DNA of 64,000 nucleotides. It comes from Aromatoleum buckelii (GTDB lineage Bacteria > Pseudomonadota > Gammaproteobacteria > Burkholderiales > Rhodocyclaceae). Both the position numbers and the translations under genes were made by a program. The notes under the pieces were generated by a model. It worked only from the letters and a program-made list of their open reading frames with translations, had not been told where the DNA came from and did not search any database. Below are positions 1 to 64,000 of this stretch, piece after piece; position 1 is the stretch's first letter; each line of letters begins with the position of its first letter. The stretch covers positions 186,001 to 250,000 of the forward strand of contig NZ_WTVH02000010.1 in the NCBI RefSeq assembly GCF_012910785.2, in the 5' to 3' direction.

Positions 1-1563
1 CCCGTTGAACCAGTGGAAGAAACCCGAGAACCAGCCGCCTTCGCCGTGTTCGTGGCCTTTCTCGACCGGCTTGAGCATCGTCGCGCACAGCGCCGGCGTG
101 AAGATGATCGCGACCAGCACCGACAGCGCCATCGCCGCGGCGACGGTGATCGAGAACTGCCGGTAGATGACGCCGGTCGAGCCGCCGAAGAACGCCATCG
201 GGATGAACACCGCCGACAGCACGAGGCCGATGCCCACCAGCGCGCCGGTGATCTGGTCCATCGAGCGCTTCGTCGCCTCCTTCGGCGGCAAGCCCTCTTC
301 GCTCATGACGCGCTCGACGTTCTCGACGACGACGATCGCGTCATCGACGAGCAGGCCGATCGCGAGCACCAGGCCGAACATCGTCAGCGTATTGATCGTG
401 AAGCCGAACGCCGCCATCACGCCGAAAGTGCCGAGCAGCACCACCGGCACGGCGATCGTCGGGATCAGCGTCGCGCGGATGTTCTGCAGGAACAGGTACA
501 TCACGAGGAACACCAGGGCGATCGCTTCGAGCAGCGTCTTGACGACGCCCTGGATCGAGATCGCGACGAAAGGCGTGGTGTCGTAAGGCACCACCACTTT
601 CACGCCGGCGGGAAAGTACGGCACGAGCTGGTCGAGCCGCGCGCGCACCGCAGCCGCGGTATCGAGCGCGTTCGCGCCGGCGGCGAGCTTGATGCCGATC
701 GCGGCGGCGGGCTGGCCGTTGTAGCGGCCGACGGTACCGTAGTTCTCGGCGCCGATCTCGATGCGCGCGACGTCCTCGAGGCGCACTTCGCCGCCTTGCG
801 CGGAACTGCGCAGCAGGATGTCCTCGAACTGCCCGACCGTCTCCAGCCGGCTCTGCGCCGTGATCGACGCGGTGAAACCCTGTCCCTCCACCGCCGGCGT
901 GCCGCCGAGCTGGCCGGCCGAAACCTCGTTGTTCTGCGTGCGGATCGCGACCTGGACGTCGCCTGGCGTGAGCCCGAACTTCATCAGCTTCGCCGGGTCG
1001 AGCCACACCCGCATTGCGTACTGCGAGCCGAACACCTGCACTTCGCCGACGCCGGTCACGCGCGACAGCGGGTCCTGTACCGACGAGACGAGGAAGTCCG
1101 CCAGGTCGACCTGCTTGAGACTACCGTCCTGCGACACGAAGCCGATCACCATCAGGAAGTTGCGTGACGATTTCGCCACCTGCACGCCCTGCTGCTGCAC
1201 CGCCTGCGGCAGCAGCGGCAAGGCCAGTTGCAGCTTGTTCTGCACCTGCACCTGCGCGATATCGGGATTGATGCCGGCGTCGAACGTCAGCGTCACTGTG
1301 GCCCGGCCGAAGGAGTCCGACGCCGATGCCATGTACAGCAGCCCGTCGAGGCCGGTCATCTTCTGCTCGATGATCTGGGTGACCGAATCCTCCACCGCTT
1401 TCGCCGAGGCGCCGGGATAACTGGCGTTGATGACGACTGTCGGAGGGGCGATCGACGGGTATTGCGACACCGGCAGCGTCAGGATCGACAGCGCACCGGC
1501 GAGCATGATGACGATCGCGATGACCCACGCGAAAATCGGTCGGTCGATGAAGAAGCGTGCCAT
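1..1563 (-). CDS. RND efflux pump inner-membrane transporter (AcrB/HAE1 type), C-terminal half cut off
   Basis: Proton-driven multidrug exporter of the inner membrane, working with the adaptor encoded just upstream and an outer-membrane channel. The 521 visible residues begin with the typical N-terminus [17 protein letters not shown], followed by the porter domain ([15 protein letters not shown], then SGYPGASA-like text) and transmembrane segments. [14 protein letters not shown] carries the paired Asp residues of transmembrane helix 4 that relay protons in AcrB. HAE1 pumps are about 1040 residues, so about half of the gene lies beyond base 1. The start is the ATG at 1563-1561, 10 bases after the adaptor stop, which indicates one operon. 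Substrates cannot be told from sequence. Confidence 0.95.
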
Positions 1564-1573
1564 CGTCGCGTCC

Positions 1574-2788
1574 TCAGTTCTTCTGCGCGGCGGCAGGGGG
1601 AGCGGCCGCTGCGGCGGCAGGGGCGGCACCGGCTTCGGTCACCTGCACCTGCGCGCCGGGGCGCACGCGCTGCAGGCCTTCGACGATCACCCGGTCGCCG
1701 TCGGCGAGGCCGGCGGTCACGACCCATTTGTCGCCGAGCGACTGTTCGGCGGTGACGCGGCGCGCCTCGACCTTGCCTTCGCCACCGACGACCATGACCT
1801 GGGCGTTGCCGCGCGGATCGTGGCTGAGCGCAGCATGCGGCACGAGCGCGGCGTCGCTCTTGATGCCCTGCGAGAGCCGCGCCCGCACATACATCCCGGG
1901 CAGCAGTTCGGCGCGCGGATTCGGGAACACCGCGCGCAGCGTCACGCTGCCGGTGCCGGGATCGACGGACACCTCGGAAAACGCGAGCCTGCCTTCGGCG
2001 CCGAAGACGCTGCCGTCTTCCAGCACCAGGCGCACCGGCACGGTGTCGCCACTCGCCCGTTGCAGCCTTCCTTCGGCCAGATCGCGCTTCATGCGGAGCA
2101 GCTCGCTGCTCGACTGGGTGACGTCGACGTAGATCGGGTCGAGCTGCTGCACGGTGGCGAGGGCCTCACTCTGGTTCGCCGTCACCAGTGCGCCCGGCGT
2201 GACCGCTGAACGGCCGATGCGCCCGGCGATCGGCGACGTGACGCGGGTGAAGGCGAGGTCGATTTTTGCCTTCTCGATCGCCGCCTTCGCGGCCGCGACT
2301 TCAGCCTGGCCCTGCTGTAGTTCGGCCGTCGCGTCGTCAAAGGCCTGCTTGCTCACGGCGTTGATCTTGACCAGGTCGGCATAGCGGTCGGCCTTGAGGC
2401 GCGCGGCGTAAACATTCGCCTCGGCGCGTGCGAGGTTCGCCTTGGCGCTGTCGTAGGCGGCCTGATAGGTCGCCGGGTCGATCTGGTACAGCACCTGACC
2501 CGCCTTGACGTCGCTGCCTTCGGTGAATGGGCGCTGCTTGACGATGCCGGTGACTTGCGGCCGCACTTCGGCGATCAGGTAAGGCGCCGTACGCCCCGGC
2601 AGCTCGACGACAAGCGGCACCGCTTCGGTGTGGACGGTGACGACGGTCACTGTCGGCGCAGGAGGTGCGGCGGGTGCGGCGGCGTCTGCCGAGCCCCGTT
2701 GCTTGTCGCTCCCGCAGGCGGCGAGCAGCACGGCGCTTGCCAGTGCGATGGCCACTGGCCGGAACAGCCGATTGCCGTTGATCCCCAT
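1574..2788 (-). CDS. RND efflux periplasmic adaptor (AcrA/MexA type), lipoprotein
   Basis: Membrane fusion protein linking the RND pump to the outer-membrane channel. About 404 residues from the ATG at 2788-2786, which has a GAGAGG ribosome site 7-8 bases upstream; an in-frame ATG 63 bases further upstream would add a His-rich stretch before the signal peptide and is less likely. The N-terminus has a lipoprotein signal with lipobox LLAAC, then a lipoyl/barrel-sandwich half ([16 protein letters not shown]), an alpha-helical hairpin, the second half-motif [18 protein letters not shown], a beta-barrel and an Ala/Pro-rich tail. Shares an operon with the pump and is divergent from a TetR gene; a double palindrome between them suggests repression. 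Confidence 0.95.
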
Positions 2789-2855
2789 GAATCGCCTCTC
2801 GAAATGGTGGTGCCGGTGTTGGAAAGTGTGCCCCGTTCGGGTCGGGTGCAAAAAA

Positions 2856-2885
2856 TAGAATGTTTATTCTAGAATGGTCATTCTA
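2856..2885. promoter_or_regulatory. Double palindromic operator, probable TetR-family binding site
   Basis: Two perfect palindromes sit in tandem and share two bases: TAGAATgtttATTCTA (2856-2871) and TAGAATggtcATTCTA (2870-2885). They lie between the divergent efflux operon (start 2788) and the TetR gene (start 2951), where an AcrR-type repressor would control both directions. The site is seen directly; the identity of the binding protein is inferred from position. Confidence 0.75.
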
Positions 2886-2950
2886 TGTTAGGATTTTCCG
2901 CAGTGCAAGATCGATGCAAGACCTCTTCAATATTTCCGGAGACCCTGCGA

Positions 2951-3565
2951 ATGCCTCCCGACTCCGCCCCTCCCGACCAGCCGCGCGCCGAAGTCCGCCG
3001 CGCGCAGATTCTCGCCGCCGCGGGTGACTGCTTTCGCAGCAAGGGCTTCCACGGTGCGAGCATCGCGCAGATCTCGAAAATCGCCGGCATGAGTCCGGGG
3101 CATATCTATCACTACTTCGAAAACAAGGAAGCGATCATCGCGGCGATCGTCGCGCAGGATCTCGAACATGTCCTGGCGATGACCGCTTCGCTGCGTGCCG
3201 CGTGCAACATGAAAGAAGCGATGGTCGAGCACGTCGCCGACGGCGTCGAGCGCAATCTCGAGCCGCGTGCGGCGGGACTCAATCTCGAGATCCTTGCCGA
3301 AGCGGCCCGCAACCCGCATGTCGCCGAGATCGTCCGGTCTGCCGACCGCGTGTGCCGTGACAGCCTCGCGCTGACGCTGCGCGACATGCGCCGCGCGAGC
3401 GGCCATGATGACGACGAGGCGACGATCGCCGGCATGATCGAAGTGCTCGCTGCGATGTTCGAAGGGCTCGCGAGCCGCAGCATCCGCAACCCGGATCTCG
3501 ACCGCAGCGTCGTCGTGCGGCTGTTCCAGGGCGCGCTGCGCGACCTGCTCAGTCAGAATTCCTGA
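2951..3565 (+). CDS. TetR/AcrR-family transcriptional repressor
   Basis: 204-residue regulator. The N-terminal helix-turn-helix (about residues 16-65) contains ASIAQISKIAGMSPGHIYHYF, the TetR DNA-recognition signature, followed by ENKEAI; the C-terminal ligand-binding helices are not diagnostic. Start chosen at the ATG at 2951, with GGAG 9 bases upstream; an upstream in-frame ATG at 2885 overlaps the operator and is unlikely. Divergent from the RND adaptor, so probably the local repressor of the pump and of itself. Confidence 0.93.
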   Translation: MPPDSAPPDQPRAEVRRAQILAAAGDCFRSKGFHGASIAQISKIAGMSPGHIYHYFENKEAIIAAIVAQDLEHVLAMTASLRAACNMKEAMVEHVADGVERNLEPRAAGLNLEILAEAARNPHVAEIVRSADRVCRDSLALTLRDMRRASGHDDDEATIAGMIEVLAAMFEGLASRSIRNPDLDRSVVVRLFQGALRDLLSQNS

Positions 3566-3857
3566 CTCCTGCCTTCTCCCCGGCCCGTGGAGGGCAGCCG
3601 CGCCGGCCGGAAATTGCTTCCGGAATATCCGTGGGGCATGAAAATCATTGTTTCGAGGTATTTCAGCACTGAGTCGCGTCAGGTACGTTTCAGTTTCATG
3701 GGTTGCGCGGAACGGATTCCTGTCCTTTGATGAATATCTCCAGCGGAATCAAGGGTTCCCACTGCCACGGAAGGGCGGGACGCCAGATGTCGGAAGTCCG
3801 GCGCCGGATGTCCGCTCGCCGCGGTGGCGAACGCCGGATTCACAGACGAGGTGTATT

Positions 3858-6800
3858 TTGGACGACCCTCTCAGCGACGGGCGCACTCCTTTTCCGGAGT
3901 GGCTCCCCCCCGGCGGCGAAACGGGGGCGCTGGTGCGCCGCATCGACTGGGGCCGGACAGCGCTCGGCCCCGTCGCGCAGTGGCCGGGGAGCCTTAAAAC
4001 GGTCGTCGCGCTGGTCCTCGGGGCGGGTTTTCCAGCGGCGCTGCTGTGGGGCAGTGATCTCGTCCAGATCTATAACGATGGCTTTCGGCCGCTGCTCGGC
4101 GTGCGCCATCCCGACGCGCTCGGGCGCAGCGCAAGGGACAGCGGGACCGCAGCGTGGCAGGTTCACGAACCGCTGTGCCGGCAGGTGATGGCCGACGGCG
4201 ACGCGGTGATGCTCTCAGAGCAGGTCGTCGATCCGTCGTCCGGTGACAGCGCTCGGCCGCTGTACGTGACGAACTGCTACAGCCCGGTCCGTTGCGAGGA
4301 CGGAAGCATTGGCGGCGTGCTGGTGACGGTGATCGACGATACGCCGCGGATCCTCGCGCGCCGACGCCAGGAGGCGAGCGAGGCGCGCTACCGGGCGCTC
4401 TTCGAATCGATCGACGAAGGGTTCTGCATCGTCGAGATGATCTTCGACGGGCGCGCAGAAGCGGTCGATTATCGCTTCATCGAGGTCAATCCGGCGTTCG
4501 GGCAACACACCGGCCTGGTCGATGTGGTCGGGCGCCGCATGCGCGAGCTGGTGCCGGAACATGAATCCTTCTGGTATCAGATCTACGGCGAAGTGGCGCT
4601 CACCGGAGAGCCGGTCCGTTTTCAGCGGCGCGCCGCGATGCTCGACCGCTGGTTCGACGTCTACGCGTTCCGTTACGGCAAGCCGGACGAGCGCCAGGTA
4701 GCGGTCGTGTTCAGCGACATCACCGACGAGGTGCGCACCGAAGCGGCGCTGCTGGCCGGGCATGTCCGCTTCCGCCGCCTGTCCGAAGGGCTCGAGCGGC
4801 TCTCCCGCGCGGACAGCAGCGCCGAACTCCTGGAGGAGCTGCTGCGTGCGGCGCAGAGGCTTGTCGGTGCGGACGGCATCACCGTCGAGCTCGACAATGG
4901 CCGGTTCCGCTGCATCGGCAGGGGGGCGATGAACGGGGCGGTGTGGGAACGCAGCCATCATCCGCTGGTCGCGCGCGTGGCGGACTGGACAATCCGCCAT
5001 TGCCGGACAGCGGTGATCGTCGATGTGCGCGACGACGAGCGCGTGCCCGCGGAGGTGCTCGAAGGGGTATCGAAGCGCGGCCTGGTGATGGTTCCGGTTG
5101 GCGGTGCGATCCCCACCGGTGCCGTCGGCGCGTATTGGCTCCGGCCGCACCGGCCAGACGACGAGGAGGTCGCGGTGCTCGAGGTGCTGGCGAGTGCCGC
5201 CGGGACTGCGCTCGCGCGGCAGCTCGCGAGCGACCGGCTACGCCAGAGCGAGGAACGTTTCCGCGTGCTCGTCGAGGAAACCGCCCAAGCGGTGTGGGAA
5301 GGCGATGCCGCGGGAGCCCTGGTCGTCCATTCGCCGTCCTGGTCCGCCTACACCGGCCAGACTTTCGAGGAAATGGCAGGTTTCGGATGGCTTCAGGCGA
5401 TTCATCCCGACGACCGCGCCCGCGTCGAAAGGGAATGGCGCGTGGCGGTTGCCGGTCGGCGTGTGTTCGATACGGAACTTCGCCTGCGTCACCTGGGCGA
5501 GTGGCGCTGGGCGAACGTGAGGGCGGCGCCGCTCGTCGGGGCGGACGGCCAGGTCGAGAAATGGGTCGGCATGAACATCGACATCACCGACCGCAAAGAG
5601 GCGGAACAGCGCGCCCATGAAGCAGCACTGCACGACTCGCTGACCGCGCTGCCGAACCGCCGGCTGATCTTCGAATATGCGGAGCATCTGCTCGCGGCGG
5701 CCGGGCGCAAGCACAGCCAGGGTGCGTTCCTGTTCATCGACCTGAACCGCTTCAAGCCGGTCAATGACCTCTACGGCCACGAAGCCGGCGACCGGCTGCT
5801 GCAGGAGGTCGCGTGCCGCCTGAAGGCGGGCGTGCGCAAGGAAGATATCGTCGGGCGGCTCGGCGGCGACGAGTTCATCGTCCTGCTGCCCTATCTCGAG
5901 CAGACGCAGGAAGCGATGAACATCGCGCAGTACGTCGTCGAAAGCGTGTCGCAGCCGTTCATGATCCGCGACGCAGAAGTCTCCGTTTCACCGTCGATCG
6001 GCATCAGCCTGTTTCCGCAGCACGGCATGACCGTCGATGCGCTGATCCGCGCCGCCGATCTGGCGATGTACCAGGCCAAGCACTGCAGCGGCGGCGCTTA
6101 CTGCGTGTATGCGCCGGACCTCGAACACCGCGACGACATGTCGACGACGGTGGAGGGCCGGCTCAAGCAGGCGCTCGCAAAAAACACGTTCGCGCTGCAT
6201 TACCAGCCGGTGATCGACCTGAGAACCGGTGCCGTCACGGGAGCCGAGGCGCTCCTCCGCTTTGCCGGCGAGGACTGCGAGGCGCTCGGCCCCGGGCTCT
6301 TCATTCCCGTCGCCGAATCGTCGGGCCTGATCGGCGCCATCGGCGAGTGGGTCACTGCTGAAGCGTGCCGCCAGCACGTTGCGTGGGCCGCCGAGGGGCT
6401 GGAACCGGTGCCGATCGCGATCAACGTGTCGCCGGTCCAGTTCCGGCAGCGGCGCTTCGTGCAGCGCCTCGCGGACATCCTGCGCGAGGGCGGCATGAAT
6501 CCGGCATCCTTGCTGCTCGAGATCACCGAAAGCGCGGTGATGGACAACGCCGACGATGCCGCCGGAATCCTCGCCTCAGTCAGGGCGCTCGGCGTCAAGG
6601 TCGTGCTCGACGGCTTCGGCACCGGCTGCTCGAGCCTGGCCCATCTCGGTTCGCTGCCGCTCGACAAGCTCAAGATCGACCGTTCGTTCGTGGAGGGCAT
6701 CCGCCAGGATCCGACGAGCCGCGCGGTTGTCGAGGCTGTCATCGCGCTCGGCCGCACGCTGGGGCTGGAAGTCGTCGCCGAAGGCATCGAAAGCGGCGAC

Positions 6801-6917
6801 GCGTTCGCGTACCTGAAGGCACACGGCTGCGACCAGGGCCAGGGGTATTTCTTCGGCCGCCCGCTCCCTCGCGACGAGTTCGCGCGGCAGTTCCTGGGCA
6901 AGGGGCGCGGACCCTAG
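3858..6917 (+). CDS. Multidomain c-di-GMP enzyme: PAS-PAS-GAF-PAS-GGDEF-EAL, EAL motif degenerate
   Basis: Probable cytoplasmic sensor and c-di-GMP turnover protein, about 1019 residues from the TTG at 3858 (GAGG 6 bases upstream). The frame is open back to an ATG at 3648, so the start is uncertain; the 3566-3857 stretch shows no other gene. Order: N-terminal PAS-like domain (about 20-165), PAS (175-300), GAF (310-460), PAS (465-580), GGDEF (590-750) with an intact GGDEF at 669-673, and EAL (770-1010). In the EAL domain EALLRF (E797), INVSPVQF, LLLEITES, KLKIDRSF and AEGIES are present, but the metal-binding DDFGTG is DGFGTG (D918, G919). Family knowledge says this Asp pair binds the catalytic metals, so phosphodiesterase activity is doubtful while cyclase activity is plausible. 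No transmembrane segment seen. Confidence 0.93.
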   Translation: MDDPLSDGRTPFPEWLPPGGETGALVRRIDWGRTALGPVAQWPGSLKTVVALVLGAGFPAALLWGSDLVQIYNDGFRPLLGVRHPDALGRSARDSGTAAWQVHEPLCRQVMADGDAVMLSEQVVDPSSGDSARPLYVTNCYSPVRCEDGSIGGVLVTVIDDTPRILARRRQEASEARYRALFESIDEGFCIVEMIFDGRAEAVDYRFIEVNPAFGQHTGLVDVVGRRMRELVPEHESFWYQIYGEVALTGEPVRFQRRAAMLDRWFDVYAFRYGKPDERQVAVVFSDITDEVRTEAALLAGHVRFRRLSEGLERLSRADSSAELLEELLRAAQRLVGADGITVELDNGRFRCIGRGAMNGAVWERSHHPLVARVADWTIRHCRTAVIVDVRDDERVPAEVLEGVSKRGLVMVPVGGAIPTGAVGAYWLRPHRPDDEEVAVLEVLASAAGTALARQLASDRLRQSEERFRVLVEETAQAVWEGDAAGALVVHSPSWSAYTGQTFEEMAGFGWLQAIHPDDRARVEREWRVAVAGRRVFDTELRLRHLGEWRWANVRAAPLVGADGQVEKWVGMNIDITDRKEAEQRAHEAALHDSLTALPNRRLIFEYAEHLLAAAGRKHSQGAFLFIDLNRFKPVNDLYGHEAGDRLLQEVACRLKAGVRKEDIVGRLGGDEFIVLLPYLEQTQEAMNIAQYVVESVSQPFMIRDAEVSVSPSIGISLFPQHGMTVDALIRAADLAMYQAKHCSGGAYCVYAPDLEHRDDMSTTVEGRLKQALAKNTFALHYQPVIDLRTGAVTGAEALLRFAGEDCEALGPGLFIPVAESSGLIGAIGEWVTAEACRQHVAWAAEGLEPVPIAINVSPVQFRQRRFVQRLADILREGGMNPASLLLEITESAVMDNADDAAGILASVRALGVKVVLDGFGTGCSSLAHLGSLPLDKLKIDRSFVEGIRQDPTSRAVVEAVIALGRTLGLEVVAEGIESGDAFAYLKAHGCDQGQGYFFGRPLPRDEFARQFLGKGRGP

Positions 6918-6982
6918 AGGATGTTCCGAGCGAGCGCATCGGCCGCGCAGCACGAGGCAAAGCCGTTTCCTGCGGGCGCTCC

Positions 6983-8377
6983 TCAGTACAGACCCGTCAA
7001 ATAATAGAACGCGATGACCACGAACACCGCCACACTTTTGATGCAGGTAATGGCGAAGATGTCGCCGTAGGCCTGTCGGTGGGTGAGGCCGGTGACCGCC
7101 AGTAGGGTGATGATCGCGCCGTTGTGGGGCAGGGTGTCCATGCCGCCGCTGGCCATCGAGGCGACGCGATGCAGGACTTCCATCGGGATGCCGCTGACGT
7201 TGGCCGCGGCGATGAACTGCTCCGCCATCGCCGCCAGCGCGATGCTCATGCCGCCCGTGGCCGAGCCGGTGATGCCGGCCAGCGTGGTGACCGTGATCGC
7301 CTCGTTGAGCAGCGGGTTGGGGATGGCCTTCAGCGCATCGGCGACGATCAGAAAGCCTGGAAGGATGGCGATGACCGCGCCGAAACCATATTCCGAAGCC
7401 GTGTTCACCGATGCCAGCAGCGTACCCGACACCGCCGCCTTGGTGCCTTCGGCGAACTTCGCGCTCACCGTCTTGAACGCGAACACCAGCACGGTGAGGA
7501 TGCCCACCAGCAGCGCCGCTTCCACGGCCCAGATCGCAGCGACCTTGGAGACCTCGGTGACGATCGGTTTTCCGCCCCCGGCCACCGTTATTTCATGGGT
7601 GCCGCCGTACAGCTGCGGAATCCACACGCCGAAAACGCGGTTCAACACCCCCACTGCGAGCAGCGGCAGGATCGCGATCAATGGGTTGGGCAGAATCTCG
7701 CCGCCGAACGGCTCGGGTTCGTTGAGGTGACCCTCGCCGTAGCCTTCGTTTCTCGCTGCCGCCTGTTTGCGCCGCCAAGTCAGATAGGTCAATCCGACCA
7801 GCAGGATGAAGACCGAGCCGACGACGCCGAGCCAGGGGGCGGCCCAGGCATTGGTGTTGAAGAAGGCCGAGGGGATGATGTTCTGGATCTGCGGCGAGCC
7901 CGGCAATGCATCCATCGTGAAGCTGAACGCGCCGAGCGCGATCGTTCCCGGTAGGAGGCGTTTCGGGATGCCGCTCTGCCTGAACATTTCGGCGGCGAAC
8001 GGGTAGACCGCGAACACCACGACGAACACCGACACGCCGCCGTAAGTGAGGATCGCGGAGACGAGCACGATCGAGAACATCGCGCGGTCGCGCCCGACAA
8101 GCTTGATCACTGCGGAAACGATGGACTTCGAGAAGCCGGACAGCTCGATCACCTTGCCGAACACTGCGCCGAGCAGAAAGACCGGGAAGTAGAGCTTGAT
8201 GAAGCCGGCCATCTTGTCCATGAAGACGCTGGTGAACATTGCCGGCACGAGCGACGAATCGGTGAACAACACTGCGCCGAGGGCGGCGACAGGGGCGAAG
8301 ATGATCACGCTGAAGCCGCGGTACGCGACGAACATCAGGAACAGCAGCGCCGCCAGGACGACTGTGAATTCGTACAT
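6983..8377 (-). CDS. GntP/CitMHS-type organic acid permease
   Basis: Inner-membrane carrier of 464 residues with about 11-12 hydrophobic segments along its whole length, starting MYEFTVVLAALLFLMFVAYRG. The pattern, with polar re-entrant stretches such as SFTMDALPGSPQIQNIIP and a C-terminal ATGGMSIALAAMAEQF, fits the GntP family of gluconate/carboxylate:proton symporters. The substrate is unknown. Its location upstream in the same direction as a CBS protein and beside an acyl-CoA ligase suggests uptake of an organic acid that is then activated, but this is inference. Confidence 0.87.
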   Translation of the reverse strand: MYEFTVVLAALLFLMFVAYRGFSVIIFAPVAALGAVLFTDSSLVPAMFTSVFMDKMAGFIKLYFPVFLLGAVFGKVIELSGFSKSIVSAVIKLVGRDRAMFSIVLVSAILTYGGVSVFVVVFAVYPFAAEMFRQSGIPKRLLPGTIALGAFSFTMDALPGSPQIQNIIPSAFFNTNAWAAPWLGVVGSVFILLVGLTYLTWRRKQAAARNEGYGEGHLNEPEPFGGEILPNPLIAILPLLAVGVLNRVFGVWIPQLYGGTHEITVAGGGKPIVTEVSKVAAIWAVEAALLVGILTVLVFAFKTVSAKFAEGTKAAVSGTLLASVNTASEYGFGAVIAILPGFLIVADALKAIPNPLLNEAITVTTLAGITGSATGGMSIALAAMAEQFIAAANVSGIPMEVLHRVASMASGGMDTLPHNGAIITLLAVTGLTHRQAYGDIFAITCIKSVAVFVVIAFYYLTGLY

Positions 8378-8415
8378 TTGGAAAGCCTTATCGAGTGCGT
8401 TGGGGGAAGACCGGG

Positions 8416-8883
8416 TTAGTAGCTACCGCCGGTCTCACCGCTGGACTCGATACGCTCGCGCTCCAGGTCCTTGATGAGGTGCTCGTCTTCGGCGACCACC
8501 TCCTCCAGCACGTCGCGCATGGAAAGCGTTCCGATCACGCTGCCTTGCTCGATCACCGGGAGATGGCGCACCTGCTTGTTGTGCATGATCGACATGCAAC
8601 GCTCGCTGGAATCGTCGGCGGAGACGCAAAGGAGGTCGCGGGTCATGATCTCGTGCGCCCGCGTGTCCCTGGCGTTCCGGCCCAGCAATTCGACTTTCAG
8701 CACGTAGTCGCGCGCGGTAACGATGCCGAGCAGTTTTTGCTCGTCCATGACCAGAACGGCGCTGACGTTGTTGTCCGCCATCGTCTGCAACACCGCGATC
8801 ACGAGCGCGTCCGGAGCGACCGACACTACGCCGTTCCCGGTCTCCTCCACCAATTGCTTGGCCGTCTTTACGGTCTTTTCCAT
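8416..8883 (-). CDS. Tandem CBS-domain protein
   Basis: 155-residue protein made of two CBS domains (about residues 10-65 and 75-135), with the typical VSVAPDALVIAVLQTMADN and LPVIEQGSVIGTLSMRDVL segments. CBS pairs bind adenine nucleotides or related ligands and act as regulatory modules. It ends about 40 bases before the GntP-type permease start and is probably cotranscribed with it. The N-terminus begins directly before the first CBS domain, so no other domain is present. Specific role unknown. Confidence 0.9.
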   Translation of the reverse strand: MEKTVKTAKQLVEETGNGVVSVAPDALVIAVLQTMADNNVSAVLVMDEQKLLGIVTARDYVLKVELLGRNARDTRAHEIMTRDLLCVSADDSSERCMSIMHNKQVRHLPVIEQGSVIGTLSMRDVLEEVVAEDEHLIKDLERERIESSGETGGSY

Positions 8884-8973
8884 TGCCTGTCTCCTTCGTT
8901 GTGTGGGGTCGCGAAATGCGCTTGTTTTTGCGTTGATGATTGAACGCGACCTAACCCTGCCTTGCCGCGGGGG

Positions 8974-10617
8974 TCAAAGCAGCTCGTCGCGCAGCAGCTC
9001 GCGCAACTTGAACTTCTGGATCTTGCCGGTCGCCGTCGACGGCATCGCGTCGCGCACGATCAAGCGCTCGGGGATGTACTGGAGCGTGACTTTTTGCACT
9101 TTCAGGAAGGCGACCATCGACGCGAAGTCGAACGTCTGGCCGGGCTTGGGCACGACGACGGCGCAGCAGCGCTCGCCGAGCCGCTCGTCCGCGTAGGCGA
9201 CGATCGCCACCTGGTCGATGGCCGGATGGCGATACAGCAAGGATTCGATCTCGAACACCGGAATGTTCTCGCCGCCGCGGATGATCACATCCTTGTTGCG
9301 ACCGCTGATGCGGATGTAACCGCGCTCGTCCATCTTCGCGACATCCCCGGAGTCGAGCCAGCCTTCGGCATCGACGTTGTTCCACTGCGGCCGTTTGAGG
9401 TAGCCGCCGAACGCCGAGCACGTGCGCACGACAAGGCGACCGACGGAGCCGCGCGGAAGCTCGACACCGTCTTCATCGACGATGCGGACTTCGGCACCCG
9501 GAATCACCTTGCCGTCGGTCGAGTACGCGCGCTCGTCGTCGTCGTCGAGATCGATCATCGTGATCACGCCGATCTCGGTCATGCCCCACGCCGACACGAT
9601 CTTGGTGCCGAGGACCTTGCGCGCCTGCTCGACCAGCGGAGGAGGAATCGGCGCTCCGGAGCACAGGAAGCTTCTCAGCGTCGGCACCGGCAGCGCGAGC
9701 TCCTGCACGGTCTTCGTCAAGTCGGTCAGGAACGGCGTCGAGGCCATCGTGAACGTTGCGCCTTCGGCCCGAATCAGCTCGACCGCCTTCGCCGGCTCCC
9801 ATTTGTCGAGGATCACCGAGCGCGCGCGCAACAGGATCGGCAGCATCATTCCGTACGCGGCGCCGGTCTGGTGCGCCATCGGCGAGGCCATCAGCACCAC
9901 ATCGTCGTGGCCCAGGCGCAGCTTCCGCGCGTACTCGACGAGGTTCGCCATCACGGTGTTGGCCGAGTGCATCGCGCCTTTCGGCTCGCCGGTCGTGCCG
10001 GAGGTGTACATCAGCAGCGTGATGTCGTCGGGACCCGGGCGGCTGCGCGTGAGGATGTCGGCAGCGTCGGGTTCGTTCTCCCAAGCCGGCGCGGCGAGCA
10101 GCGCGTCGAAGGAGTCCGGGCCGTCGCTGTCGATGACGACGATGCGCTTGAGTGCCGGCAGGCTCGGCTGCAGTGCGCGCGCCATCGCCTCGTGGTCGAA
10201 GCCGCGGAAAGTCTTCGGCACGACGAGCACTTTCGCTTCGCCGTGGCCGAGCATGAACGACAGCTCGCGCTCGCGGAAAATCGGCATCAGCGGATTGACC
10301 ACCGCGCCGATGCGCGTGCAGGCGAGATACAGCACCGTGAACTGCCACCAGTTCGGCAGCTGCATCGCGACGACATCGTTGCGGCCGACACCGAGGCGCG
10401 CGAGACCGACGGCGACGCGATCGGCCAGCGCAGCCAGTTCTCGGTACGTAAATCGCCGCGTTGCGCCGTCTTCGGCGCGCATCGCGGTCAGCGCAACTTT
10501 TTCCGGAAAGTCGGCGACGCACGCGTCGAGTTCATCGTTGATCGTGCGATCGGGCCACGTGCTGGCGGCAATGCAGGCCGCACGGCGAGCGGGGAGCAAG
10601 ACTGCGTCAAAGTCCAT
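8974..10617 (-). CDS. AMP-forming acyl-CoA synthetase (ligase), paralogue of AliA
   Basis: 547-residue ANL-superfamily enzyme that would join an organic acid to CoA through an acyl-adenylate. The P-loop-like motif is MYTSGTTGEPKG, the adenylate motif SAWGMTEIG, the hinge GWLDSGDVAKMDERGYIRI, and SGRNKDVIIRGGENI precedes the C-terminal lid; the catalytic Lys lies in STATGKIQKFKLRE. It is clearly related to the AliA-like ligase at 13642-15291 but is a diverged copy. It is divergent from a LysR regulator, which may control it. Candidate substrates are cyclic or aromatic carboxylic acids, inferred only from the neighbouring degradation cluster. Confidence 0.9.
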   Translation of the reverse strand: MDFDAVLLPARRAACIAASTWPDRTINDELDACVADFPEKVALTAMRAEDGATRRFTYRELAALADRVAVGLARLGVGRNDVVAMQLPNWWQFTVLYLACTRIGAVVNPLMPIFRERELSFMLGHGEAKVLVVPKTFRGFDHEAMARALQPSLPALKRIVVIDSDGPDSFDALLAAPAWENEPDAADILTRSRPGPDDITLLMYTSGTTGEPKGAMHSANTVMANLVEYARKLRLGHDDVVLMASPMAHQTGAAYGMMLPILLRARSVILDKWEPAKAVELIRAEGATFTMASTPFLTDLTKTVQELALPVPTLRSFLCSGAPIPPPLVEQARKVLGTKIVSAWGMTEIGVITMIDLDDDDERAYSTDGKVIPGAEVRIVDEDGVELPRGSVGRLVVRTCSAFGGYLKRPQWNNVDAEGWLDSGDVAKMDERGYIRISGRNKDVIIRGGENIPVFEIESLLYRHPAIDQVAIVAYADERLGERCCAVVVPKPGQTFDFASMVAFLKVQKVTLQYIPERLIVRDAMPSTATGKIQKFKLRELLRDELL

Positions 10618-10769
10618 TGGTGTCTCCTATGGGTATGGAAGTGGGTGGACGATTCGGTTCGACGTCGCGTTTTTGGTCGGCGCATGGGCGAGCATTCATG
10701 GTTTTCATAATCTGGGGCCTGCGCTCATCTATCATCTGCTTCAAATTTCCCACGCCAAAGCAACGAGTT

Positions 10770-10796
10770 GCACACGACTTGTGCGCCAATGCACAA
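10770..10796. promoter_or_regulatory. Overlapping inverted repeats, candidate LysR autoregulatory site
   Basis: Three half-sites form two overlapping inverted repeats: GCACA-N5-TGTGC (10770-10784) and TTGTGC-N6-GCACAA (10779-10796). They lie directly before the LysR coding region and in the divergent spacer to the acyl-CoA ligase, where LysR proteins usually bind. Visible in sequence; binding is inferred. Confidence 0.5.
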
Positions 10797-10804
10797 TGGC
10801 CCGC

Positions 10805-11710
10805 ATGGACGCCCTCCCTGACTGGAACGATTTGCGCATCTTCCTCGCGGTCGCACGGCTCGGGACGATCTCCCTCGCCGGCGAGCGCTTGGGCATCGAG
10901 CACTCGACGGTTTCGCGCCGCATCGACCGCCTCGAGGCCGGCCTGCGTGTTGTCCTGTTCGATCGCCGGCGCACCGGGTATTCACTGACCGAGGCCGGTC
11001 ATGCGCTCATTCCTCATGCCGAAAGAATGGAAAGCGCGCTGCTCGAGGCTGTCGAGGAGAGTGCGGGTCTGGGGGTGCGGGTGACGGGATCGGTGCGCGT
11101 GGGCACGCCCGAGGGCCTGGGCATTCACCTGATCGCACCGGGCTTGGCGGAACTGCATCGCGAGCACCCGGAACTGCATGTCCAGCTGATGCCCCAGCCG
11201 CAGTATCCGAGCCTGGTTACGCGCGAGGTCGAGATCCTGATCACGCTCGACCCGCCCGAGGTGGGACGCTACAAGGTCGCGCGGCTGACCGACGTCGACT
11301 ATTCCATCTACTGCTCGCCCGGCTACCGCGACTCCCACCCACGCATCCGCGAGTTGAGCGATATCGCCGAGCACAGCTTCGTGGACTACATCCACGACGG
11401 CTCGCTCAGCGGCCACTTCCGCGTGCTCGAAGAGCTGACGCCGCATCCCCGGAGGATCTTCACCTCGACCAGCGTGCTTGCCCAGCGCGAGGCCGCAGCG
11501 GCCGGCATGGGGCTCGTGGCCTTGTCGCCTTTCGTCGCCGAACTGTCCGACGACCTGGTGTGCGTGTTCCCCGGACAGTCGCTGGTGACCCGGACGCTAT
11601 GGATCGCCGCGCCCGAAGACCTGCTGCGGATCAAGCGCATCCGCGTCGTGTGGGACTTCATTCGGGAGCTGATCGAGCAGCGTCCGCAGTGCTTCCGTCG
11701 CAACGGCTGA
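10805..11710 (+). CDS. LysR-family transcriptional regulator
   Basis: About 301 residues. The N-terminal winged helix (about residues 1-62) contains NDLRIFLAVARLGTISLAG and EHSTVSRRIDRLEA, the LysR DNA-binding signature; the rest is the periplasmic-binding-protein-like effector domain. The start is taken at 10805 because an inverted repeat runs through the alternative ATG at 10796; neither start has a clear ribosome site. Divergent from the acyl-CoA ligase at 8974-10617, which is its most likely target. Confidence 0.9.
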   Translation: MDALPDWNDLRIFLAVARLGTISLAGERLGIEHSTVSRRIDRLEAGLRVVLFDRRRTGYSLTEAGHALIPHAERMESALLEAVEESAGLGVRVTGSVRVGTPEGLGIHLIAPGLAELHREHPELHVQLMPQPQYPSLVTREVEILITLDPPEVGRYKVARLTDVDYSIYCSPGYRDSHPRIRELSDIAEHSFVDYIHDGSLSGHFRVLEELTPHPRRIFTSTSVLAQREAAAAGMGLVALSPFVAELSDDLVCVFPGQSLVTRTLWIAAPEDLLRIKRIRVVWDFIRELIEQRPQCFRRNG

Positions 11711-11740
11711 TCACGCTGGGTGCCAGTATTGCGGGGATGC

Positions 11741-11768
11741 AAACGAAAACGGGCGCCGCAGCGCCCGT
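11741..11768 (-). terminator. Rho-independent terminator of the porin gene
   Basis: Stem ACGGGCGC / GCGCCCGT with a 4-base loop (11749-11768). Read on the minus strand it is followed by a T-rich tract at 11749-11741. It lies 24 bases past the porin stop; the convergent LysR gene ends at 11710. Confidence 0.8.
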
Positions 11769-11791
11769 CGACTGCACGGGTCAGGAAAGGA

Positions 11792-12832
11792 TCAGAAGGT
11801 GTGATTCACGCCGACCATGAGGTTCGTGCTGTTCTCACCCGTCTGACCGACCGCGCTGGCGACGAACGTCGCATTTTGCGCGGAGTCGTTGTTCACCCGC
11901 GTGGCGAAGGCGTAAGCCGTGGTCCGCTTGGAAAGTGCGTGGCTGTGGCCGATGGTCAGATTCGTCGCGTCCATGTCGGAATTCTCGTGATCGAGGCGGC
12001 CGATCGCGAAATGGAGCTTGCCGGCCGAACTGACCGGCCCAATCGCACCGACCTGGTAGACCGTGTTGGTGTCCGAATCCTGCTCGACCTGCTGGTAGCT
12101 GGCGAGCAACGTGACGACGCCGAAATTGTAGGAACCGCCCGCGTACCATTCCTTCTTGTCGTCGACGCCGACTGCGGCCGGCATGTCGCGGCCGAGGTGG
12201 TAGATCACGTTCGCGCCGACCGGTCCGTTCGCATATTCGGCGCCGATGCTGAAGCGATCGCCCTGGCGGCGGTTCGTCGCCTGATTTTCCTCGCCGAATG
12301 CGTAGATCGTGTTGATGGTGAGACCGCCCATGTTCGGCGAAATGTAGTTCAGCGCGTTGTTCGCGCGTGCCGGGCTCGCGGGCACGATCGTCGCGCCGGC
12401 CTTGATGCCGAGCATCGCTTGCGGCCCCCACGGCGTTCCGATCGCAGCGTCGTATTTGAAGACATAGTAGCCGGGCGCGTACTGACGGCCGAGGCCGGCG
12501 AAGCCGAAGCGGCCCTTGAGCCCGACGAATTGCTGGCGCGCGCGCAGTCCGGTGGTGCCGATGCCTTCGTTGGCATCGTTCAGAAGCCCGTATTCGAGCG
12601 CAAACACGGCCGCCACGCCGTTGCCCAGCTCTTCGGTGCCGCGAAAGCCGACGCGGGAGCCGGTCAGGCCTCCCGAATCGATGCCGGTCTTCCTGTTGTC
12701 ACCCATTTTTCCGTAGCTGAAATAGGCGTCGACGACACCGTAGAGCGTCGTCGTCGACTGAGCCAGGACGGGCGCCGGCGCCATAGTCGCCAAAACAACG
12801 CCGGCTGCGACCGTTGATTGTTTTTTGTTCAT
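11792..12832 (-). CDS. Gram-negative general porin (OmpC/Omp32 type)
   Basis: 346-residue outer-membrane protein. A signal peptide with Lys-rich start (MNKKQSTVAAGVVLATMAPA) is cut near ALAQS; the mature part begins STTLYGVVDAYFSYG, the standard start of 16-stranded betaproteobacterial porins, and ends in a C-terminal Phe (VGVNHTF), the outer-membrane assembly signal. It would form a trimeric diffusion pore for small, probably anionic solutes. It has its own terminator and lies upstream of badK in the same direction, so it could serve uptake of the ring acids degraded by the neighbours, but general porins are common and this link is only positional. Confidence 0.93.
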   Translation of the reverse strand: MNKKQSTVAAGVVLATMAPAPVLAQSTTTLYGVVDAYFSYGKMGDNRKTGIDSGGLTGSRVGFRGTEELGNGVAAVFALEYGLLNDANEGIGTTGLRARQQFVGLKGRFGFAGLGRQYAPGYYVFKYDAAIGTPWGPQAMLGIKAGATIVPASPARANNALNYISPNMGGLTINTIYAFGEENQATNRRQGDRFSIGAEYANGPVGANVIYHLGRDMPAAVGVDDKKEWYAGGSYNFGVVTLLASYQQVEQDSDTNTVYQVGAIGPVSSAGKLHFAIGRLDHENSDMDATNLTIGHSHALSKRTTAYAFATRVNNDSAQNATFVASAVGQTGENSTNLMVGVNHTF

Positions 12833-12868
12833 TGATTCCCTTTCGATAAGAGCCTGGAACGAGCGTTG

Positions 12869-13642
12869 CTAGCAGTGCGCGAACTGCGGCCTGCGCTTCT
12901 CGACGAACGCGTTCATGCCTTCCTTCTGGTCGGCGAGCGCGAAAGTCGCGTGCAGCGTGCGCCGCTCGAACAGCAGCCCTTCGCTGAGCGGGCTCTCGTA
13001 AGCGCGGTTGACCGACTCTTTCATCATCATCAGCACCGGCAGCGAATACTCGGCGAGCTGCGCGGCGGCCGCGAGCGCCTCGTCGAGCACGCTGGCGGCC
13101 GGGAAGATGCGTGCGACGAGGCCGGCCCGCTCGGCTTCCTGTGCGTCCATCAGGCGGCCGGTCAGGCACATGTCCATCGCCTTGGTCTTGCCGATCGCGC
13201 GTGGCAGGCGCTGTGTGCCGCCGGCGCCGGGAATCGTGCCGATCTTGATCTCGGGCTGGCCGAAACGCGCGTTGTCGGCGGCGAAAACGATGTCGCACAT
13301 CATCGCCAGTTCGCACCCGCCGCCGAGCGCGACCCCGTTCACCGCGGCGATGACCGGCTTGCGGAAAGTCCGCAGTCGCTCCCAGTTGCGCGTGATGAAG
13401 TCCGCTTTGTAGGCGTCCATGAAATCCATTGCGCGCATCGCCGCGATGTCGGCGCCGGCGGCGAAAGCTTTTTCGGAGCCGGTCAGCACGACGCAGGCAA
13501 TGGTCCGGTCGGCCTCGAACGCATCGAGCGCGCGGCCGAGCTCAGTCATCACTTCGTCGTTGAGCGCATTGTGCACTTCGGGCCGGTTGATGCGGATCAG
13601 GCCGACCTTGTGTCGGGTTTCGACGAGGATCACGGGATTCAT
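12869..13642 (-). CDS. badK: Enoyl-CoA hydratase, candidate cyclohex-1-enecarboxyl-CoA hydratase BadK
   Basis: 257-residue crotonase. Both catalytic Glu residues of hydratases are in place: E111 in GGGCELAMMCD and E131 in FGQPEIKIGTIPGAGG; oxyanion-hole text is AAGADIAAM. In the Rhodopseudomonas palustris pathway BadK hydrates cyclohex-1-ene-1-carboxyl-CoA to 2-hydroxycyclohexanecarboxyl-CoA. The ATG at 13642 overlaps the stop of the ligase gene (TGATG), so the two are translationally coupled. The substrate is assigned from context (AliA, BadH and BadI relatives all within 6 kb); sequence alone proves only the hydratase class. Confidence 0.85.
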   Translation of the reverse strand: MNPVILVETRHKVGLIRINRPEVHNALNDEVMTELGRALDAFEADRTIACVVLTGSEKAFAAGADIAAMRAMDFMDAYKADFITRNWERLRTFRKPVIAAVNGVALGGGCELAMMCDIVFAADNARFGQPEIKIGTIPGAGGTQRLPRAIGKTKAMDMCLTGRLMDAQEAERAGLVARIFPAASVLDEALAAAAQLAEYSLPVLMMMKESVNRAYESPLSEGLLFERRTLHATFALADQKEGMNAFVEKRRPQFAHC

Positions 13643-15291
13643 CAGGATTTCTCCACGGCGGCGTTGGCGGCGTCGCCGAAAGTTTTCGCAGTCTCGCGCA
13701 GCTTGAACTTCTGCAGCTTGCCGGCGGGCGTGCGCGGCAGGTCGGCGACGATCTCGAGCCGCTCGGGGTAGTACTGTTTCGCGACCTGCTGGCGGTCGAG
13801 ATGCGCGGTGAGATCGGCGAACGTCAGCGTGCAGCCGGGTTTGAGCGACACGAACGCGCAGATGCGCTCGCCGAGCCGCCGGTCCGGGTAGCCGACGACC
13901 GCCACCGTCGTGATCGACGGATGCTGGTACAGCAGGTTCTCGATCTCGACGACCGGGATGTTCTCGCCACCGCGGATGACGATGTCCTTGCTGCGGCCGT
14001 TGATGCGGATGTAGCCTTCGGCGTCCTGAAACGCGAGGTCGCCGGTGTCGAACCAGCTTTCGGCGTCGACGCTGTTCAGGTGCGGGCGCTTCAGGTAGCC
14101 GGCGAACAGCGACGCGCCGCGGATCAGCAGGCGGCCGGTTTCGCCCTCCGCCAGTTCCGCACCGTTCGCATCGGCGATCTTCACTTCGATGCCGGGCACG
14201 GGCCGGCCGTCCGACACGCCGGACTTCTCGAGCGCACGCGCGGGCTCGGTAATCGTGACCGCGCCGCATTCGGTCATGCCCCACGCCGAGCACACGAGGA
14301 GGCCCATCAGTGCGTAGGCTCGCTCGACCACGACCGGCGGAATCGGCGCGCCGGCGCAGTTGAACTTCGTAAATTTCGGCGACACCGGCGCGCCGGCTTC
14401 GACTGCGGTGCATAGGTCGGAGATGAACGCGGCCGACGCCATGCTGAACGTGACGTCCTCGTCGCGGACGATCTCGAGCGCGCGCGCCGCGTTCCAGGTT
14501 TCCTGCAGCACGGTCGTCGAGTTCAGGATCAGCGGCAGCATCGCGAGGTAGCCGTAGCCGGTGAGGTGCGCCATCGGCGACGCGCCGAGGACGACGTCGG
14601 AGACGCCGAGCTCCATCCGCTCGATGTACGCGTGCAGGTTCGAGAACAGCGTGTTCGACGTATGCATCACGCCTTTGGGCTCGCCCGTCGTGCCCGACGT
14701 GTACATCAGCAGCGCGACGTCGTCGGGGTCGAGGCCGGGGCCGGCAAGAGGCGGCAAGTCGTCGCGCATCAGCAGGCGCTCGAAGCTGTCGTCGCCGTCG
14801 CCATCGAGGACGACGACCTGCTTCAGATGGGGCAGCTTCGGCTGCAGCTCGCGCGCCATCGCGGCGTGGTCGAACTTGCGAAACACCGCCGGCACGATGA
14901 AGACTTTCGACTCGGCGAAGTTCAGCATGTAGGTGAGTTCGTGCTGGCGGAAGATCGGCATCACCGGGTTCGCCGCCGCGCCGAGGCGCGCGCAGGCGAG
15001 CGACAGCGCGATGAATTCCCAGCGGTTCGGCAACTGGAAAGTGACGACGTCGCCGTAGCCGACCCCGAGCACGGCAAGGCCGCGCGCGATGCGGTCGACG
15101 CGGCGGTCGAGCTCGCGGTAGCTGAGCTGCACGGGCTCGGGCTCGCCGTCGCGATATCCGACCACGGCCGGTTTGTCGGGGCAGTTCTCGAGCGCGCGGC
15201 GGAAATGCATGTCGATCGTCTCGTCGCGCCACAGGCCGGCGGCCTTCATCGGGCCCATGCGGTCCGCAAGCAGTACCGGTTCGAAGTTCAT
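13642..15291 (-). CDS. aliA: Acyl-CoA ligase, candidate cyclohexanecarboxylate-CoA ligase AliA
   Basis: 549-residue AMP-forming ligase; start at ATG 15291 with GGAG upstream. Motifs: LLMYTSGTTGEPKG, CSAWGMTECGAV, SWFDTGDLAFQDAEGYIRI, NGRSKDIVIRGGENI and the catalytic Lys in TPAGKLQKFKLRE. Expected reaction: cyclohexanecarboxylate + ATP + CoA to the CoA ester, the entry step of the alicyclic pathway. Evidence for the substrate is the operon with a BadK-like hydratase and the divergent AliB-like dehydrogenase. A promoter with TTGACT-17-TAGCTT lies upstream. A second, related ligase is at 8974-10617, so which copy handles which acid is open. Confidence 0.85.
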   Translation of the reverse strand: MNFEPVLLADRMGPMKAAGLWRDETIDMHFRRALENCPDKPAVVGYRDGEPEPVQLSYRELDRRVDRIARGLAVLGVGYGDVVTFQLPNRWEFIALSLACARLGAAANPVMPIFRQHELTYMLNFAESKVFIVPAVFRKFDHAAMARELQPKLPHLKQVVVLDGDGDDSFERLLMRDDLPPLAGPGLDPDDVALLMYTSGTTGEPKGVMHTSNTLFSNLHAYIERMELGVSDVVLGASPMAHLTGYGYLAMLPLILNSTTVLQETWNAARALEIVRDEDVTFSMASAAFISDLCTAVEAGAPVSPKFTKFNCAGAPIPPVVVERAYALMGLLVCSAWGMTECGAVTITEPARALEKSGVSDGRPVPGIEVKIADANGAELAEGETGRLLIRGASLFAGYLKRPHLNSVDAESWFDTGDLAFQDAEGYIRINGRSKDIVIRGGENIPVVEIENLLYQHPSITTVAVVGYPDRRLGERICAFVSLKPGCTLTFADLTAHLDRQQVAKQYYPERLEIVADLPRTPAGKLQKFKLRETAKTFGDAANAAVEKS

Positions 15292-15455
15292 TGGCAGTCT
15301 CCTCTCTCGACCGGCCCGCTCACCGCCGGACCAGCTTGCTGTTGGATTCGTTGAACGGCAGTGCGGCATTGGCGGCCGCGCCGGTTTCTGATTGTTTTGC
15401 GCGCAAGTCTCTCTCCTTGGGTTCGTCTTCCGGCGGTCTGTCCCGACGGCACACC

Positions 15456-15484
15456 AAGCTATCGCTTCGATTTTTATAAGTCAA
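15456..15484 (-). promoter_or_regulatory. Sigma70-type promoter for aliA-badK
   Basis: On the minus strand TTGACT (15484-15479) is followed after 17 bases by TAGCTT (15461-15456), 165 bases before the aliA start. The AT-rich sequence around it contains CAATACATTG (15482-15491), a short palindrome that could be a MarR-type operator. The whole 399-base spacer between aliA and aliB holds no gene. Confidence 0.55.
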
Positions 15485-15610
15485 TACATTGTTATATTTC
15501 GGCGTCGTGTCCAATCGCTTGGTAATTTGCTATGGGACTTGAAAGCGCTATTTCTAAAGGAATTATGCGTTACATTGAGGAAGTGCAGAGATGCCGGATT
15601 ACCATTCGTA

Positions 15611-15624
15611 ACTTAAATATAAGT
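15611..15624. promoter_or_regulatory. Palindrome upstream of the aliB promoter, candidate BadR site
   Basis: ACTTAaataTAAGT is a perfect inverted repeat ending 7 bases before the aliB -35 box. A related TATAAG string lies at the aliA promoter (15475-15480). Position suits an operator for the MarR-type regulator encoded next to aliB; binding is inferred. Confidence 0.4.
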
Positions 15625-15631
15625 AAATCTA

Positions 15632-15661
15632 TTGACACAAAAACCTTCGTTCTCCTAGAAT
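15632..15661 (+). promoter_or_regulatory. Sigma70-type promoter for aliB
   Basis: TTGACA (15632-15637), 18-base spacer, TAGAAT (15656-15661). The aliB start at 15691 follows 29 bases later, behind a strong AAGGAGG ribosome site at 15677-15683. Confidence 0.7.
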
Positions 15662-15690
15662 CGATTCAACGCTAGAAAGGAGGAGAGGTG

Positions 15691-16839
15691 ATGGATTTCA
15701 GTCTCAGTCAGGAACAGCAGGCGCTGGTCGATACCGCGAGCCGCTTTGCCCGCGAACGTTTGGCGCCAGGCTACAAGGCGCGCGAGAAAGCCGAGCGCAT
15801 CGAGCGCGAAGTGATCCGCGAAATGGGCGAACTCGGTTTCCTCGGTCCGGAGTTGTCCGAGGAGCACGGCGGGCTCGGCGTCGACTGCCTCACCAGCGGG
15901 CTGCTGCTCGAGCAAATCTCGTACGGCGACTTCAACGTCTCGTATGTGAACCTGCTCACGTCGCTGTGCGGCCAGATCGTCGCCGGCCACGCCCGGCCGG
16001 ACATCGCAAAGGAATGGCTGGGCCAAGTGATCGCCGGGCACAAGACGATCGCGATCGCGCTGACCGAGCCCTCCGCGGGGTCCGATGCCGCACGCCTGAA
16101 GCTCAAGGCGGTGCGAGACGGGAACGACTTCGTGCTCAACGGCGAGAAGACGTCGATCTCGATGGCGACGCAGTCCGATGTCGCGGTCGTCTTCGTGCGC
16201 ACTGGCAGCGAAGCCGACCGTGCCCGCGGCATCAGCGCCTTCCTCGTGCCGATGGACCTGCCCGGCATCACGCGCACGGCGTTCGACGACATCGGCACGC
16301 GTCCGGTCGGCCGCGGTTCGATCTTCTTCGACGACGTCCGAGTGTCGGCCGACATGATGCTCGGCACCGAAGGGCAGGGCTTCATCCAGGTGATGCAGGG
16401 CTTCGATTACAGCCGCGCGCTGATCGGCCTGCAGTGCATGGGTGTCGTGCGCGCGTCGCTCGACGAGACCTGGCGCTACATCCAGGAGCGCGAGGCGTTC
16501 GGCAAGAAGATCGGCGACTTCCAGGGCGTGACGTTCCCGCTCGCCGAAGCCGAGACGATGTACGAAGCCTGCCGCGCGCTATGCCTGCGCACGCTGTGGC
16601 TCAAGGATCAGGGGCTGCCGCACACGTCGGAAGCCGCGATGTGCAAGTGGTGGGCGCCGAAGCTCGCGTGCGAAATCATCCACCAGTGCCTGCTCACGCA
16701 CGGCCATGGCGGCTACGCAGCCGACTACGACTTCGGTCAGCGCTACCGGGACGTCATGGGACTGCAGATCGGTGACGGCACCGCGAACATCATGAAGATG
16801 ATCATCGGGCGCGAGAAGCTCGAAGCGCACCGGATCTGA
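15691..16839 (+). CDS. aliB: Acyl-CoA dehydrogenase with Asp base, candidate cyclohexanecarboxyl-CoA dehydrogenase AliB
   Basis: 382-residue FAD enzyme. ATG 15691 follows a strong ribosome site; a GTG one codon earlier is less likely. Signatures: ALTEPSAGSDA (substrate/FAD loop), REAFGKKIGDFQGV and the C-terminal YRDVMGLQIGDGTANI. Where medium-chain enzymes have the catalytic Glu in the sequence IYEGT, this protein has IGDGT with Asp at residue 362. Divergent from aliA, so probably the step forming cyclohex-1-enecarboxyl-CoA; a cyclohexene or diene-forming dehydrogenase is the main alternative. Electrons would go to ETF and the quinone oxidoreductase at 21336-22988. The name rests on context, because a second dehydrogenase is present at 19127-20281. 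Confidence 0.8.
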   Translation: MDFSLSQEQQALVDTASRFARERLAPGYKAREKAERIEREVIREMGELGFLGPELSEEHGGLGVDCLTSGLLLEQISYGDFNVSYVNLLTSLCGQIVAGHARPDIAKEWLGQVIAGHKTIAIALTEPSAGSDAARLKLKAVRDGNDFVLNGEKTSISMATQSDVAVVFVRTGSEADRARGISAFLVPMDLPGITRTAFDDIGTRPVGRGSIFFDDVRVSADMMLGTEGQGFIQVMQGFDYSRALIGLQCMGVVRASLDETWRYIQEREAFGKKIGDFQGVTFPLAEAETMYEACRALCLRTLWLKDQGLPHTSEAAMCKWWAPKLACEIIHQCLLTHGHGGYAADYDFGQRYRDVMGLQIGDGTANIMKMIIGREKLEAHRI

Positions 16840-16846
16840 GGCGGCG

Positions 16847-17317
16847 CTAGAGCTTCGCCATGTTGCGCTGCAGCAGGCTCACGTAATGGATGAACTGCAG
16901 GCGGTCGTCGAACGAGAAGCCTTTGAGCGCCTGGTCGTAGAACGCGTGGATCGGCTCGGCGAGCTTGATCCACAGCTCTTCGCCCTTCGGGCTCAGCCTG
17001 ACCTTGCGCGAGCGGCGGTCTTCCTCGCTGGTCACGCGCTCGATCAGGCCGTCCCGTTCGAGGCGGGTCAGCAGGCCGGACAGGTTCTGGCGGCTGACGA
17101 GCAGGAAGCGGGAGAGCTCGTTGATGCCCATGCCGTCCTTCGCCTTCGGGCGGGACAGCGCGCCGAGCACCGACCACTGTTGCGTCGTCACGCCGAACTC
17201 GTCGAGCGCCTGCGTGCCTTTAGTGTGCAGCGTGTTGGCCGCCTGGAAGAAGCGGAAAAACAGGCGGTTGCTGATCTCGATCGTGGCGAGGTTCTTGGCG
17301 GCGGAAGCATCGGTCAT
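16847..17317 (-). CDS. badR: MarR-family regulator, BadR-like
   Basis: 156-residue winged-helix regulator. The core has DEFGVTTQQWSVLGALSR, then the recognition region INELSRFLLVSRQNLSGLLT and wing EEDRRSRKVRLSPKGEEL. It lies between aliB (convergent, 7 bases apart) and badH (divergent), the place expected for the MarR repressor BadR that controls alicyclic degradation in R. palustris by sensing a ring CoA thioester. The start is the ATG at 17317; an in-frame ATG at 17350 is possible, and neither has a clear ribosome site. The badR-badH spacer contains TTGAAACGCAA and two ACGCAAAC copies that may be operator parts. Confidence 0.82.
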   Translation of the reverse strand: MTDASAAKNLATIEISNRLFFRFFQAANTLHTKGTQALDEFGVTTQQWSVLGALSRPKAKDGMGINELSRFLLVSRQNLSGLLTRLERDGLIERVTSEEDRRSRKVRLSPKGEELWIKLAEPIHAFYDQALKGFSFDDRLQFIHYVSLLQRNMAKL

Positions 17318-17420
17318 CGGATGGGCAGGCAGGGTTCGAACGGCGCCCATTGAAACGCAAACAGCGGCCCGGACGCAAACGGGTCGGAAATTGAGCGGTA
17401 TCCAACAGGAGGAAGCACAG

Positions 17421-18188
17421 ATGAGAGGAATCAAGGACAAAGTCGCGATCGTCACCGGCGGCGCAGGCGGCATCGGTTCGGCAATCTGCCGCCGCTTCGG
17501 CGAAGAAGGCGCGAAAGTCGCGGTATTCGACATCAACCGCGAAGCGGCCGAAACGGTCGCTGCGGATATCCGCGCGAAAGGCGGCAACGCCCAGGCGTTC
17601 GCGGTCGATCTGACGAGCCAGGATTCGGTGATCACCGCGGTGACGGCCGCCGAGCAGGCGCTCGGCCCGACCAATGTGCTGGTCAATAACGCCGGCTGGG
17701 ACAAGATCGGCAACTTCCTCAGCACCGACAAGCCGCTGTGGGACAAGATCGTCGCGATCAACCTGTACGGCGCGCTGTACATGCACCACGCCGTCGCCAA
17801 GGGCATGGTCGAGCGCGGTTCGGGCCGCATCGTCAACATCGCGTCGGACGCCGGCCGCGGCGGCTCGTCGGGCGAGGCAGTGTATTCGTTCTGCAAGGGC
17901 GGTCTGATCGCGTTCTCGAAGACGATGGCGCGCGAACTCGCCCGCCAGCAGATCAGCGTCAACGTCGTGTGCCCCGGCCCGACCGACACGCCGCTGCTCG
18001 ACGACATCTGCGGCGAAGGCGAGAAGGGCGACAAGCTGCGCACCGCCTTCACGCGCGCGGTGCCGTTCGGGCGGCTCGGCCAGCCCGATGACCTGCCCGG
18101 CGCGATTCTGTTCCTGTCGAGCGACGACGCGTCCTTCATCACTGGCCAGGTGCTGAGCGTGTCCGGCGGCCTGACGATGGCTGGTTGA
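17421..18188 (+). CDS. badH: Short-chain dehydrogenase, 2-hydroxycyclohexanecarboxyl-CoA dehydrogenase BadH
   Basis: 255 residues, the length of R. palustris BadH. NAD-binding motif TGGAGGIG (12-19), NNAG at 89-92, and catalytic S142, Y155 and K159 (YSFCK) are present. Expected reaction: NAD-dependent oxidation of 2-hydroxy- to 2-ketocyclohexanecarboxyl-CoA. The ATG has AGGAGGAAG upstream. The next gene is the ring hydrolase BadI, 44 bases on, the same pairing as in the known pathway, which makes the assignment strong. Confidence 0.88.
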   Translation: MRGIKDKVAIVTGGAGGIGSAICRRFGEEGAKVAVFDINREAAETVAADIRAKGGNAQAFAVDLTSQDSVITAVTAAEQALGPTNVLVNNAGWDKIGNFLSTDKPLWDKIVAINLYGALYMHHAVAKGMVERGSGRIVNIASDAGRGGSSGEAVYSFCKGGLIAFSKTMARELARQQISVNVVCPGPTDTPLLDDICGEGEKGDKLRTAFTRAVPFGRLGQPDDLPGAILFLSSDDASFITGQVLSVSGGLTMAG

Positions 18189-18232
18189 GCGCGGACTCGT
18201 GACCCCCAATCTAACATTCAGAGGAAATCAAA

Positions 18233-19015
18233 ATGGAATACCAGGACATTCTGTACACCAAGGAAGACGGCATCGCGACGATCATGATCAACCGTCCGGC
18301 GCAATACAACGCGTTCCGCGCGCAGACCTGCGAGGAAATTATCCACGCGCTGAAGGATGCGGATTTCGATCGCCAGATCGGCGTCGTCGTGCTGACCGGC
18401 GCGGGCGACAAGGCGTTCTGCACCGGAGGTGACCAGGGCACGCAGGACGGCGGCTACGGCGGCCGCGGTGTCATCGGCCTGCCGGTCGAGGAGATGCAGA
18501 GCGCGATCCGCGACATCGCCAAGCCGGTGATCGCGCGCGTGAATGGTTTTGCCATCGGCGGCGGCAACGTGCTCGTGACGGTCTGCGACTTGGCAATCGC
18601 CTCGGAAAAGGCGCAGCTCGGCCAGGCCGGTCCGCGTGTCGGCTCGGTCGATCCCGGCTTCGGCACGGCGCTGCTCGCGCGTGTCGTCGGTGAAAAGAAG
18701 GCACGCGAGATCTGGTATCTGTGCCGCCGCTACACTGCGCAGGAAGCGCTCGCGATGGGCCTCGTCAATGCGGTCGTGCCGCACGACCAGCTCGACGCCG
18801 AAGTGAAGAAGTGGTGCGACGAGATCGTCGAGAAGAGCCCGACTGCGATCGCGCTGGCGAAAAAGTCGTTCAACGTCGACACCGAGATGATTCGCGGCAT
18901 GGGCGGCTTGGCGATGCACGCGCTGAAGCTGTACTACGAGACGGCCGAATCGGCCGAGGGCGGAAACGCGTTCCGCGAGAAGAGGAAGCCCGAGTTCCGC
19001 AAGCACGCCAAGTAA
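18233..19015 (+). CDS. badI: 2-ketocyclohexanecarboxyl-CoA hydrolase BadI (ring cleavage)
   Basis: 260-residue crotonase-superfamily enzyme of the MenB/BadI branch: CTGGDQGTQDGGYGG around 61-75, GGGNVLVTVCDLAIA, and GPRVGSVDPGFGTALLARVVG, where the crotonase Glu pair is replaced as in this branch. It hydrolyses the beta-keto ring to pimeloyl-CoA, the committed ring-opening step. Length equals the known BadI. It follows badH in the same operon and precedes an acyl-CoA dehydrogenase. The MenB alternative is unlikely because no menaquinone genes are nearby. Confidence 0.9.
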   Translation: MEYQDILYTKEDGIATIMINRPAQYNAFRAQTCEEIIHALKDADFDRQIGVVVLTGAGDKAFCTGGDQGTQDGGYGGRGVIGLPVEEMQSAIRDIAKPVIARVNGFAIGGGNVLVTVCDLAIASEKAQLGQAGPRVGSVDPGFGTALLARVVGEKKAREIWYLCRRYTAQEALAMGLVNAVVPHDQLDAEVKKWCDEIVEKSPTAIALAKKSFNVDTEMIRGMGGLAMHALKLYYETAESAEGGNAFREKRKPEFRKHAK

Positions 19016-19126
19016 GCCCTGGCGCAGGTGCCGCCGTCCCGGCCGGTCATCGATCGGCCGGCGGCGTTTCGCACGCATCACCCTGAAAACCACAACGCAC
19101 CATCACGACCGGAGAGGGAACAGGAC

Positions 19127-20281
19127 ATGATCCGCGATCAGGAGACTCTGAACATTCTTCTCGACACGATCTCGCGCTTCGTGCGCGAGCGCCTCGTGCC
19201 GCAGGAAGCCCACGTCGCCGAAACCGACCAGATTCCGCAGGAGCTCGTCGACGAGATGAAGGAACTCGGCCTCTTCGGCCTGTCGATCCCCGAGGAATAC
19301 GGCGGGATGGGGCTGACGATGGAAGAGGAAGTCCTCGCGACTTTCGAGATCGGCAAGACCTCGCCGTGCTTCCGGTCGCTGTTCGCGACCAACAACGGCA
19401 TCGGCGCGCAGGGCATCGTCATCGACGGCACTGAAGAGCAAAAAAGCCATTACCTGCCGAAGCTCGCGTCCGGCGAGATCATCGGCTCGTTCGCGCTGAC
19501 CGAACCCGACAGCGGCTCGGATGCTGCGAGCCTGCGCACGAGCGCGCGCCGCGACGGCGACTTCTACGTGCTCAACGGCACGAAGCGCTACATCACGAAT
19601 GCCCCGGAAGCCGGCATCTTCACGGTGATGGCGCGCACGACGCCGGACTCGCGCGGCGCTCACGGCATCTCGGCGTTCATCGTCGAGCAGGGCACGCCGG
19701 GCCTGTCGCTCGGGCCGATCGACAAGAAGATGGGCCAGAAAGGCGCGCACATCTGCGACGTGATCTTCGACGACTGCCGCGTGCCGGCCGCGAACCTGAT
19801 CGGCGGGCGCGAGGAAGTCGGCTTCAAGACCGCGATGAAAGTGCTCGACAAGGGCCGCATCACCATCGCTGCCGTGTGCGTCGGCGTCGCCGAACGCATG
19901 CTCGACGATGCGCTGCGCTACGCGCTCGAACGCAAGCAGTTCGGCAAACCGATCGCCGAGTTCCAGCTGATCCAGGCGATGCTCGCCGACAGCAAGGCGG
20001 AGATCTATGCCGCGCGCAGCATGGTGGTCGATGCCGCGCGGCGCCGCGACGACGGGCTCGATGTCGGCACCGAAGCCGCGTGCGCGAAGCTCTTCGCGTC
20101 GGAAATGTGCGGTCGCGTTGCCGACCGCGCAGTGCAGATCTTCGGCGGTGCCGGGTATCTGGCCGAGTACGGCATCGAGCGCTTCTACCGCGACGTGCGC
20201 CTGTTCCGCATCTTCGAAGGCACGACGCAGATCCAGCAGCTCGTCATCGCCCGCAACATGATCCGCGAGCATGCGGGCTGA
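19127..20281 (+). CDS. Acyl-CoA dehydrogenase (second copy in the alicyclic cluster)
   Basis: 384-residue FAD enzyme with the normal catalytic Glu, E364 in RIFEGTTQIQ, and ALTEPDSGSDAASL and ERKQFGKPIAEFQ signatures. The start is ATG 19127 behind GGAGAGGGA. It is the last gene before a strong terminator and follows badI by 111 bases. It could act on cyclohexanecarboxyl-CoA (an alternative AliB), on pimeloyl-CoA, or on a later beta-oxidation intermediate; the sequence does not decide. It is only distantly similar to the dehydrogenase at 15691-16839, so the two are likely to have different substrates. Confidence 0.9.
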   Translation: MIRDQETLNILLDTISRFVRERLVPQEAHVAETDQIPQELVDEMKELGLFGLSIPEEYGGMGLTMEEEVLATFEIGKTSPCFRSLFATNNGIGAQGIVIDGTEEQKSHYLPKLASGEIIGSFALTEPDSGSDAASLRTSARRDGDFYVLNGTKRYITNAPEAGIFTVMARTTPDSRGAHGISAFIVEQGTPGLSLGPIDKKMGQKGAHICDVIFDDCRVPAANLIGGREEVGFKTAMKVLDKGRITIAAVCVGVAERMLDDALRYALERKQFGKPIAEFQLIQAMLADSKAEIYAARSMVVDAARRRDDGLDVGTEAACAKLFASEMCGRVADRAVQIFGGAGYLAEYGIERFYRDVRLFRIFEGTTQIQQLVIARNMIREHAG

Positions 20282-20549
20282 CGAAACCCCGCCGGACATC
20301 GGGGCCGCCGATAAGGCGTCCGCAATGTCGCCGGCGCTGTTCGCACCGCACCCGCCGTTCCGGCCTTTCGACGCCGCCCCCGGCGGGCTGCCGGGCCTGT
20401 TCGCGGCGCCGAGCTTTCGGCCGTTCGCAGGCCACCCGGCAGGGAACGACGCTTGCTCTGAGCTTTGGCGCTCAGACCGCGCCTGAACCCGGTCTTGCCT
20501 CCGGCGAAAGTTTCTCCCTCTCCTCCTTCCTGATTCGCCGGAGTTTTCA
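20282..20549. other. Non-coding spacer after the badHI operon
   Basis: No convincing gene, RNA or repeat was found here; it leads into the terminator at 20550. Confidence 0.5.
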
Positions 20550-20583
20550 CCGGCCCGACGCAGCAGCGTCGGGCCGGTTTTTT
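20550..20583 (+). terminator. Strong Rho-independent terminator of the badH-badI-dehydrogenase operon
   Basis: A perfect 12-base-pair stem CCGGCCCGACGC / GCGTCGGGCCGG with an AGCA loop is followed by six T residues (20578-20583). It ends directly before the convergent hexapeptide gene. Confidence 0.95.
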
Positions 20584-20584
20584 C

Positions 20585-21199
20585 TCAGCTGCGCTGTTTC
20601 TGCTCGCTCAGCGGGATGATTTCCGGCATCACGATGCGCTTGCGGTCGGCCTCGACGGCGGCGAGCGCGTCGGTCTCGACCATCGTTGCGAGGCAGCGGC
20701 GGGTGAGATTCTGGTAGATGCCGGTGCCCTGGACTTTCCACGCCATCTCCTGTTCGGTCAGCGGGCGGACGACTTTCGCCGGCGTGCCGGCGACAAGAGT
20801 GCCCGGTGGCACCTGCATGCCGGCCTTGACGAAGCTGCACGCGGCGACGAACGCGTTCTCCCCGACGACCGCATTGTCCATGACGACGGCGTTCATGCCG
20901 ACGAGCGCGTTGCGGCCGATCGTGCAGCAGTGCAGCACGGCGCCGTGGCCGATATGGCCGTTCTCGTTGACCACCGTGTCGTGGTCCGGAAAGCTGTGGA
21001 TGACGCAGGTGTCCTGGACGTTGACACCGGCCTTCAGGATCAGCCGGCCGAAGTCGCCGCGCAGGCTCGCGCACGGGCCGACGTAGCAGCCGGGGCCGAC
21101 GATGACGTCGCCGATCAGCACGGCGGAGGGGTGGACGTAGGCGCTCGGGTCGATGACCGGAACGACGCCGTCGATGGCATAGACGCGGGGCGGTTTCAT
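20585..21199 (-). CDS. paaY: PaaY/CaiE-type hexapeptide-repeat protein (gamma-carbonic anhydrase fold)
   Basis: 204-residue left-handed beta-helix protein: repeated hexapeptides such as VLIGDVIVGPGCYVGP and metal-ligand His residues H68, H85 and H90 in VQDTCVIHSF and GHIGHGAVLH. The overall text, including DFGRLILKAGVN and LTEQEMAWK, is that of PaaY, a thioesterase that hydrolyses dead-end CoA esters in the phenylacetate pathway. Start ATG 21199 with AAGGAG upstream. Here it stands next to ring-acid genes, suggesting release of CoA from blocked intermediates; carnitine-type CaiE or a carbonic anhydrase are the alternatives. Confidence 0.8.
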   Translation of the reverse strand: MKPPRVYAIDGVVPVIDPSAYVHPSAVLIGDVIVGPGCYVGPCASLRGDFGRLILKAGVNVQDTCVIHSFPDHDTVVNENGHIGHGAVLHCCTIGRNALVGMNAVVMDNAVVGENAFVAACSFVKAGMQVPPGTLVAGTPAKVVRPLTEQEMAWKVQGTGIYQNLTRRCLATMVETDALAAVEADRKRIVMPEIIPLSEQKQRS

Positions 21200-21335
21200 G
21201 CTGTCTCCTTGCTGCCCGCGCACTGCGGGCGAAATAGGGTCGGATGGCGCGGGGTCGGGATGGGGCGGCATCACGACACGCGCTGCGAGCGGCGCCGGTT
21301 CGCGAACGCGGTTGCCGCGGCGGGCGTGATGGCGC

Positions 21336-22988
21336 TCACATGTTCGGATAGTTCGGCCCTTCGCCGCCCTGCGGCACGACCCACGTGATGTTCTGCGTCG
21401 GATCCTTGACGTCGCAGGTCTTGCAGTGCAGGCAGTTCTGCGCGTTGATCTGCAGGCGCGCGCCGCTGGCGGATGAGGCGTCCGCGTCGCGGACGACCTC
21501 ATAGACGCCGGCCGGGCAGTAGCGTTGCTCCGGCGCGTCGAACTGCGCGAGGTTCACGTCGATCGGCACCGCGGCATCGCCGAGCGTCAGGTGGCAGGGC
21601 TGGTCTTCCTCGTGGTTCGTGTTCGAGATGAACACCGACGACAGCCGGTCGAACGTCAGCACGCCGTCCGGCTTCGGATAGAGGATCGGGGCGCAGTCGG
21701 CTGCGGGTCGCAGCTTGCCGTGGTCGGCGCTGTTTTTCAGCGTCCAGGGTGCGCGCCCGCGTAGCACGATCTGGTCGATGCCGAACATCAGCGAGCCCGT
21801 CTTCAGCCCCTTGCTCATCCACGGCTTGAAGTTGCGCGCCTTGTGCAGCTCCTCGTACAGCCAGCTGGCGCGGAACGCCTCGGGGTAGGCGGTGAGCTCG
21901 TCGTGCGCGCGGCTCGTCGCGAGCGCGGCGAAACAGGCTTCCGCAGCGAGCGAACCGGACTTGATCGCGCAGTGCGAACCTTTGATGCGGCTCGCGTTGA
22001 GGAAGCCTGCGTCGTCGCCGATCAGCGCGCCGCCCGGGAACACCAGCTTGGGCATCGACTGCAGGCCGCCGGCCGCGATCGCGCGCGCGCCGTACCCGAC
22101 GCGCCGCGCCCCGGCGAAGAAATCCTTCAGCAGCGGGTGGGTCTTGAGCCGCTGCATCTCGTCGAACGGCGACAGGTGCGGGTTGCGGTAGCCGAGGCCG
22201 ACGACGAAGCCGACCGACACCAGGTTGTCTTCCATGTGGTACAGGAAGCCGCCGCCATAGGTGTCCGGCTCGAGCGGCCAGCCGCCGGTGTGGATCATGA
22301 GACCCTCGCGGTGGCGTTCGGGCTTGAGTTCCCACAGCTCCTTGATGCCGATGCCGTAGGTCTGCGGATCGCAGTCGCGGCGCAGGTCGAACTTCGCCTC
22401 GAGCTGCTTGCCGAGGTGGCCGCGGCAGCCTTCGGCGAACAGCGTGTATTTCGCCTGCAGCTCCATGCCGGGCTGGAAGTTCGGGCCTTCCGAGCCGTCC
22501 TTCAGCCGTCCCATGTCGCCTGTCGCGACGCCCGTCACGCGGCCTTCGGCGTCGTACAGGATCTCGGCCCCGGCGAAGCCGGCATAGACGTCGACGCCCA
22601 GCGCTTCGGCTTGGGTCGCGAGCCAGCGGCACACGTTGCCGAGGCTGACGACGTAATTGCCGTGGTTGTGGAAACAGTCGGGCAGCAGCGCGTTCGGTAG
22701 CTGCCGCCCGCCGGCTTCACCGAGCAGCAGGAAGCGGTCTTCGGTGACCGCCGCTTTCAGCGGCGCGCCGAGCGCCTGCCAGTCGGGAAAAAGCTCGGCG
22801 AGCGCGCGCGGGTCCATCACCGCGCCGGACAGGATGTGCGCGCCGACTTCCGAGCCTTTCTCGATGACGCAGATCGACAGCTCGCTGCCGGCGTCCGCAG
22901 CGAGCTGCTTCAGGCGGATCGCCGCGGAAAGCCCGGCCGGGCCGCCGCCGACGATCACGACGTCGAATTCCATTGCTTCACGACTCAT
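21336..22988 (-). CDS. Electron transfer flavoprotein:ubiquinone oxidoreductase
   Basis: 550-residue membrane-bound flavo-iron-sulfur enzyme passing electrons from reduced ETF to the quinone pool. FAD motif VIVGGGPAGLSAA (12-24); quinone/membrane region LQSMPKLVFPGGALIGDDAG; a C-terminal 4Fe-4S cluster formed by C519, C522 and C525 (NCLHCKTCD) plus an upstream Cys in QRYCPAGVYE. Start ATG 22988 with GGAG 7 bases upstream. It is the electron outlet for the two acyl-CoA dehydrogenases in the window; no etfAB genes are seen here. Confidence 0.95.
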   Translation of the reverse strand: MSREAMEFDVVIVGGGPAGLSAAIRLKQLAADAGSELSICVIEKGSEVGAHILSGAVMDPRALAELFPDWQALGAPLKAAVTEDRFLLLGEAGGRQLPNALLPDCFHNHGNYVVSLGNVCRWLATQAEALGVDVYAGFAGAEILYDAEGRVTGVATGDMGRLKDGSEGPNFQPGMELQAKYTLFAEGCRGHLGKQLEAKFDLRRDCDPQTYGIGIKELWELKPERHREGLMIHTGGWPLEPDTYGGGFLYHMEDNLVSVGFVVGLGYRNPHLSPFDEMQRLKTHPLLKDFFAGARRVGYGARAIAAGGLQSMPKLVFPGGALIGDDAGFLNASRIKGSHCAIKSGSLAAEACFAALATSRAHDELTAYPEAFRASWLYEELHKARNFKPWMSKGLKTGSLMFGIDQIVLRGRAPWTLKNSADHGKLRPAADCAPILYPKPDGVLTFDRLSSVFISNTNHEEDQPCHLTLGDAAVPIDVNLAQFDAPEQRYCPAGVYEVVRDADASSASGARLQINAQNCLHCKTCDVKDPTQNITWVVPQGGEGPNYPNM

Positions 22989-23076
22989 CTTTGCATCTCC
23001 ACAGGCTGTATTTCGTCGCGTTCCGCCACGCTCTGCCGCGGAACGACTCGATCCGAGAATGTTTCAGGCGCGTGTT

Positions 23077-23880
23077 TCAGGCGCGGCCGAGATCGGCTTC
23101 CACCTTGTGCACGAGCTCGACGAGACGCGGGCCGACCTCGCCGATGAGCCGCTCGCGCGACAGCAGGAAAGCCGGGCCGCCGCAGTTGAACGCCATCGCG
23201 CGCTCGCCGTCGACGCCGGTCATCGGCACGCCGACCGCGTGGACGTCCTTCTGCCAGTCGCCGGCGGACACGACGAAGCCGCGCTCGTGGTAGTCGCGCA
23301 GCGCCTGCTCGATGCCGGCCTTGACGCGCGGCCAGTTTTCCTCGTCGCGCAGGCGGATGTGATCCATCAGGTAGTCGCGCTCGCCCTGCGGCAGGCCGCA
23401 CAGCAGCGCGCGCCCGACCGCGGAAGTTGCGAGCGGGATGCGCGAGCCGACATCGAGGCGCAGCGTGACGTTTGCGCTGCTGCGGCAGCTCTCGATATAA
23501 ACGACGCTCAGGCGGTCGCGCGCACCGATCGACACCGACACCTGCGCGTACTCGGACAGCTCTTCCATGTACGGCCGCGCGACCTTGCGCACGTCGAGGT
23601 TCGACAGCAGCGCGTAGCCGAGCGCGAGCACGCCGGCGGCCAGACGGTAGGTGCCGCGGCTCTCGGAAAAACCGAGGTAGCCGAGCTTGGTCAGCGTATG
23701 GGTGAGCCGTGAAATGGTCGGTTTCGGCAGGCCGGTGCGGCGCGCGAGTTCGGCGTTGCTCAGTTCGGTGTCGCCGGGACGAAAGCAGCGCAACAGCTCG
23801 AGGCCGCGTGCGAGCGCGTTGACGAACTGGCGGTCCCTGCTTTCCTCGTCGTCGGCAAATACCTGGATGTCGTCATCCAT
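23077..23880 (-). CDS. IclR-family transcriptional regulator
   Basis: 267 residues: an N-terminal winged helix (about 17-80; FVNALARGLELLRCF, LARRTGLPKPTISRLT) and the IclR effector domain (about 95-260; RIPLATSAVGRALLCG). IclR proteins of this type sense aromatic or aliphatic acids and their CoA esters. It is divergent from the hydratase-dehydrogenase-thiolase operon, and two nearly identical palindromes in the spacer are the likely operators, one of them beside its own start. Confidence 0.93.
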   Translation of the reverse strand: MDDDIQVFADDEESRDRQFVNALARGLELLRCFRPGDTELSNAELARRTGLPKPTISRLTHTLTKLGYLGFSESRGTYRLAAGVLALGYALLSNLDVRKVARPYMEELSEYAQVSVSIGARDRLSVVYIESCRSSANVTLRLDVGSRIPLATSAVGRALLCGLPQGERDYLMDHIRLRDEENWPRVKAGIEQALRDYHERGFVVSAGDWQKDVHAVGVPMTGVDGERAMAFNCGGPAFLLSRERLIGEVGPRLVELVHKVEADLGRA

Positions 23881-23979
23881 GAGAAGTCCCCGGGTTCCGC
23901 GTGGCGGTTTTCAGTTTCGTTTTCCGCTGCCATGGTGACATGGCGAATTCGCACGTGTCAATGCAAATGCGGCATCATG

Positions 23980-23995
23980 GTTCGCACAGCGAAAC
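23980..23995. promoter_or_regulatory. Candidate IclR operator 1
   Basis: GTTCGCACAGCGAAAC contains the inverted repeat TTCGC-N3-GCGAA. The same 16-mer with one base changed occurs at 24090. A further perfect palindrome of the same half-site in opposite order, GCGAATTCGC, lies at 23943-23952. Confidence 0.65.
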
Positions 23996-24033
23996 ACAAC
24001 GGCTCGCGTGCTACGGCCCTCCTGGGCGCAGTA

Positions 24034-24062
24034 TTTACACCGGACGGCAAAGACCGTATCGT
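24034..24062 (+). promoter_or_regulatory. Candidate promoter of the beta-oxidation operon
   Basis: TTTACA (24034-24039), 17-base spacer, TATCGT (24057-24062). It lies between the two operator copies, so a protein bound at both could loop over or block it. Confidence 0.45.
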
Positions 24063-24089
24063 TGATTCAACGTGTTGTGCAAACGCATC

Positions 24090-24105
24090 GTTCGCAGAGC
24101 GAAAC
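24090..24105. promoter_or_regulatory. Candidate IclR operator 2
   Basis: GTTCGCAGAGCGAAAC differs from operator 1 at one position in the spacer. It lies 28 bases after the -10 box and 14 bases before the first gene, a position suited to repression. Confidence 0.65.
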
Positions 24106-24119
24106 AAAAGGGGAAGACC

Positions 24120-24890
24120 ATGGACGAAGTCCTCATCGAGCGCCCGGGGCCCGGCATCGTGCTGCTGCGCCTGAACCGGCCCGACGCCCGCAATGCGCTG
24201 AACCAGGAAGTCCGGCAGCAGCTCGCGACGCATTTCACCGCGTTCGGCCAGGACCCGGACGTGCGTTGCATCGTGCTGACGGGCGGGGACAAGTTCTTCG
24301 CCGCCGGAGCCGACATCCGCGCGATGGCCGATGCTGGCGCGATCGACATGATGCTGCGCCACACCCATCGCCTGTGGCAGGCGATCGCGAGCTGCCCGAA
24401 ACCAGTAATCGCCGCAGTCAACGGCTACGCGTGGGGCGGCGGCTGCGAGCTCGCGATGCACGCCGACATCATCGTCGCGGGCGAATCCGCATCGTTCTGC
24501 CAGCCGGAAGTGAAAGTGGGCATCATGCCGGGCGCCGGCGGCACGCAGCGTCTCACCCGCGCAGTCGGCAAGTTCAAGGCGATGAAGATGGTCCTAACGG
24601 GCCAGCCGATCGGCGCGCGCGACGCGCTCGAAATGGGCCTGGCGAGCGAAGTCGTCGCCGATGCGGACGTGCAGGCGCACGCCATCGAACTGGCTGCGCA
24701 GATCGCCGCGCTGCCGCCGCTGGCGATCGCGCAGATCAAGGAAGTGCTGATCGCCGGCCAGGACGCCTCGCTCGAGACGGCGCTGATGCTCGAGCGCAAG
24801 GCATTCCAATTGCTGTTCGCGAGCCGAGACCAGAAGGAAGGCATGCAGGCCTTCCTCGAGAAACGGAAAGCCAACTTTGAAGGAAAGTGA
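24120..24890 (+). CDS. Enoyl-CoA hydratase (PaaF-like)
   Basis: 256-residue crotonase with both hydratase Glu residues, E110 (GGGCELAMHAD) and E130 (FCQPEVKVGIMPGAGG). Start ATG 24120 behind GGGGAAG. First gene of an operon with a two-domain 3-hydroxyacyl-CoA dehydrogenase (3 bases on) and a thiolase, a complete set for one beta-oxidation turn. Family relatives include PaaF of phenylacetate catabolism and hydratases of dicarboxyl-CoA degradation; with ring cleavage to pimeloyl-CoA next door, a dicarboxyl-CoA substrate is a reasonable inference. Confidence 0.9.
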   Translation: MDEVLIERPGPGIVLLRLNRPDARNALNQEVRQQLATHFTAFGQDPDVRCIVLTGGDKFFAAGADIRAMADAGAIDMMLRHTHRLWQAIASCPKPVIAAVNGYAWGGGCELAMHADIIVAGESASFCQPEVKVGIMPGAGGTQRLTRAVGKFKAMKMVLTGQPIGARDALEMGLASEVVADADVQAHAIELAAQIAALPPLAIAQIKEVLIAGQDASLETALMLERKAFQLLFASRDQKEGMQAFLEKRKANFEGK

Positions 24891-24893
24891 ATC

Positions 24894-26414
24894 ATGCTCG
24901 ATGCGACACGCCAGAACCTGACTCTCGGAGTCGTCGGCACCGGCCTGATGGGCCGCGGTATCGCGCAAATTGCGGTGCAGGGCGGCGTGCAGGTGCGGCT
25001 TTTCGACAGCCGCCCGCGCGCCGCGGCTGAAGCATGCGATGCGGTCGCGCAGATGCTCGCGAAGCTCGCCGAGAAAGGCAAGCTCAGCGCCGACGACGCG
25101 CAGGCCGCTGTCGCGCGCCTGCACATCGCCGATACGCTGCAGGATCTCGCCGACTGCGACATCGTCGTCGAGGCGATCGTCGAGGACCTCGACGCTAAGC
25201 GCCAGCTGTTCCGCGACCTCGAAACGATCGTTCCCGACGTGTGCCTGCTCGCGACGAACACGTCGTCGCTGTCGGTGACGTCGATCGCCGCCGGCTGCCG
25301 CGTGCCCGAACGCGTCGCCGGCTTCCATTTCTTCAGCCCGGTGCCGCTGATGAAGATCGTCGAAGTCATCGACGGTACCTTGACCTCGCCGTGGGCGGGC
25401 GAAGCGCTGACGGCGCTCGCGCGGCGCATGGGCCACACGCCGGTGCGCGCGAAGGACACGCCGGGGTTCATCGTCAATCACGCCGGGCGCGGCTATCTGA
25501 CCGAAGCGCTGCGCGTCCTCGGCGAAGGCATTGCCGAAGTCCCGGCCGTCGATGCGATCCTGCGCGATGCCGCGGGCTTTCGCATGGGACCGTGCGAGCT
25601 CCTCGACCTGACCGGGCTCGATGTCTCGCACCCGGTCATGGAGTCGATCTACGCGCAGTATTACCAGGAGCCGCGTTTCCGTCCGTCGCCGCTGACGCGC
25701 ACGCGCCTCGCCGCAGGGCTGCTCGGGCGCAAGAGCGGGCGCGGCTTCTATACATATACCAACGGCCAAGCCGAGCCGGTCGCGACGCCGGCGGTGCCGG
25801 CGCTGACGCAGACGCCAATCTGGGTCAGCCCGAGCGACCCGGTCCGGCACGCGCGCGTGCTGACGCTCCTCGCCGGGCGCGGCATCCCGATCGACTACGG
25901 CGAGCGTCCGGCCGACAGCTCGGTGTGCCTCGTGCTGCCGGTCGGCTTTGATACGACGACGACCGCGCTCGCCGAAGAACTCGACCCGTCGCGCACGCTC
26001 GCGCTCGATCCGCTGTTTCTCGACGGCCACCTGACGCTGATGACGAACCCGCTGACGACGTCCGCCGCGCGCGACGCCGCGTGGGCCGCGCTCGCGGGCG
26101 AAGATATCGTGGTTTCGGTGATCCACGACAGCCCGGGCTTCGTCGCGCAGCGCGTCGTCGCGATGATCGTCAATATCGGTTGCGACATCGCGCAGCAGCG
26201 CGTCGCAACTCCCGAGGACATCGACTCCGCAGTCCGGCTCGGCCTCGGCTACCCGAAAGGCCCGCTCGCGCTGGGGGATGCGCTCGGCGCCGCCACGGTG
26301 CTGACGATCCTCGAGCGGCTCCACGATTTCTACCGCGACCCGCGCTACCGCCCGAGTCCGTGGCTGATCCGGCGCGCACGCCTCGGCGTGTCGCTGCTGA
26401 CTCCCGAAAACTGA
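24894..26414 (+). CDS. 3-hydroxyacyl-CoA dehydrogenase, long two-domain form (PaaH-like)
   Basis: 506 residues. N-terminal Rossmann fold GVVGTGLMGRGIAQIA (12-27), catalytic text NTSSLSVTSIA and RVAGFHFFSPVPLMKIVEVI (with the catalytic His), and DTPGFIVNHAGRGYLTEAL start the first C-terminal domain; a second C-terminal 3HCDH domain (SPGFVAQRVVAMIVNIGCD, then DSAVRLGLGYPKGPLALGD) follows, as in PaaH. It oxidises a 3-hydroxyacyl-CoA with NAD, in PaaH 3-hydroxyadipyl-CoA. Operon position between hydratase and thiolase supports a dicarboxyl-CoA chain. Confidence 0.92.
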   Translation: MLDATRQNLTLGVVGTGLMGRGIAQIAVQGGVQVRLFDSRPRAAAEACDAVAQMLAKLAEKGKLSADDAQAAVARLHIADTLQDLADCDIVVEAIVEDLDAKRQLFRDLETIVPDVCLLATNTSSLSVTSIAAGCRVPERVAGFHFFSPVPLMKIVEVIDGTLTSPWAGEALTALARRMGHTPVRAKDTPGFIVNHAGRGYLTEALRVLGEGIAEVPAVDAILRDAAGFRMGPCELLDLTGLDVSHPVMESIYAQYYQEPRFRPSPLTRTRLAAGLLGRKSGRGFYTYTNGQAEPVATPAVPALTQTPIWVSPSDPVRHARVLTLLAGRGIPIDYGERPADSSVCLVLPVGFDTTTTALAEELDPSRTLALDPLFLDGHLTLMTNPLTTSAARDAAWAALAGEDIVVSVIHDSPGFVAQRVVAMIVNIGCDIAQQRVATPEDIDSAVRLGLGYPKGPLALGDALGAATVLTILERLHDFYRDPRYRPSPWLIRRARLGVSLLTPEN

Positions 26415-26440
26415 ACCTGCTTTTCCTACAAGGACTATTG

Positions 26441-27649
26441 ATGCTCGACGCTTACATTTACGCCGGTCTGCGCTCCCCGATCGGCCGCCACGCCGGCAAG
26501 CTCGCTGCCGTTCGCCCCGACGACCTCGTCGCGACCGTGATCCGCGAAGTGCTGGTCCGCTCGCCGTTCCAGGGCGCCGATGTCGAGGACGTGATCCTCG
26601 GCTGCGCGGCCCAGGCCGGAGAGGATTCGCGCAACGTCGCCCGCCACGCCGCGCTGCTCGCCGGCCTGCCGACCACGGTCGCCGGCCAGACGATCAACCG
26701 CCTGTGCGGCAGCGGTCTTGCCGCAGTGCTCGACAGCGCGCGCGCGGTGACTTGCGGCGAAGGCGATCTGTACGTTGCCGGCGGCGTCGAAAGCATGAGC
26801 CGCGCGCCGTTCGTCGTCGCGAAGGCCGAATCCGCGTACAGCCGTGATTTCAAGGTGTTCGACACGACGATCGGCGCGCGCTTCCCGAATCCGCGCCTCG
26901 TCGAAGAGTACGGCAACGAGAGCATGCCGGAGACCGGCGACAACGTGGCCGCGGAGTTCGGCATCACGCGCGACGCCGCGGATCGCTTCGCCGCCGCGTC
27001 TCAGGCGAAATACGCGGCATCGAAAGAAGCCGGCTTCTATGCCGGCGAGATCCTTCCGATCTCGGTGCCGACCGGGCGCAAGACGCCGCCGCTGGTCGTC
27101 GCCGAGGACGAGCATCCGCGCCCTGAATCGACGTACGAGGCGCTCGCGAAACTGAAGCCGCTGTTCGCCGACGGCGTCGTCACTGCCGGCAACGCTTCGG
27201 GCATCAACGACGGCGCGGCTGCGCTGATCGTCGGTAGCCGTGCGGCCGGCGAGCGGGCCGGCGCTGCGCCGATGGCGCGCATCCTCGGCGGCGCGGTCGC
27301 CGGCGTCGAGCCTCGCATCATGGGCGTGGGACCGGCTTACGCGATCCCGAAAGCGCTCGCGCGCGCCGGGCTGACGCTCAAGGACATGGACGTCATCGAG
27401 ATCAACGAGGCGTTCGCGCCGCAGGTGTTGGGCTGCCTGAAGCTGCTCGACGTCGCGTTCGACGATCCGCGTGTCAACCCGAACGGCGGCGCGATCGCGA
27501 TCGGCCATCCGCTCGGCGCGTCCGGCGCACGCATCGCGCTGTCGGCCGCGCGCGAACTCGAGCGCCGCGGCGGGCGTTACGCGGTCGTCAGCCTGTGCAT
27601 CGGCGTCGGCCACGGCATCGCGCTGGTCATCGAACGCGTTCCGGGGTGA
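26441..27649 (+). CDS. Acyl-CoA thiolase (PaaJ/PcaF-like)
   Basis: 402-residue thiolase with nucleophile C89 (NRLCGSGLAAV), H356 (AIGHPLGASGAR) and C386 (SLCIGVGHG). It cleaves 3-ketoacyl-CoA to acetyl-CoA and a shortened acyl-CoA; the closest families by eye are 3-oxoadipyl-CoA thiolases, which fits a dicarboxyl-CoA substrate. Last gene of the operon, followed by a long hairpin. Confidence 0.92.
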   Translation: MLDAYIYAGLRSPIGRHAGKLAAVRPDDLVATVIREVLVRSPFQGADVEDVILGCAAQAGEDSRNVARHAALLAGLPTTVAGQTINRLCGSGLAAVLDSARAVTCGEGDLYVAGGVESMSRAPFVVAKAESAYSRDFKVFDTTIGARFPNPRLVEEYGNESMPETGDNVAAEFGITRDAADRFAAASQAKYAASKEAGFYAGEILPISVPTGRKTPPLVVAEDEHPRPESTYEALAKLKPLFADGVVTAGNASGINDGAAALIVGSRAAGERAGAAPMARILGGAVAGVEPRIMGVGPAYAIPKALARAGLTLKDMDVIEINEAFAPQVLGCLKLLDVAFDDPRVNPNGGAIAIGHPLGASGARIALSAARELERRGGRYAVVSLCIGVGHGIALVIERVPG

Positions 27650-27654
27650 TCGCC

Positions 27655-27690
27655 GCAGGATGCCGGGAGGCCTGCGCCCCGGCATCCTGC
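27655..27690 (+). terminator. Hairpin after the thiolase gene
   Basis: A 13-base-pair perfect stem (GCAGGATGCCGGG pairing with 27678-27690) and a 10-base loop start 5 bases after the stop. It lacks a T tract, so it may be a weak terminator or a transcript-protecting hairpin. Confidence 0.5.
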
Positions 27691-27726
27691 TAAACTCGGG
27701 CGAATTCATCCATCGAGGATTTCGCC

Positions 27727-29253
27727 ATGGTCGAGCCGCTCTTGATCGCCCGCACCGGGAACAAGGACATCAACCTGCTGCCGCGACTCGCCAACCGGCA
27801 CGGCCTGATCGCCGGCGCGACCGGTACCGGCAAGACGGTGACGCTGCAGAAGATGGCCGAATCCTTCGCCAGCATCGGCGTACCGGTGTTCGTCGCCGAC
27901 ATCAAGGGCGACCTGTCCGGCATCGGGGCGGCCGGCGTCGCGAGCGACAAGCTGCTGCAACGGCTCGCCGCGATCGGCATCACCGACTACACGCCGCGCG
28001 CGAACACCGTCGTCTTCTGGGACGTGTTTGGCGAGTCCGGGCACCCGGTGCGCGCAACCGTCTCCGACATGGGACCGCTGCTACTCGCGCGGCTGCTGAA
28101 CCTCAACGAGACGCAGGCCGGCGTGCTGCAGATCGTCTTCCGCATCGCTGACGACAACGGCCTGCTGCTGCTCGACTTGAAGGACCTGCGCGCGATGGTG
28201 CAGCACGTCGGCGAGAACGCGAAGTCCGTCACGACGCAGTACGGCAACGTCTCGGCCGCGTCGATCGGCGCGATCCAGCGCGGCCTCCTGGCGCTCGAGG
28301 AGCAGGGCGGCGACCAGTTCTTCGGCGAGCCGATGCTCGACCTCGCCGACTTGATGCAGACCGATGCCGACGGCCGCGGCGTCATCAACGTGCTCGCCGC
28401 CGACAAGCTGTACCACTCGCCGGCGCTGTATTCGACTTTCCTGCTGTGGATGCTCGCGGAGCTTTTCGAGCAGCTGCCCGAAGTCGGCGACCTCGACCGG
28501 CCGAAGCTGGTGTTCTTCTTCGACGAAGCGCACCTGCTGTTCGACGACGCGCCGAAGGCTCTCGTCGACAAGGTCGAGCAGGTCGTGAGGCTGATTCGCT
28601 CGAAAGGCGTCGGCGTGTATTTCGTCACGCAGAACCCGCTCGACGTGCCCGAGTCCGTGCTCGGCCAGCTCGGCAACCGCGTGCAGCACGCGTTGCGCGC
28701 TTTCACGCCGCGCGACCAGAAAGCGGTCCGCACCGCGGCCGAGACGATGCGCGCGAACCCGGCGTTCGACGCCGCAACGGCGATCACCGAGCTGGGTGTC
28801 GGCGAAGCGCTGGTGTCCTTCCTCGACGAAAAAGGCCGTCCCGAAATCGTCGAACGCGCCTCCGTCATCGCGCCCGCGTCGCGGCTCGGTCCGCTGACGC
28901 CCGACGAGCGCAGCCAGGCGATCCGCGGCTCGGTGCTGTACGGTCATTACGAGAAGCTGCTCGACCGCGAGTCCGCGTACGAATTACTGCGGGCGCAGGC
29001 GGCTGCGGCGACCGCGGCGGATGCAGCCCAGGCTTCCGGACCTGGCCCGGCCGAAGGTACGGGGTCGGGCGGCCTGATGGGCGGCATGGGCGACATCCTG
29101 TTCGGTTCGACCGGCCCACGCGGCGGCAAGCGCGACGGGCTCGTCGATATCGCGGCGAAAACCGTCGCGCGCACGATCGGCAGTTCGGTCGGTCGGCAGA
29201 TCGTGCGCGGCGTGCTCGGCTCGCTGTTCGGCGGGAGCAGCCGCAAGCGCTGA
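27727..29253 (+). CDS. HerA-like P-loop ATPase, DUF853 (YjgR) family
   Basis: 508-residue AAA+/HerA-FtsK type ATPase. Walker A GATGTGKT at 30-37, Walker [14 protein letters not shown], and the C-terminal Gly-rich tail [19 protein letters not shown], all typical of DUF853. HerA relatives move along or open DNA, but the role of this widespread family is not established. It is a single gene without an obvious functional partner here. The start is an ATG at 27727. Confidence 0.9.
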
Positions 29254-29360
29254 TTTTGCGCGTGCGCGGGTCGACTGTCGCAGACGGATGACGCGTCGGC
29301 GGGCACTGATGAGGGGTGGCGCAGGTCCAATCGCCACCAATTGTCAGCTGGAGGTCCGCG

Positions 29361-29657
29361 ATGACGCCACAATCCGTTGAATCGTTGATTGCCGAGATCG
29401 AGGCCGAAGACCGCATCGACTTCGGCGACCTCGCCATCGGCGAGCATGAAGCCCGCCGCCTGATGGCCCAACACTTCTGCGCCATCGACCGCAAACTCGC
29501 CGAACATGGCATGACTGCCGAAGCACGGCTGGAAGTGATGGCCGCAATAGCCGCGCACACGATGGTGGAAAACCTCGTGCTGCATCTCGGGCGCCTGCGG
29601 GGCGCCGCGGCGAAGGAGGATTTCCGCAACTGGATGCGACGCCACGGCATGAGCTAA
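29361..29657 (+). CDS. Small hypothetical helical protein
   Basis: 98 residues, start ATG 29361 with GGAGG 6 bases upstream. Predominantly helical with alternating acidic and hydrophobic residues (SLIAEIEAEDRIDFGDLAIG); no signal peptide, membrane segment or metal motif. I do not recognise the family. It follows the DUF853 gene by 107 bases and may be separately transcribed. Confidence 0.6.
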   Translation: MTPQSVESLIAEIEAEDRIDFGDLAIGEHEARRLMAQHFCAIDRKLAEHGMTAEARLEVMAAIAAHTMVENLVLHLGRLRGAAAKEDFRNWMRRHGMS

Positions 29658-29686
29658 CCGCCGTGCGAGCGACAGTGTCGACGCTT

Positions 29687-29717
29687 TTCGATAGGCTCGG
29701 GTCGAACGGCTGCATTT
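29687..29717 (+). repeat. Half copy of a dispersed palindromic repeat
   Basis: 31 bases beginning TTCGATAGGCTCGGGTCGAA match, with five changes, the right half of the palindrome at 59340-59407, including the flanking GCATTT. No second arm is present. It abuts the DUF305 remnant. Confidence 0.65.
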
Positions 29718-29719
29718 GA

Positions 29720-29851
29720 TCACCGGCTTCGAAGTTGAAACCTGCGAAGGCCGTCCACGAAAAGCTGCGATCGCTGTGCCAGCAGATCATCGCCGCTCAG
29801 CAGACCGAGGTCGCCGATATGCAAACTTGGCTGCAGGCGTGGTACGAGCTG
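29720..29851 (+). pseudogene. Remnant of a DUF305 protein (C-terminal end only)
   Basis: The frame reads SPASKLKPAKAVHEKLRSLC then QQIIAAQQTEVADMQTWLQA and WYEL, which matches the last helix of DUF305 proteins (the QQ-E-M-WL pattern). A stop precedes it at 29717-29719 and the rest of the domain (normally with paired His/Met residues) is missing. The open frame runs on to 29926 with unrelated residues. DUF305 genes often sit with copper-tolerance genes, and a cupredoxin gene follows on the other strand, so this looks like the decayed remainder of such a locus. Confidence 0.55.
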
Positions 29852-29880
29852 GTTCTGCAAGGGGTATGGGGCAGGCCCCG

Positions 29881-30384
29881 TCATCCGCCGGACACGATGA
29901 TGCGGCCTACCATCCCTGCTTGGTAATGGCCGGGAATCAGGCACGCGAAGTCAAACTCGCCCGGCCGATTGAAAGTCCAGATGATGTCGCCGCTTCCGCC
30001 GGGCGCCACGTGTGTCATCCATGGCTCGTCATGCTCCATTTCCGGGAACCGCACCATCAGATCGGCATGTTCGTCAAGCGCCGACTTGGTTCCGATCACC
30101 ATCTCGTGCATCACCTTCCCGGCATTGCGGTGCACGAACCGGATCGTCTCGCCCAGCCGCACTTGAATGCGGTCCGGGTCGAAACGCATCTGATCGGTCA
30201 TCGTCACCCGGAGCGTGCGAGTCACTGCGTCCGCGTCCCCGGCGATGCCCCAGTCCTGCTGTTCCTTGTTGACCGGTGCCGCGTTCCTTGCGTGCGTCGC
30301 CTCTCCGTGAGCGATTGCCGCGCCGCCCGAAAGCAGGGAGACGGTTACGAGGGCAGCGGCCAGGAAACTGTTGCGAATCTTCAT
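29881..30384 (-). CDS. Periplasmic cupredoxin-like copper protein
   Basis: 167 residues with a cleavable signal peptide (MKIRNSFLAAALVTVSLLSG, cut after AIAHG or nearby). The plastocyanin/azurin-like fold has type-1 copper ligands: His in KVMHEMVIG, and Cys, His and Met in FACLIPGHYQAGM. Related proteins carry electrons or buffer copper in the periplasm. It stands alone in its direction after a long gap and is convergent with the DUF305 remnant, which supports a copper-handling past for this spot. Confidence 0.9.
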   Translation of the reverse strand: MKIRNSFLAAALVTVSLLSGGAAIAHGEATHARNAAPVNKEQQDWGIAGDADAVTRTLRVTMTDQMRFDPDRIQVRLGETIRFVHRNAGKVMHEMVIGTKSALDEHADLMVRFPEMEHDEPWMTHVAPGGSGDIIWTFNRPGEFDFACLIPGHYQAGMVGRIIVSGG

Positions 30385-30435
30385 TACTTGCTCCGTTCGG
30401 TTGCCGTCCGACGAGCCTTCAACGGAAGGCCTCCT

Positions 30436-31269
30436 TCAACCCAGCTTGAGACGCTCGCAAATCGCCGTCGTCAGCCCGGCCTGGTTCATGCTGTAGAAAT
30501 GCAGGCCGGGCGCGCCGGCAGCGAGCAGGCGCTCGCACAGGTTCGTCACGACGTCGAGGCCGAACGCCCGGATCGAGTCGGTGTCGTCGCCGTACCCCTC
30601 GAACTTGCGCCGCATCCAGCGCGGCAGCTCGGCGCCGCACGCGTCCGAGAAGCGCGCGAGCTTCGAGAAGCTCGCGATCGGCATGATGCCGGGCACGATC
30701 GGGATCTCCACGCCCATCGCGCGCACCTGGTCGACGAAATGCACGTAAGCGTCGAGATTGTAGAAATACTGCGTGATCGCCGAATCCGCGCCGGCCTCGG
30801 CCTTGCGCCTGAATGCCGCGAGGTCGTCCTTCGGGTTTTTCGCCTGCGGATGCCATTCAGGATACGCGGCGACTTCGATGCGGAAGCGATCGCCGGTTTC
30901 CGCACGGATGAACTCGACGAGCTCGTTGGCGTAGCGGAACTCGCCGGGATCGCCGACGCCGGACGGCAGATCGCCGCGCAGTGCGACGATGCGCCGGATC
31001 CCGGCCGACGCGTAGTCGTCGAGGATTTCGCGGATGCCGGCGCGCGTCGAGCCAATGCACGACAGGTGCGGAGCGGCTTCGAAGCCGTCGGCGGCGATCT
31101 CCCTGACGGTCGAGAACGTGCGCTCGCGCGTCGAGCCACCTGCGCCGTACGTCACCGAGAAGAACGTCGGCTTCAGCGCCGCGAGCGTGGCGCGCGTCGC
31201 CCGCAGCTTTTCTTCCCCGTCCGGCGTCTGCGGCGGGAAGAACTCGATCGAAAGTTCGGGTTTGTGCAT
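30436..31269 (-). CDS. metF: 5,10-methylenetetrahydrofolate reductase
   Basis: 277-residue FAD enzyme of the MetF family (SIEFFPPQTPDGEEKLRAT at the start, SVTYGAGGSTRE, and the folate/FAD region RIVALRGDLP). It makes 5-methyl-THF for methionine synthesis. It follows ahcY by 12 bases, giving a methyl-cycle operon ahcY-metF under the SAH riboswitch. Confidence 0.96.
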   Translation of the reverse strand: MHKPELSIEFFPPQTPDGEEKLRATRATLAALKPTFFSVTYGAGGSTRERTFSTVREIAADGFEAAPHLSCIGSTRAGIREILDDYASAGIRRIVALRGDLPSGVGDPGEFRYANELVEFIRAETGDRFRIEVAAYPEWHPQAKNPKDDLAAFRRKAEAGADSAITQYFYNLDAYVHFVDQVRAMGVEIPIVPGIMPIASFSKLARFSDACGAELPRWMRRKFEGYGDDTDSIRAFGLDVVTNLCERLLAAGAPGLHFYSMNQAGLTTAICERLKLG

Positions 31270-31281
31270 GATGCCCCCCGG

Positions 31282-32706
31282 TCAGTAGCGGTAGTGGGCG
31301 GACTTGTACGGCCCTTCGACCGGCACGCCGATGTAGGCCGCCTGGTCCGGGCGCAGTTCGGTGAGCTGCGCGTTGAGCTTCTTCAGCTGCAGCCGCGCGA
31401 CTTTCTCGTCGAGGTGCTTCGGCAGCGTATAGACGCCCACCGGATAATCCGCGGTGCGCGTGAAGAGCTCGATCTGCGCGATCGTCTGGTTCGCGAACGA
31501 CGACGACATCACGTAGCTCGGATGGCCGGTCGCGCAGCCGAGATTCACGAGGCGGCCTTTCGCGAGCAGGATGATGCGTTTTCCGTCCGGGAAGATCACG
31601 TGATCGACCTGCGGCTTGATCTCTTCCCACTCGTAGCTTTCGATGCTCGCGACGTCGATCTCGTTGTCGAAGTGCCCGATGTTGCAGACGATCGCCTGGT
31701 CCTTCATCTTCGCCATGTGGTCGTGCGTGATCACATGGTAGTTGCCGGTGCAGGTGACGAAGATGTCGGCATGTTCGGCGGCGTAGTCCATCGTCACGAC
31801 GCGGTAGCCTTCCATCGCCGCCTGCAGCGCGCAGATCGGGTCGATCTCGGTGACCCACACCTGAGCGGACAGCGCGCGCAGCGCCTGCGCCGAGCCCTTG
31901 CCGACGTCGCCGTAGCCGCACACGACTGCGACCTTGCCGGCGATCATCACGTCGGTCGCGCGCTTGATGCCGTCGACGAGCGACTCGCGGCAGCCGTACA
32001 GGTTGTCGAACTTCGACTTCGTCACCGAATCATTGACGTTGATCGCAGGGAACTTCAGTTCGCCGCGCTCGAACATCTGGTACAGGCGATGCACGCCGGT
32101 CGTCGTCTCCTCGGTGACGCCCCGGATCGCGGCGAGACGCTCCGAATACCACGTCGGATCGATCGCGAGCTTCGCGCGGATCGCCGCGAACAGGATGCGT
32201 TCCTCCTCCGAACCGGGCTTCGCGAGCACCGAAATGTCCTGCTCGGCGCGTGCGCCCAGGTGCAGCAGCAGCGTCGCGTCGCCGCCGTCGTCGAGGATCA
32301 TGTTGCTGAAGGCCGGCTCGCCGTTCGCACCCGGCCATTCGAAGATGCGGTGCGTGTAGTCCCAGTAGTCGGCGAGCGACTCGCCCTTGACCGCGAACAC
32401 CGGCACGCCGGACGCGGCAATCGCGGCCGCAGCGTGGTCCTGCGTCGAGAAGATGTTGCACGATGCCCAGCGCACGTCGGCGCCGAGCGCGGTCAGCGTC
32501 TCGATCAGCACCGCGGTCTGGATCGTCATGTGCAGCGACCCGGTGATGCGCGCGCCCTTGAGCGGCTGCACGGCGGCGAACTCGTCGCGGATCGCCATCA
32601 GGCCGGGCATCTCGGTCTCGGCGATGCGGATTTCCTTGCGACCCCAGCCGGCGAGCGCGAGGTCGGCGACGACGTAATCGGTGAAGTTTTCAGCCACAGA
32701 GTTCAT
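31282..32706 (-). CDS. ahcY: S-adenosylhomocysteine hydrolase
   Basis: 474-residue NAD-dependent enzyme that splits SAH to adenosine and homocysteine. Motifs: [35 protein letters not shown], the NAD site [16 protein letters not shown], and the C-terminal KSAHYRY. The length matches bacterial enzymes with the 40-residue insert. Start ATG 32706 with AAGGA 7 bases upstream. Regulated by the SAH riboswitch in its leader, which turns expression on when its substrate accumulates. Confidence 0.97.
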
Positions 32707-32749
32707 GTGAATTCCTTGAACGTGTGGCCGGGAAGGGGTGCTGCGGTGG

Positions 32750-32792
32750 GCTCACCTTCGTCACCCCGTGCCCGGCACGGGTTAAGGTGAGC
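32750..32792 (-). promoter_or_regulatory. Expression-platform helix of the SAH riboswitch
   Basis: On the transcript GCTCACCTT (32792-32784), the 3' end of the aptamer, can pair perfectly with AAGGTGAGC (32758-32750). The two arms enclose a second hairpin, CCCGTGCC / GGCACGGG (32781-32765). The first arm cannot be in the aptamer and in this helix at once, the usual layout of a switching element. Confidence 0.6.
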
Positions 32793-32847
32793 GCAGTTGC
32801 GGAAAATGAGCCGAGCCTGGGACGAAAGTCTCGCAGCGCTCCTCGGC
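32786..32847 (-). ncRNA. SAH riboswitch (S-adenosylhomocysteine aptamer)
   Basis: On the minus strand the leader begins CCGAGGAGCGCTGCGA, has the partner CCCAGGCTCGG closing the first stem, and ends GCGCTCACC, which pairs back to AGCGC; these are the conserved blocks of the SAH aptamer found before ahcY in beta- and gammaproteobacteria. A TATAAT -10 box (32861-32856) ends about 9 bases before it, so the RNA would start at the aptamer. Ligand binding would raise ahcY-metF expression. Confidence 0.92.
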
Positions 32848-32861
32848 AGGCACGGATTATA

Positions 32862-33167
32862 ACTGTCCGCGGCGGCGCGTGGAGCGCCGCTTCGATTTGC
32901 AATGCCCGCCTTTTGGACCACCCCGGAACGGCGGCAATCGGCGATGTCGGAGGCATTCATCCGGAGCTGAGCAGATGTAAGAATGTGCGTTCCGTTTGCA
33001 AAACCCGGTGATCCAGTCCACAGTGCACCGCAGCGATCTTCAAGTAGCACCGTTGTTGTCAGGTTCAGTATCTGCTTTTCTGCGGTATCTCTCCCTCATC
33101 ACCCTGCCGTCTTGAGCTTCGCCCTCACCTTAGGGCACGTCCCTTCATTTTTCAGGATATTCAAGAC
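32862..33167 (+). other. Upstream region and probable long 5' leader of the cold-shock gene
   Basis: About 300 bases without a gene. The right half is unusually pyrimidine-rich for this genome, and cold-shock mRNAs typically carry long structured leaders; I see no certain promoter or -10/-35 pair. AGGA at 33154-33157 is the ribosome site. Confidence 0.35.
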
Positions 33168-33374
33168 ATGGCAACAGGTACCGTGAAGTGGTTCAACGAC
33201 TCCAAAGGCTTCGGTTTCATCACCCCGGAAAGCGGTGGCGACGATCTTTTCGCGCACTTCTCCGCGATCCAGGGACAGGGTTTCAAGACCCTGGCTGAAG
33301 GCCAGCGCGTCAGCTTCGACGTCACCTCCGGCCCGAAAGGCCAGCAGGCGTCGAACATCCGTCCGGCTGACTGA
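33168..33374 (+). CDS. Cold-shock protein, CspA family
   Basis: 68-residue single cold-shock domain that binds single-stranded RNA/DNA and melts mRNA structure. RNP1 is KGFGFIT (13-19) and RNP2 is DLFAHFS (26-32); the protein starts [12 protein letters not shown]. Length and motifs are exactly those of the family. It is followed within 152 bases by infA, so both RNA-handling genes may be coordinated. GC-rich hairpins (GGCATGGC/GCCATGCC and GGCCCC/GGGGCC, 33388-33432) follow the stop without a T tract. Confidence 0.96.
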
Positions 33375-33526
33375 GCGTTCCCGGACGCGGCATGGCAGCA
33401 ATGCCATGCCTTCGGCCCCACACGGGGCCGGGATTGCGGCATTCCTTCAAGAACGCCTCCCCGAGGGAAAAATTACGGCGCATGCCGGACTTTTTCCCTT
33501 TCTGCTTTCCTTCTGGAGACATCGTC

Positions 33527-33787
33527 ATCGCCAAGGAAGAACTGATCGAAATGAGCGGGATGGTAGTTGAAGTCCTGCCCGACTCCCGTTTCCGTGTCAC
33601 CCTCGACAACGGCCACAACCTCGTCGCCTACTCCGCGGGCAAGATGCGCAAGCACCATATCCGCATCCTGTGCGGCGACAAAGTTTCACTTGAACTTTCC
33701 CCTTACGACCTGAGCAAGGGGCGCATCACTTTCCGCCACATCGAAGGTCGCGGGCCTCTCGGTCCCCAGCAGCGGCGCAGACGCTGA
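33527..33787 (+). CDS. infA: Translation initiation factor IF-1, apparent ATC start
   Basis: 86 residues if read from 33527. The body ([47 protein letters not shown]) is an S1-like IF-1 with an Arg-rich tail beyond the usual 72 residues. Homologues begin M-A-K-E-E-L; here that Met codon is ATC, placed 8 bases after GGAG (33515-33518). The only upstream ATG in frame, at 33482, would add [15 protein letters not shown], unlike IF-1, with a poorly spaced ribosome site and with the better site inside the coding sequence. Either ATC is the true start or a base has changed. IF-1 blocks the A site and helps IF-3 select start codons. Confidence 0.82.
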
Positions 33788-33862
33788 TCGCGTCCCGCAT
33801 TCAGGACCTGGCTGCCTGAAGGCGTCGGGGCGGCGGACTGCTGTCCTCGCCCGTACCCCGTT

Positions 33863-35248
33863 TCACCAGATAAAGAACATTGTCACCCACGGCGCAACCG
33901 CGCCTGCGGCGGCGGTGCAAAAAGCGAGCAGCGCAGTGGCCCGGCGCAGGCCGGACGATACCGTACGCCGCACCTGCAGCGCGCCGAGCACCAGGCTGGC
34001 TCCGGCAGCCACGGCGAGCAGCAGTCCGCGCACCAGCGGCAGGTTCGCGAGCACGACGCCTTCGGCACTCAGCAGCGTGACGGTCAGCGCCGACAGGCCG
34101 AGGAACACGCCGACGCCGCCGAGCGGAATCAGTGCGTAGGCGAGCCGCCGGTGCGCCGCCGCGTCGCCGAGGAGCCCCGCGGCGGCACGCAGCCACAGCG
34201 TGATCCAGCCGCCGAGAACGAGCGCGGTCGTGCCGATATAGCCGAGGATCATCAGGCCGTCGAGCCACGTGAACACGTCGTTCGCTTCGGGGTAATGCGT
34301 CAGCACCCACCACGGAATGTCGCTGTCGAGCAGCGCGAAGGCGTCGCGCTCGACGAGCCATTCGGCGGCAGCGAGCTTGGCCTGGACGAACCATGGCGAC
34401 GCCGACCACTGGAACGCGCCGATAGCGGTGCCGATGACGCCGAACACCAGCAGGCGCGCTTCCCATACGTCGGTTTCGTCGCTGCGCAGTCTCGCGACTT
34501 CGGCACCGGGCATGCGCCCGACCAGCTGCACCGCGTCGCGGTGACCGCTGCAGCGCCCGCACATGTGGCACTCGGCAGCGCTCTCCATGCGGCGAATATC
34601 GACCAGCGGTGCACAGTTGATCGGGATCACCCGCTTTGCCGGATGCGCCTGCCACGCTTCGCGATCGGTGCGGAAATGCACCGGCGCGAGCCGCGCGAGC
34701 AGGCCGAACACGCCGCTCACCGGGCACAGGTGCCGACACCACACGCGCTTGCCGCGGCCGTATACGAGGCCGACTGCAGCCGCCGCGACAGTCGAGCCGC
34801 CGAGCACGAGCAGCACGGCTTTCGGGTATTCATACACGCTGACGAGCTGGCCATACACCGTCGTCGCGAGGAACGCGACGAACGGCCAGCCGCCCCACTT
34901 GATCCAGCGCGGTACCGGACGCCCGAGGCCGACGCGCGACGCCTGCTCGGCGACGAAGCCTTCAGGGCACAGTACGCCGCACCACACGCGCCCCATCAGC
35001 ATCATCGACACCAGCACGAACGGCCACCAGATGCCCCAGAACACGAACTGTGCGAACAATGTCAAGTTGTCCCAGACGTGCGCGCCGGACTCGGGCAGCG
35101 GCAGGAAAGCCGGCGTGACGACGAGGAAAACGTAGGCGACGAGCACTGCCCACTGGACCCCGACGATCCAGTTGCGGTGACGGCGCATCAGGTCGCCGAG
35201 CCGGGCGAGCCGCGGCGGGCGCATTGCGGGCAGACTGCAGCTCGTCAT
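33863..35248 (-). CDS. ftrD: FtrD-like membrane polyferredoxin of the ferrous iron transporter
   Basis: 461 residues with about eight to ten transmembrane segments and Cys clusters WCGVLCPEG, WCRHLCPVSG and CHMCGRCSG, the pattern of NapH-type 4Fe-4S membrane proteins. It ends the ftr operon, its start 2 bases after the ftrC stop. In Bordetella FtrABCD the FtrD protein is thought to accept electrons from iron oxidation during uptake. Start ATG 35248. Confidence 0.88.
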   Translation of the reverse strand: MTSCSLPAMRPPRLARLGDLMRRHRNWIVGVQWAVLVAYVFLVVTPAFLPLPESGAHVWDNLTLFAQFVFWGIWWPFVLVSMMLMGRVWCGVLCPEGFVAEQASRVGLGRPVPRWIKWGGWPFVAFLATTVYGQLVSVYEYPKAVLLVLGGSTVAAAAVGLVYGRGKRVWCRHLCPVSGVFGLLARLAPVHFRTDREAWQAHPAKRVIPINCAPLVDIRRMESAAECHMCGRCSGHRDAVQLVGRMPGAEVARLRSDETDVWEARLLVFGVIGTAIGAFQWSASPWFVQAKLAAAEWLVERDAFALLDSDIPWWVLTHYPEANDVFTWLDGLMILGYIGTTALVLGGWITLWLRAAAGLLGDAAAHRRLAYALIPLGGVGVFLGLSALTVTLLSAEGVVLANLPLVRGLLLAVAAGASLVLGALQVRRTVSSGLRRATALLAFCTAAAGAVAPWVTMFFIW

Positions 35249-35250
35249 GC

Positions 35251-36063
35251 TCAGGTTCTCCGCGGCGGGCGGCCGAACCATGCGAACAGCGCCCAGTAGC
35301 CGAACCACGTGATCAGCACGGTCAGCGACGGCTGCGCGCGGTAGCCGGCGAACGCCGCGGCGATGCCGCCGGCCGTGCTGCCGTCGGCGAGCAGCGCGGA
35401 GCTGTCCCATACCGGCTCGAGCAGCGGCGGCAGCCATTCCATGTTGATCAGCCGTTCGACGCCCGACACGAGCAGCGCGGCCGCGAGCAAACACAGCACG
35501 ATCTCGGTCGCGCCGAAGAACACCCGCCTCGGCAGCCAGTGCGAGCCGCGCTGAATCAGCCACGCGGTGGCCAGCGCCAGCACGAAGCCGAGGCCGGCGC
35601 CGGCGAGCATGCGGGTCAGCGTGTCGCCGGACTGCTCGACGCCGAGGCCGTACAGGAACAGCACGGTTTCGGCCCCTTCGCGGCCGACTGCGATCGCCGC
35701 GAGCAGCGCGACCGACACTCCGCCCGCGGCGTCGGCGGCTTTCGCCAGCCCCGCTTCGAGCTCGCGCTTCATGTGCCGCCCGTGCGCACGCATCCACAAC
35801 ACCATGTGCGTGATCAGGCCGGCGGCGACGATGACGATGGCGGCCTGGAACGCCTCCAGCGCGTCGCCGGCGAGCTGGCTCTGCAGTCCGAGCATCGCCA
35901 GCGCGAGCACGCCGGCGAGCAGCAGCCCGCCGGCCACGCCCGCCCACAGGTGATGGACGCCGATACGGCCGTTGCCGCGCGTGCGAATCCACGCGTAGAG
36001 GATGCTGATCACCAGGATCGCTTCGACGCTCTCGCGCCACACGATGAAGAGCGAATTACCCAT
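35251..36063 (-). CDS. ftrC: FtrC-like iron permease (FTR1 family)
   Basis: 270-residue inner-membrane permease with seven hydrophobic segments. Iron-binding RExxE motifs are RESVE (10-14) and REGAE (128-132), the FTR1 signature. It takes iron delivered by the periplasmic partners FtrA and FtrB. Lies between ftrB and ftrD with spacings of 20 and 2 bases. Confidence 0.94.
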   Translation of the reverse strand: MGNSLFIVWRESVEAILVISILYAWIRTRGNGRIGVHHLWAGVAGGLLLAGVLALAMLGLQSQLAGDALEAFQAAIVIVAAGLITHMVLWMRAHGRHMKRELEAGLAKAADAAGGVSVALLAAIAVGREGAETVLFLYGLGVEQSGDTLTRMLAGAGLGFVLALATAWLIQRGSHWLPRRVFFGATEIVLCLLAAALLVSGVERLINMEWLPPLLEPVWDSSALLADGSTAGGIAAAFAGYRAQPSLTVLITWFGYWALFAWFGRPPRRT

Positions 36064-36083
36064 GATGTTTCCTGAATCTGCGG

Positions 36084-36422
36084 TTACTGGGCGACGAACC
36101 GGCCTTTTGCCGTGTCGGGGTGGAACTCGCCGAAGAACGGGTAGGTGCCGGGCTTCAGCGGCGGAAAGATGGTGCTGCGCGTCACGCCCGGCGCGACGAC
36201 GAGTTCCTTGAACGGGCTCGTCGTCTCGAACTCTTCGGGGCCGGCGTTGCGGTTCGTCAGCTGCAAGCGAAAGCGGGTGTTGGCCGGCACCGTTATCGTG
36301 TCGGGCGTGAAGCGGCCGTTTTCGGCCACGACTTCGAACGTCGGCAATTCGGCTTGCACGGCGCTCGACGCCGTCAGGGCCAGGATGCCCAGTACACGGG
36401 CGAGCAGGCGCGGAACAATCAC
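36084..36422 (-). CDS. ftrB: FtrB-like periplasmic cupredoxin-domain protein
   Basis: 112 residues from a GTG at 36422 (AGGA 10 bases upstream), signal peptide cut near VQAEL, then one cupredoxin domain (EVVAENGRFTPDTITVPANT, PGTYPFFGEFHPDTAKG). In FtrABCD systems FtrB is proposed to oxidise Fe(II) before the permease step. It heads the ftrBCD block and lies just after an internal terminator. Confidence 0.88.
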   Translation of the reverse strand: MIVPRLLARVLGILALTASSAVQAELPTFEVVAENGRFTPDTITVPANTRFRLQLTNRNAGPEEFETTSPFKELVVAPGVTRSTIFPPLKPGTYPFFGEFHPDTAKGRFVAQ

Positions 36423-36451
36423 GATCGGGAATTCCTGTGCTGAAAATGACG

Positions 36452-36470
36452 AAAACCCCGCGCGGCGGGG
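36452..36470 (-). terminator. Terminator-like hairpin inside the ftr operon
   Basis: CCCCGC-N3-GCGGGG stem (36456-36470); on the minus strand it is followed by TTTT. It lies between the porin stop and the ftrB start, so it would reduce transcription into ftrBCD relative to ftrA and the porin. Confidence 0.6.
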
Positions 36471-36500
36471 AGCCGGGCGGGGCAGGAGGGGCGTGCAGGT

Positions 36501-37985
36501 CTAGAACGCATACAGCCCGCGCAGGCCGACGACGGTGATCGCTTTCGCGTCCGGGTCGGCGGCAGCGCGACGCACGTATTGCAGGTCCGGCGTCAGCGAC
36601 AGCTGGTCGTTCAGGTGCCAGCGGTAATACAGCTCGGCAACCTGCTCGGCGCCACGCGCGGTGAAGCCGAAATCGTCGAGCAGCGGGGCGGCGTCGCGGA
36701 ATTCGTCGCTCGCGCGCAGCCAGCCCCACGCGAACCCGACGCTGTCGGCGCCGCGTCCCCAGGCGTTGCCGGCGATCTCGGTGCCGATCGTCACGGCGCG
36801 GTCGAACGCCACCTTGCTGCTGCTCGACTGGCCAAAGCGCGCGAACAGCGTCACGTCCTCATGCACGCGCTGGTCGACGCTCGCGCCCCAGCCGCTGGCG
36901 CTGCGGGTCGTCGCGTCGAAACCTTCGTGCTGGCCGTTGCGCCACGCATACAGGCGGTACGTGCCGTCGAAGCCGTGGCTCTTGCGCCCGTACTCCAGCT
37001 GGCCGATGACGAACGGCTTGTTGAAGCTGCGCCCGAAGCGCGCGCCTTCGCCGGCGCCGAACGCCGCGATCGACGCCTGCCACCAGTCGGGCGCGCCGCT
37101 TTCGTTGCGGTACGCGAAGCGCAGGCCGGGCGTGAAACCGTAGCTGTCGGCGCCGACCCCGCCGCCCGAGTCGAGCATCGGGTTATGCACGAAGACGTTG
37201 TTGAGGAACTTCTCGGCTTCGTTGTCGGCGATCGCGTTCTGGTCGAAGAACACGAACGGGTCCATCTTGCCGACGGTGAGCTGCAGGCTGTGCGGCGACT
37301 CCGCGCTGTCGCCGAGCGGCGTCGTCAGCTGGTACCAGGCCTGCGCGACGATCACGTAGGTTTCCTCCGAGCCGCCACCGGTCTGGAACGCGAGGCTGTT
37401 GAACGCGGCGGTGAACGTGGGCTTCAGGCCGGTGAAGCTGTCGCCTTGGCCCATCCGCAACTGCGTGTAGAACTCGCCTTGGCCCCGGCCGATATCGCCC
37501 GCCGGCAACGTGATGCCGAGGTCGCCGCGCCATGACAGCTGCGATTCGTGCCTGCCGTCTTCGCGCGCGTCACCGTCGATCCGCTGCGCGACGGTAGCGA
37601 CGCTGCCTTCGACCGCGATGCCATCGAGAGCCTCCGCCAGGCGCGACGGTGCGCCCATCGCATTGGTCCGTTCCTCGATCGCCTTGAGCCGGATCGCGAG
37701 CTCCGGTTCACGCTCGCTGATGCGGTCGCTGCCGAGGCTCGTGGCGAGATCCTGGTTCGCCTGTTCCAGCGCTTCGACGCGCTGTGCGAGTGCCGGAGCG
37801 GGCGTTGCAGTCGCCGCGAGCCGTGCTTCGAGTTCGCTGTTGCGCTGCTCGAGTTTCTCGATCCGTTCGGCGAGCCGCCTGAGTTCGGCAAGCACCTTGT
37901 CCGGGGCGGGCGCGGCGTGGCCCGCACCGGTTGCGCCCAGCACCGCGAGCGCGACGGCGGTCCGGGCGAATCGGGTCAGCGCCAT
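36501..37985 (-). CDS. Outer-membrane porin with N-terminal coiled coil, inserted in the ftr operon
   Basis: 494 residues: signal peptide (MALTRFARTAVALAVLG, cut after GHAAP), a coiled coil (about 30-85; LAELRRLAERIEKLEQRNSE), then a beta-barrel ending in aromatic VVGLRGLYAF. This is the layout of carbohydrate/OprB-like porins with a periplasmic coiled coil. Its ATG follows the ftrA stop by one base (TGAAATG), so it is coupled to ftrA. A porin is not part of the described FtrABCD set; here it may admit iron or an iron chelate across the outer membrane. Confidence 0.85.
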   Translation of the reverse strand: MALTRFARTAVALAVLGATGAGHAAPAPDKVLAELRRLAERIEKLEQRNSELEARLAATATPAPALAQRVEALEQANQDLATSLGSDRISEREPELAIRLKAIEERTNAMGAPSRLAEALDGIAVEGSVATVAQRIDGDAREDGRHESQLSWRGDLGITLPAGDIGRGQGEFYTQLRMGQGDSFTGLKPTFTAAFNSLAFQTGGGSEETYVIVAQAWYQLTTPLGDSAESPHSLQLTVGKMDPFVFFDQNAIADNEAEKFLNNVFVHNPMLDSGGGVGADSYGFTPGLRFAYRNESGAPDWWQASIAAFGAGEGARFGRSFNKPFVIGQLEYGRKSHGFDGTYRLYAWRNGQHEGFDATTRSASGWGASVDQRVHEDVTLFARFGQSSSSKVAFDRAVTIGTEIAGNAWGRGADSVGFAWGWLRASDEFRDAAPLLDDFGFTARGAEQVAELYYRWHLNDQLSLTPDLQYVRRAAADPDAKAITVVGLRGLYAF

Positions 37986-37986
37986 T

Positions 37987-38535
37987 TCAGTAGCCGCCTT
38001 TCTTGCCGACGCCGACGTACGTGAACTCGTTCTCGACCTCGAACTCTTTGAACCACGGCCGCACGCCCGTCGCCCGGTCGGTGTGGCGGCCGAAGTGGCT
38101 GCCATGGTGGGCGGCGCCCGGCGGCAGGATCGTGTATTTGACCTTGTACTTGCCCGGGCCCGCGAGCTTGATGTTGTCGCCGTAATGCGGGCCGTCGCTT
38201 GCGACCATCGGCATGAACTCGCCCGACTGTTTCCAGTCGCTGCCGAGCTTCGCGATCTCGAACTTGACCGTCAGGTACGGAATCCAGCTGCCTTCCTCGA
38301 AGCCGTTCGGGTTGTTCGCCAGCGCGCGAATGTCGGCCTCGATGTGGATGTCGGACTCCGATGCCTTCTTCATCATGCCGTCCGGTTCCATCTCGATGGG
38401 CTGGAGATAGACGGCTGCGATTTCCATACCGTCGCGGTGCTGCGGCGTGCCGATGGGATATTCCAGGGCATGGGTGGCGAACGACAGGCTGGCCAGCGCG
38501 GCGACGGCGAGGGGGCGAAGCGGGAAACGGTGCAT
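37987..38535 (-). CDS. ftrA: FtrA/P19-type periplasmic iron-binding protein
   Basis: 182 residues, signal peptide ending near THALE, then the Tp34/P19 fold with Met and His metal ligands (PIEMEPDGMMKK, SDIHIEADI, GAAHHGSHFGRHTD). P19 relatives bind copper and iron and feed FTR1 permeases. Start ATG 38535 with AAAGGA upstream. It is the first gene of the ftr operon and has a Fur-box-like sequence upstream. Confidence 0.92.
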   Translation of the reverse strand: MHRFPLRPLAVAALASLSFATHALEYPIGTPQHRDGMEIAAVYLQPIEMEPDGMMKKASESDIHIEADIRALANNPNGFEEGSWIPYLTVKFEIAKLGSDWKQSGEFMPMVASDGPHYGDNIKLAGPGKYKVKYTILPPGAAHHGSHFGRHTDRATGVRPWFKEFEVENEFTYVGVGKKGGY

Positions 38536-38595
38536 CGGGAATCCTTTCGAAAATTGGAATGGGCAGGATGCGGCACCCATGAGCGGAATGTGTGA

Positions 38596-38614
38596 GAATA
38601 ATAAAGATAATGAG
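38596..38614. promoter_or_regulatory. Candidate Fur box upstream of ftrA
   Basis: AATAATAAAGATAATGAGA, 61-79 bases before the ftrA start, resembles repeated NAT(A/T)AT Fur units but is an imperfect match. The remainder of the 313-base spacer (38536-38848) shows no gene. Confidence 0.4.
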
Positions 38615-38848
38615 AGTTGTTCGCAATAGCCAATTTGAGATTCGCTGTCGTGGAACGAATATCCCGCCCGGGAGGAACGACGGTGGCAGGACTCGGGACG
38701 GGCGGCACGAACGGCGCCGCCGGAATCGCGCCTCAGCCCCGTCGATCAGGCTCGGAATGCGTCGCCGCGTGAGGTTTGGATGCCAGGGGGCAGGCCTTGG
38801 GCGAGGCTTGGCGGTGAAGGGGCGGGCGCAGCTGGTCAGTCCCCGGCG

Positions 38849-40342
38849 TCATCGCTGGGATACATGCCGGATGTTTTCGTCGGTGCTGGAAGCTGCCGGA
38901 CCCGAGTGCTCCCATCCGCCGCCGAGCGCCTTGAAGAGGTCGAGCGCGGCGGCGAGCCGCGCGAAGCGCAGCTGTGCGAGCCGGTCCTGCGCCTGGAACA
39001 GCGTGCGCTGTGCGTCGAGCACCGCGAGGAGGTCGTCGGCGCCTTCGCGGTAGCGCAGCTCGGCGAGCCGCAGCGCGCGCGCCGCCTCGTCGCGGATCAG
39101 CTGCTGGGTGTCTTCCTCGCGGCGGTTGCGGTCCGCGTTGCCGAGCGCGTCTTCGACCTCCTTCAGCGCGGTGAAGATCGCGGCGCGGTAATTCTCGACG
39201 AATTCGCGCCGGCGTGAGCGCGCTGACTCGACGTCGCCGCGCAGCCGCCCGCCGTCGAACAGCGTCTGCGCAAGGCTCGTGCTGAGCGCGACGCTATTCG
39301 ACGGGTTCGCGAGCGACAGCAGCGCCGTGCTCGCCAAGCCGGCTGAGCCCGAAAGCTGCACTGCCGGCAACAGCGCGGCGCGCGCGGCGGCGACGTCGGC
39401 GTCCGCCCCGGCGAGCTGCGCTTCGGCGCTGGCAAGGTCCGGGCGGCGCACCAGCAGGTCGGCAGGCAGGCCTGGGGCGACTTCGGGAATCGCGAGCGTG
39501 GCGAGCGTTTCGCCGTTGACGCCGAAGTCCTGCGGGACGCGGCCGAGCAGCACGGCGAGCGCGGTGAGCGTCTGGCGCTCCTGGTTTTCGAGCGGCAGCA
39601 GCGCGGCGCGCTGCGCGAGCACGATGCCGCGCTGGCGACTGACGTCGAGCGCGGACGCGGCGCCATTGCGATAGCGGGCCTCGGCGATGTCGAACACGCG
39701 CTCGGCGATCGCGAGGTTGTCGCGCGCGATGTCGAGGCGGGCGCGGGTCGTGAGCAGCTGGAAATACGTGCTCGCGACGCCGGCGACGAGCGTCAGCCGC
39801 ACCGCGTCGAAGTCGTGGCGGGTCGCCGCAAGACTCGCGTCGGCGCCGGCGACGCCCGCGGCCAGCCTGCCCCACAGGTCGACTTCGTAGCTGACCGCGA
39901 GGCTCGCGCCCGACGATTCGCTGTCGATCGCACGTCCTCGGGCGGGCTCGGTGCGGCGCCAGTCGGTGTCGCCACCGATGGTGGCGAACGGTAGCAGCGT
40001 CGCGCCGGCGGTGCGTAACCGGATCTCGGCCTGGCGCACGCGTTCCGCCGCGATGCGGAAATCGGGGCTGCCGGCGAGCGCCTCACCGATCAGGCCTTCG
40101 AGCTGGTGCGACGAAAAACTGCGCCACCAGCCGGCGCCCGGTTGCATCGGGGCGGCGGGAACGGGCTCGGACCACCCCCCTGGCATCGTCAACGCGGGCC
40201 GCGTCGTCGGCTCGGTGATCGCGCAGCCAGCGGCGAGCAGCGCAACGACGGCGAGGAGCAAAGCGCGCCGTCCACGCCGGCCGGCTCGGGACGAGCCACC
40301 TGGCGGCGCGGGAAAGGAGGATGAGTGCATCGGGGATGTCAT
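38849..40342 (-). CDS. NodT-family outer-membrane efflux lipoprotein (TolC-like)
   Basis: 497 residues with lipobox LLAAGC near residue 40 and two outer-membrane efflux repeats (about 80-280 and 290-470), typical text [35 protein letters not shown] and [20 protein letters not shown]. It is the exit channel for the MacA-MacB pair: its ATG overlaps the macB stop as ATGA (another ATG lies at 40330). Confidence 0.93.
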
Positions 40343-42324
40343 TCCGAAGCGAGCGCGACGACCGGATCGAGGCGGGCTGCCTTGCGTGCCGGCAGGTAGC
40401 CGAAGACGAGGCCGGTCGCGAAGGCGCAGCCGAACGCGAGCAGCACCGGCGGCAGCGAGTAGACGATCGGCGTGTCGAAAGCTTCGATGATCGCCGCTGC
40501 GCCCAAGCCGACGACGACGCCGATGACGCCGCCGAGCGCCGAGACGACGAGCGCCTCGATGAGGAACTGCTGCAGGATGTTCTTCATCCGCGCGCCGGTC
40601 GCCATGCGGATGCCGATCTCGCGGGTGCGCTCGGTGACCGACACCAGCATGATGTTCATGACGCCGATGCCACCGACCAGCAGCGAGATCGCGGCGACGG
40701 TGCCGAGCAGCACTGTCAGCGTGTTCTGCGTTTCGGACACGCTCTCGATGACCGACGCCATGTTGCGGATCTGGAAGTCCTCGATGCCGCCGTGGCGTGC
40801 CTGCAACAGCTCGTGCACCGCCGCCTGCGTGTCGTCGATGGCGGCGACGTCCTCGACCGCGACCGTTGCGCTGCGCAGGTGGCGCTGACCGAACAGCCGC
40901 AGGCTGCCGGTCGAGTACGGCACGAAGATCACGTCGTCCTGATCGGTGCCCCACGGCGTCGCGCCCTGCGGGCCCATGACACCGAGCACCTGGAACATGA
41001 TGCTGTTGATGAGCACGAACTCGCCGACCGGATCGGCGTCGCCGAACAGCGCTTTCGCGACCGTCTGGCCGAGGACGGCAACCGTCGCATAGCTGCGTTC
41101 GTCGGCGGCGCTGAAGAACGTGCCGCGGGCGATCGGCCAGGCGCGCGCGAGCGTGAAGTCGGCGCCCGTCGCGTTCGCCGAAGTCCGGTGGTCGGCGTTG
41201 CCGGAGCGGATCGTCACCGTCGAGCTTTGCTCGGGAACTGCGGCGAGGACGTTGGGCAGGTCGGCGATCGCACGCACGTCGTCGAGCACGAGCGTCGCCG
41301 TGTCGCGGCCGCGCTGGTTCGGCGCACCGGGGCGCACCGTCAGCAGGTTGGTCCCCATCGAGCTGATGCGATCGACGACATCCTGCTTCGCGCCGTCGCC
41401 GATCGCGAGCATCGCGATGACCGCCGCGACGCCGATGACGATGCCGAGGAGCGTCAGCGCGGCACGAAAGATGTTTGCGCGCAGCGCCCGCAACGCAGTG
41501 CGCGCGGCTTCGACGATGTCGGACAGCGGCGAGCTGCGGTCGACGTGCGGCGCGAAGTCGGGCTCGACGCCGGGGCGCGGATGGGGGCCGGGGTCGGCGA
41601 CGATGTGGCCGTCGCGGATCTCGATGATGCGCCGGGCCTGCTCGGCGACTTCGCGCTCGTGCGTGATCAGGATGATCGTGTGGCCGTCGGCGGACAGCGT
41701 GTTGAGCAGCTGCATGACTTCGGCGCCGCTCTTGCTGTCGAGCGCGCCGGTCGGTTCGTCGGCGAGGATCACGCGACCGCCGTTCATCAGCGCCCGCGCG
41801 ATCGACACGCGCTGCTGCTGGCCGCCGGAGAGCTGGTTCGGCCGGTGTTCGATGCGCTCGCCCAGGCCGAGCGACGCGAGCAGTCCGGTGGCGCGCGCGT
41901 GGCGTTCGGCCGGTGGCATGCCCGAATAGACCGCCGGGACTTCGACGTTTTCGCGCGCGCTAGCGCCACCGATCAGATGGTAGCTCTGGAACACGAAGCC
42001 GAACGTCTCGCGCCGTAGCCGCGCGAGGTCGTCGCGATCGAACGCTGCGACGTCGCGGCCCATGAAGCGGTAGCTGCCGCTCGTCGGGCGGTCGAGGCAG
42101 CCGAGGATGTTCATCAGCGTCGATTTTCCCGACCCCGAGCTGCCGACGATCGCGACGAATTCGCCCGGCAGGATTGTCAGGTCGATGCCGTGCAGCACCT
42201 CGACGGTGAGCTCGGCGTTGCGGAACGTTTTCGTCACGCCGGACAGTTCGATCAGCGGCGTGCCCGCGGACGGACCGACTTTCGGCTCGGCGCCCAGCGC
42301 GCCGATGAACGGCTCGGTTTTCAT
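40339..42324 (-). CDS. macB: MacB-type ABC transporter (ATPase-permease fusion)
   Basis: 661 residues: N-terminal ATPase (about 20-245; Walker [10 protein letters not shown], signature LSGGQQQR, Walker [11 protein letters not shown]), a periplasmic MacB domain (about 300-520), and an FtsX-like C-terminal permease with TM segments near 280, 540, 590 and 625. It powers export of macrolides, peptides or siderophore-like compounds from the periplasm. Overlaps macA and the channel gene by 4 bases each (ATGA). Confidence 0.94.
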
Positions 42325-43577
42325 AGCCTTGGCGTGCGTCGCGCGGCAGCGGGCGCGTCGGTGCGCAGCGCCGCGCCGGAGACGACGCGGTCGCCTTCCT
42401 CGAGGCCGGACAGCACCTGGGCCTGGACGCGATTGCTGACTCCGACTTCGACGCGCCGCTCCTGCAGCGTGCCGTCGGCCGCCGCGACCCGGATGGTGCG
42501 ATGGCGCGGGCCGGCGGTGTCGCTGGTCGGGGCGCGCGGGCGCGCCGGGCGGGCTTCTCCGCCGCCGGCAGCCGTGCGCGTGGCACGCTGCGCCGCTGGT
42601 GTGGAGAATGCCGACATCGGCACCAGCAGCGCATCGCGCGCCGCGGCGACGACGAAGAACACTTGCGCCGTCATCTGCGTCATCAGCGCCTGCTCGGGAT
42701 TCGACACGTCGAACAGCGCGTTGTAGAGCACGACGTTGTTCTGCACGACCGGCGTCGGCTCGATCTTGCGCAGCGTCCCGTGCCAGCGGCGCCCTTCGCC
42801 GCCGAGCGTCGTGAAGTAGGCGTCCATGCCGAGCGTGAGACGGCTCACGTCGGCTTCGGAAACCTGCGTCTGCACGGTCATCGTCGACAGATCGGCGACG
42901 CGCAGGATCACCGGCGCCTGCTGGCTCGCGATCAGCGTCTGGCCCTGGCGCGCGGTGATCGACACGACGGTGCCGGTGATCGGCGCATAAATGCGCGCGT
43001 AGTTGAGGTTCGCCTCGTCGGCACGCAGGTTCGATTCGGTCTGGTCGATCTGCGCCTTGAGCGCTTCGACCTGCGCCTGTGCGCCGAGCTGCGTCGCTTC
43101 GGCCGTCTGCAGCGCGTCCGCGGTCGTCGCGTCTTCCGCCATCAGGTTGCGCTGGCGCCGCAGCTGCAGGTCGGCGAGTCGCCGGTCGGATTCGCGCTGC
43201 ATCAGCTGTGCCCGCAGGTTGCGCAGCTGCGCGCGCGTCGCATCGACGCGGCTCTGCAGCACGATCGGGTCGATCTCGGCGAGCAGCTCGCCGGCTTTCA
43301 CTTCGGAGCCGACTTCGACGTGGATTTTCTTCAACTGCCCGGACACCTGCGCACCGACATCGACATAGTCGCGCGGCTGCAGCATGCCGGTCGCGGTGAC
43401 GACGTCCTCGATGTCGCCGCGTGAGACGCTCGCGAGCTGGTAAGCGGACGCTTCGTCGGGTTTCGCGAGGTATTTCGACCAGGCGAAGTAAGCTCCTGCG
43501 CCGAGCAGTGCGAGACTGAGTAAGGCGATCACGGTGCGACGCCAGCGTCGCTTCGGGGAAGGTGCGGAGGGATTCAT
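42321..43577 (-). CDS. macA: MacA-type periplasmic adaptor
   Basis: 418-residue membrane fusion protein: N-terminal membrane anchor ([19 protein letters not shown]), barrel-sandwich ([20 protein letters not shown]), helical hairpin, second half ([19 protein letters not shown]), and a Gly/Arg-rich C-terminal part. It stimulates MacB and contacts the TolC-like channel. First gene of macA-macB-nodT. Location between the ftr and tonB iron loci raises the chance that the exporter handles an iron-chelating compound, but nothing in the sequence proves this. Confidence 0.93.
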
Positions 43578-43826
43578 GTCGGTGACCGGACTGGAGTTGC
43601 CTGCGCGCAGTGTGCCGCGTATTCGATAAGGATTGCAGCCCGAAGAATACGGGAAGGCATGTCGCTGCTTTGTATCGTATTGCAGGCAGGGGTTCCCGCG
43701 CCCCGGGCGGAGCGGGCGATCACCCCATGGCGCTTGCCGCGACGCCGGTGCGTGAGGCCGCGCGGACGGCGGCCGGGAGGTGCGGGCAGGCGGCGACGTG
43801 GATGTGGACGCCGCCGCGCCTGCGGA

Positions 43827-44246
43827 TCAGTTCTCGGGAACGGTGACGAAGCCCATTTTCTGGATGCCGGCGAGGCGCGCCGCCGACATCACTTCGGCGA
43901 GCTTCTGGTAGCGCGTCTCGCGGTCCGCGCGCAGGTGCAGCTCCGGCTGCACTGGGTTCGCCGCGGCTTCGGCGAAGCGGGCCTGCAGCTCGGCGTCGCT
44001 GATCCGGTGGTCGTTCCAGTACAGCGTGCCGGCTTCGTCGATCGCCAGCGTCACCGTTTCGGGCTTCTCATTCGCCGCGGCGCTGGCCGCATTCGGCAGG
44101 TCGATCTTGACCGCATGGGTCAGCAGCGGGGCGGTGATCATGAACACGATCAGCAGCACCAGCATGACGTCGATCAGCGGCACCATGTTGATCTCGCTCA
44201 TCGGCGCGCCGCGGCCTTCCTGGCTGAATCCGCCGAAAGCCATCAT
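43827..44246 (-). CDS. exbD: ExbD biopolymer transport protein
   Basis: 139 residues with a single transmembrane segment (MVPLIDVMLVLLIVFMIT) containing the essential Asp in LIDVML, and a periplasmic domain. With ExbB it converts the proton gradient into TonB movement. Its ATG overlaps the exbB stop (ATGATG). Last gene of the hemP-to-exbD run. Confidence 0.95.
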   Translation of the reverse strand: MMAFGGFSQEGRGAPMSEINMVPLIDVMLVLLIVFMITAPLLTHAVKIDLPNAASAAANEKPETVTLAIDEAGTLYWNDHRISDAELQARFAEAAANPVQPELHLRADRETRYQKLAEVMSAARLAGIQKMGFVTVPEN

Positions 44247-45016
44247 GCGGCTCCCGGTGTCGGCACGCGCAGCTTGACCGGCGCCGCGCTGCGCGGATTC
44301 GCGCCTGCGGTGACGTCGCCGGTCGGGGCGCTCGCCAGCCGCGTGCCGGTCGTGAACCAGGCGTGCAGGTCGTGCGCGAAAGCGTCGAGTTCGGAGAGCT
44401 CGAGGCGGTTCGCGCGGGTGAACGCGTTGAACGCGAGCACCGCCGGGATCGCGACGAACAGGCCGAACGCGGTCATGATCAGCGCCTCGCCGACCGGGCC
44501 GGCGACCTTGTCGAGCGTCGCCATCCCCGACGTGCTGATGCCGATCAGCGCGTGGTAGATGCCCCACACCGTGCCGAACAGGCCGACGAAAGGCGCGGTC
44601 GAGCCGATCGACGCGAGCACCGTGAGGCCCGACTCGAGTTGCGCCGTCGACAGTGCGATCGACTTGCGCATCGCGCGCGTGACGAACTCGTCGGCGTCGA
44701 GCTTGCCGCCCAGCGTGTCGTCGTGCGTGTGGCGGCGCAGATGTTCGGCGGCGGCCGCGCCTTGGCGGGCGAGCGCTTCGAACGGCGAATCGGGCGCCGC
44801 ACCGGACAGCCGCGCGAGGCCTTCGTCGAGATGCGGAGCGTTCCAGAATGCTTCGACGGCGTTGTCGAAGCGGCGGGCGCGGAACTGGCGCACGCTGCGG
44901 ACCAGGATCAAGTACCAGCTTGCGACCGACATGACGACGAGCGCGAAGGCGACGAGCTTGATGATGAGATCGGATTGGCCCCACAGGTGCGCGAGACCGA
45001 AAGTGTCGCTAGGCAT
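44243..45016 (-). CDS. exbB: ExbB/TolQ-type proton channel
   Basis: 257 residues with three transmembrane segments; the conserved TLPFVG-like motif reads ASIGSTAPFVGLFGTVWGIY, and MTAFGLFVAIPAVLAFNAF is the third segment. Start ATG 45016, 2 bases after the tonB stop. Works with ExbD and TonB to energise outer-membrane iron/haem receptors. Confidence 0.95.
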   Translation of the reverse strand: MPSDTFGLAHLWGQSDLIIKLVAFALVVMSVASWYLILVRSVRQFRARRFDNAVEAFWNAPHLDEGLARLSGAAPDSPFEALARQGAAAAEHLRRHTHDDTLGGKLDADEFVTRAMRKSIALSTAQLESGLTVLASIGSTAPFVGLFGTVWGIYHALIGISTSGMATLDKVAGPVGEALIMTAFGLFVAIPAVLAFNAFTRANRLELSELDAFAHDLHAWFTTGTRLASAPTGDVTAGANPRSAAPVKLRVPTPGAA

Positions 45017-45018
45017 GT

Positions 45019-45877
45019 TCACATTCCTTCGAGTTTGAAAATGATCGGCACGACGACCCAAGCGTCGATATTGCGTCCGTCCTGCTTCGCCGGCACGAAG
45101 CGCCAGCCGGACACGGCGTTGCGTGCGGCGGCGTCGAGGCGCGCCGAGCCCGAGCTGGCGGAAAGTTCGATCTTGCCCGGCAAGCCTTCGCCTGTCACGA
45201 AGACGCGCAACAGGACTTTGCCTTCCTCGCGCATCCTGCGCGACAGCGGCGGGTACGCGGGTACCGGGTTGTTCAGGTAGGCGGCGTCGAAGCGTGCCGC
45301 GACGGTTTCGGCCGGGTGGGATTCGGCTGCGCGGGAAGGGGCGGGGTGTGGCGGGCGCCTCGACGGGCGGTGGGGGCGTTTCGGCGACGGGTGCAGCGGG
45401 CGCAGGCGGCGGCTCTTCGCGGCTGACCGCGGTAGGCGCCTGCGTGAGCGGGACCGGCGGCGCGACTTTTGTGGGTGCCGGCCGGACGCGGCGTGGCGCC
45501 GGTTTCGGGGGCGCCGGCTTGCTGACTTCCAGTTTCGGCGGCGGCACGGGAGCCGGTGGCGCGGGAGCCGGCGGTTCGGGTGTCGGCACTGCGACGGGAG
45601 GCTCGATCAGCGAGACGGCGATCGGCGGCAGCGGCGCTTCGGCGGGAGCCGGTTGAAATCGCGCGAATCCGATCGCTGCGGCGGCGTGCGCGAGCGCGAC
45701 GAGCACGAGCATCAGGCGACGCTCGCGCCGGTTGCGGGCTCCGGCGGGCAGGCGCGACTCGCGTGCGATGCTCGGGCGGGACGTTGCCGGACGTGGCGCA
45801 GTAGACGCGGCACCCCGCGGCGCCGCATTCTGGCGGTCGAGGAACGAATCTGAAGAAAGGCTATGCGGGAGATTCAT
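45019..45877 (-). pseudogene. tonB: TonB energy transducer, split by a frameshift
   Basis: The N-terminal part (start ATG 45877) has the membrane anchor LMLVLVALAHAAAAIGF, then the Pro-rich spacer with repeated PAP/PPK units, in one frame until about 45350. The C-terminal domain (AAYLNNPVPAYPPLSRRM, GLPGKIELSASSGSARLDAA, WRFVPAKQDGR) is intact but in another frame, read from about 45340 on. The break falls in G/C runs at about 45331-45353. Without it the gene would be a normal TonB of about 285 residues. Either the gene is broken in this strain or the sequence has a one-base error; exbB and exbD directly downstream look intact. Confidence 0.85.
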
Positions 45878-45935
45878 CGGGTCTGGTTCGCGCGGCCTGC
45901 GGGGGCATCGGCTGGGCCTGCAGGCAACTCAGGGG

Positions 45936-46055
45936 TCATCCGAGAAGACGGTCGATTGCCACAGCGGTGACGACGAGGTAGAGCGCGACGCGACGCGCGG
46001 CAAAGGCTGCGGGCAGCGGAATCGTGCCGCGGAGCGGGGAAATCGGTTGGTTCAT
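45936..46055 (-). CDS. Possible 39-residue small membrane protein
   Basis: Reads MNQPISPLRGTIPLPAAFA followed by ARRVALYLVVTAVAIDRLLG; the last 20 residues could span the membrane. AGG lies 6 bases before the ATG. It stands between bfr and tonB in the same direction. I do not recognise it, and chance cannot be excluded at this length; the rest of 45878-46200 shows nothing. Confidence 0.3.
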   Translation of the reverse strand: MNQPISPLRGTIPLPAAFAARRVALYLVVTAVAIDRLLG

Positions 46056-46200
46056 GTTCGCCTGTTCGTGTCGGGGTGCGATGCCTGGCGGGTTCTGCGC
46101 GAGAACGGGCGGGAGTGGCTGGAAGTCGGTGTGAAGTGGAGGGGAAAGTGGCAGCCGGGTGCAGGGGCGCGGCGTGACGCGCCCGACCCGGCGACGACGC

Positions 46201-46677
46201 CTAGCTGGAGCTTTCCATCTGTGACTGCAGATAATTCTGCAGGCCCACTTTGCCGATCAGCTCCAGCTGCGTTTCGAGGTAGTCGATATGCTCTTCGGTA
46301 TTTTCGAGGAGTTCCTCGAACAGTTCGCGCGAAACATAGTCCTGACAGGTTTCACAGTACGCGATCATCTCGATGAGGTCGGTCCGCGCCGCCACTTCGA
46401 GCTTCAGGTCTCCTTCCAGGCACTCGGGGACGTTTTCGCCGACCAGGAGCTTGTTCAGGTTCTGCAGGTTCGGTAGCCCTTCGAGAAACAGCACGCGCCC
46501 GATGAGCTTGTCGGCGTGCTTCATTTCCTCGATCGATTCTTCGTACTCGTGATGACCGAGCCGCTCGAACCCCCAGTTCTTGTACATGCGGGCATGCAGA
46601 AAATACTGGTTGACGGCGGTCAGCTCGCTGGTCAGCTGTTTGTTGAGGAACTGGATGACTTTGACGTCGCCTTTCAT
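46201..46677 (-). CDS. bfr: Bacterioferritin, haem-binding type with altered ferroxidase site
   Basis: 158-residue iron-storage subunit of the 24-mer shell. Haem ligand M52 is present (EEMKHAD), as are ferroxidase ligands E18, E51, H54, E94 and H130. The expected Glu at 127 is Thr (ENTEEHID), so the di-iron centre lacks one ligand. In bacteria with two Bfr subunits such division between haem-binding and ferroxidase-competent subunits is known. Start ATG 46677 overlaps bfd (ATGA). Confidence 0.93.
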
Positions 46678-46904
46678 AGGGCCTCCGCGGCAAACGAGAA
46701 CGAGGACGCGACGCTGGCGGGAGCCGGAGTCGCGGTCTGGTCTGCCAGCGCGGAACGCAGGCAATCACGGGCGCACGTCGCGCAGCGGCCGCACTCGCTC
46801 GCCACGCCGAGTTTCGTGCGCAGCTCGCGCAAGGTCGATGCCCCTTCGCTAACTGCCTGTTCGATGTGACGATCCGTTACCGCGTTGCAGACGCAGACGT
46901 ACAT
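46674..46904 (-). CDS. bfd: Bacterioferritin-associated ferredoxin
   Basis: 76 residues; 2Fe-2S ligands C4, C6, C38 and C41 (MYVCVCNAV and CGRC). Bfd reduces the haem of Bfr to release iron. Coupled to bfr by a 4-base overlap, and second in the run hemP-bfd-bfr. The C-terminal 25 residues are an Ala/Ser-rich tail not needed for the fold. Confidence 0.94.
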
Positions 46905-46948
46905 AGTCTAGCCTCGTTATTCCGTTTGTTCGCCCGCTTGGCGCGGGA

Positions 46949-47080
46949 TCACTTTGTCAGGATAAGTTTCCCTGCGCGGGTCGCGCGCAGGACGTAATGC
47001 ATTCCGTCATGGTCGATCGTCACGCTTGGGCGCCCGAGCAACAGCTGAGTGCTCGGGATCGGCTGCGAGTGCTGTTCCAT
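46949..47080 (-). CDS. hemP: Haemin uptake protein HemP
   Basis: 43 residues from ATG 47080, which has GGGGAAG 5 bases upstream; an in-frame ATG at 47155 lacks a ribosome site. The end GMHYVLRATRAGKLILTK is the HemP signature. HemP proteins are needed for expression or function of haem uptake systems and are strongly Fur-controlled. No haem receptor gene is in this window. Confidence 0.88.
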   Translation of the reverse strand: MEQHSQPIPSTQLLLGRPSVTIDHDGMHYVLRATRAGKLILTK

Positions 47081-47168
47081 CGCGCTTCCCCGCGAGGCAC
47101 CCTCGACCGGAGGGCGGTGCGTGGCTCGCGGCGGGAGGAGGAGATCGTTTGGCATGTTTCATATAACG

Positions 47169-47187
47169 AATAGGAACGATTCGCATT
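47169..47187 (-). promoter_or_regulatory. Fur box upstream of hemP
   Basis: On the minus strand AATGCGAATCGTTCCTATT, an inverted-repeat sequence close to the betaproteobacterial Fur consensus (AATGATAAT-like halves). It lies about 90 bases before the hemP ATG and would make hemP-bfd-bfr and possibly tonB-exbB-exbD iron-repressed. Confidence 0.65.
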
Positions 47188-47259
47188 ACAACATTGCCTG
47201 CCGGATCGGTCAAGCGTCTTTGCGGTCGTGATTCGAATGGAGGGCAGGCAGCGTGGCGC

Positions 47260-47685
47260 TCAGGGAAGTTCGAGCAGCACTTTCATGCGGGAATCGGCGT
47301 CGGCGGCGGGGAGGTAGCCGATGACGTTCGGGTTGGCCATGAGGAGCGCGCCGAGTTCGCGGACGTTTCCGACTTGCTGAGGCGGCAGCGCGCGGCCGGT
47401 GAAGACCATGCGCGACCAGTAGGCGCGGATCTGGCTCGGGTTCTTGCCGGTGAGCTGCTCGTAGAAGCGGTCCCGCACGCTGCCTGCCGGCAGGTCCGCA
47501 AGGGTGACCGGCGTCCCGTCGGGCAGGCTGCGCGTGCGCCCGAGGTACAACTGCTCGGCTTGCTGTCGTGACAATTCACCGATTGCGCCGCGCGCGCCGG
47601 TGACGATGAGGATCTGCGCGACGGCGAGCGGGGCGAACAGCATCAGGGCCGCCGCGACGAGGATTCCGGAGGGGAGCCGTTTCAC
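47260..47685 (-). CDS. Small PstS-like periplasmic protein
   Basis: 141 residues with signal peptide (MKRLPSGILVAAALMLFAP, cut after AVAQI). The mature protein matches the C-terminal lobe text of phosphate-binding proteins (LSRQQAEQLYLGRTRSLPDG, YWSRMVFTGRALPPQQV, NPNVIGYLP) but is far shorter than PstS. Proteins of this kind often sit with porins and signalling genes; function unknown. It is third in an operon after the c-di-GMP protein and a porin. Confidence 0.82.
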   Translation of the reverse strand: MKRLPSGILVAAALMLFAPLAVAQILIVTGARGAIGELSRQQAEQLYLGRTRSLPDGTPVTLADLPAGSVRDRFYEQLTGKNPSQIRAYWSRMVFTGRALPPQQVGNVRELGALLMANPNVIGYLPAADADSRMKVLLELP

Positions 47686-47695
47686 GTGGGTCGCC

Positions 47696-48922
47696 TCAGA
47701 AAGTCACATCGAGCGACAGGCTGAACGTGTTCGCGGTGTGTCCCCCGATCGGATTGGTCTGCACGTTGCCGCGCGGGAAGTAGGACCCCCACGCGTTGCG
47801 GTCCAGACGGGCGTGAGTGAATTCCGCCTTGAGCGCGGCAGTCGGGGAGAGATCCCAGCGCCCTCCGGTGGTAATGCTGCCTTGGGCGTTGTTGCGCGAG
47901 GTCAGATAGGCTTTCCAGTCAGCCTCGAGCGCCGCGAAGGACGCGGGGAGCGCCACACGAGCGATGGGCTCGTCGAGGATCTGGCGGGCGAATGAGACGT
48001 AAGGCGTGAAGGCGCCGAAGCGCCTGCCGACGCTCACGTACCACGCACTCGAACTCGTCACGTAGCGATCGGCTCGTCGGCGTACGTATTCCCCGCTGAC
48101 CAGCCAACGACCGTCGTCCCATTGCAGCCCGGCTGAATCGAAGCTCGCCCTGCCGTCGCCGCCCGCCAGCTCGCTCCTCACGCTGCCCAAGCCGGCCGCA
48201 TCGAGGTCCGCGGCAAGCGCTACATGCTGAGGGTCGCGATATTCGATCTCGAGCTGCGCGCGAGTGTGGCCGAAGTGCAGGGAAAAGCTGCCCTGCGTCA
48301 GTACCAGATTGATGCCCCGGCTCGCCTCGAGGCGAGCCTTGCCCTGCGGAAACGGGATCGTGCTGCGGCCGTAATAAGGGTGGATTTCGGCGTCCAGGTC
48401 GCCGATCCGGGCGTGGTAGATGAAATCGACGCCGTCGAGGTCGTTGAACGGATTGAGCCCGTACACTTCGACGGGCGGGCGCACCCAGGGATTCGCGTAG
48501 TTCACGTAGAGCGAATCCGACAGCATGAAGAACGGCGCGCGGACCCGGCCCACGCGTACCGACAGGCCCGGCGCGAGCGTCTGGCGGAAGAAAGCGAGCG
48601 TGACCCGCGGGTCGTAGCTGTTCCTCCCGTCCTCCATGACGAGAGCCTGCAGCGTGACGTCGTTGTCGGCCAGAAGCCGCAGGCTCGCCTGCAGACCCAG
48701 CAGCGAGTCGGGGCTGAAATCGGGATCGTTGCTGCCGGGGTAGTTGACGCCGTAGCGCATGAACCACATGTCGTCGCGGTCGGTGGTCACGGCGCCGAGC
48801 GTCGCGAAACCCGAGAATTCGGGTTTTAGCGCGTCGGCCGCGGCGCTGTCCGGCGCACGGAAGGCCGCGAACAGCATCAGCAGCATGAGGACGCGTGCGC
48901 AATGCAGGGGACGGAAGATCAT
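47696..48922 (-). CDS. Outer-membrane porin-like beta-barrel protein
   Basis: 408 residues, signal peptide (RVLMLLMLFAAFRAPDS, cut after SAAAD), beta-barrel with alternating strands and C-terminal FSLSLDVTF. It is not the general porin family; the text (GFATLGAVTTDRDDMWFMRY, VRVGRVRAPFF) resembles phosphate-selective or uncharacterised porins. Its ATG overlaps the stop of the sensor gene (ATGA), so the three genes 51366-47260 form a tightly coupled operon. Confidence 0.87.
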   Translation of the reverse strand: MIFRPLHCARVLMLLMLFAAFRAPDSAAADALKPEFSGFATLGAVTTDRDDMWFMRYGVNYPGSNDPDFSPDSLLGLQASLRLLADNDVTLQALVMEDGRNSYDPRVTLAFFRQTLAPGLSVRVGRVRAPFFMLSDSLYVNYANPWVRPPVEVYGLNPFNDLDGVDFIYHARIGDLDAEIHPYYGRSTIPFPQGKARLEASRGINLVLTQGSFSLHFGHTRAQLEIEYRDPQHVALAADLDAAGLGSVRSELAGGDGRASFDSAGLQWDDGRWLVSGEYVRRRADRYVTSSSAWYVSVGRRFGAFTPYVSFARQILDEPIARVALPASFAALEADWKAYLTSRNNAQGSITTGGRWDLSPTAALKAEFTHARLDRNAWGSYFPRGNVQTNPIGGHTANTFSLSLDVTF

Positions 48923-51366
48923 GTGGAGGGCTCGGTTACCGTCGAAGCGCCGTACAGCAATTGTTCGGCCGCTAAAGGGTCCAGCGGGCGCGAATAGTGG
49001 TAGCCCTGCCCGTAGTCGCATCCCATCGCCCGCAGTAGCGCGTCCTGCTCGGGCGTTTCGATGCATTCGGCGACTACACGGATGCCCAGATCGTGCGCGA
49101 GCTCGATGCTTCGCGCGACGATCTTGCGCAGGCGCTCGTCGTGCTCGAGGCTGCGGACGAACGAACCGTCGAGCTTCACGATGTCGCACGGGATAGTGTG
49201 CAGATAGCTCAGCGCCGAGTAGCCGGTACCGAAATCGTCGATCAGCACCGACATGCCGATGTCGCGCAGGCGTTGCAGCACCTGAGTCGCCGGGCCGGAC
49301 GTCTCGGCAAGGACGCTTTCGGTGACTTCGACGCGCAGCAGGCCGGGGGACAAGCCGTGACGGTGCACTTCGGCGATGATCTCGCCCGCGAGATCGGGGC
49401 GGGAAAACTGCAACGCGGAAAGATTGACGCTGACGCGCGGGACCGGTTCGCCGTTGGCCCTGCGCTGCCACTGCAGGAGGTGCTCGCAAGCGTGTCTGAG
49501 CACGAGCATGTCGAGTTCGTGGATCAGGCCGAGGGTTTCGGCGAGCGGAATGAACAGGTTCGGCGCCAGCATCCCTTCGGTGGGATGGGGCCAGCGCACC
49601 AGCGCTTCGAAACTGCTGATGCTGCCATTGGCGAGTGCGACGATCGGCTGGAAATACACGGCCAGCCCGCCGCTGCGCAGCGCCATGCGCAGTTCGCCTT
49701 CGAGCCGCAGGCTCTGCAGCGCGTGGGTATGCATCGACGCATGGAACATCGCCACGCGGCTCTCACAGCCCCCTTCGCGCGCCTGCTGCAGGGCGTTGTC
49801 GGCGTCGCGCAGCAGGGCTTCGCCGTCGTCGTGGTCGGTGCTCAAGGCGATGCCGACGCGGCATTTCGGGTACAGCGTGTGGCCGGCGAGCGACGTCGGC
49901 TGCGTGAGGTTCTCGCGCAGCGCTTCGACAAGGCGCAGCGATTCGGCCGGATCGTCGATGCCATTTAGCAGCAGCGCGAACTGGTCGCCGCCGACGCGCG
50001 CAGCGACGTCGCCCTGGCGCAGCGTCGCCCGGATCGCCTCCGCCACTTTCTTCAGCAGCTCGTCCCCTGCGGCGTGGCCGAAGCTGTCATTGACGAGGCG
50101 AAAGCGTTCGAGGTCGATCGCGAGCACGGCAAAGCCGAAACGGTCGGCGCGCCGCTGCTGCTGGCCGAGCGCGCTGCGCACATGCTCGAGGAACAGCGCA
50201 CGATTCGGCAATCCCGTCAGCCGGTCGTGGAGGGCATCGAACTGGAGCTGCATCTGCGCCAGCTTGTGCAGGTGGATGTCGCTGATCGATCCCGCCATGC
50301 GGAACGCGCGGCCATCGGCGCCGCGCAGCGCGACGCCGCGCTTCATGACCCAGCAATAGCTGCCGTCGTGCTGGCGCATGCGGTATTCCGCCTTGAACTG
50401 GGTGCTGTTTCCTTTCAGGTGCTCGACCAGCTTGTTGCGGTATGTCGATACATCGAGCGGGTGGATTGCGCCGAGGATGTCGGCGGGCGACTGCAGCGGG
50501 CGGTCGGCCGAAAGTCCGGCAATCTCGCAGCAGCGCGGCGAGCAATACACCGATCCGGCGGCGATGTCCCAGTCCCACAGTCCGTCGTGGGCGCCCTGGA
50601 TCGCGAGTTCGTACCGCTGCTCGCTGGCTTTGAGCCGCGCCGCCGTGTCCTGCAGTTCGCCGATCCGGTCCTGCAGGTTCGCCGCCATGACGTTGAAATG
50701 CTGGGAAAGCCGCGCGAGCTCGTCGTGGCCGTCCTCCGGCAGGCGGTGGTCGAGCCGCCCCTCGGCGATCGCCTGGCTGCCCGCCAAGAGGCGGCTCAGC
50801 TTGCGGGTGAGCAGGAAACCGATGCCCGACAACAGCGCGAAAGTCAGCAGGATCTCGACCAGCGCGATCATCCCGCCCTGCTCGGTGATCGCCTTGCGCG
50901 CCGCCGCGAGCACCGACACCGACACGCCGAACTGCAGGAAGCCGATTTCGTTGCGTTCGAGCAGCAGCGGCCGGCGCACGTGGATCAGCTCGCTGGGATG
51001 GCTGCCGTCAGCGACGTCCGAGTTGTCGGGTGGCAGCCTGGCCATCCCGGGCATCCCGGCGCTGACAAGGGGGCGGCCGTCCGCAGTGCCGATGCGCACA
51101 TAGACAAGGCCTTCCTCTGCTTCGTCGAGCAATTCCCCCAGCACGTCCTGCAGCACATCGAACTGGCGCTGGTCGCCGTATGCGATCGCCATCGCGTGGA
51201 GCATCGTCGCGTTCTGGTCGATGAGGGTGTCGAGGCTCGCGGAGGTTGCGTCGTTCATCAGCCGCACGCTGTTGGCGAGCAGCAGCGTCAGCAGCAGGAC
51301 CTGGACGACCGTGCTGGCCAGCAGCAGGCGGACACGGATAGACGTGCTGCGGAAAGGAAACTTCAC
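48919..51366 (-). CDS. Membrane HAMP-PAS-GGDEF-EAL protein, GGDEF degenerate
   Basis: 815 residues. Two transmembrane segments (about 12-35 and 165-185) enclose a periplasmic sensor domain; HAMP (about 185-240), PAS (about 245-370), GGDEF-like domain (about 375-535) with GGDQF at 459-463, and EAL (about 560-805) with intact EAL, SVNLSALQF, VEVTES, DDFGTG, VKLDGSF and AECIET motifs. GGDEF with Gln in place of the Glu is expected to be a poor cyclase, whereas the EAL part should hydrolyse c-di-GMP. It is the first gene of an operon with a porin and a PstS-like protein, suggesting that the signal sensed is periplasmic. Confidence 0.93.
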   Translation of the reverse strand: MKFPFRSTSIRVRLLLASTVVQVLLLTLLLANSVRLMNDATSASLDTLIDQNATMLHAMAIAYGDQRQFDVLQDVLGELLDEAEEGLVYVRIGTADGRPLVSAGMPGMARLPPDNSDVADGSHPSELIHVRRPLLLERNEIGFLQFGVSVSVLAAARKAITEQGGMIALVEILLTFALLSGIGFLLTRKLSRLLAGSQAIAEGRLDHRLPEDGHDELARLSQHFNVMAANLQDRIGELQDTAARLKASEQRYELAIQGAHDGLWDWDIAAGSVYCSPRCCEIAGLSADRPLQSPADILGAIHPLDVSTYRNKLVEHLKGNSTQFKAEYRMRQHDGSYCWVMKRGVALRGADGRAFRMAGSISDIHLHKLAQMQLQFDALHDRLTGLPNRALFLEHVRSALGQQQRRADRFGFAVLAIDLERFRLVNDSFGHAAGDELLKKVAEAIRATLRQGDVAARVGGDQFALLLNGIDDPAESLRLVEALRENLTQPTSLAGHTLYPKCRVGIALSTDHDDGEALLRDADNALQQAREGGCESRVAMFHASMHTHALQSLRLEGELRMALRSGGLAVYFQPIVALANGSISSFEALVRWPHPTEGMLAPNLFIPLAETLGLIHELDMLVLRHACEHLLQWQRRANGEPVPRVSVNLSALQFSRPDLAGEIIAEVHRHGLSPGLLRVEVTESVLAETSGPATQVLQRLRDIGMSVLIDDFGTGYSALSYLHTIPCDIVKLDGSFVRSLEHDERLRKIVARSIELAHDLGIRVVAECIETPEQDALLRAMGCDYGQGYHYSRPLDPLAAEQLLYGASTVTEPST

Positions 51367-51378
51367 GGTCCCTCGCCG

Positions 51379-52758
51379 TCAGCGCCGCGCAAGCCGCTTG
51401 ACGCCCGCCGCCGCGTCGATTTCCCCGCTGGCGGCGAAAGTCTCGACGTTCGTCACGATGCGGTCGGGGTCATAGAGATAATTGACCATGATCCCCCACG
51501 ACTGGTCGAGTCCCTTGTCCGAAGTGTCTGCGAGCCAGTTCAGCCGCTCGATGCGGGCGCCGTTGCCCAGATGGAAGCGGGCGACCGGATCGATGGCCTT
51601 GCTGTCTCGCCGGCCGCTGAGCAGGTAAGCGGCAGCGACCCGCAGCAGCGGATCGCGCAGCGCGCGCGCCAAGGGCCGGTCGGCGACCCATTCGTGGCTC
51701 CCGGCCAGTACCGGCTTGAGCCGCTCCGAGTCCGGACTCTCGATACCGATCGCGGCCAGGCGCTTCCAGTCGGCCTCCGTGAACGCTGCGGCGACTTTGT
51801 CCGGGTGCTTCGAAGCCCAGCGCACCAATCCCGGGATCGGCGAAAGCGTGGCGAAAGTGTCGAGTTTCGGGAAGTCGCGCTTGAGATCGTCGAGGACGCG
51901 CTTGAGCAGGAAATTGCCGAAGGACACCCCTCGCAGCCCTTCCTGGGTAGCGCTGATCGAATAGAAGATCGCAGTGGTCGCGCGACCCGTGTCGGCTGCC
52001 GGAGCGTTTTCGTCGAGAAGTTTCTGCACGTTGTCGGCGAGTTCCTCCATCAGCGCGACTTCGACGAAGATCAGCGGCTCCTGCGGCATGCGTGGGTGGA
52101 AGAATGCGTAGCAGCGACGGTCGGAGCCGAGCCGGTTTTTCAGGTCCCGCCACGACTGGATTTCATGCACCGCCTCGTACTGGACGATTTTCTCGAGCAG
52201 CGCGGCAGGGGAGTTCCACGTGAGGCGCGTGAGCTCGAGAAAGCCGACGTCGAACCATGCCGTCAGGCGCGCTTCGAGTTCGCGGTCGAGCGACTTGAGT
52301 TCCTTGTGTTGCTCGAGGAAGCGAAGCAGGTCCGCGCGCAGGTCGACGAGGAACTTCACGCCCTGCGGGATCGCGTTGAACTGGGTCAGGATGCGGATCC
52401 GCGACGAGCGCATCGCGGCGCGCAGCTGCGCTTCGGCGTCCCATTGGCGCTCCGTCCCCACGGCGGCCTGATACGCTTCGTGCGCTTTCGCGATTTTTTC
52501 CGGATCGGGGCCGAACTCGAGCGCGATCATGCGCAGGAATGCGATCCGTCCCGCATCGTCGAGGCTCAGATAGGTTTCGGCGAGACGTCCTGCGCGCAGC
52601 CGCGTCGACACTTCGCCGCCCAGTCCTTCGGCGCACTCCTTCAGTTGCCGCCGGATGCGCGCGAGCACTTTTTCCGACGGCTCGCCGTTTTTCCCTCCTG
52701 CTCCGGTGACCATCGCGCGCACTTTTGACAGGCTGCGAGAAACAAGTCCGGATGCCAC
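51379..52758 (-). CDS. Malonyl-CoA decarboxylase
   Basis: 459 residues of the MCD family: helical N-terminal domain (to about 190), then the catalytic GNAT-like domain with FFHPRMPQEPLIFVEVAL, SISATQEGLRGVSFGNFL and the His-containing FHLGNGARIERLNWLAD. It converts malonyl-CoA to acetyl-CoA and CO2, removing malonyl-CoA formed from malonate or odd dicarboxyl-CoA breakdown. The gene ends 12 bases before the c-di-GMP sensor start, so they may be cotranscribed. Start ATG 52758. Confidence 0.94.
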   Translation of the reverse strand: MASGLVSRSLSKVRAMVTGAGGKNGEPSEKVLARIRRQLKECAEGLGGEVSTRLRAGRLAETYLSLDDAGRIAFLRMIALEFGPDPEKIAKAHEAYQAAVGTERQWDAEAQLRAAMRSSRIRILTQFNAIPQGVKFLVDLRADLLRFLEQHKELKSLDRELEARLTAWFDVGFLELTRLTWNSPAALLEKIVQYEAVHEIQSWRDLKNRLGSDRRCYAFFHPRMPQEPLIFVEVALMEELADNVQKLLDENAPAADTGRATTAIFYSISATQEGLRGVSFGNFLLKRVLDDLKRDFPKLDTFATLSPIPGLVRWASKHPDKVAAAFTEADWKRLAAIGIESPDSERLKPVLAGSHEWVADRPLARALRDPLLRVAAAYLLSGRRDSKAIDPVARFHLGNGARIERLNWLADTSDKGLDQSWGIMVNYLYDPDRIVTNVETFAASGEIDAAAGVKRLARR

Positions 52759-53008
52759 GTCATGTCTCCTAAAGTCGCTCCTCTTGCAATGAGAGGATCA
52801 TAGTCTGTAAATGTGACGAAGTGTGTCAGGTATGACAAGGCGCAGTGCCTCGATGAACGGAGATGACGTTCCTCCCGCCGCTTCCATCCGGTCGCGGATT
52901 CCTCCTGCGGGATCTCGCCGAGTCCGCCCGATGCTGCATGGAATTCCCAATGTCATCAAGATCAGGTCTGTGGCAAGATCGGCCGAAATATTTCCGGGAC
53001 GAGCCCGA

Positions 53009-53602
53009 ATGCTTCCGCTGCTCCGATACCCCCACCGTCAACAAACCTTTCCCGGGCGGCCGCTGCGCGTCATGTTGGCGGCTCCGCGAGAGCGCTGCTG
53101 CGAGCGCCTCGACGACTTCCTGCTGAACTCGCCGCTGTTCGATCTCGTCGCCAGGGCCGATGCCGAAAGCCGGGCGCTGAAGCTGTATTTCAGCGTCCGG
53201 CCCGACGTCACGGTGCTCGACTGGCGCGTCACGGCGAACGAGCCGGCAAGATTGATCGGGTTATTGCGCCGCGTCGCACCGGATGCATGCATCGTTTCGA
53301 TCGTGCCGTCGTTCGACTCGATGCCTGCCCGCGCTGCGTCGGCGCTCGGCGCCGATGTCGTCGCGACCTGCGCCAGGTTGCCCGCAGCACTCGCGGCGCT
53401 GGCGGGGGCGACGGACGACACAGCGAGTGCGGAAACCGGTCAATACGCCGGCTTCGCCCGAGCCGACGCGAGCAACCCGATACCGACGGCGATCATCGGC
53501 ACGCACAACCACTGGGCCGTCGACAGCCCGAGCGACAGGGTGCCGAATATTCCGGGATCCGGCGTGCGGAAGAACTCGGCTGCGAAGCGCAGTGTTCCGT
53601 AA
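53009..53602 (+). CDS. Receiver-like (CheY-fold) protein, degenerate
   Basis: About 197 residues if the ATG at 53009 is used (an ATG at 53072 is also possible; ribosome site weak). Residues 25-140 resemble a response-regulator receiver: [19 protein letters not shown], the phospho-acceptor position in RPDVTVLDW, and [15 protein letters not shown], but the conserved acidic pair and Lys are not clear. No output domain. The last 160 bases overlap the convergent lgt gene, so the true end or the gene itself is uncertain. Confidence 0.45.
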
Positions 53603-54234
53603 CCGATCAGGAACATCGCGGAGACCGCCTTCAGCGGCCGCGGGCGGGCCGAATAGACCCACAGGATCGCGAACAGCAGCAGGCCTTCGCCGGCCACCTG
53701 ATAAAGCTGCGACGGATGGCGGGGGAGCGCGTCGACCCACGGATACACCATCGCCCATGGGACGTCGGTCTCGACCGGCCGGCCCCACAGTTCGCCATTG
53801 ATGAAATTGCCCAGGCGCCCTGCGGCAAGCCCGGTCGGTACGAGCGGCGCGATGAAATCGGTCACCTGCCAGAAACCCTTGCCGCTGCGGCGTCCATACA
53901 GCCACATTGCGACGAGCACGCCGAGAAAGCCCCCGTGGAAACTCATCCCGCCTTTCCAGATCGCGAGGATCTCCGTGGGGTGGCTGAGGTAATACGCGGG
54001 TTGGAAAAACAGCACTTCGCCGAGCCGCCCGCCGAGCACGACGCCGAGCATCCCATACAGCAGCAGGTCGTCGAGCTGCTGCGCGTTCCAGCCCAGCTCG
54101 GGGCGCCGCCGCGCGTGCACGCGGCCGAGCGTCATGAACAGCACGAACGCGATCAGGTACATCAGGCCGTACCAGCGCACCGACAGCGGGCCGACGGAAA
54201 ATGCGACGGGGTCGAACTGGGGATGGATCAGCAT
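53440..54234 (-). CDS. lgt: Prolipoprotein diacylglyceryl transferase
   Basis: 264-residue inner-membrane enzyme with seven transmembrane segments that attaches diacylglycerol to the lipobox Cys of prolipoproteins. Signature [15 protein letters not shown], and the start [21 protein letters not shown] is typical. It acts on the lipoproteins of this window (RND adaptor, NodT channel). Confidence 0.96.
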
Positions 54235-54277
54235 GGGCGGTGAGCGCAAAGGAGTCTGATGGACGGGAGCGCGCCGC

Positions 54278-54964
54278 TCATTCGAACTGCGAGCGGAATT
54301 TCTCGAACTCGCTGCGCAAAAGATCGAGCTCGTCGCGCAGGCGCCGCACTTCCTCTTCGAGTTCCGATGTCCGCCCGCGCACCGCACCCCCTGCCGCGTA
54401 CCCGCTCGCGACGGCTTCGCCCATCTGCACGAAAGCCTGCCGGCCGCCCAGCAGATGCGCGTAGCGCGTCTCCTTCGTGCCGGGCGCTTTCGGCACCGCG
54501 GCGACCATCGGCGGGTATTTTTCGCCCAAGTGCTCGAGCACCTTATCCACGGCCGCGATGTCGTCGAAGCGATGCATGCGTTCGCTGCGCTGACGGATCT
54601 CCCCAGCGGTCTGCGCCCCACGCAGCATCAGTGTCGCGAGCGCAGCCTGTTCGGGTGGCGGCAGCGAATGGCGCAGGCGAACGAGGTGCTCGTATTTGCC
54701 GACGCGCGCGCCGGCCTGGTCGCGCTTCGACACGAGCTTGCGCGCGATGAGCCGGTCGAGCGCGTCCTGGACTTCGGTTTCGGTGAGATTCATCACCGGG
54801 TCGCGGCCGGTGAGCTGGTTCGAGCCGGTGACGATCGCATTCACCGAGAGCGGGTAGTTGTCCGGCGTGACGAAGGCTTTCTCCATCAGCACGCCGAGGA
54901 CGCGGATCTCGGCGAGGTCGAGGTCGAAGCCTTCATCGGCGTCGGCCGGAGTATGGTCGGTCAT
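54278..54964 (-). CDS. YceH family protein (DUF480)
   Basis: 228 residues with two winged-helix-like domains ([20 protein letters not shown] and [18 protein letters not shown]) and a C-terminal coiled coil ([20 protein letters not shown]). The family is conserved in proteobacteria; its function is unknown. The coding region is 43 bases from lgt and ends in the coiled coil. Start ATG 54964. Confidence 0.92.
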
Positions 54965-55129
54965 TGCATTCCCATTCGGTGCCGCTGGCGTGCCCGCGGC
55001 GGGAGGGGAATGATAGCCGACGGGCGTTTCGCTTCGGTTAGGTTTCGCTTCGGTTAGAATTCCAGGCCTGAACCCGAAGTGGCGCAGGCCGACGAGCGCC
55101 GAGCGCCCGAATTCCGAGCCGAGGACATC

Positions 55130-56980
55130 ATGCCCCAGTACCGTTCCCGCACTTCCACCGCTGGCCGCAACATGGCGGGCGCCCGCGCGCTGTGGCGCGC
55201 CACCGGCATGAAGGACGGCGATTTCGAAAAACCGATCATCGCGATCGCGAACAGTTTCACGCAGTTCGTGCCCGGCCACGTGCACCTGAAAGACCTCGGC
55301 CAGCTGGTCGCGCGCGAGATCGAGGCGGCGGGGGGCGTGGCAAAGGAATTCAACACGATCGCCGTCGACGACGGCATCGCGATGGGGCACGCTGGAATGC
55401 TCTATTCGCTGCCGTCGCGCGAGCTGATCGCCGACAGCGTCGAATACATGGTCAATGCGCACACCGCCGACGCGCTGGTGTGCATCTCGAACTGCGACAA
55501 GATCACTCCCGGCATGCTGATGGCCGCGCTGCGGCTGAACATCCCGGCGATCTTCGTGTCCGGCGGTCCGATGGAAGCGGGCAAGGTCAAGTGGGAAGCA
55601 AAAGTGATCTCGCTCGATCTCGTCGACGCGATGGTCAAGGCGGCCGACAGCAGCTGCTCGGACGCCGAAGTCGATGCGATCGAGCGCTCCGCGTGCCCGA
55701 CCTGCGGCTCGTGTTCCGGCATGTTCACCGCGAACTCGATGAACTGTCTCACCGAAGCGCTGGGCCTGTCGCTGCCGGGCAACGGCACGGTGCTCGCGAC
55801 CCATGCCGACCGCGAGCAGCTGTTCCTGCGCGCCGGCCGCACCATCGTCGACATGGCGCGCCGCTACTACGAAAAGGATGACGCGTCGGTGCTGCCGCGT
55901 TCGATCGCGACGTTCCAGGCGTTCGAGAACGCGATCACGCTCGACGTCGCGATGGGCGGCTCGACGAACACCGTGCTGCACCTGCTCGCCGCCGCGCGCG
56001 AAGCCGGAGTGGATTTCACGATGGCCGACATCGACCGCATCTCGCGCAAAGTCCCGTGCCTGTGCAAAGTGGCGCCGGCAATCGCCGACGTGCATATCGA
56101 GGACGTGCACCGCGCCGGCGGCATCATGGCGATCCTCGGCGAACTGAACCGCGCCGGCCTGCTGCATGCCGAGCTGCCGACGGTGCACAGCAAGACGATG
56201 GCCGAAGCGCTGTCGCGCTGGGACGTCATGCAGGCGCACGACAACGCCGTGTTCGAGTTCTACAAGGCCGCACCCGGCGGCGTGCCGACGCAGGTCGCGT
56301 TCTCGCAGAACCGGCGCTGGAACGAACTCGACATGGACCGTTCGCACGGCGTGATTCGCGATCGGGCCAACGCGTTCACGCAGGAGGGCGGCCTCGCGGT
56401 GCTGTACGGCAACATCGCCGAGAAAGGCTGCATCGTCAAGACCGCCGGAGTCGATGAGTCGATCTGGACTTTCACCGGACGCGCGCGCGTGTTCGAGAGC
56501 CAGGAAGCGGCCGTCGAAGGCATCCTCGGCGATGCAATCGTCGCCGGCGACATCGTCGTGATCCGCTATGAAGGGCCCAAGGGCGGTCCCGGCATGCAGG
56601 AGATGTTGTATCCGACGAGCTACCTGAAATCGAAAGGGCTCGGCAAGGAGTGCGCGCTGCTGACCGACGGGCGTTTCTCCGGCGGCACGTCGGGCCTGTC
56701 GATCGGCCACGTTTCGCCGGAAGCGGCGTGCGGCGGCGCAATCGGCCTGGTCGAGGAGGGCGACTCGATCGAGATCGACATCCCGAACCGGCGCATCCAC
56801 CTCGCCGTACCCGATGAAGTGCTGACCGCGCGCCGTGCCGCAATGAACGCGAAGGGCGCCAAGGCATGGAAGCCGGAAGGGCGCCAACGCGTCGTCTCGG
56901 CGGCGCTGCAGGCTTACGCAGCATTGACGACCAGTGCCGACACCGGCGGCGTGCGGGACGTCACGCAAGTCCAGCGCTGA
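55130..56980 (+). CDS. ilvD: Dihydroxy-acid dehydratase
   Basis: 616-residue iron-sulfur enzyme of valine/isoleucine/leucine biosynthesis, converting dihydroxy acids to 2-keto acids. Conserved Cys motifs [11 protein letters not shown] and [30 protein letters not shown], and [19 protein letters not shown]. The length matches the E. coli type. Start ATG 55130 (GAGG 5 bases upstream); a GTG frame extension to 55079 is less likely. Confidence 0.97.
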
Positions 56981-57023
56981 CCCGAGGCGGACGGAATCCG
57001 GTGAAAGGCGCGGCCATGCTGCG

Positions 57024-58463
57024 GTGGGCGAGTTGTTCGGCTGGCTGATGCGGCTGGTCGGCGGCAGGCCGGCGGCGACGCTCGTCGGTGCGGCGCCGCC
57101 CCCGACAGTCGCGGCGCCCTTGGCCGACTCCATCGTGGTGTCGTCAGCCGCCGTTCGACTGGCGGCACCGCCTGATGACGTTGCTGTAGACGAAGACGTT
57201 GCTGTAGATGCTGTAGACGGGGACGCTCTGGCTCCGCCATTGCTGTGTCGCAGTGAAGTCCTCGATCGCGACCAGTGCCCCCTTGGTTACGCGTTCGAAC
57301 TGCGCGAGGATCTCGCGGGCCGCATCCGCGCCCCAGGACGACGCGCGCGCGATTTCCTCAACGGGCTGCTCGTCGAGCAGCTTGCCCTCTACCGGCACGG
57401 CGCAACCTTGCGCAATCGCGAGCTTTGCATACGCGTCTGGGACGGATTTCTCGCACAGCAGCCCGTGCTGGAACGCCTCGCCGGGCTGCATGTCGCGCTG
57501 CTCGTCCAGCCCGAGAACCCCGCCCGTGCCGCTGGCAGCGAAACGATCGGCCGTGCGCGACGGCTGCAGGGGCTGGGAATGCGCGTCGTGCTCGACCACC
57601 ACGACCCCGGGCCGTGGCTCGACAGCCTGCTGCCGGTCGCCGATGCGGTCGTGTTCCGCATGGGATTCTGCGTGCCCGAGGAGGTCTCGCTGTTCGCCCG
57701 CGCGATCGCGCGGCGACAATCGGGGGTGGCAGTGTGGGCATGGGACGTCGGCACCCACGACGACTTCGAACTCGCGCGCAGCGCTGGATGCTCGGCGTTT
57801 TCCGGCGGATTCGTCACCCGCCGCGACGACTGGAAAGGCAACAGCCTGTCGCCGCACGCGGCACGCCTCGCCTCGCTGCTCGCCCGCTTGCATCATGGCG
57901 TCGAAACGCAGGAAATCGCCCAGATCCTCAAGCACGACCTCGCGCTCGCTTATCGCCTGCTGCGTTATGTCAATGCGGCCGGATGGGGACTCAACCACCA
58001 CATCACTTCGGTCGAGCAGGCAGTGGTGCTGCTCGGTCGCGAGCCGCTGCAGCGCTGGGTCTCGATGATGCTGCTCGGGAGCGCGCGCGGCGTGCCCGGC
58101 ACAGGTGCGGTGCTCGAAGTGGCGCTGACACGAGCCCGTTTCCTCGAGCTGCTCGGGGCGCTTCGCGGCGAGCGGGATCCGGCTGCGCAGCTGTTCGTGC
58201 TGGGCCTTTTTTCGCTGCTCGACGTGGCGCTGAAAGTGCCGATCGAGGAGGCGATCCGGCCGCTCAAGCTCTCGGCGGCGATGCAGGATGCGATCCTCAC
58301 CCGGCGCGGGCCCATGGCGCCGTACCTCGAACTGGCGCTGGCGCTCGAAGAGGGCGACGCGCAGCGGATGAAGTCCTTCGCCGACGTGCTGGGCCTCGAA
58401 CCGGGCGCGCTCGCCCGGCTCCAGTTCGAGGCGCTCGACTGGGTTCAGCTCGCCGAGGCCTGA
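57024..58463 (+). CDS. Degenerate EAL plus HDOD domain signalling protein
   Basis: About 479 residues from the GTG at 57024; ATG 57048 is possible. The first 80 residues are low complexity and include an 18-base tandem repeat encoding DVAVDEDVAVDAVD. Then an EAL-like domain (about 85-270; GYAFELREDLAG, GMRVVLDHHDPGPWLDSL) that lacks the EAL and other catalytic motifs, and an HDOD domain (about 290-440; LKHDLALAYRLLRYVNAAGW, REPLQRWVSMMLLGSA). Such YuxH-like proteins are regulatory, not enzymatic. It is upstream of the zapB/zapA-like pair but has its own function. Confidence 0.85.
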   Translation: MGELFGWLMRLVGGRPAATLVGAAPPPTVAAPLADSIVVSSAAVRLAAPPDDVAVDEDVAVDAVDGDALAPPLLCRSEVLDRDQCPLGYAFELREDLAGRIRAPGRRARDFLNGLLVEQLALYRHGATLRNRELCIRVWDGFLAQQPVLERLAGLHVALLVQPENPARAAGSETIGRARRLQGLGMRVVLDHHDPGPWLDSLLPVADAVVFRMGFCVPEEVSLFARAIARRQSGVAVWAWDVGTHDDFELARSAGCSAFSGGFVTRRDDWKGNSLSPHAARLASLLARLHHGVETQEIAQILKHDLALAYRLLRYVNAAGWGLNHHITSVEQAVVLLGREPLQRWVSMMLLGSARGVPGTGAVLEVALTRARFLELLGALRGERDPAAQLFVLGLFSLLDVALKVPIEEAIRPLKLSAAMQDAILTRRGPMAPYLELALALEEGDAQRMKSFADVLGLEPGALARLQFEALDWVQLAEA

Positions 58464-58531
58464 TTGCGCTTCGGCTGGCACGCCGACAGCCCTTCTTGAC
58501 CCCCTCGCGACCGCCCTCTACCATCCGGCGC

Positions 58532-58726
58532 ATGGACGCAGAACTGAACAAGCTCGAGAACCAGCTCGAACAGATGATCGGCCTGTACGAATCAGGCAGG
58601 GTCGAAATACGCGAACTGCGGACCCGCGTTGCCCGGCTGGAGGCCGATAACCGGGCGCTGGCCGAGAAGGTGCGCTTCGCGACGGGCAAACTTGAATCGC
58701 TGCTCGAACAATTGCCGGAATCCTGA
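58532..58726 (+). CDS. ZapB-like coiled-coil protein
   Basis: 64 residues, almost entirely coiled coil (LNKLENQLEQMIGLYESGRV, RVARLEADNRALAEKVRFAT). It lies directly before zapA (one base between stop and ATG), the usual arrangement in betaproteobacteria for small ZapB-type proteins that link ZapA to the division ring. Function inferred from position and form. Confidence 0.78.
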   Translation: MDAELNKLENQLEQMIGLYESGRVEIRELRTRVARLEADNRALAEKVRFATGKLESLLEQLPES

Positions 58727-58727
58727 C

Positions 58728-59030
58728 ATGCCCTCGGACACACTCGACATCACGTTGCTCGGCAAAGCCTACTCCGTGACCTGTCGCTCGGAAGACAAGG
58801 AAGATCTGCTCGCGGCGGTTTCCTATCTGGACGAAAAACTCACCAGCGTGGCCGGCAAGACGCATGCGTCGGGGGAGAAGCTCGCGATGATGACGGCGCT
58901 GAACATCGCCCACGAATTCTTGCAGTTTCAGCGTACCGGCGGGTTTGACATGCAGGCCGTGAAGCGTAGAATCAATTTCGTAAACGCACGCCTCGACGGG
59001 GTGCTCGCGCAGCGGGAAAAGCTTTTCTGA
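58728..59030 (+). CDS. zapA: Cell division protein ZapA
   Basis: 100-residue FtsZ-ring bundling protein: LDITLLGKAYSVTCRSEDKE and AVSYLDEKLTSV, then a C-terminal coiled coil. Coupled to the preceding coiled-coil gene and followed by 6S RNA, the known conserved order. Confidence 0.93.
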   Translation: MPSDTLDITLLGKAYSVTCRSEDKEDLLAAVSYLDEKLTSVAGKTHASGEKLAMMTALNIAHEFLQFQRTGGFDMQAVKRRINFVNARLDGVLAQREKLF

Positions 59031-59079
59031 CAAAGGCTTGGCGCGAGTTGGGCAAAAGCTTGGCGTGAGTTGAAAAATC

Positions 59080-59260
59080 AATCCCCCGCCTGTTCGTTGA
59101 AGTCGTAGATTCCTTGGACCAATGTCGAGAGACTTGGTCGCGGACCATGGATGCCGCAGGTGTGCACGCCCCTCGCCGGGTGAGCCTGATGCGGAAGGGA
59201 AGCGACCTCCCTGAACCCCAGGTTCAGGATGCCGGCGGAGACGAAACAGGTGGGGGGCCA
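59080..59260 (+). ncRNA. ssrS: 6S RNA (RNA polymerase holoenzyme inhibitor)
   Basis: About 180 bases downstream of zapA. The ends pair (CCCCCGCCTGTTCGTT region with ACGAAACAGGTGGGGG at 59241-59256), and the interior has GTGAGCCTGATGCGG and CCCTGAACC/GGTTCAGG at 59203-59228, the blocks and layout of 6S RNA that form a long hairpin with a central bubble. It sequesters sigma70 holoenzyme in stationary phase. Ends are approximate; a duplicated 18-base sequence (CTTGGCGCGAGTTG-like, 59038-59074) precedes it. The usual downstream neighbour ygfA (5-formyl-THF cyclo-ligase) is not seen. Confidence 0.82.
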
Positions 59261-59264
59261 AATT

Positions 59265-59301
59265 GAGAGGCACGGATCGCGGTCCGTGCCTCTCTTGTTT
59301 T
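59265..59301 (+). terminator. Rho-independent terminator after 6S RNA
   Basis: Stem GAGAGGCACGGA / TCCGTGCCTCTC (12 pairs), 6-base loop, then TTGTTTT. Confidence 0.9.
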
Positions 59302-59339
59302 GTGCGGGCGTTTTTCATTATTAACCCGGCAGGCAAATA

Positions 59340-59407
59340 CCGTTCGGGCTGAGCCTGTCGAAGCCCTGCCAATGCCCTTCGACAGGCTCAGGGCGAACGG
59401 TTGCATT
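59340..59407. repeat. Palindromic intergenic repeat
   Basis: Two 24-base arms, 59340-59363 and 59377-59400, are inverted with two mismatches around a 13-base loop; the core is GCCTGTCGAAG / CTTCGACAGGC. The right arm plus the following 7 bases recurs at 29687-29717. Similar palindromes are dispersed in many proteobacterial genomes. Confidence 0.75.
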
Positions 59408-59449
59408 TAATTGCCGCCTTAATAATTCCCAGCAGACAGGACTGGAAGC

Positions 59450-60256
59450 ATGGTTTTCGATGTGTGGTGGTTAAGCTACCTAGCGCTCGGTGCGTTCGTC
59501 GGTTTCTTTGCCGGCCTGCTCGGCGTCGGCGGCGGCGGAATCATGGTGCCGGTGCTGACGAGCCTCTTCATCGCCCAGGGTTTCGCCGTCGATAGCGTCG
59601 TGCACCTCGCACTCGGGACGTCGATGGCGGCGATCGTGATGACTTCGCTGTCGAGTCTGCGCGCCCACCATCGCCATGGAGCCGTGCGCTGGGACGTCGT
59701 GCGCAGCATCACTCCGGGAATCCTGCTCGGCACTTTTGCCGCGACCTTCATCGCGTCCCGGGTCGCGTCCGAACCGCTGGCTATTTTCTTCGCCGGCTTC
59801 ATGGCTTACGTGTCGCTGCAGATGCTCGCGAACGTCAAGCCGAAGCCCTCGCGCGAGTTGCCCGGATTGCTCGGCATGAGCGCGGTCGGGGCAGGGATCG
59901 GAGGCGTATCCGCCCTCGTCGCGATCGGCGGAGGGTCGTTGTCCGTGCCGTTCATGACCTGGTGCAACGTCAAGGTCCATAACGCCATCGGCACATCGGC
60001 GGCGATCGGGTTGCCGATCGCGCTTGCCGGAACCGTGGGTTACCTCGTCAACGGCTGGGACGGTACGGGAATGCCGGAATACAGCCTGGGCTTCATCTAC
60101 CTGCCGGCGTTGCTGCTGGTCAGCGGCGTGAGCATGTTCACCGCTCCGGTCGGTGCGAAACTTGCCCACCAGTTGCCGGTCGCAACGCTGAAGAAGGTAT
60201 TCGCGGGCGTGCTGATCCTGTTGTGCGCGAAGATGCTGCACGCGATTTTCTTTTGA
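59450..60256 (+). CDS. TauE/SafE-family membrane permease
   Basis: 268 residues with eight predicted transmembrane segments in two repeats, each with the family motif (GFFAGLLGVGGGGIMVPVL near 18, IGGVSALVAIGGGSLSVPF near 147). The family exports sulfite, organosulfonates or related anions; the substrate here is not known. A start ATG at 59450, within a spacer carrying the palindromic repeat. Confidence 0.9.
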   Translation: MVFDVWWLSYLALGAFVGFFAGLLGVGGGGIMVPVLTSLFIAQGFAVDSVVHLALGTSMAAIVMTSLSSLRAHHRHGAVRWDVVRSITPGILLGTFAATFIASRVASEPLAIFFAGFMAYVSLQMLANVKPKPSRELPGLLGMSAVGAGIGGVSALVAIGGGSLSVPFMTWCNVKVHNAIGTSAAIGLPIALAGTVGYLVNGWDGTGMPEYSLGFIYLPALLLVSGVSMFTAPVGAKLAHQLPVATLKKVFAGVLILLCAKMLHAIFF

Positions 60257-60292
60257 GTCGGGCGGGTTTGCGGCGGCGCAGGGAGGTCGGGG

Positions 60293-61594
60293 ATGAAGCG
60301 ATTGCGGGCGGTCGGCGAGATGGCCGACGCGGATCCGGAGGCATTGCGCGAGGTATGCGTCGGTGCATACCGCGACATCCGGGCAGACAGCGAAGCGCTG
60401 GTTGCACCATTGTGCACCGAGGATTTCGTCATCCAGGCGGCCGACGAAGCGAGCCCCGCCAAGTGGCACCTGGCTCACGTGAGCTGGTTCTTCGAGACTT
60501 TCATCCTGCGCGAATACTCGCCGGGTTACGTCGAGTTCGATCCCGCGTATCGGGTGCTGTTCAATTCCTATTACGAGCAGATCGGCGCTTTCCACCCGCG
60601 TGCGGCGCGCGGATTCCTTTCCCGGCCGACCGTCGAGGAAATCTACCGCTACCGCGCCCACGTCGATCGCCACATGCTCGAGCTGCTCGACGACCGTCGC
60701 GATCGGCCGTGGCCGGAAATACTCGAGCGGCTCGAAATCGGGCTGAACCACGAACAACAGCATCAGGAATTGCTGCTGACCGACATCAAGCGCAATTTCA
60801 GCGTCAATCCCCTGCGTCCCGCGTACCGCGCCGATCTGGCGATGGCGCCGGCGCGTCCGCGCAGCTCGCTCGAGTGGATAGATTTTGGCGGCGGCCTGTG
60901 CGAAATCGGTGATGCCGGCGAAGGATTCGCGTACGACAACGAGCGTCCGCGCCATCGCGTGTGGCTCGACCCTTTCCGGCTGGCGTCCCGGCCGGTGACC
61001 AACGGCGAGTATCTTGCCTTCATGGAATCCGGCGGCTATGCCAACCCGGCGCTGTGGCTGTCGGACGGCTGGGCGCGGGTCAAGCAGTCGGAGTGGAGCA
61101 GTCCGCTGTACTGGGAGCGCATCGAAGGCGAATGGTGGCAGTTCACGCTCGGCGGGATGCGCCGCGTGCATCCGGACGAACCGGTCTGCCACGTCAGCTA
61201 CTATGAAGCGGACGCCTTCGCGACGTGGTCGGGGCGGCGCCTGCCGAGCGAGGCCGAATGGGAAGTGGCGGCTGCCGGTCGAGCGGTGAGCGGAAACTTC
61301 CGCGAGGCGGGTCATCTCCATCCTGTCGTCGCCGACGCCGGTGAAGGCCTGCGCCAGCTCTATGGCGACGTGTGGGAACACACCGCCTCGGCGTATCTGC
61401 CGTATCCGGGCTTCCAGGCCGCGGCCGGCGCGCTGGGCGAGTACAACGGCAAGTTCATGTGCAGTCAGATGGTGCTGCGCGGCGGCTCATGCGCGACGCC
61501 TGCCGACCATGTGCGCCCGACTTACCGGAATTTCTTCTATCCGCACGAGCGCTGGCAGTTCCAGGGCTTTCGCCTCGCCGAGGACGGCGACTGA
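60293..61594 (+). CDS. egtB: Ergothioneine biosynthesis sulfoxide synthase EgtB
   Basis: 433-residue nonheme iron enzyme that joins gamma-glutamylcysteine or cysteine to trimethylhistidine. The N-terminal DinB-like domain carries the iron His triad (H62 in HLAHVSWFFE; H153 and H157 in NHEQQHQEL) and the C-terminal FGE-sulfatase domain ends HERWQFQGFRLAED. No egtD methyltransferase gene is adjacent; it must be elsewhere, or trimethylhistidine is imported. Confidence 0.93.
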   Translation: MKRLRAVGEMADADPEALREVCVGAYRDIRADSEALVAPLCTEDFVIQAADEASPAKWHLAHVSWFFETFILREYSPGYVEFDPAYRVLFNSYYEQIGAFHPRAARGFLSRPTVEEIYRYRAHVDRHMLELLDDRRDRPWPEILERLEIGLNHEQQHQELLLTDIKRNFSVNPLRPAYRADLAMAPARPRSSLEWIDFGGGLCEIGDAGEGFAYDNERPRHRVWLDPFRLASRPVTNGEYLAFMESGGYANPALWLSDGWARVKQSEWSSPLYWERIEGEWWQFTLGGMRRVHPDEPVCHVSYYEADAFATWSGRRLPSEAEWEVAAAGRAVSGNFREAGHLHPVVADAGEGLRQLYGDVWEHTASAYLPYPGFQAAAGALGEYNGKFMCSQMVLRGGSCATPADHVRPTYRNFFYPHERWQFQGFRLAEDGD

Positions 61595-61613
61595 AACACC
61601 TCGCGGCAGCCCT

Positions 61614-62525
61614 TCACGGTGCCGGCGCCAATCCTTTCATCAGCGTCTCGAGGTTGTGGCGCATCATGGCGAGGTAGGTCGGTGCGGGGCCGTCGGCGTT
61701 CGATAGTGCGTCCGAGTACAGCATCCCGCCGAGCCGTGCACCGCTCTCGTGGCTGATGCGTTCGGCCAGACGCGGATCACTGATGCTCTCGACGAACACG
61801 GCAGGCGCTTTCTCGCGCCGCAGCTGGCGGATCAGCTGCGCGATGCCGCCCGCCGAAGGCTCGGACTGGGTGCTGATGCCGGCGGCGGCGAGGAACCGCA
61901 CGTCGTAGGCGTGGCTGAAGTAGCCGAAGGCGTCGTGCGAGCTGACGACCTTGCGCCGCTCCGCCGGTACCGTCGCCAGCGTGCGACGGATCGTCGCGTC
62001 GAGGGCTTCCAGTTCCGCGGTGTAACGGGCGGCGTTCTGCCGGTAAACCGCCGCGCCAGCCGGATCGGCCTGGCTCAGCGCCTCGGCGATGTTCGCGACG
62101 TAACGGCTCGCGTTCGAGACGTCCTGCCACGCGTGCGGGTCCACGGCGCTTTCGTGGGCATGTCGATGTTCGTCTTCCTCCGTGAGCGGCCGGATCCCGG
62201 CGCTGGCGATCAGGATCGTGCCCCGGTAACCCGCGGATTGCGCCAGGCGCTCGATCCATTCGTCGAAGCCGAGGCCGTTGGCGACGATGAGCCGCGCATT
62301 GCCGAGGCGGCGGGCGTCGGAGGGGCGAGGCTGGTAGTTGTGAGCGTCGGCGCCGGCGCCCACGAGCGTCGTCACGACGACGCGTTCTCCCCCGACGCGG
62401 GTGACGAAGTCGCCGAGGATGCTGAAGCTCGCAATCACTTCGAGCGGCGCGGCGTGCAGTGCGGGGGCTGCGAGTGCAAGAGCGAGCGCAAGCGCGGCGA
62501 GGAGGGCGATTTTCAGCGGATTCAT
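61614..62525 (-). CDS. Periplasmic zinc/manganese-binding protein (ZnuA/TroA family)
   Basis: 303 residues, signal peptide cut near ALHAAPL. Metal ligands by alignment: His in DAHNYQPRP, His in DPHAWQD, His in SSHDAFGYF, and Asp in GMLYSDALS; the third ligand being His rather than Glu suits zinc. A short His/Glu stretch (EEDEHRHAHES) lies before the second ligand. Convergent with egtB, 19 bases apart. Feeds the ABC importer encoded by the next genes. Confidence 0.93.
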   Translation of the reverse strand: MNPLKIALLAALALALALAAPALHAAPLEVIASFSILGDFVTRVGGERVVVTTLVGAGADAHNYQPRPSDARRLGNARLIVANGLGFDEWIERLAQSAGYRGTILIASAGIRPLTEEDEHRHAHESAVDPHAWQDVSNASRYVANIAEALSQADPAGAAVYRQNAARYTAELEALDATIRRTLATVPAERRKVVSSHDAFGYFSHAYDVRFLAAAGISTQSEPSAGGIAQLIRQLRREKAPAVFVESISDPRLAERISHESGARLGGMLYSDALSNADGPAPTYLAMMRHNLETLMKGLAPAP

Positions 62526-62554
62526 CGATTCCGTGACAGTGATGACAAGGCGGT

Positions 62555-63424
62555 TCAGGATTCGAGATGCGGGCGGCGCTCGAGCCGCACCCCGAGCATG
62601 CCACCGGGCGCCAGCGCGAGCGACAGCAGATAGACCGCTCCGGCGGCGAGGATGATCGCCGGCCCGGCGGGGACGTCGGCATGAAACGACGCGAGCAGGC
62701 CGCCGATCCCGCTCGCCAGGGCGATCAAGATCGCCAGCGCCAGCATCGCGGGCAGGCGCCTGACCCACAGCCGCGCCGCGGCAGCGGGGAGGATCATGAT
62801 GCCCACGGCCATCAGCGTCCCGAGCGCGTGAAAGCCGCTCACGAGATTCAGCACGACGAGGACCAGGAAACCGTAGTGGGCGACTGGGCTGGTGCCGCTG
62901 ACGCTGCGCAGGAACGCGGCATCGAAGCATTCGATCACCAGCGGCCGGTAGAGCAGCGCCAGCGCGAACAGCGTCAGCGTCGAGATCGCGCTGATCAGCA
63001 GCAGCGAGTTGTCATCGAGGGCGAGCACCGAGCCGAACAGCACGTGCAGCAGGTCGAGGTTGCGCCCGCGCAGCGACACGATCATCACCCCGGTCGCGAT
63101 CGACAGCAGGTAGAACGCGGCGAGGCTGGCGTCCTCCTTGAGGATCGACGAGCGGGCGACGAGCCCCGCAGCGAGCGCGACGACCAGGCCGGCGATGATT
63201 CCGCCGACCGTCATCGCGCCGAGCGACAGGCCGAACGCAAGGTAGCCCAGCGCCGCGCCGGGCAGGATTGCGTGCGCCATCGCATCGCCCATCAGGCTCA
63301 TGCGGCGCAACAGCAGGAACACCCCGACCGGCGTCGCGCCCAGCGCGAGCGCGAGGCAGCCCGCGAGGCCACGGCGCATGAATTCGAAGTCGGAGAACGG
63401 CGTGAACAGCGCATCGGCGATCAT
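62555..63424 (-). CDS. Zinc/manganese ABC transporter permease
   Basis: 289 residues with about eight transmembrane segments, ABC-3 (ZnuB/TroC) family; LRRMSLMGDAMAHAILPGAA is the family motif. Its ATG overlaps the ATPase stop by 4 bases (ATGA). Order in the operon is ATPase, permease, binding protein. Confidence 0.94.
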   Translation of the reverse strand: MIADALFTPFSDFEFMRRGLAGCLALALGATPVGVFLLLRRMSLMGDAMAHAILPGAALGYLAFGLSLGAMTVGGIIAGLVVALAAGLVARSSILKEDASLAAFYLLSIATGVMIVSLRGRNLDLLHVLFGSVLALDDNSLLLISAISTLTLFALALLYRPLVIECFDAAFLRSVSGTSPVAHYGFLVLVVLNLVSGFHALGTLMAVGIMILPAAAARLWVRRLPAMLALAILIALASGIGGLLASFHADVPAGPAIILAAGAVYLLSLALAPGGMLGVRLERRPHLES

Positions 63425-64000
63425 GCTGCCCCTCGCTCGGGTTGCCGCTGACAGACGCGCGCGGCGTCGTCGAAATCGCTCGCGAGGCGACGCGCGATTG
63501 CGAGCCGCTCACTAGTGAGGACTTCGGCGGTCGGGCCGAAGCCGACCGGTTCGCGCGCAAGCAGCAGGCATTCGGGAAAGTGCCGGCGCACGAGTTCCAG
63601 GTCGTGCAGCACCGCGAGAATCGTTCGCCCTTCGGCATGCCAGCCGAGGACGATCGCGACCAGATCCTCGATGGTGCGGGTGTCGATGGCGTTGAACGGC
63701 TCGTCGAGCAGCAGCAGCGGCGCGTCCTGAAGCATCATCCGGGCGAAGCGCGCACGCTGCAGCTGTCCGCCCGACAGCGCGCCGATCTGGCGCGACTCGA
63801 AGCCCGACAGGCCGACCGCGGCGAGCGCCGCGTGCACGCGTTCGGCTTGGTCGCGGCGCAGGCCGCCGAACGCGCCGATGTCACGCCACAATCCCATCGC
63901 GACCATGTCGAAGACGCATACCGGAAAGCTGCGGTCCATCTCGCTTTGCTGCGGCAGGTAGGCGACGCCTGCGCGGCCGGCCTTCAGCCGAAAAGTCCCC
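63421..64000 (-). CDS. Zinc/manganese ABC transporter ATPase, N-terminus cut by window end
   Basis: The visible 192 residues contain the Q-loop (YLPQQSEMDRSFP), signature LSGGQLQRARFARMM, Walker B LLLLDEPF and the H-loop His in AVLHDLEL. The frame is open to base 64000; Walker A lies outside. Powers the importer with the two genes that follow. Confidence 0.95.
   Translation of the reverse strand, partial: GTFRLKAGRAGVAYLPQQSEMDRSFPVCVFDMVAMGLWRDIGAFGGLRRDQAERVHAALAAVGLSGFESRQIGALSGGQLQRARFARMMLQDAPLLLLDEPFNAIDTRTIEDLVAIVLGWHAEGRTILAVLHDLELVRRHFPECLLLAREPVGFGPTAEVLTSERLAIARRLASDFDDAARVCQRQPERGAA

Follow-up and report, generated by a model that had tools for sequence, protein, structure and literature searches.

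The ftr locus of Aromatoleum buckelii raises the question of whether a porin gene lying among the genes of a ferrous-iron importer belongs to that importer, and what the hairpin that follows the porin gene might do. We analysed a window of 64,000 nt (the whole stretch of DNA under study: assembly GCF_012910785.2, contig NZ_WTVH02000010.1, positions 186,001-250,000) from this genome of 4.16 Mb. The nearest named relative in our comparisons is Aromatoleum anaerobium, with a porin that is 94% identical and an FtrA that is 96% identical.

Organisation of the ftr locus

Five open reading frames on the minus strand follow one another head to tail in the order ftrA, porin, ftrB, ftrC and ftrD (Table 1). 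The open frames and their Pfam assignments bear out the proposal, made in an earlier note on this DNA, that a porin gene is located between ftrA and ftrB; we refer to its product as FtrP. The extent given there, 33863-38614, holds for the genes, with the end of the coding region corrected to 38535, the ATG of ftrA. The FtrA query used in our searches carried two extra residues ahead of this Met. The one-base spacing of ftrA and the porin gene had also been read correctly, the porin ATG being located 1 nt past the TGA of ftrA (gap +1 nt).

Table 1. Features of the A. buckelii ftr locus, in window coordinates.
Feature	Position	Strand	Description
ftrA	37987-38535	-	periplasmic P19-type Fe2+-binding protein, 182 aa; ATG start; PF10634 (Iron_transport) 3.1e-66
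ftrP (porin)	36501-37985	-	outer-membrane porin, 494 aa; OprB PF04966 7.8e-27
hairpin, ftrP/ftrB gap	36455-36483	-	7+4 pairs, one C-C mismatch, then T-run
ftrB	36084-36422	-	periplasmic cupredoxin-like protein; GTG start; PF13473 (Cupredoxin_1) 1.1e-24
ftrC	35251-36063	-	FTR1/EfeU-type inner-membrane permease; PF03239 (FTR1) 8.8e-35
ftrD	33863-35248	-	inner-membrane polyferredoxin (NapH-like); PF12801 (Fer4_5) 5.7e-12
Fur-box-like site	38606-38624	-	upstream of ftrA; 13/19 to the Fur consensus; overlaps promoter-like site 38626-38598

Among solved structures, FtrA matches the FtrA-P19 chain 7r4z (9.8e-78) and FtrB matches 8vuk (4.4e-18), which is given as the structure of Brucella FtrB in PMC11966278. 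FtrC matches the EfeU model NF041756 (4.1e-47) and FtrD matches TIGR02163 (1.8e-7), in both cases under the curated cut-off. The whole A. buckelii genome contains a single FtrA-family match and a single match to the ftrP-type porin.

Distribution of porin-bearing ftr operons

To the 48 loci from a scan of genome contigs were added further ones from 200 genomes of the order. Once the query's own copy, four repeated loci and all hits that were partial or distant had been dropped, the counted set comprised 62 porin loci, A. buckelii included; they were collected with a porin query, and the counts therefore describe porin-bearing operons. A gene for FtrA is found upstream of the porin in 59 of the 62. 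In every one of these 59 loci the porin start codon nearest the ftrA stop, from which the gap was measured, falls at -1 to +4 nt from that stop, and this tight spacing is seen in beta-, gamma- and alphaproteobacterial records. Writing A, P, B, C and D for the five genes, the order APBCD accounts for 41 loci, followed by APBC (6), APD (6), APBD (4), APBDC (1) and AP (1); eight of the 18 loci that depart from APBCD may be truncated, their stretch running for less than 1.6 kb beyond the porin hit. The order ftrA-porin-ftrB that the earlier note proposed to look for in related genomes is thus present, and absence of the porin from other ftr operons, one of the two findings that the note named as refuting it, is not borne out.

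Within the order sample (n = 200 genomes), 34 genomes have FtrA, 21 gave an FtrP hit that we count as strong (E below 1e-20) and 16 combine the two; in all 16 the genes are side by side. The remaining 18 of the 34 FtrA genomes gave no strong FtrP hit, and by this sequence count the porin is dispensable for Ftr in general; in all 16 loci fetched from these 18 genomes, ftrB comes after ftrA with no porin between. A phylum-wide sample (n = 398) is too thin to add much: FtrA occurs in 29 of its members and FtrP (E up to 1e-20) in three, two of which have both. In a tree of 75 FtrA sequences, a single branch (89/75), recovered in 87% of bootstrap trees, splits the 59 with a porin from the 16 without, a result that speaks for this sample only, the porin-bearing set coming from the porin query and the others from one order. 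The split fits one gain or one loss of the porin, and the earlier description of the porin as inserted, in the sense of an event, finds no support in it. Taken as comparative sequence evidence, these data support the view that the porin belongs to the ftr operon.

Five stretches with a porin hit and no FtrA were also read, and in three of them selected neighbouring genes have to do with iron or peroxide: a TonB receptor, a 2OG-Fe hydroxylase and an ABC transporter in L109, a LysR regulator and a peroxidase in L110, and a ferritin in L111.

Relationship to known iron importers

PMC11966278 describes the FtrABCD systems of Bordetella, Brucella and Burkholderia as having four components, credits a five-component system, FtrAPBCD, from Rubrivivax gelatinosus to Steunou et al. 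2022 (doi 10.1111/febs.16476), and compares the FtrB proteins of the two types; the identity of P is not stated there and the word porin is absent. The R. gelatinosus locus of our set (L016) carries a porin, 50% identical to A. buckelii FtrP, between ftrA and ftrB, and we therefore take P of the published system, on gene position, to be most probably this porin. R. benzoatilyticus (L015) also has a porin of 50% identity in the P position.

In A. buckelii the families and order of A, B, C and D are those of the four-component systems, whereas ftrB does not directly follow ftrA, the porin intervening as a fifth component. All five genes lie on one strand in the order A-P-B-C-D, as in R. gelatinosus, with a P homologous to the L016 porin; the porin-ftrB gap differs, being about 17 nt in L016, with no room for the A. 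buckelii hairpin. We regard the A. buckelii operon as very probably a member of the FtrAPBCD ferrous-iron importers of the Rubrivivax kind. The claim that Ftr has no dedicated outer-membrane pore consequently holds for the four-component systems only, given that FtrAPBCD is in print and that L016 carries a porin. The suggestion of an extended iron importer stands in so far as the porin is part of the operon, but not as an undescribed extension, the R. gelatinosus system being already published.

No porin is named as a part of Ftr in the available portions of PMC12542777 and PMC5681537, and neither Ftr nor a porin appears in PMC7283390. The name 'FtrP' in PMC6037834 was considered as a possible mention of the porin and rejected, as it belongs to primer names. 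A likeness is found in Acidithiobacillus, in which, according to the accessible part of PMC2631029, the OprB-family porin-like gene for FeoP precedes feoABC, also with a predicted Fur box. FeoP is thus tied to a ferrous-iron importer as FtrP is, but to feoABC and not to ftr, and the resemblance is one of description, not of sequence comparison.

Structure and family of FtrP

The AlphaFold2 model of FtrP, built with 42 homologues (mean pLDDT 77.7, pTM 0.69), comprises an N-terminal part (residues 29-119) with predicted helices at 29-58, 65-85 and 95-119, and a predicted 16-strand barrel at residues 124-493. Model confidence is mostly 80-95 in the barrel and low in the helices (pLDDT 48-72 per block of ten). 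Judged by eye, the helical part has a heptad-like sequence resembling that of a coiled coil, and it is present, with varying length, in the homologues compared in this way, with the exception of L068, which is without it.

The closest fold to the barrel is that of P. putida OprB (4gey), with a Z of 35.1, 19% identity and an rmsd of 2.9 across 353 residues; the runner-up has a Z of 23.6. The alignment covers the barrel only (model residues 112-494), so the barrels are alike and the N-terminal helical part of FtrP falls outside the match. The matches to DcaP (6eus; Z 22.2, 15% identity) and OmpM1 (8bym; Z 21.3, 11% identity) are likewise to the barrel only; both of these porins have N-terminal coiled coils of their own.

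The same OprB is the best match of FtrP by sequence. FtrP passes the curated cut-off of OprB PF04966 (95.1 vs 22.9 bits), and this Pfam family is matched by all 42 homologues (E up to 0.001). Against the NCBIfam iron uptake porin family NF033921 (por_somb), FtrP scores 18.3 bits for a cut-off of 100 bits, over residues 451-494 only, and this family was rejected as its home; 15 of the 42 homologues match it weakly. FtrP is also far under the cut-off of the NCBIfam model for porin AaxA, to which 22 of the 42 homologues show weak matches.

These affinities would suit a porin that has no part in iron passage. Such an OprB-family pore, general or for sugars, would be expressed along with ftrA and only offset a loss of permeability in iron stress. 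The top match of FtrP by both fold and sequence is P. putida OprB, and half of its homologues or slightly more lean weakly towards AaxA. Nor does the pore lining separate the two readings. Residues 242-284, which are well conserved and located between strands five and six, presumably correspond to the constriction loop L3 of barrels of this type, where the mean charge is -6.4 in 62 FtrP-family sequences and -4.9 in nine distant OprB relatives, with overlapping ranges. The acidity of L3 is therefore no proof of cation selectivity in FtrP, and as proof of iron transport it was rejected, the distant relatives being acidic there too. The genomic setting, however, argues against a porin unconnected with iron, for the tight spacing to ftrA is kept even where ftrB and ftrC are missing downstream of the porin gene, and Acidithiobacillus FeoP offers a second case of an OprB-family porin placed, with a predicted Fur box, ahead of a ferrous-iron importer. 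We consider the non-iron porin unlikely, and that iron passes through FtrP is probable on the strength of this linkage.

The hairpin between ftrP and ftrB

A terminator-like hairpin had been placed at 36452-36470. It is present, with its T-run, but was drawn too short. The RNA from 36440 to 36490 folds at -22.5 kcal/mol (z -4.34, with 0 of 200 shuffles as good) into the longer hairpin of Table 1, which is the stable form. The compact alternative, of six pairs at 36456-36470 followed by TTTT, is the one picked up by a terminator scan; within 26 nt it has a z of -0.78, with 45 of 200 shuffles as good, and is not better than chance. The geometry of the longer form is that of an intrinsic terminator, with a GC-rich stem of 11 pairs, one mismatch and a T-run at once after it. 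No Rfam family is matched at gathering score in 33700-38900.

A GC-rich hairpin is found in the same gap in all 13 close relatives (L002-L014), which are Aromatoleum, Azoarcus, Denitromonas and related bacteria with porins at least 54% identical. It has at least 10 pairs in 12 of them, the exception being L002, with a compact six-pair form and a stem-scan score of 12. Nine of the 13 were folded with shuffles and gave z values of -2.1 to -4.5, the range seen in 10 of all 11 stretches folded, the exception being the compact 26-nt form of A. buckelii. In a scan for stems in the 70 nt after the porin stop, A. buckelii scores 17, and 43 of the 48 loci outside this group of relatives score 4-15. The five others are L044 and L045, whose hairpins within these 70 nt have 13-14 pairs, and L015, L016 and L023, whose hairpins are within the scan but, judging by the short gaps, located in ftrB. 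L048 has one further on. In all, a hairpin precedes ftrB in 14 of the 41 APBCD loci, A. buckelii included, and was not found in the other 27.

Could such a hairpin be a chance feature of GC-rich DNA? Terminator-like sites number 6 in 33600-38900 against 3.1 +/- 1.8 in shuffles, so that such a site is not rare by itself, and the score of L002 lies within the range of unrelated loci. Covariation, too, was rejected as proof of the hairpin: eight hairpins out of the 14 have a common frame, and in these 98.8% of cells pair, but 214 of 500 shuffles reach that value. Support for the hairpin comes instead from its stability and its place, and the z values, together with its recurrence in the same gap of every close relative, make an origin by chance very improbable.

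How the hairpin would act is less clear-cut. A T-run of at least four follows the stem only in A. buckelii and on the Aromatoleum/Azoarcus side of its relatives (L002-L009), as in an intrinsic terminator; L011 has three T, and L010, L012, L013 and L014 keep the hairpin with no T-run right after the stem. The latter group is what would be expected of a 3' structure that protects the mRNA, or of a processing boundary, and not of a terminator; the T-runs of the former group tell against this reading, which we hold as a tentative but substantial alternative. Either partial termination or mRNA protection could plausibly give more ftrA and ftrP than ftrB, ftrC and ftrD, and on balance we expect the hairpin to have some effect on expression. 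Stoichiometric control, as the earlier note suggested, is possible.

Putative regulation upstream of ftrA

The Fur-like site ahead of ftrA was scored against a 19-position Fur consensus, and about 1.5% of Markov-sampled sequences match as well; one promoter-like site was found where 0.3 were expected. Of 48 upstream regions, 29 hold a site of at least 13/19. The match is equalled by no more than 5% of sampled sequences in 30 of the 48, and by a larger share in the other 18, among them the two Rubrivivax loci, L015 and L016. Control of the ftrA promoter by Fur is putative.

A model for ferrous iron uptake

In the mechanism that we propose, Fur would leave the promoter ahead of ftrA in iron shortage. 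Fe2+ would cross the outer membrane through FtrP, probably a trimer, and FtrA would capture it in the periplasm. Oxidation at a copper site of FtrA and/or FtrB would follow, and the iron would be carried across the inner membrane by the permease FtrC, with FtrD handling the electrons. The stop and start codons of ftrA and ftrP are a few bases apart, a geometry that suggests translational coupling, by which pore and catcher would be made together. In the genus and its near relatives, the hairpin may halt part of transcription or shield the ftrAP message from 3' decay, either of which would leave more ftrAP than ftrBCD product.

A bolder version, which we think improbable as a whole, would make FtrA and FtrP a conserved core, with the coiled coil as a trimeric periplasmic stalk that docks FtrA and passes Fe2+ straight from pore to catcher. 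In operons with neither ftrB nor ftrC after the porin this core would feed another inner-membrane permease, and in the A. buckelii lineage the hairpin would keep pore and catcher in excess of permease.

The operon type is already known, and the lineage-specific hairpin is a small, possibly regulatory feature of it. An arrangement that was supposed to be new is now placed in a published system, and the wider comparative base adds to that system the tight spacing of ftrA and ftrP, the variants without ftrB or ftrC and the hairpin itself. General porins are often assumed to let free Fe2+ across the outer membrane; with a porin so closely tied to an iron catcher, a dedicated route for Fe2+ becomes testable.

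ftr loci without ftrB and ftrC matches 3' of the porin

At six homologous loci (L032, L037, L041, L043, L045 and L046), matches to ftrA, the porin and ftrD lie in one operon, that to ftrD in L046 being a short piece only, and no match to ftrB or ftrC was found 3' of the porin; in L045 an ftrB-like match lies upstream on the opposite strand. A search for FTR1 in ten genomes, including those of the six loci, gave no match in five, all of which belong to this set. Since all five are metagenome assemblies, the genomes lacking an FTR1 match may be incomplete. L045, from Paramagnetospirillum caucaseum, has a strong hairpin of its own 3' of the porin stop at 7431 and before ftrD, but its sequence differs from that of the Aromatoleum hairpin between ftrP and ftrB.

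FtrP-like porins away from ftrA

Three further loci carry an FtrP-like porin with no ftrA nearby. Among the chosen genes searched, its neighbours are a TonB receptor, a 2OG-Fe hydroxylase and an ABC transporter in L109, a LysR regulator and a peroxidase in L110, and ferritin and a GDT1 antiporter in L111, whose porin (33-36% identity) seems to lack the coiled coil.

Genes flanking the ftr operon

Features outside the ftr operons
Feature	Location	Strand	Basis
ORFs upstream of ftrA	window 38849-42324	- (as ftrA)	translations
IF-1-like gene	window 33527-33787	+	eIF-1a family match
Plastocyanin-like secreted protein	window 29881-30384	-	translation
FtrP-like porin	L109 4730-6082
FtrP-like porin	L110 4871-6358
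FtrP-like porin	L111 4731-5888

The genome has three matches to the eIF-1a family, and one of them is the IF-1-like gene that is convergent with ftrD. An ATC (33527-33529), 8 nt downstream of GGAG, occupies what we take to be the place of the first Met in IF-1, and ATC and spacing are the same in the close relative L002; the gene may be translated from an uncommon start codon or from an ATG further upstream. By their translations, the ORFs upstream of ftrA resemble genes for an ABC exporter of the MacB type and for an efflux protein of the outer membrane. About 3.5 kb beyond the operon lies a gene whose product, which we take to be plastocyanin-like, is possibly copper-binding.
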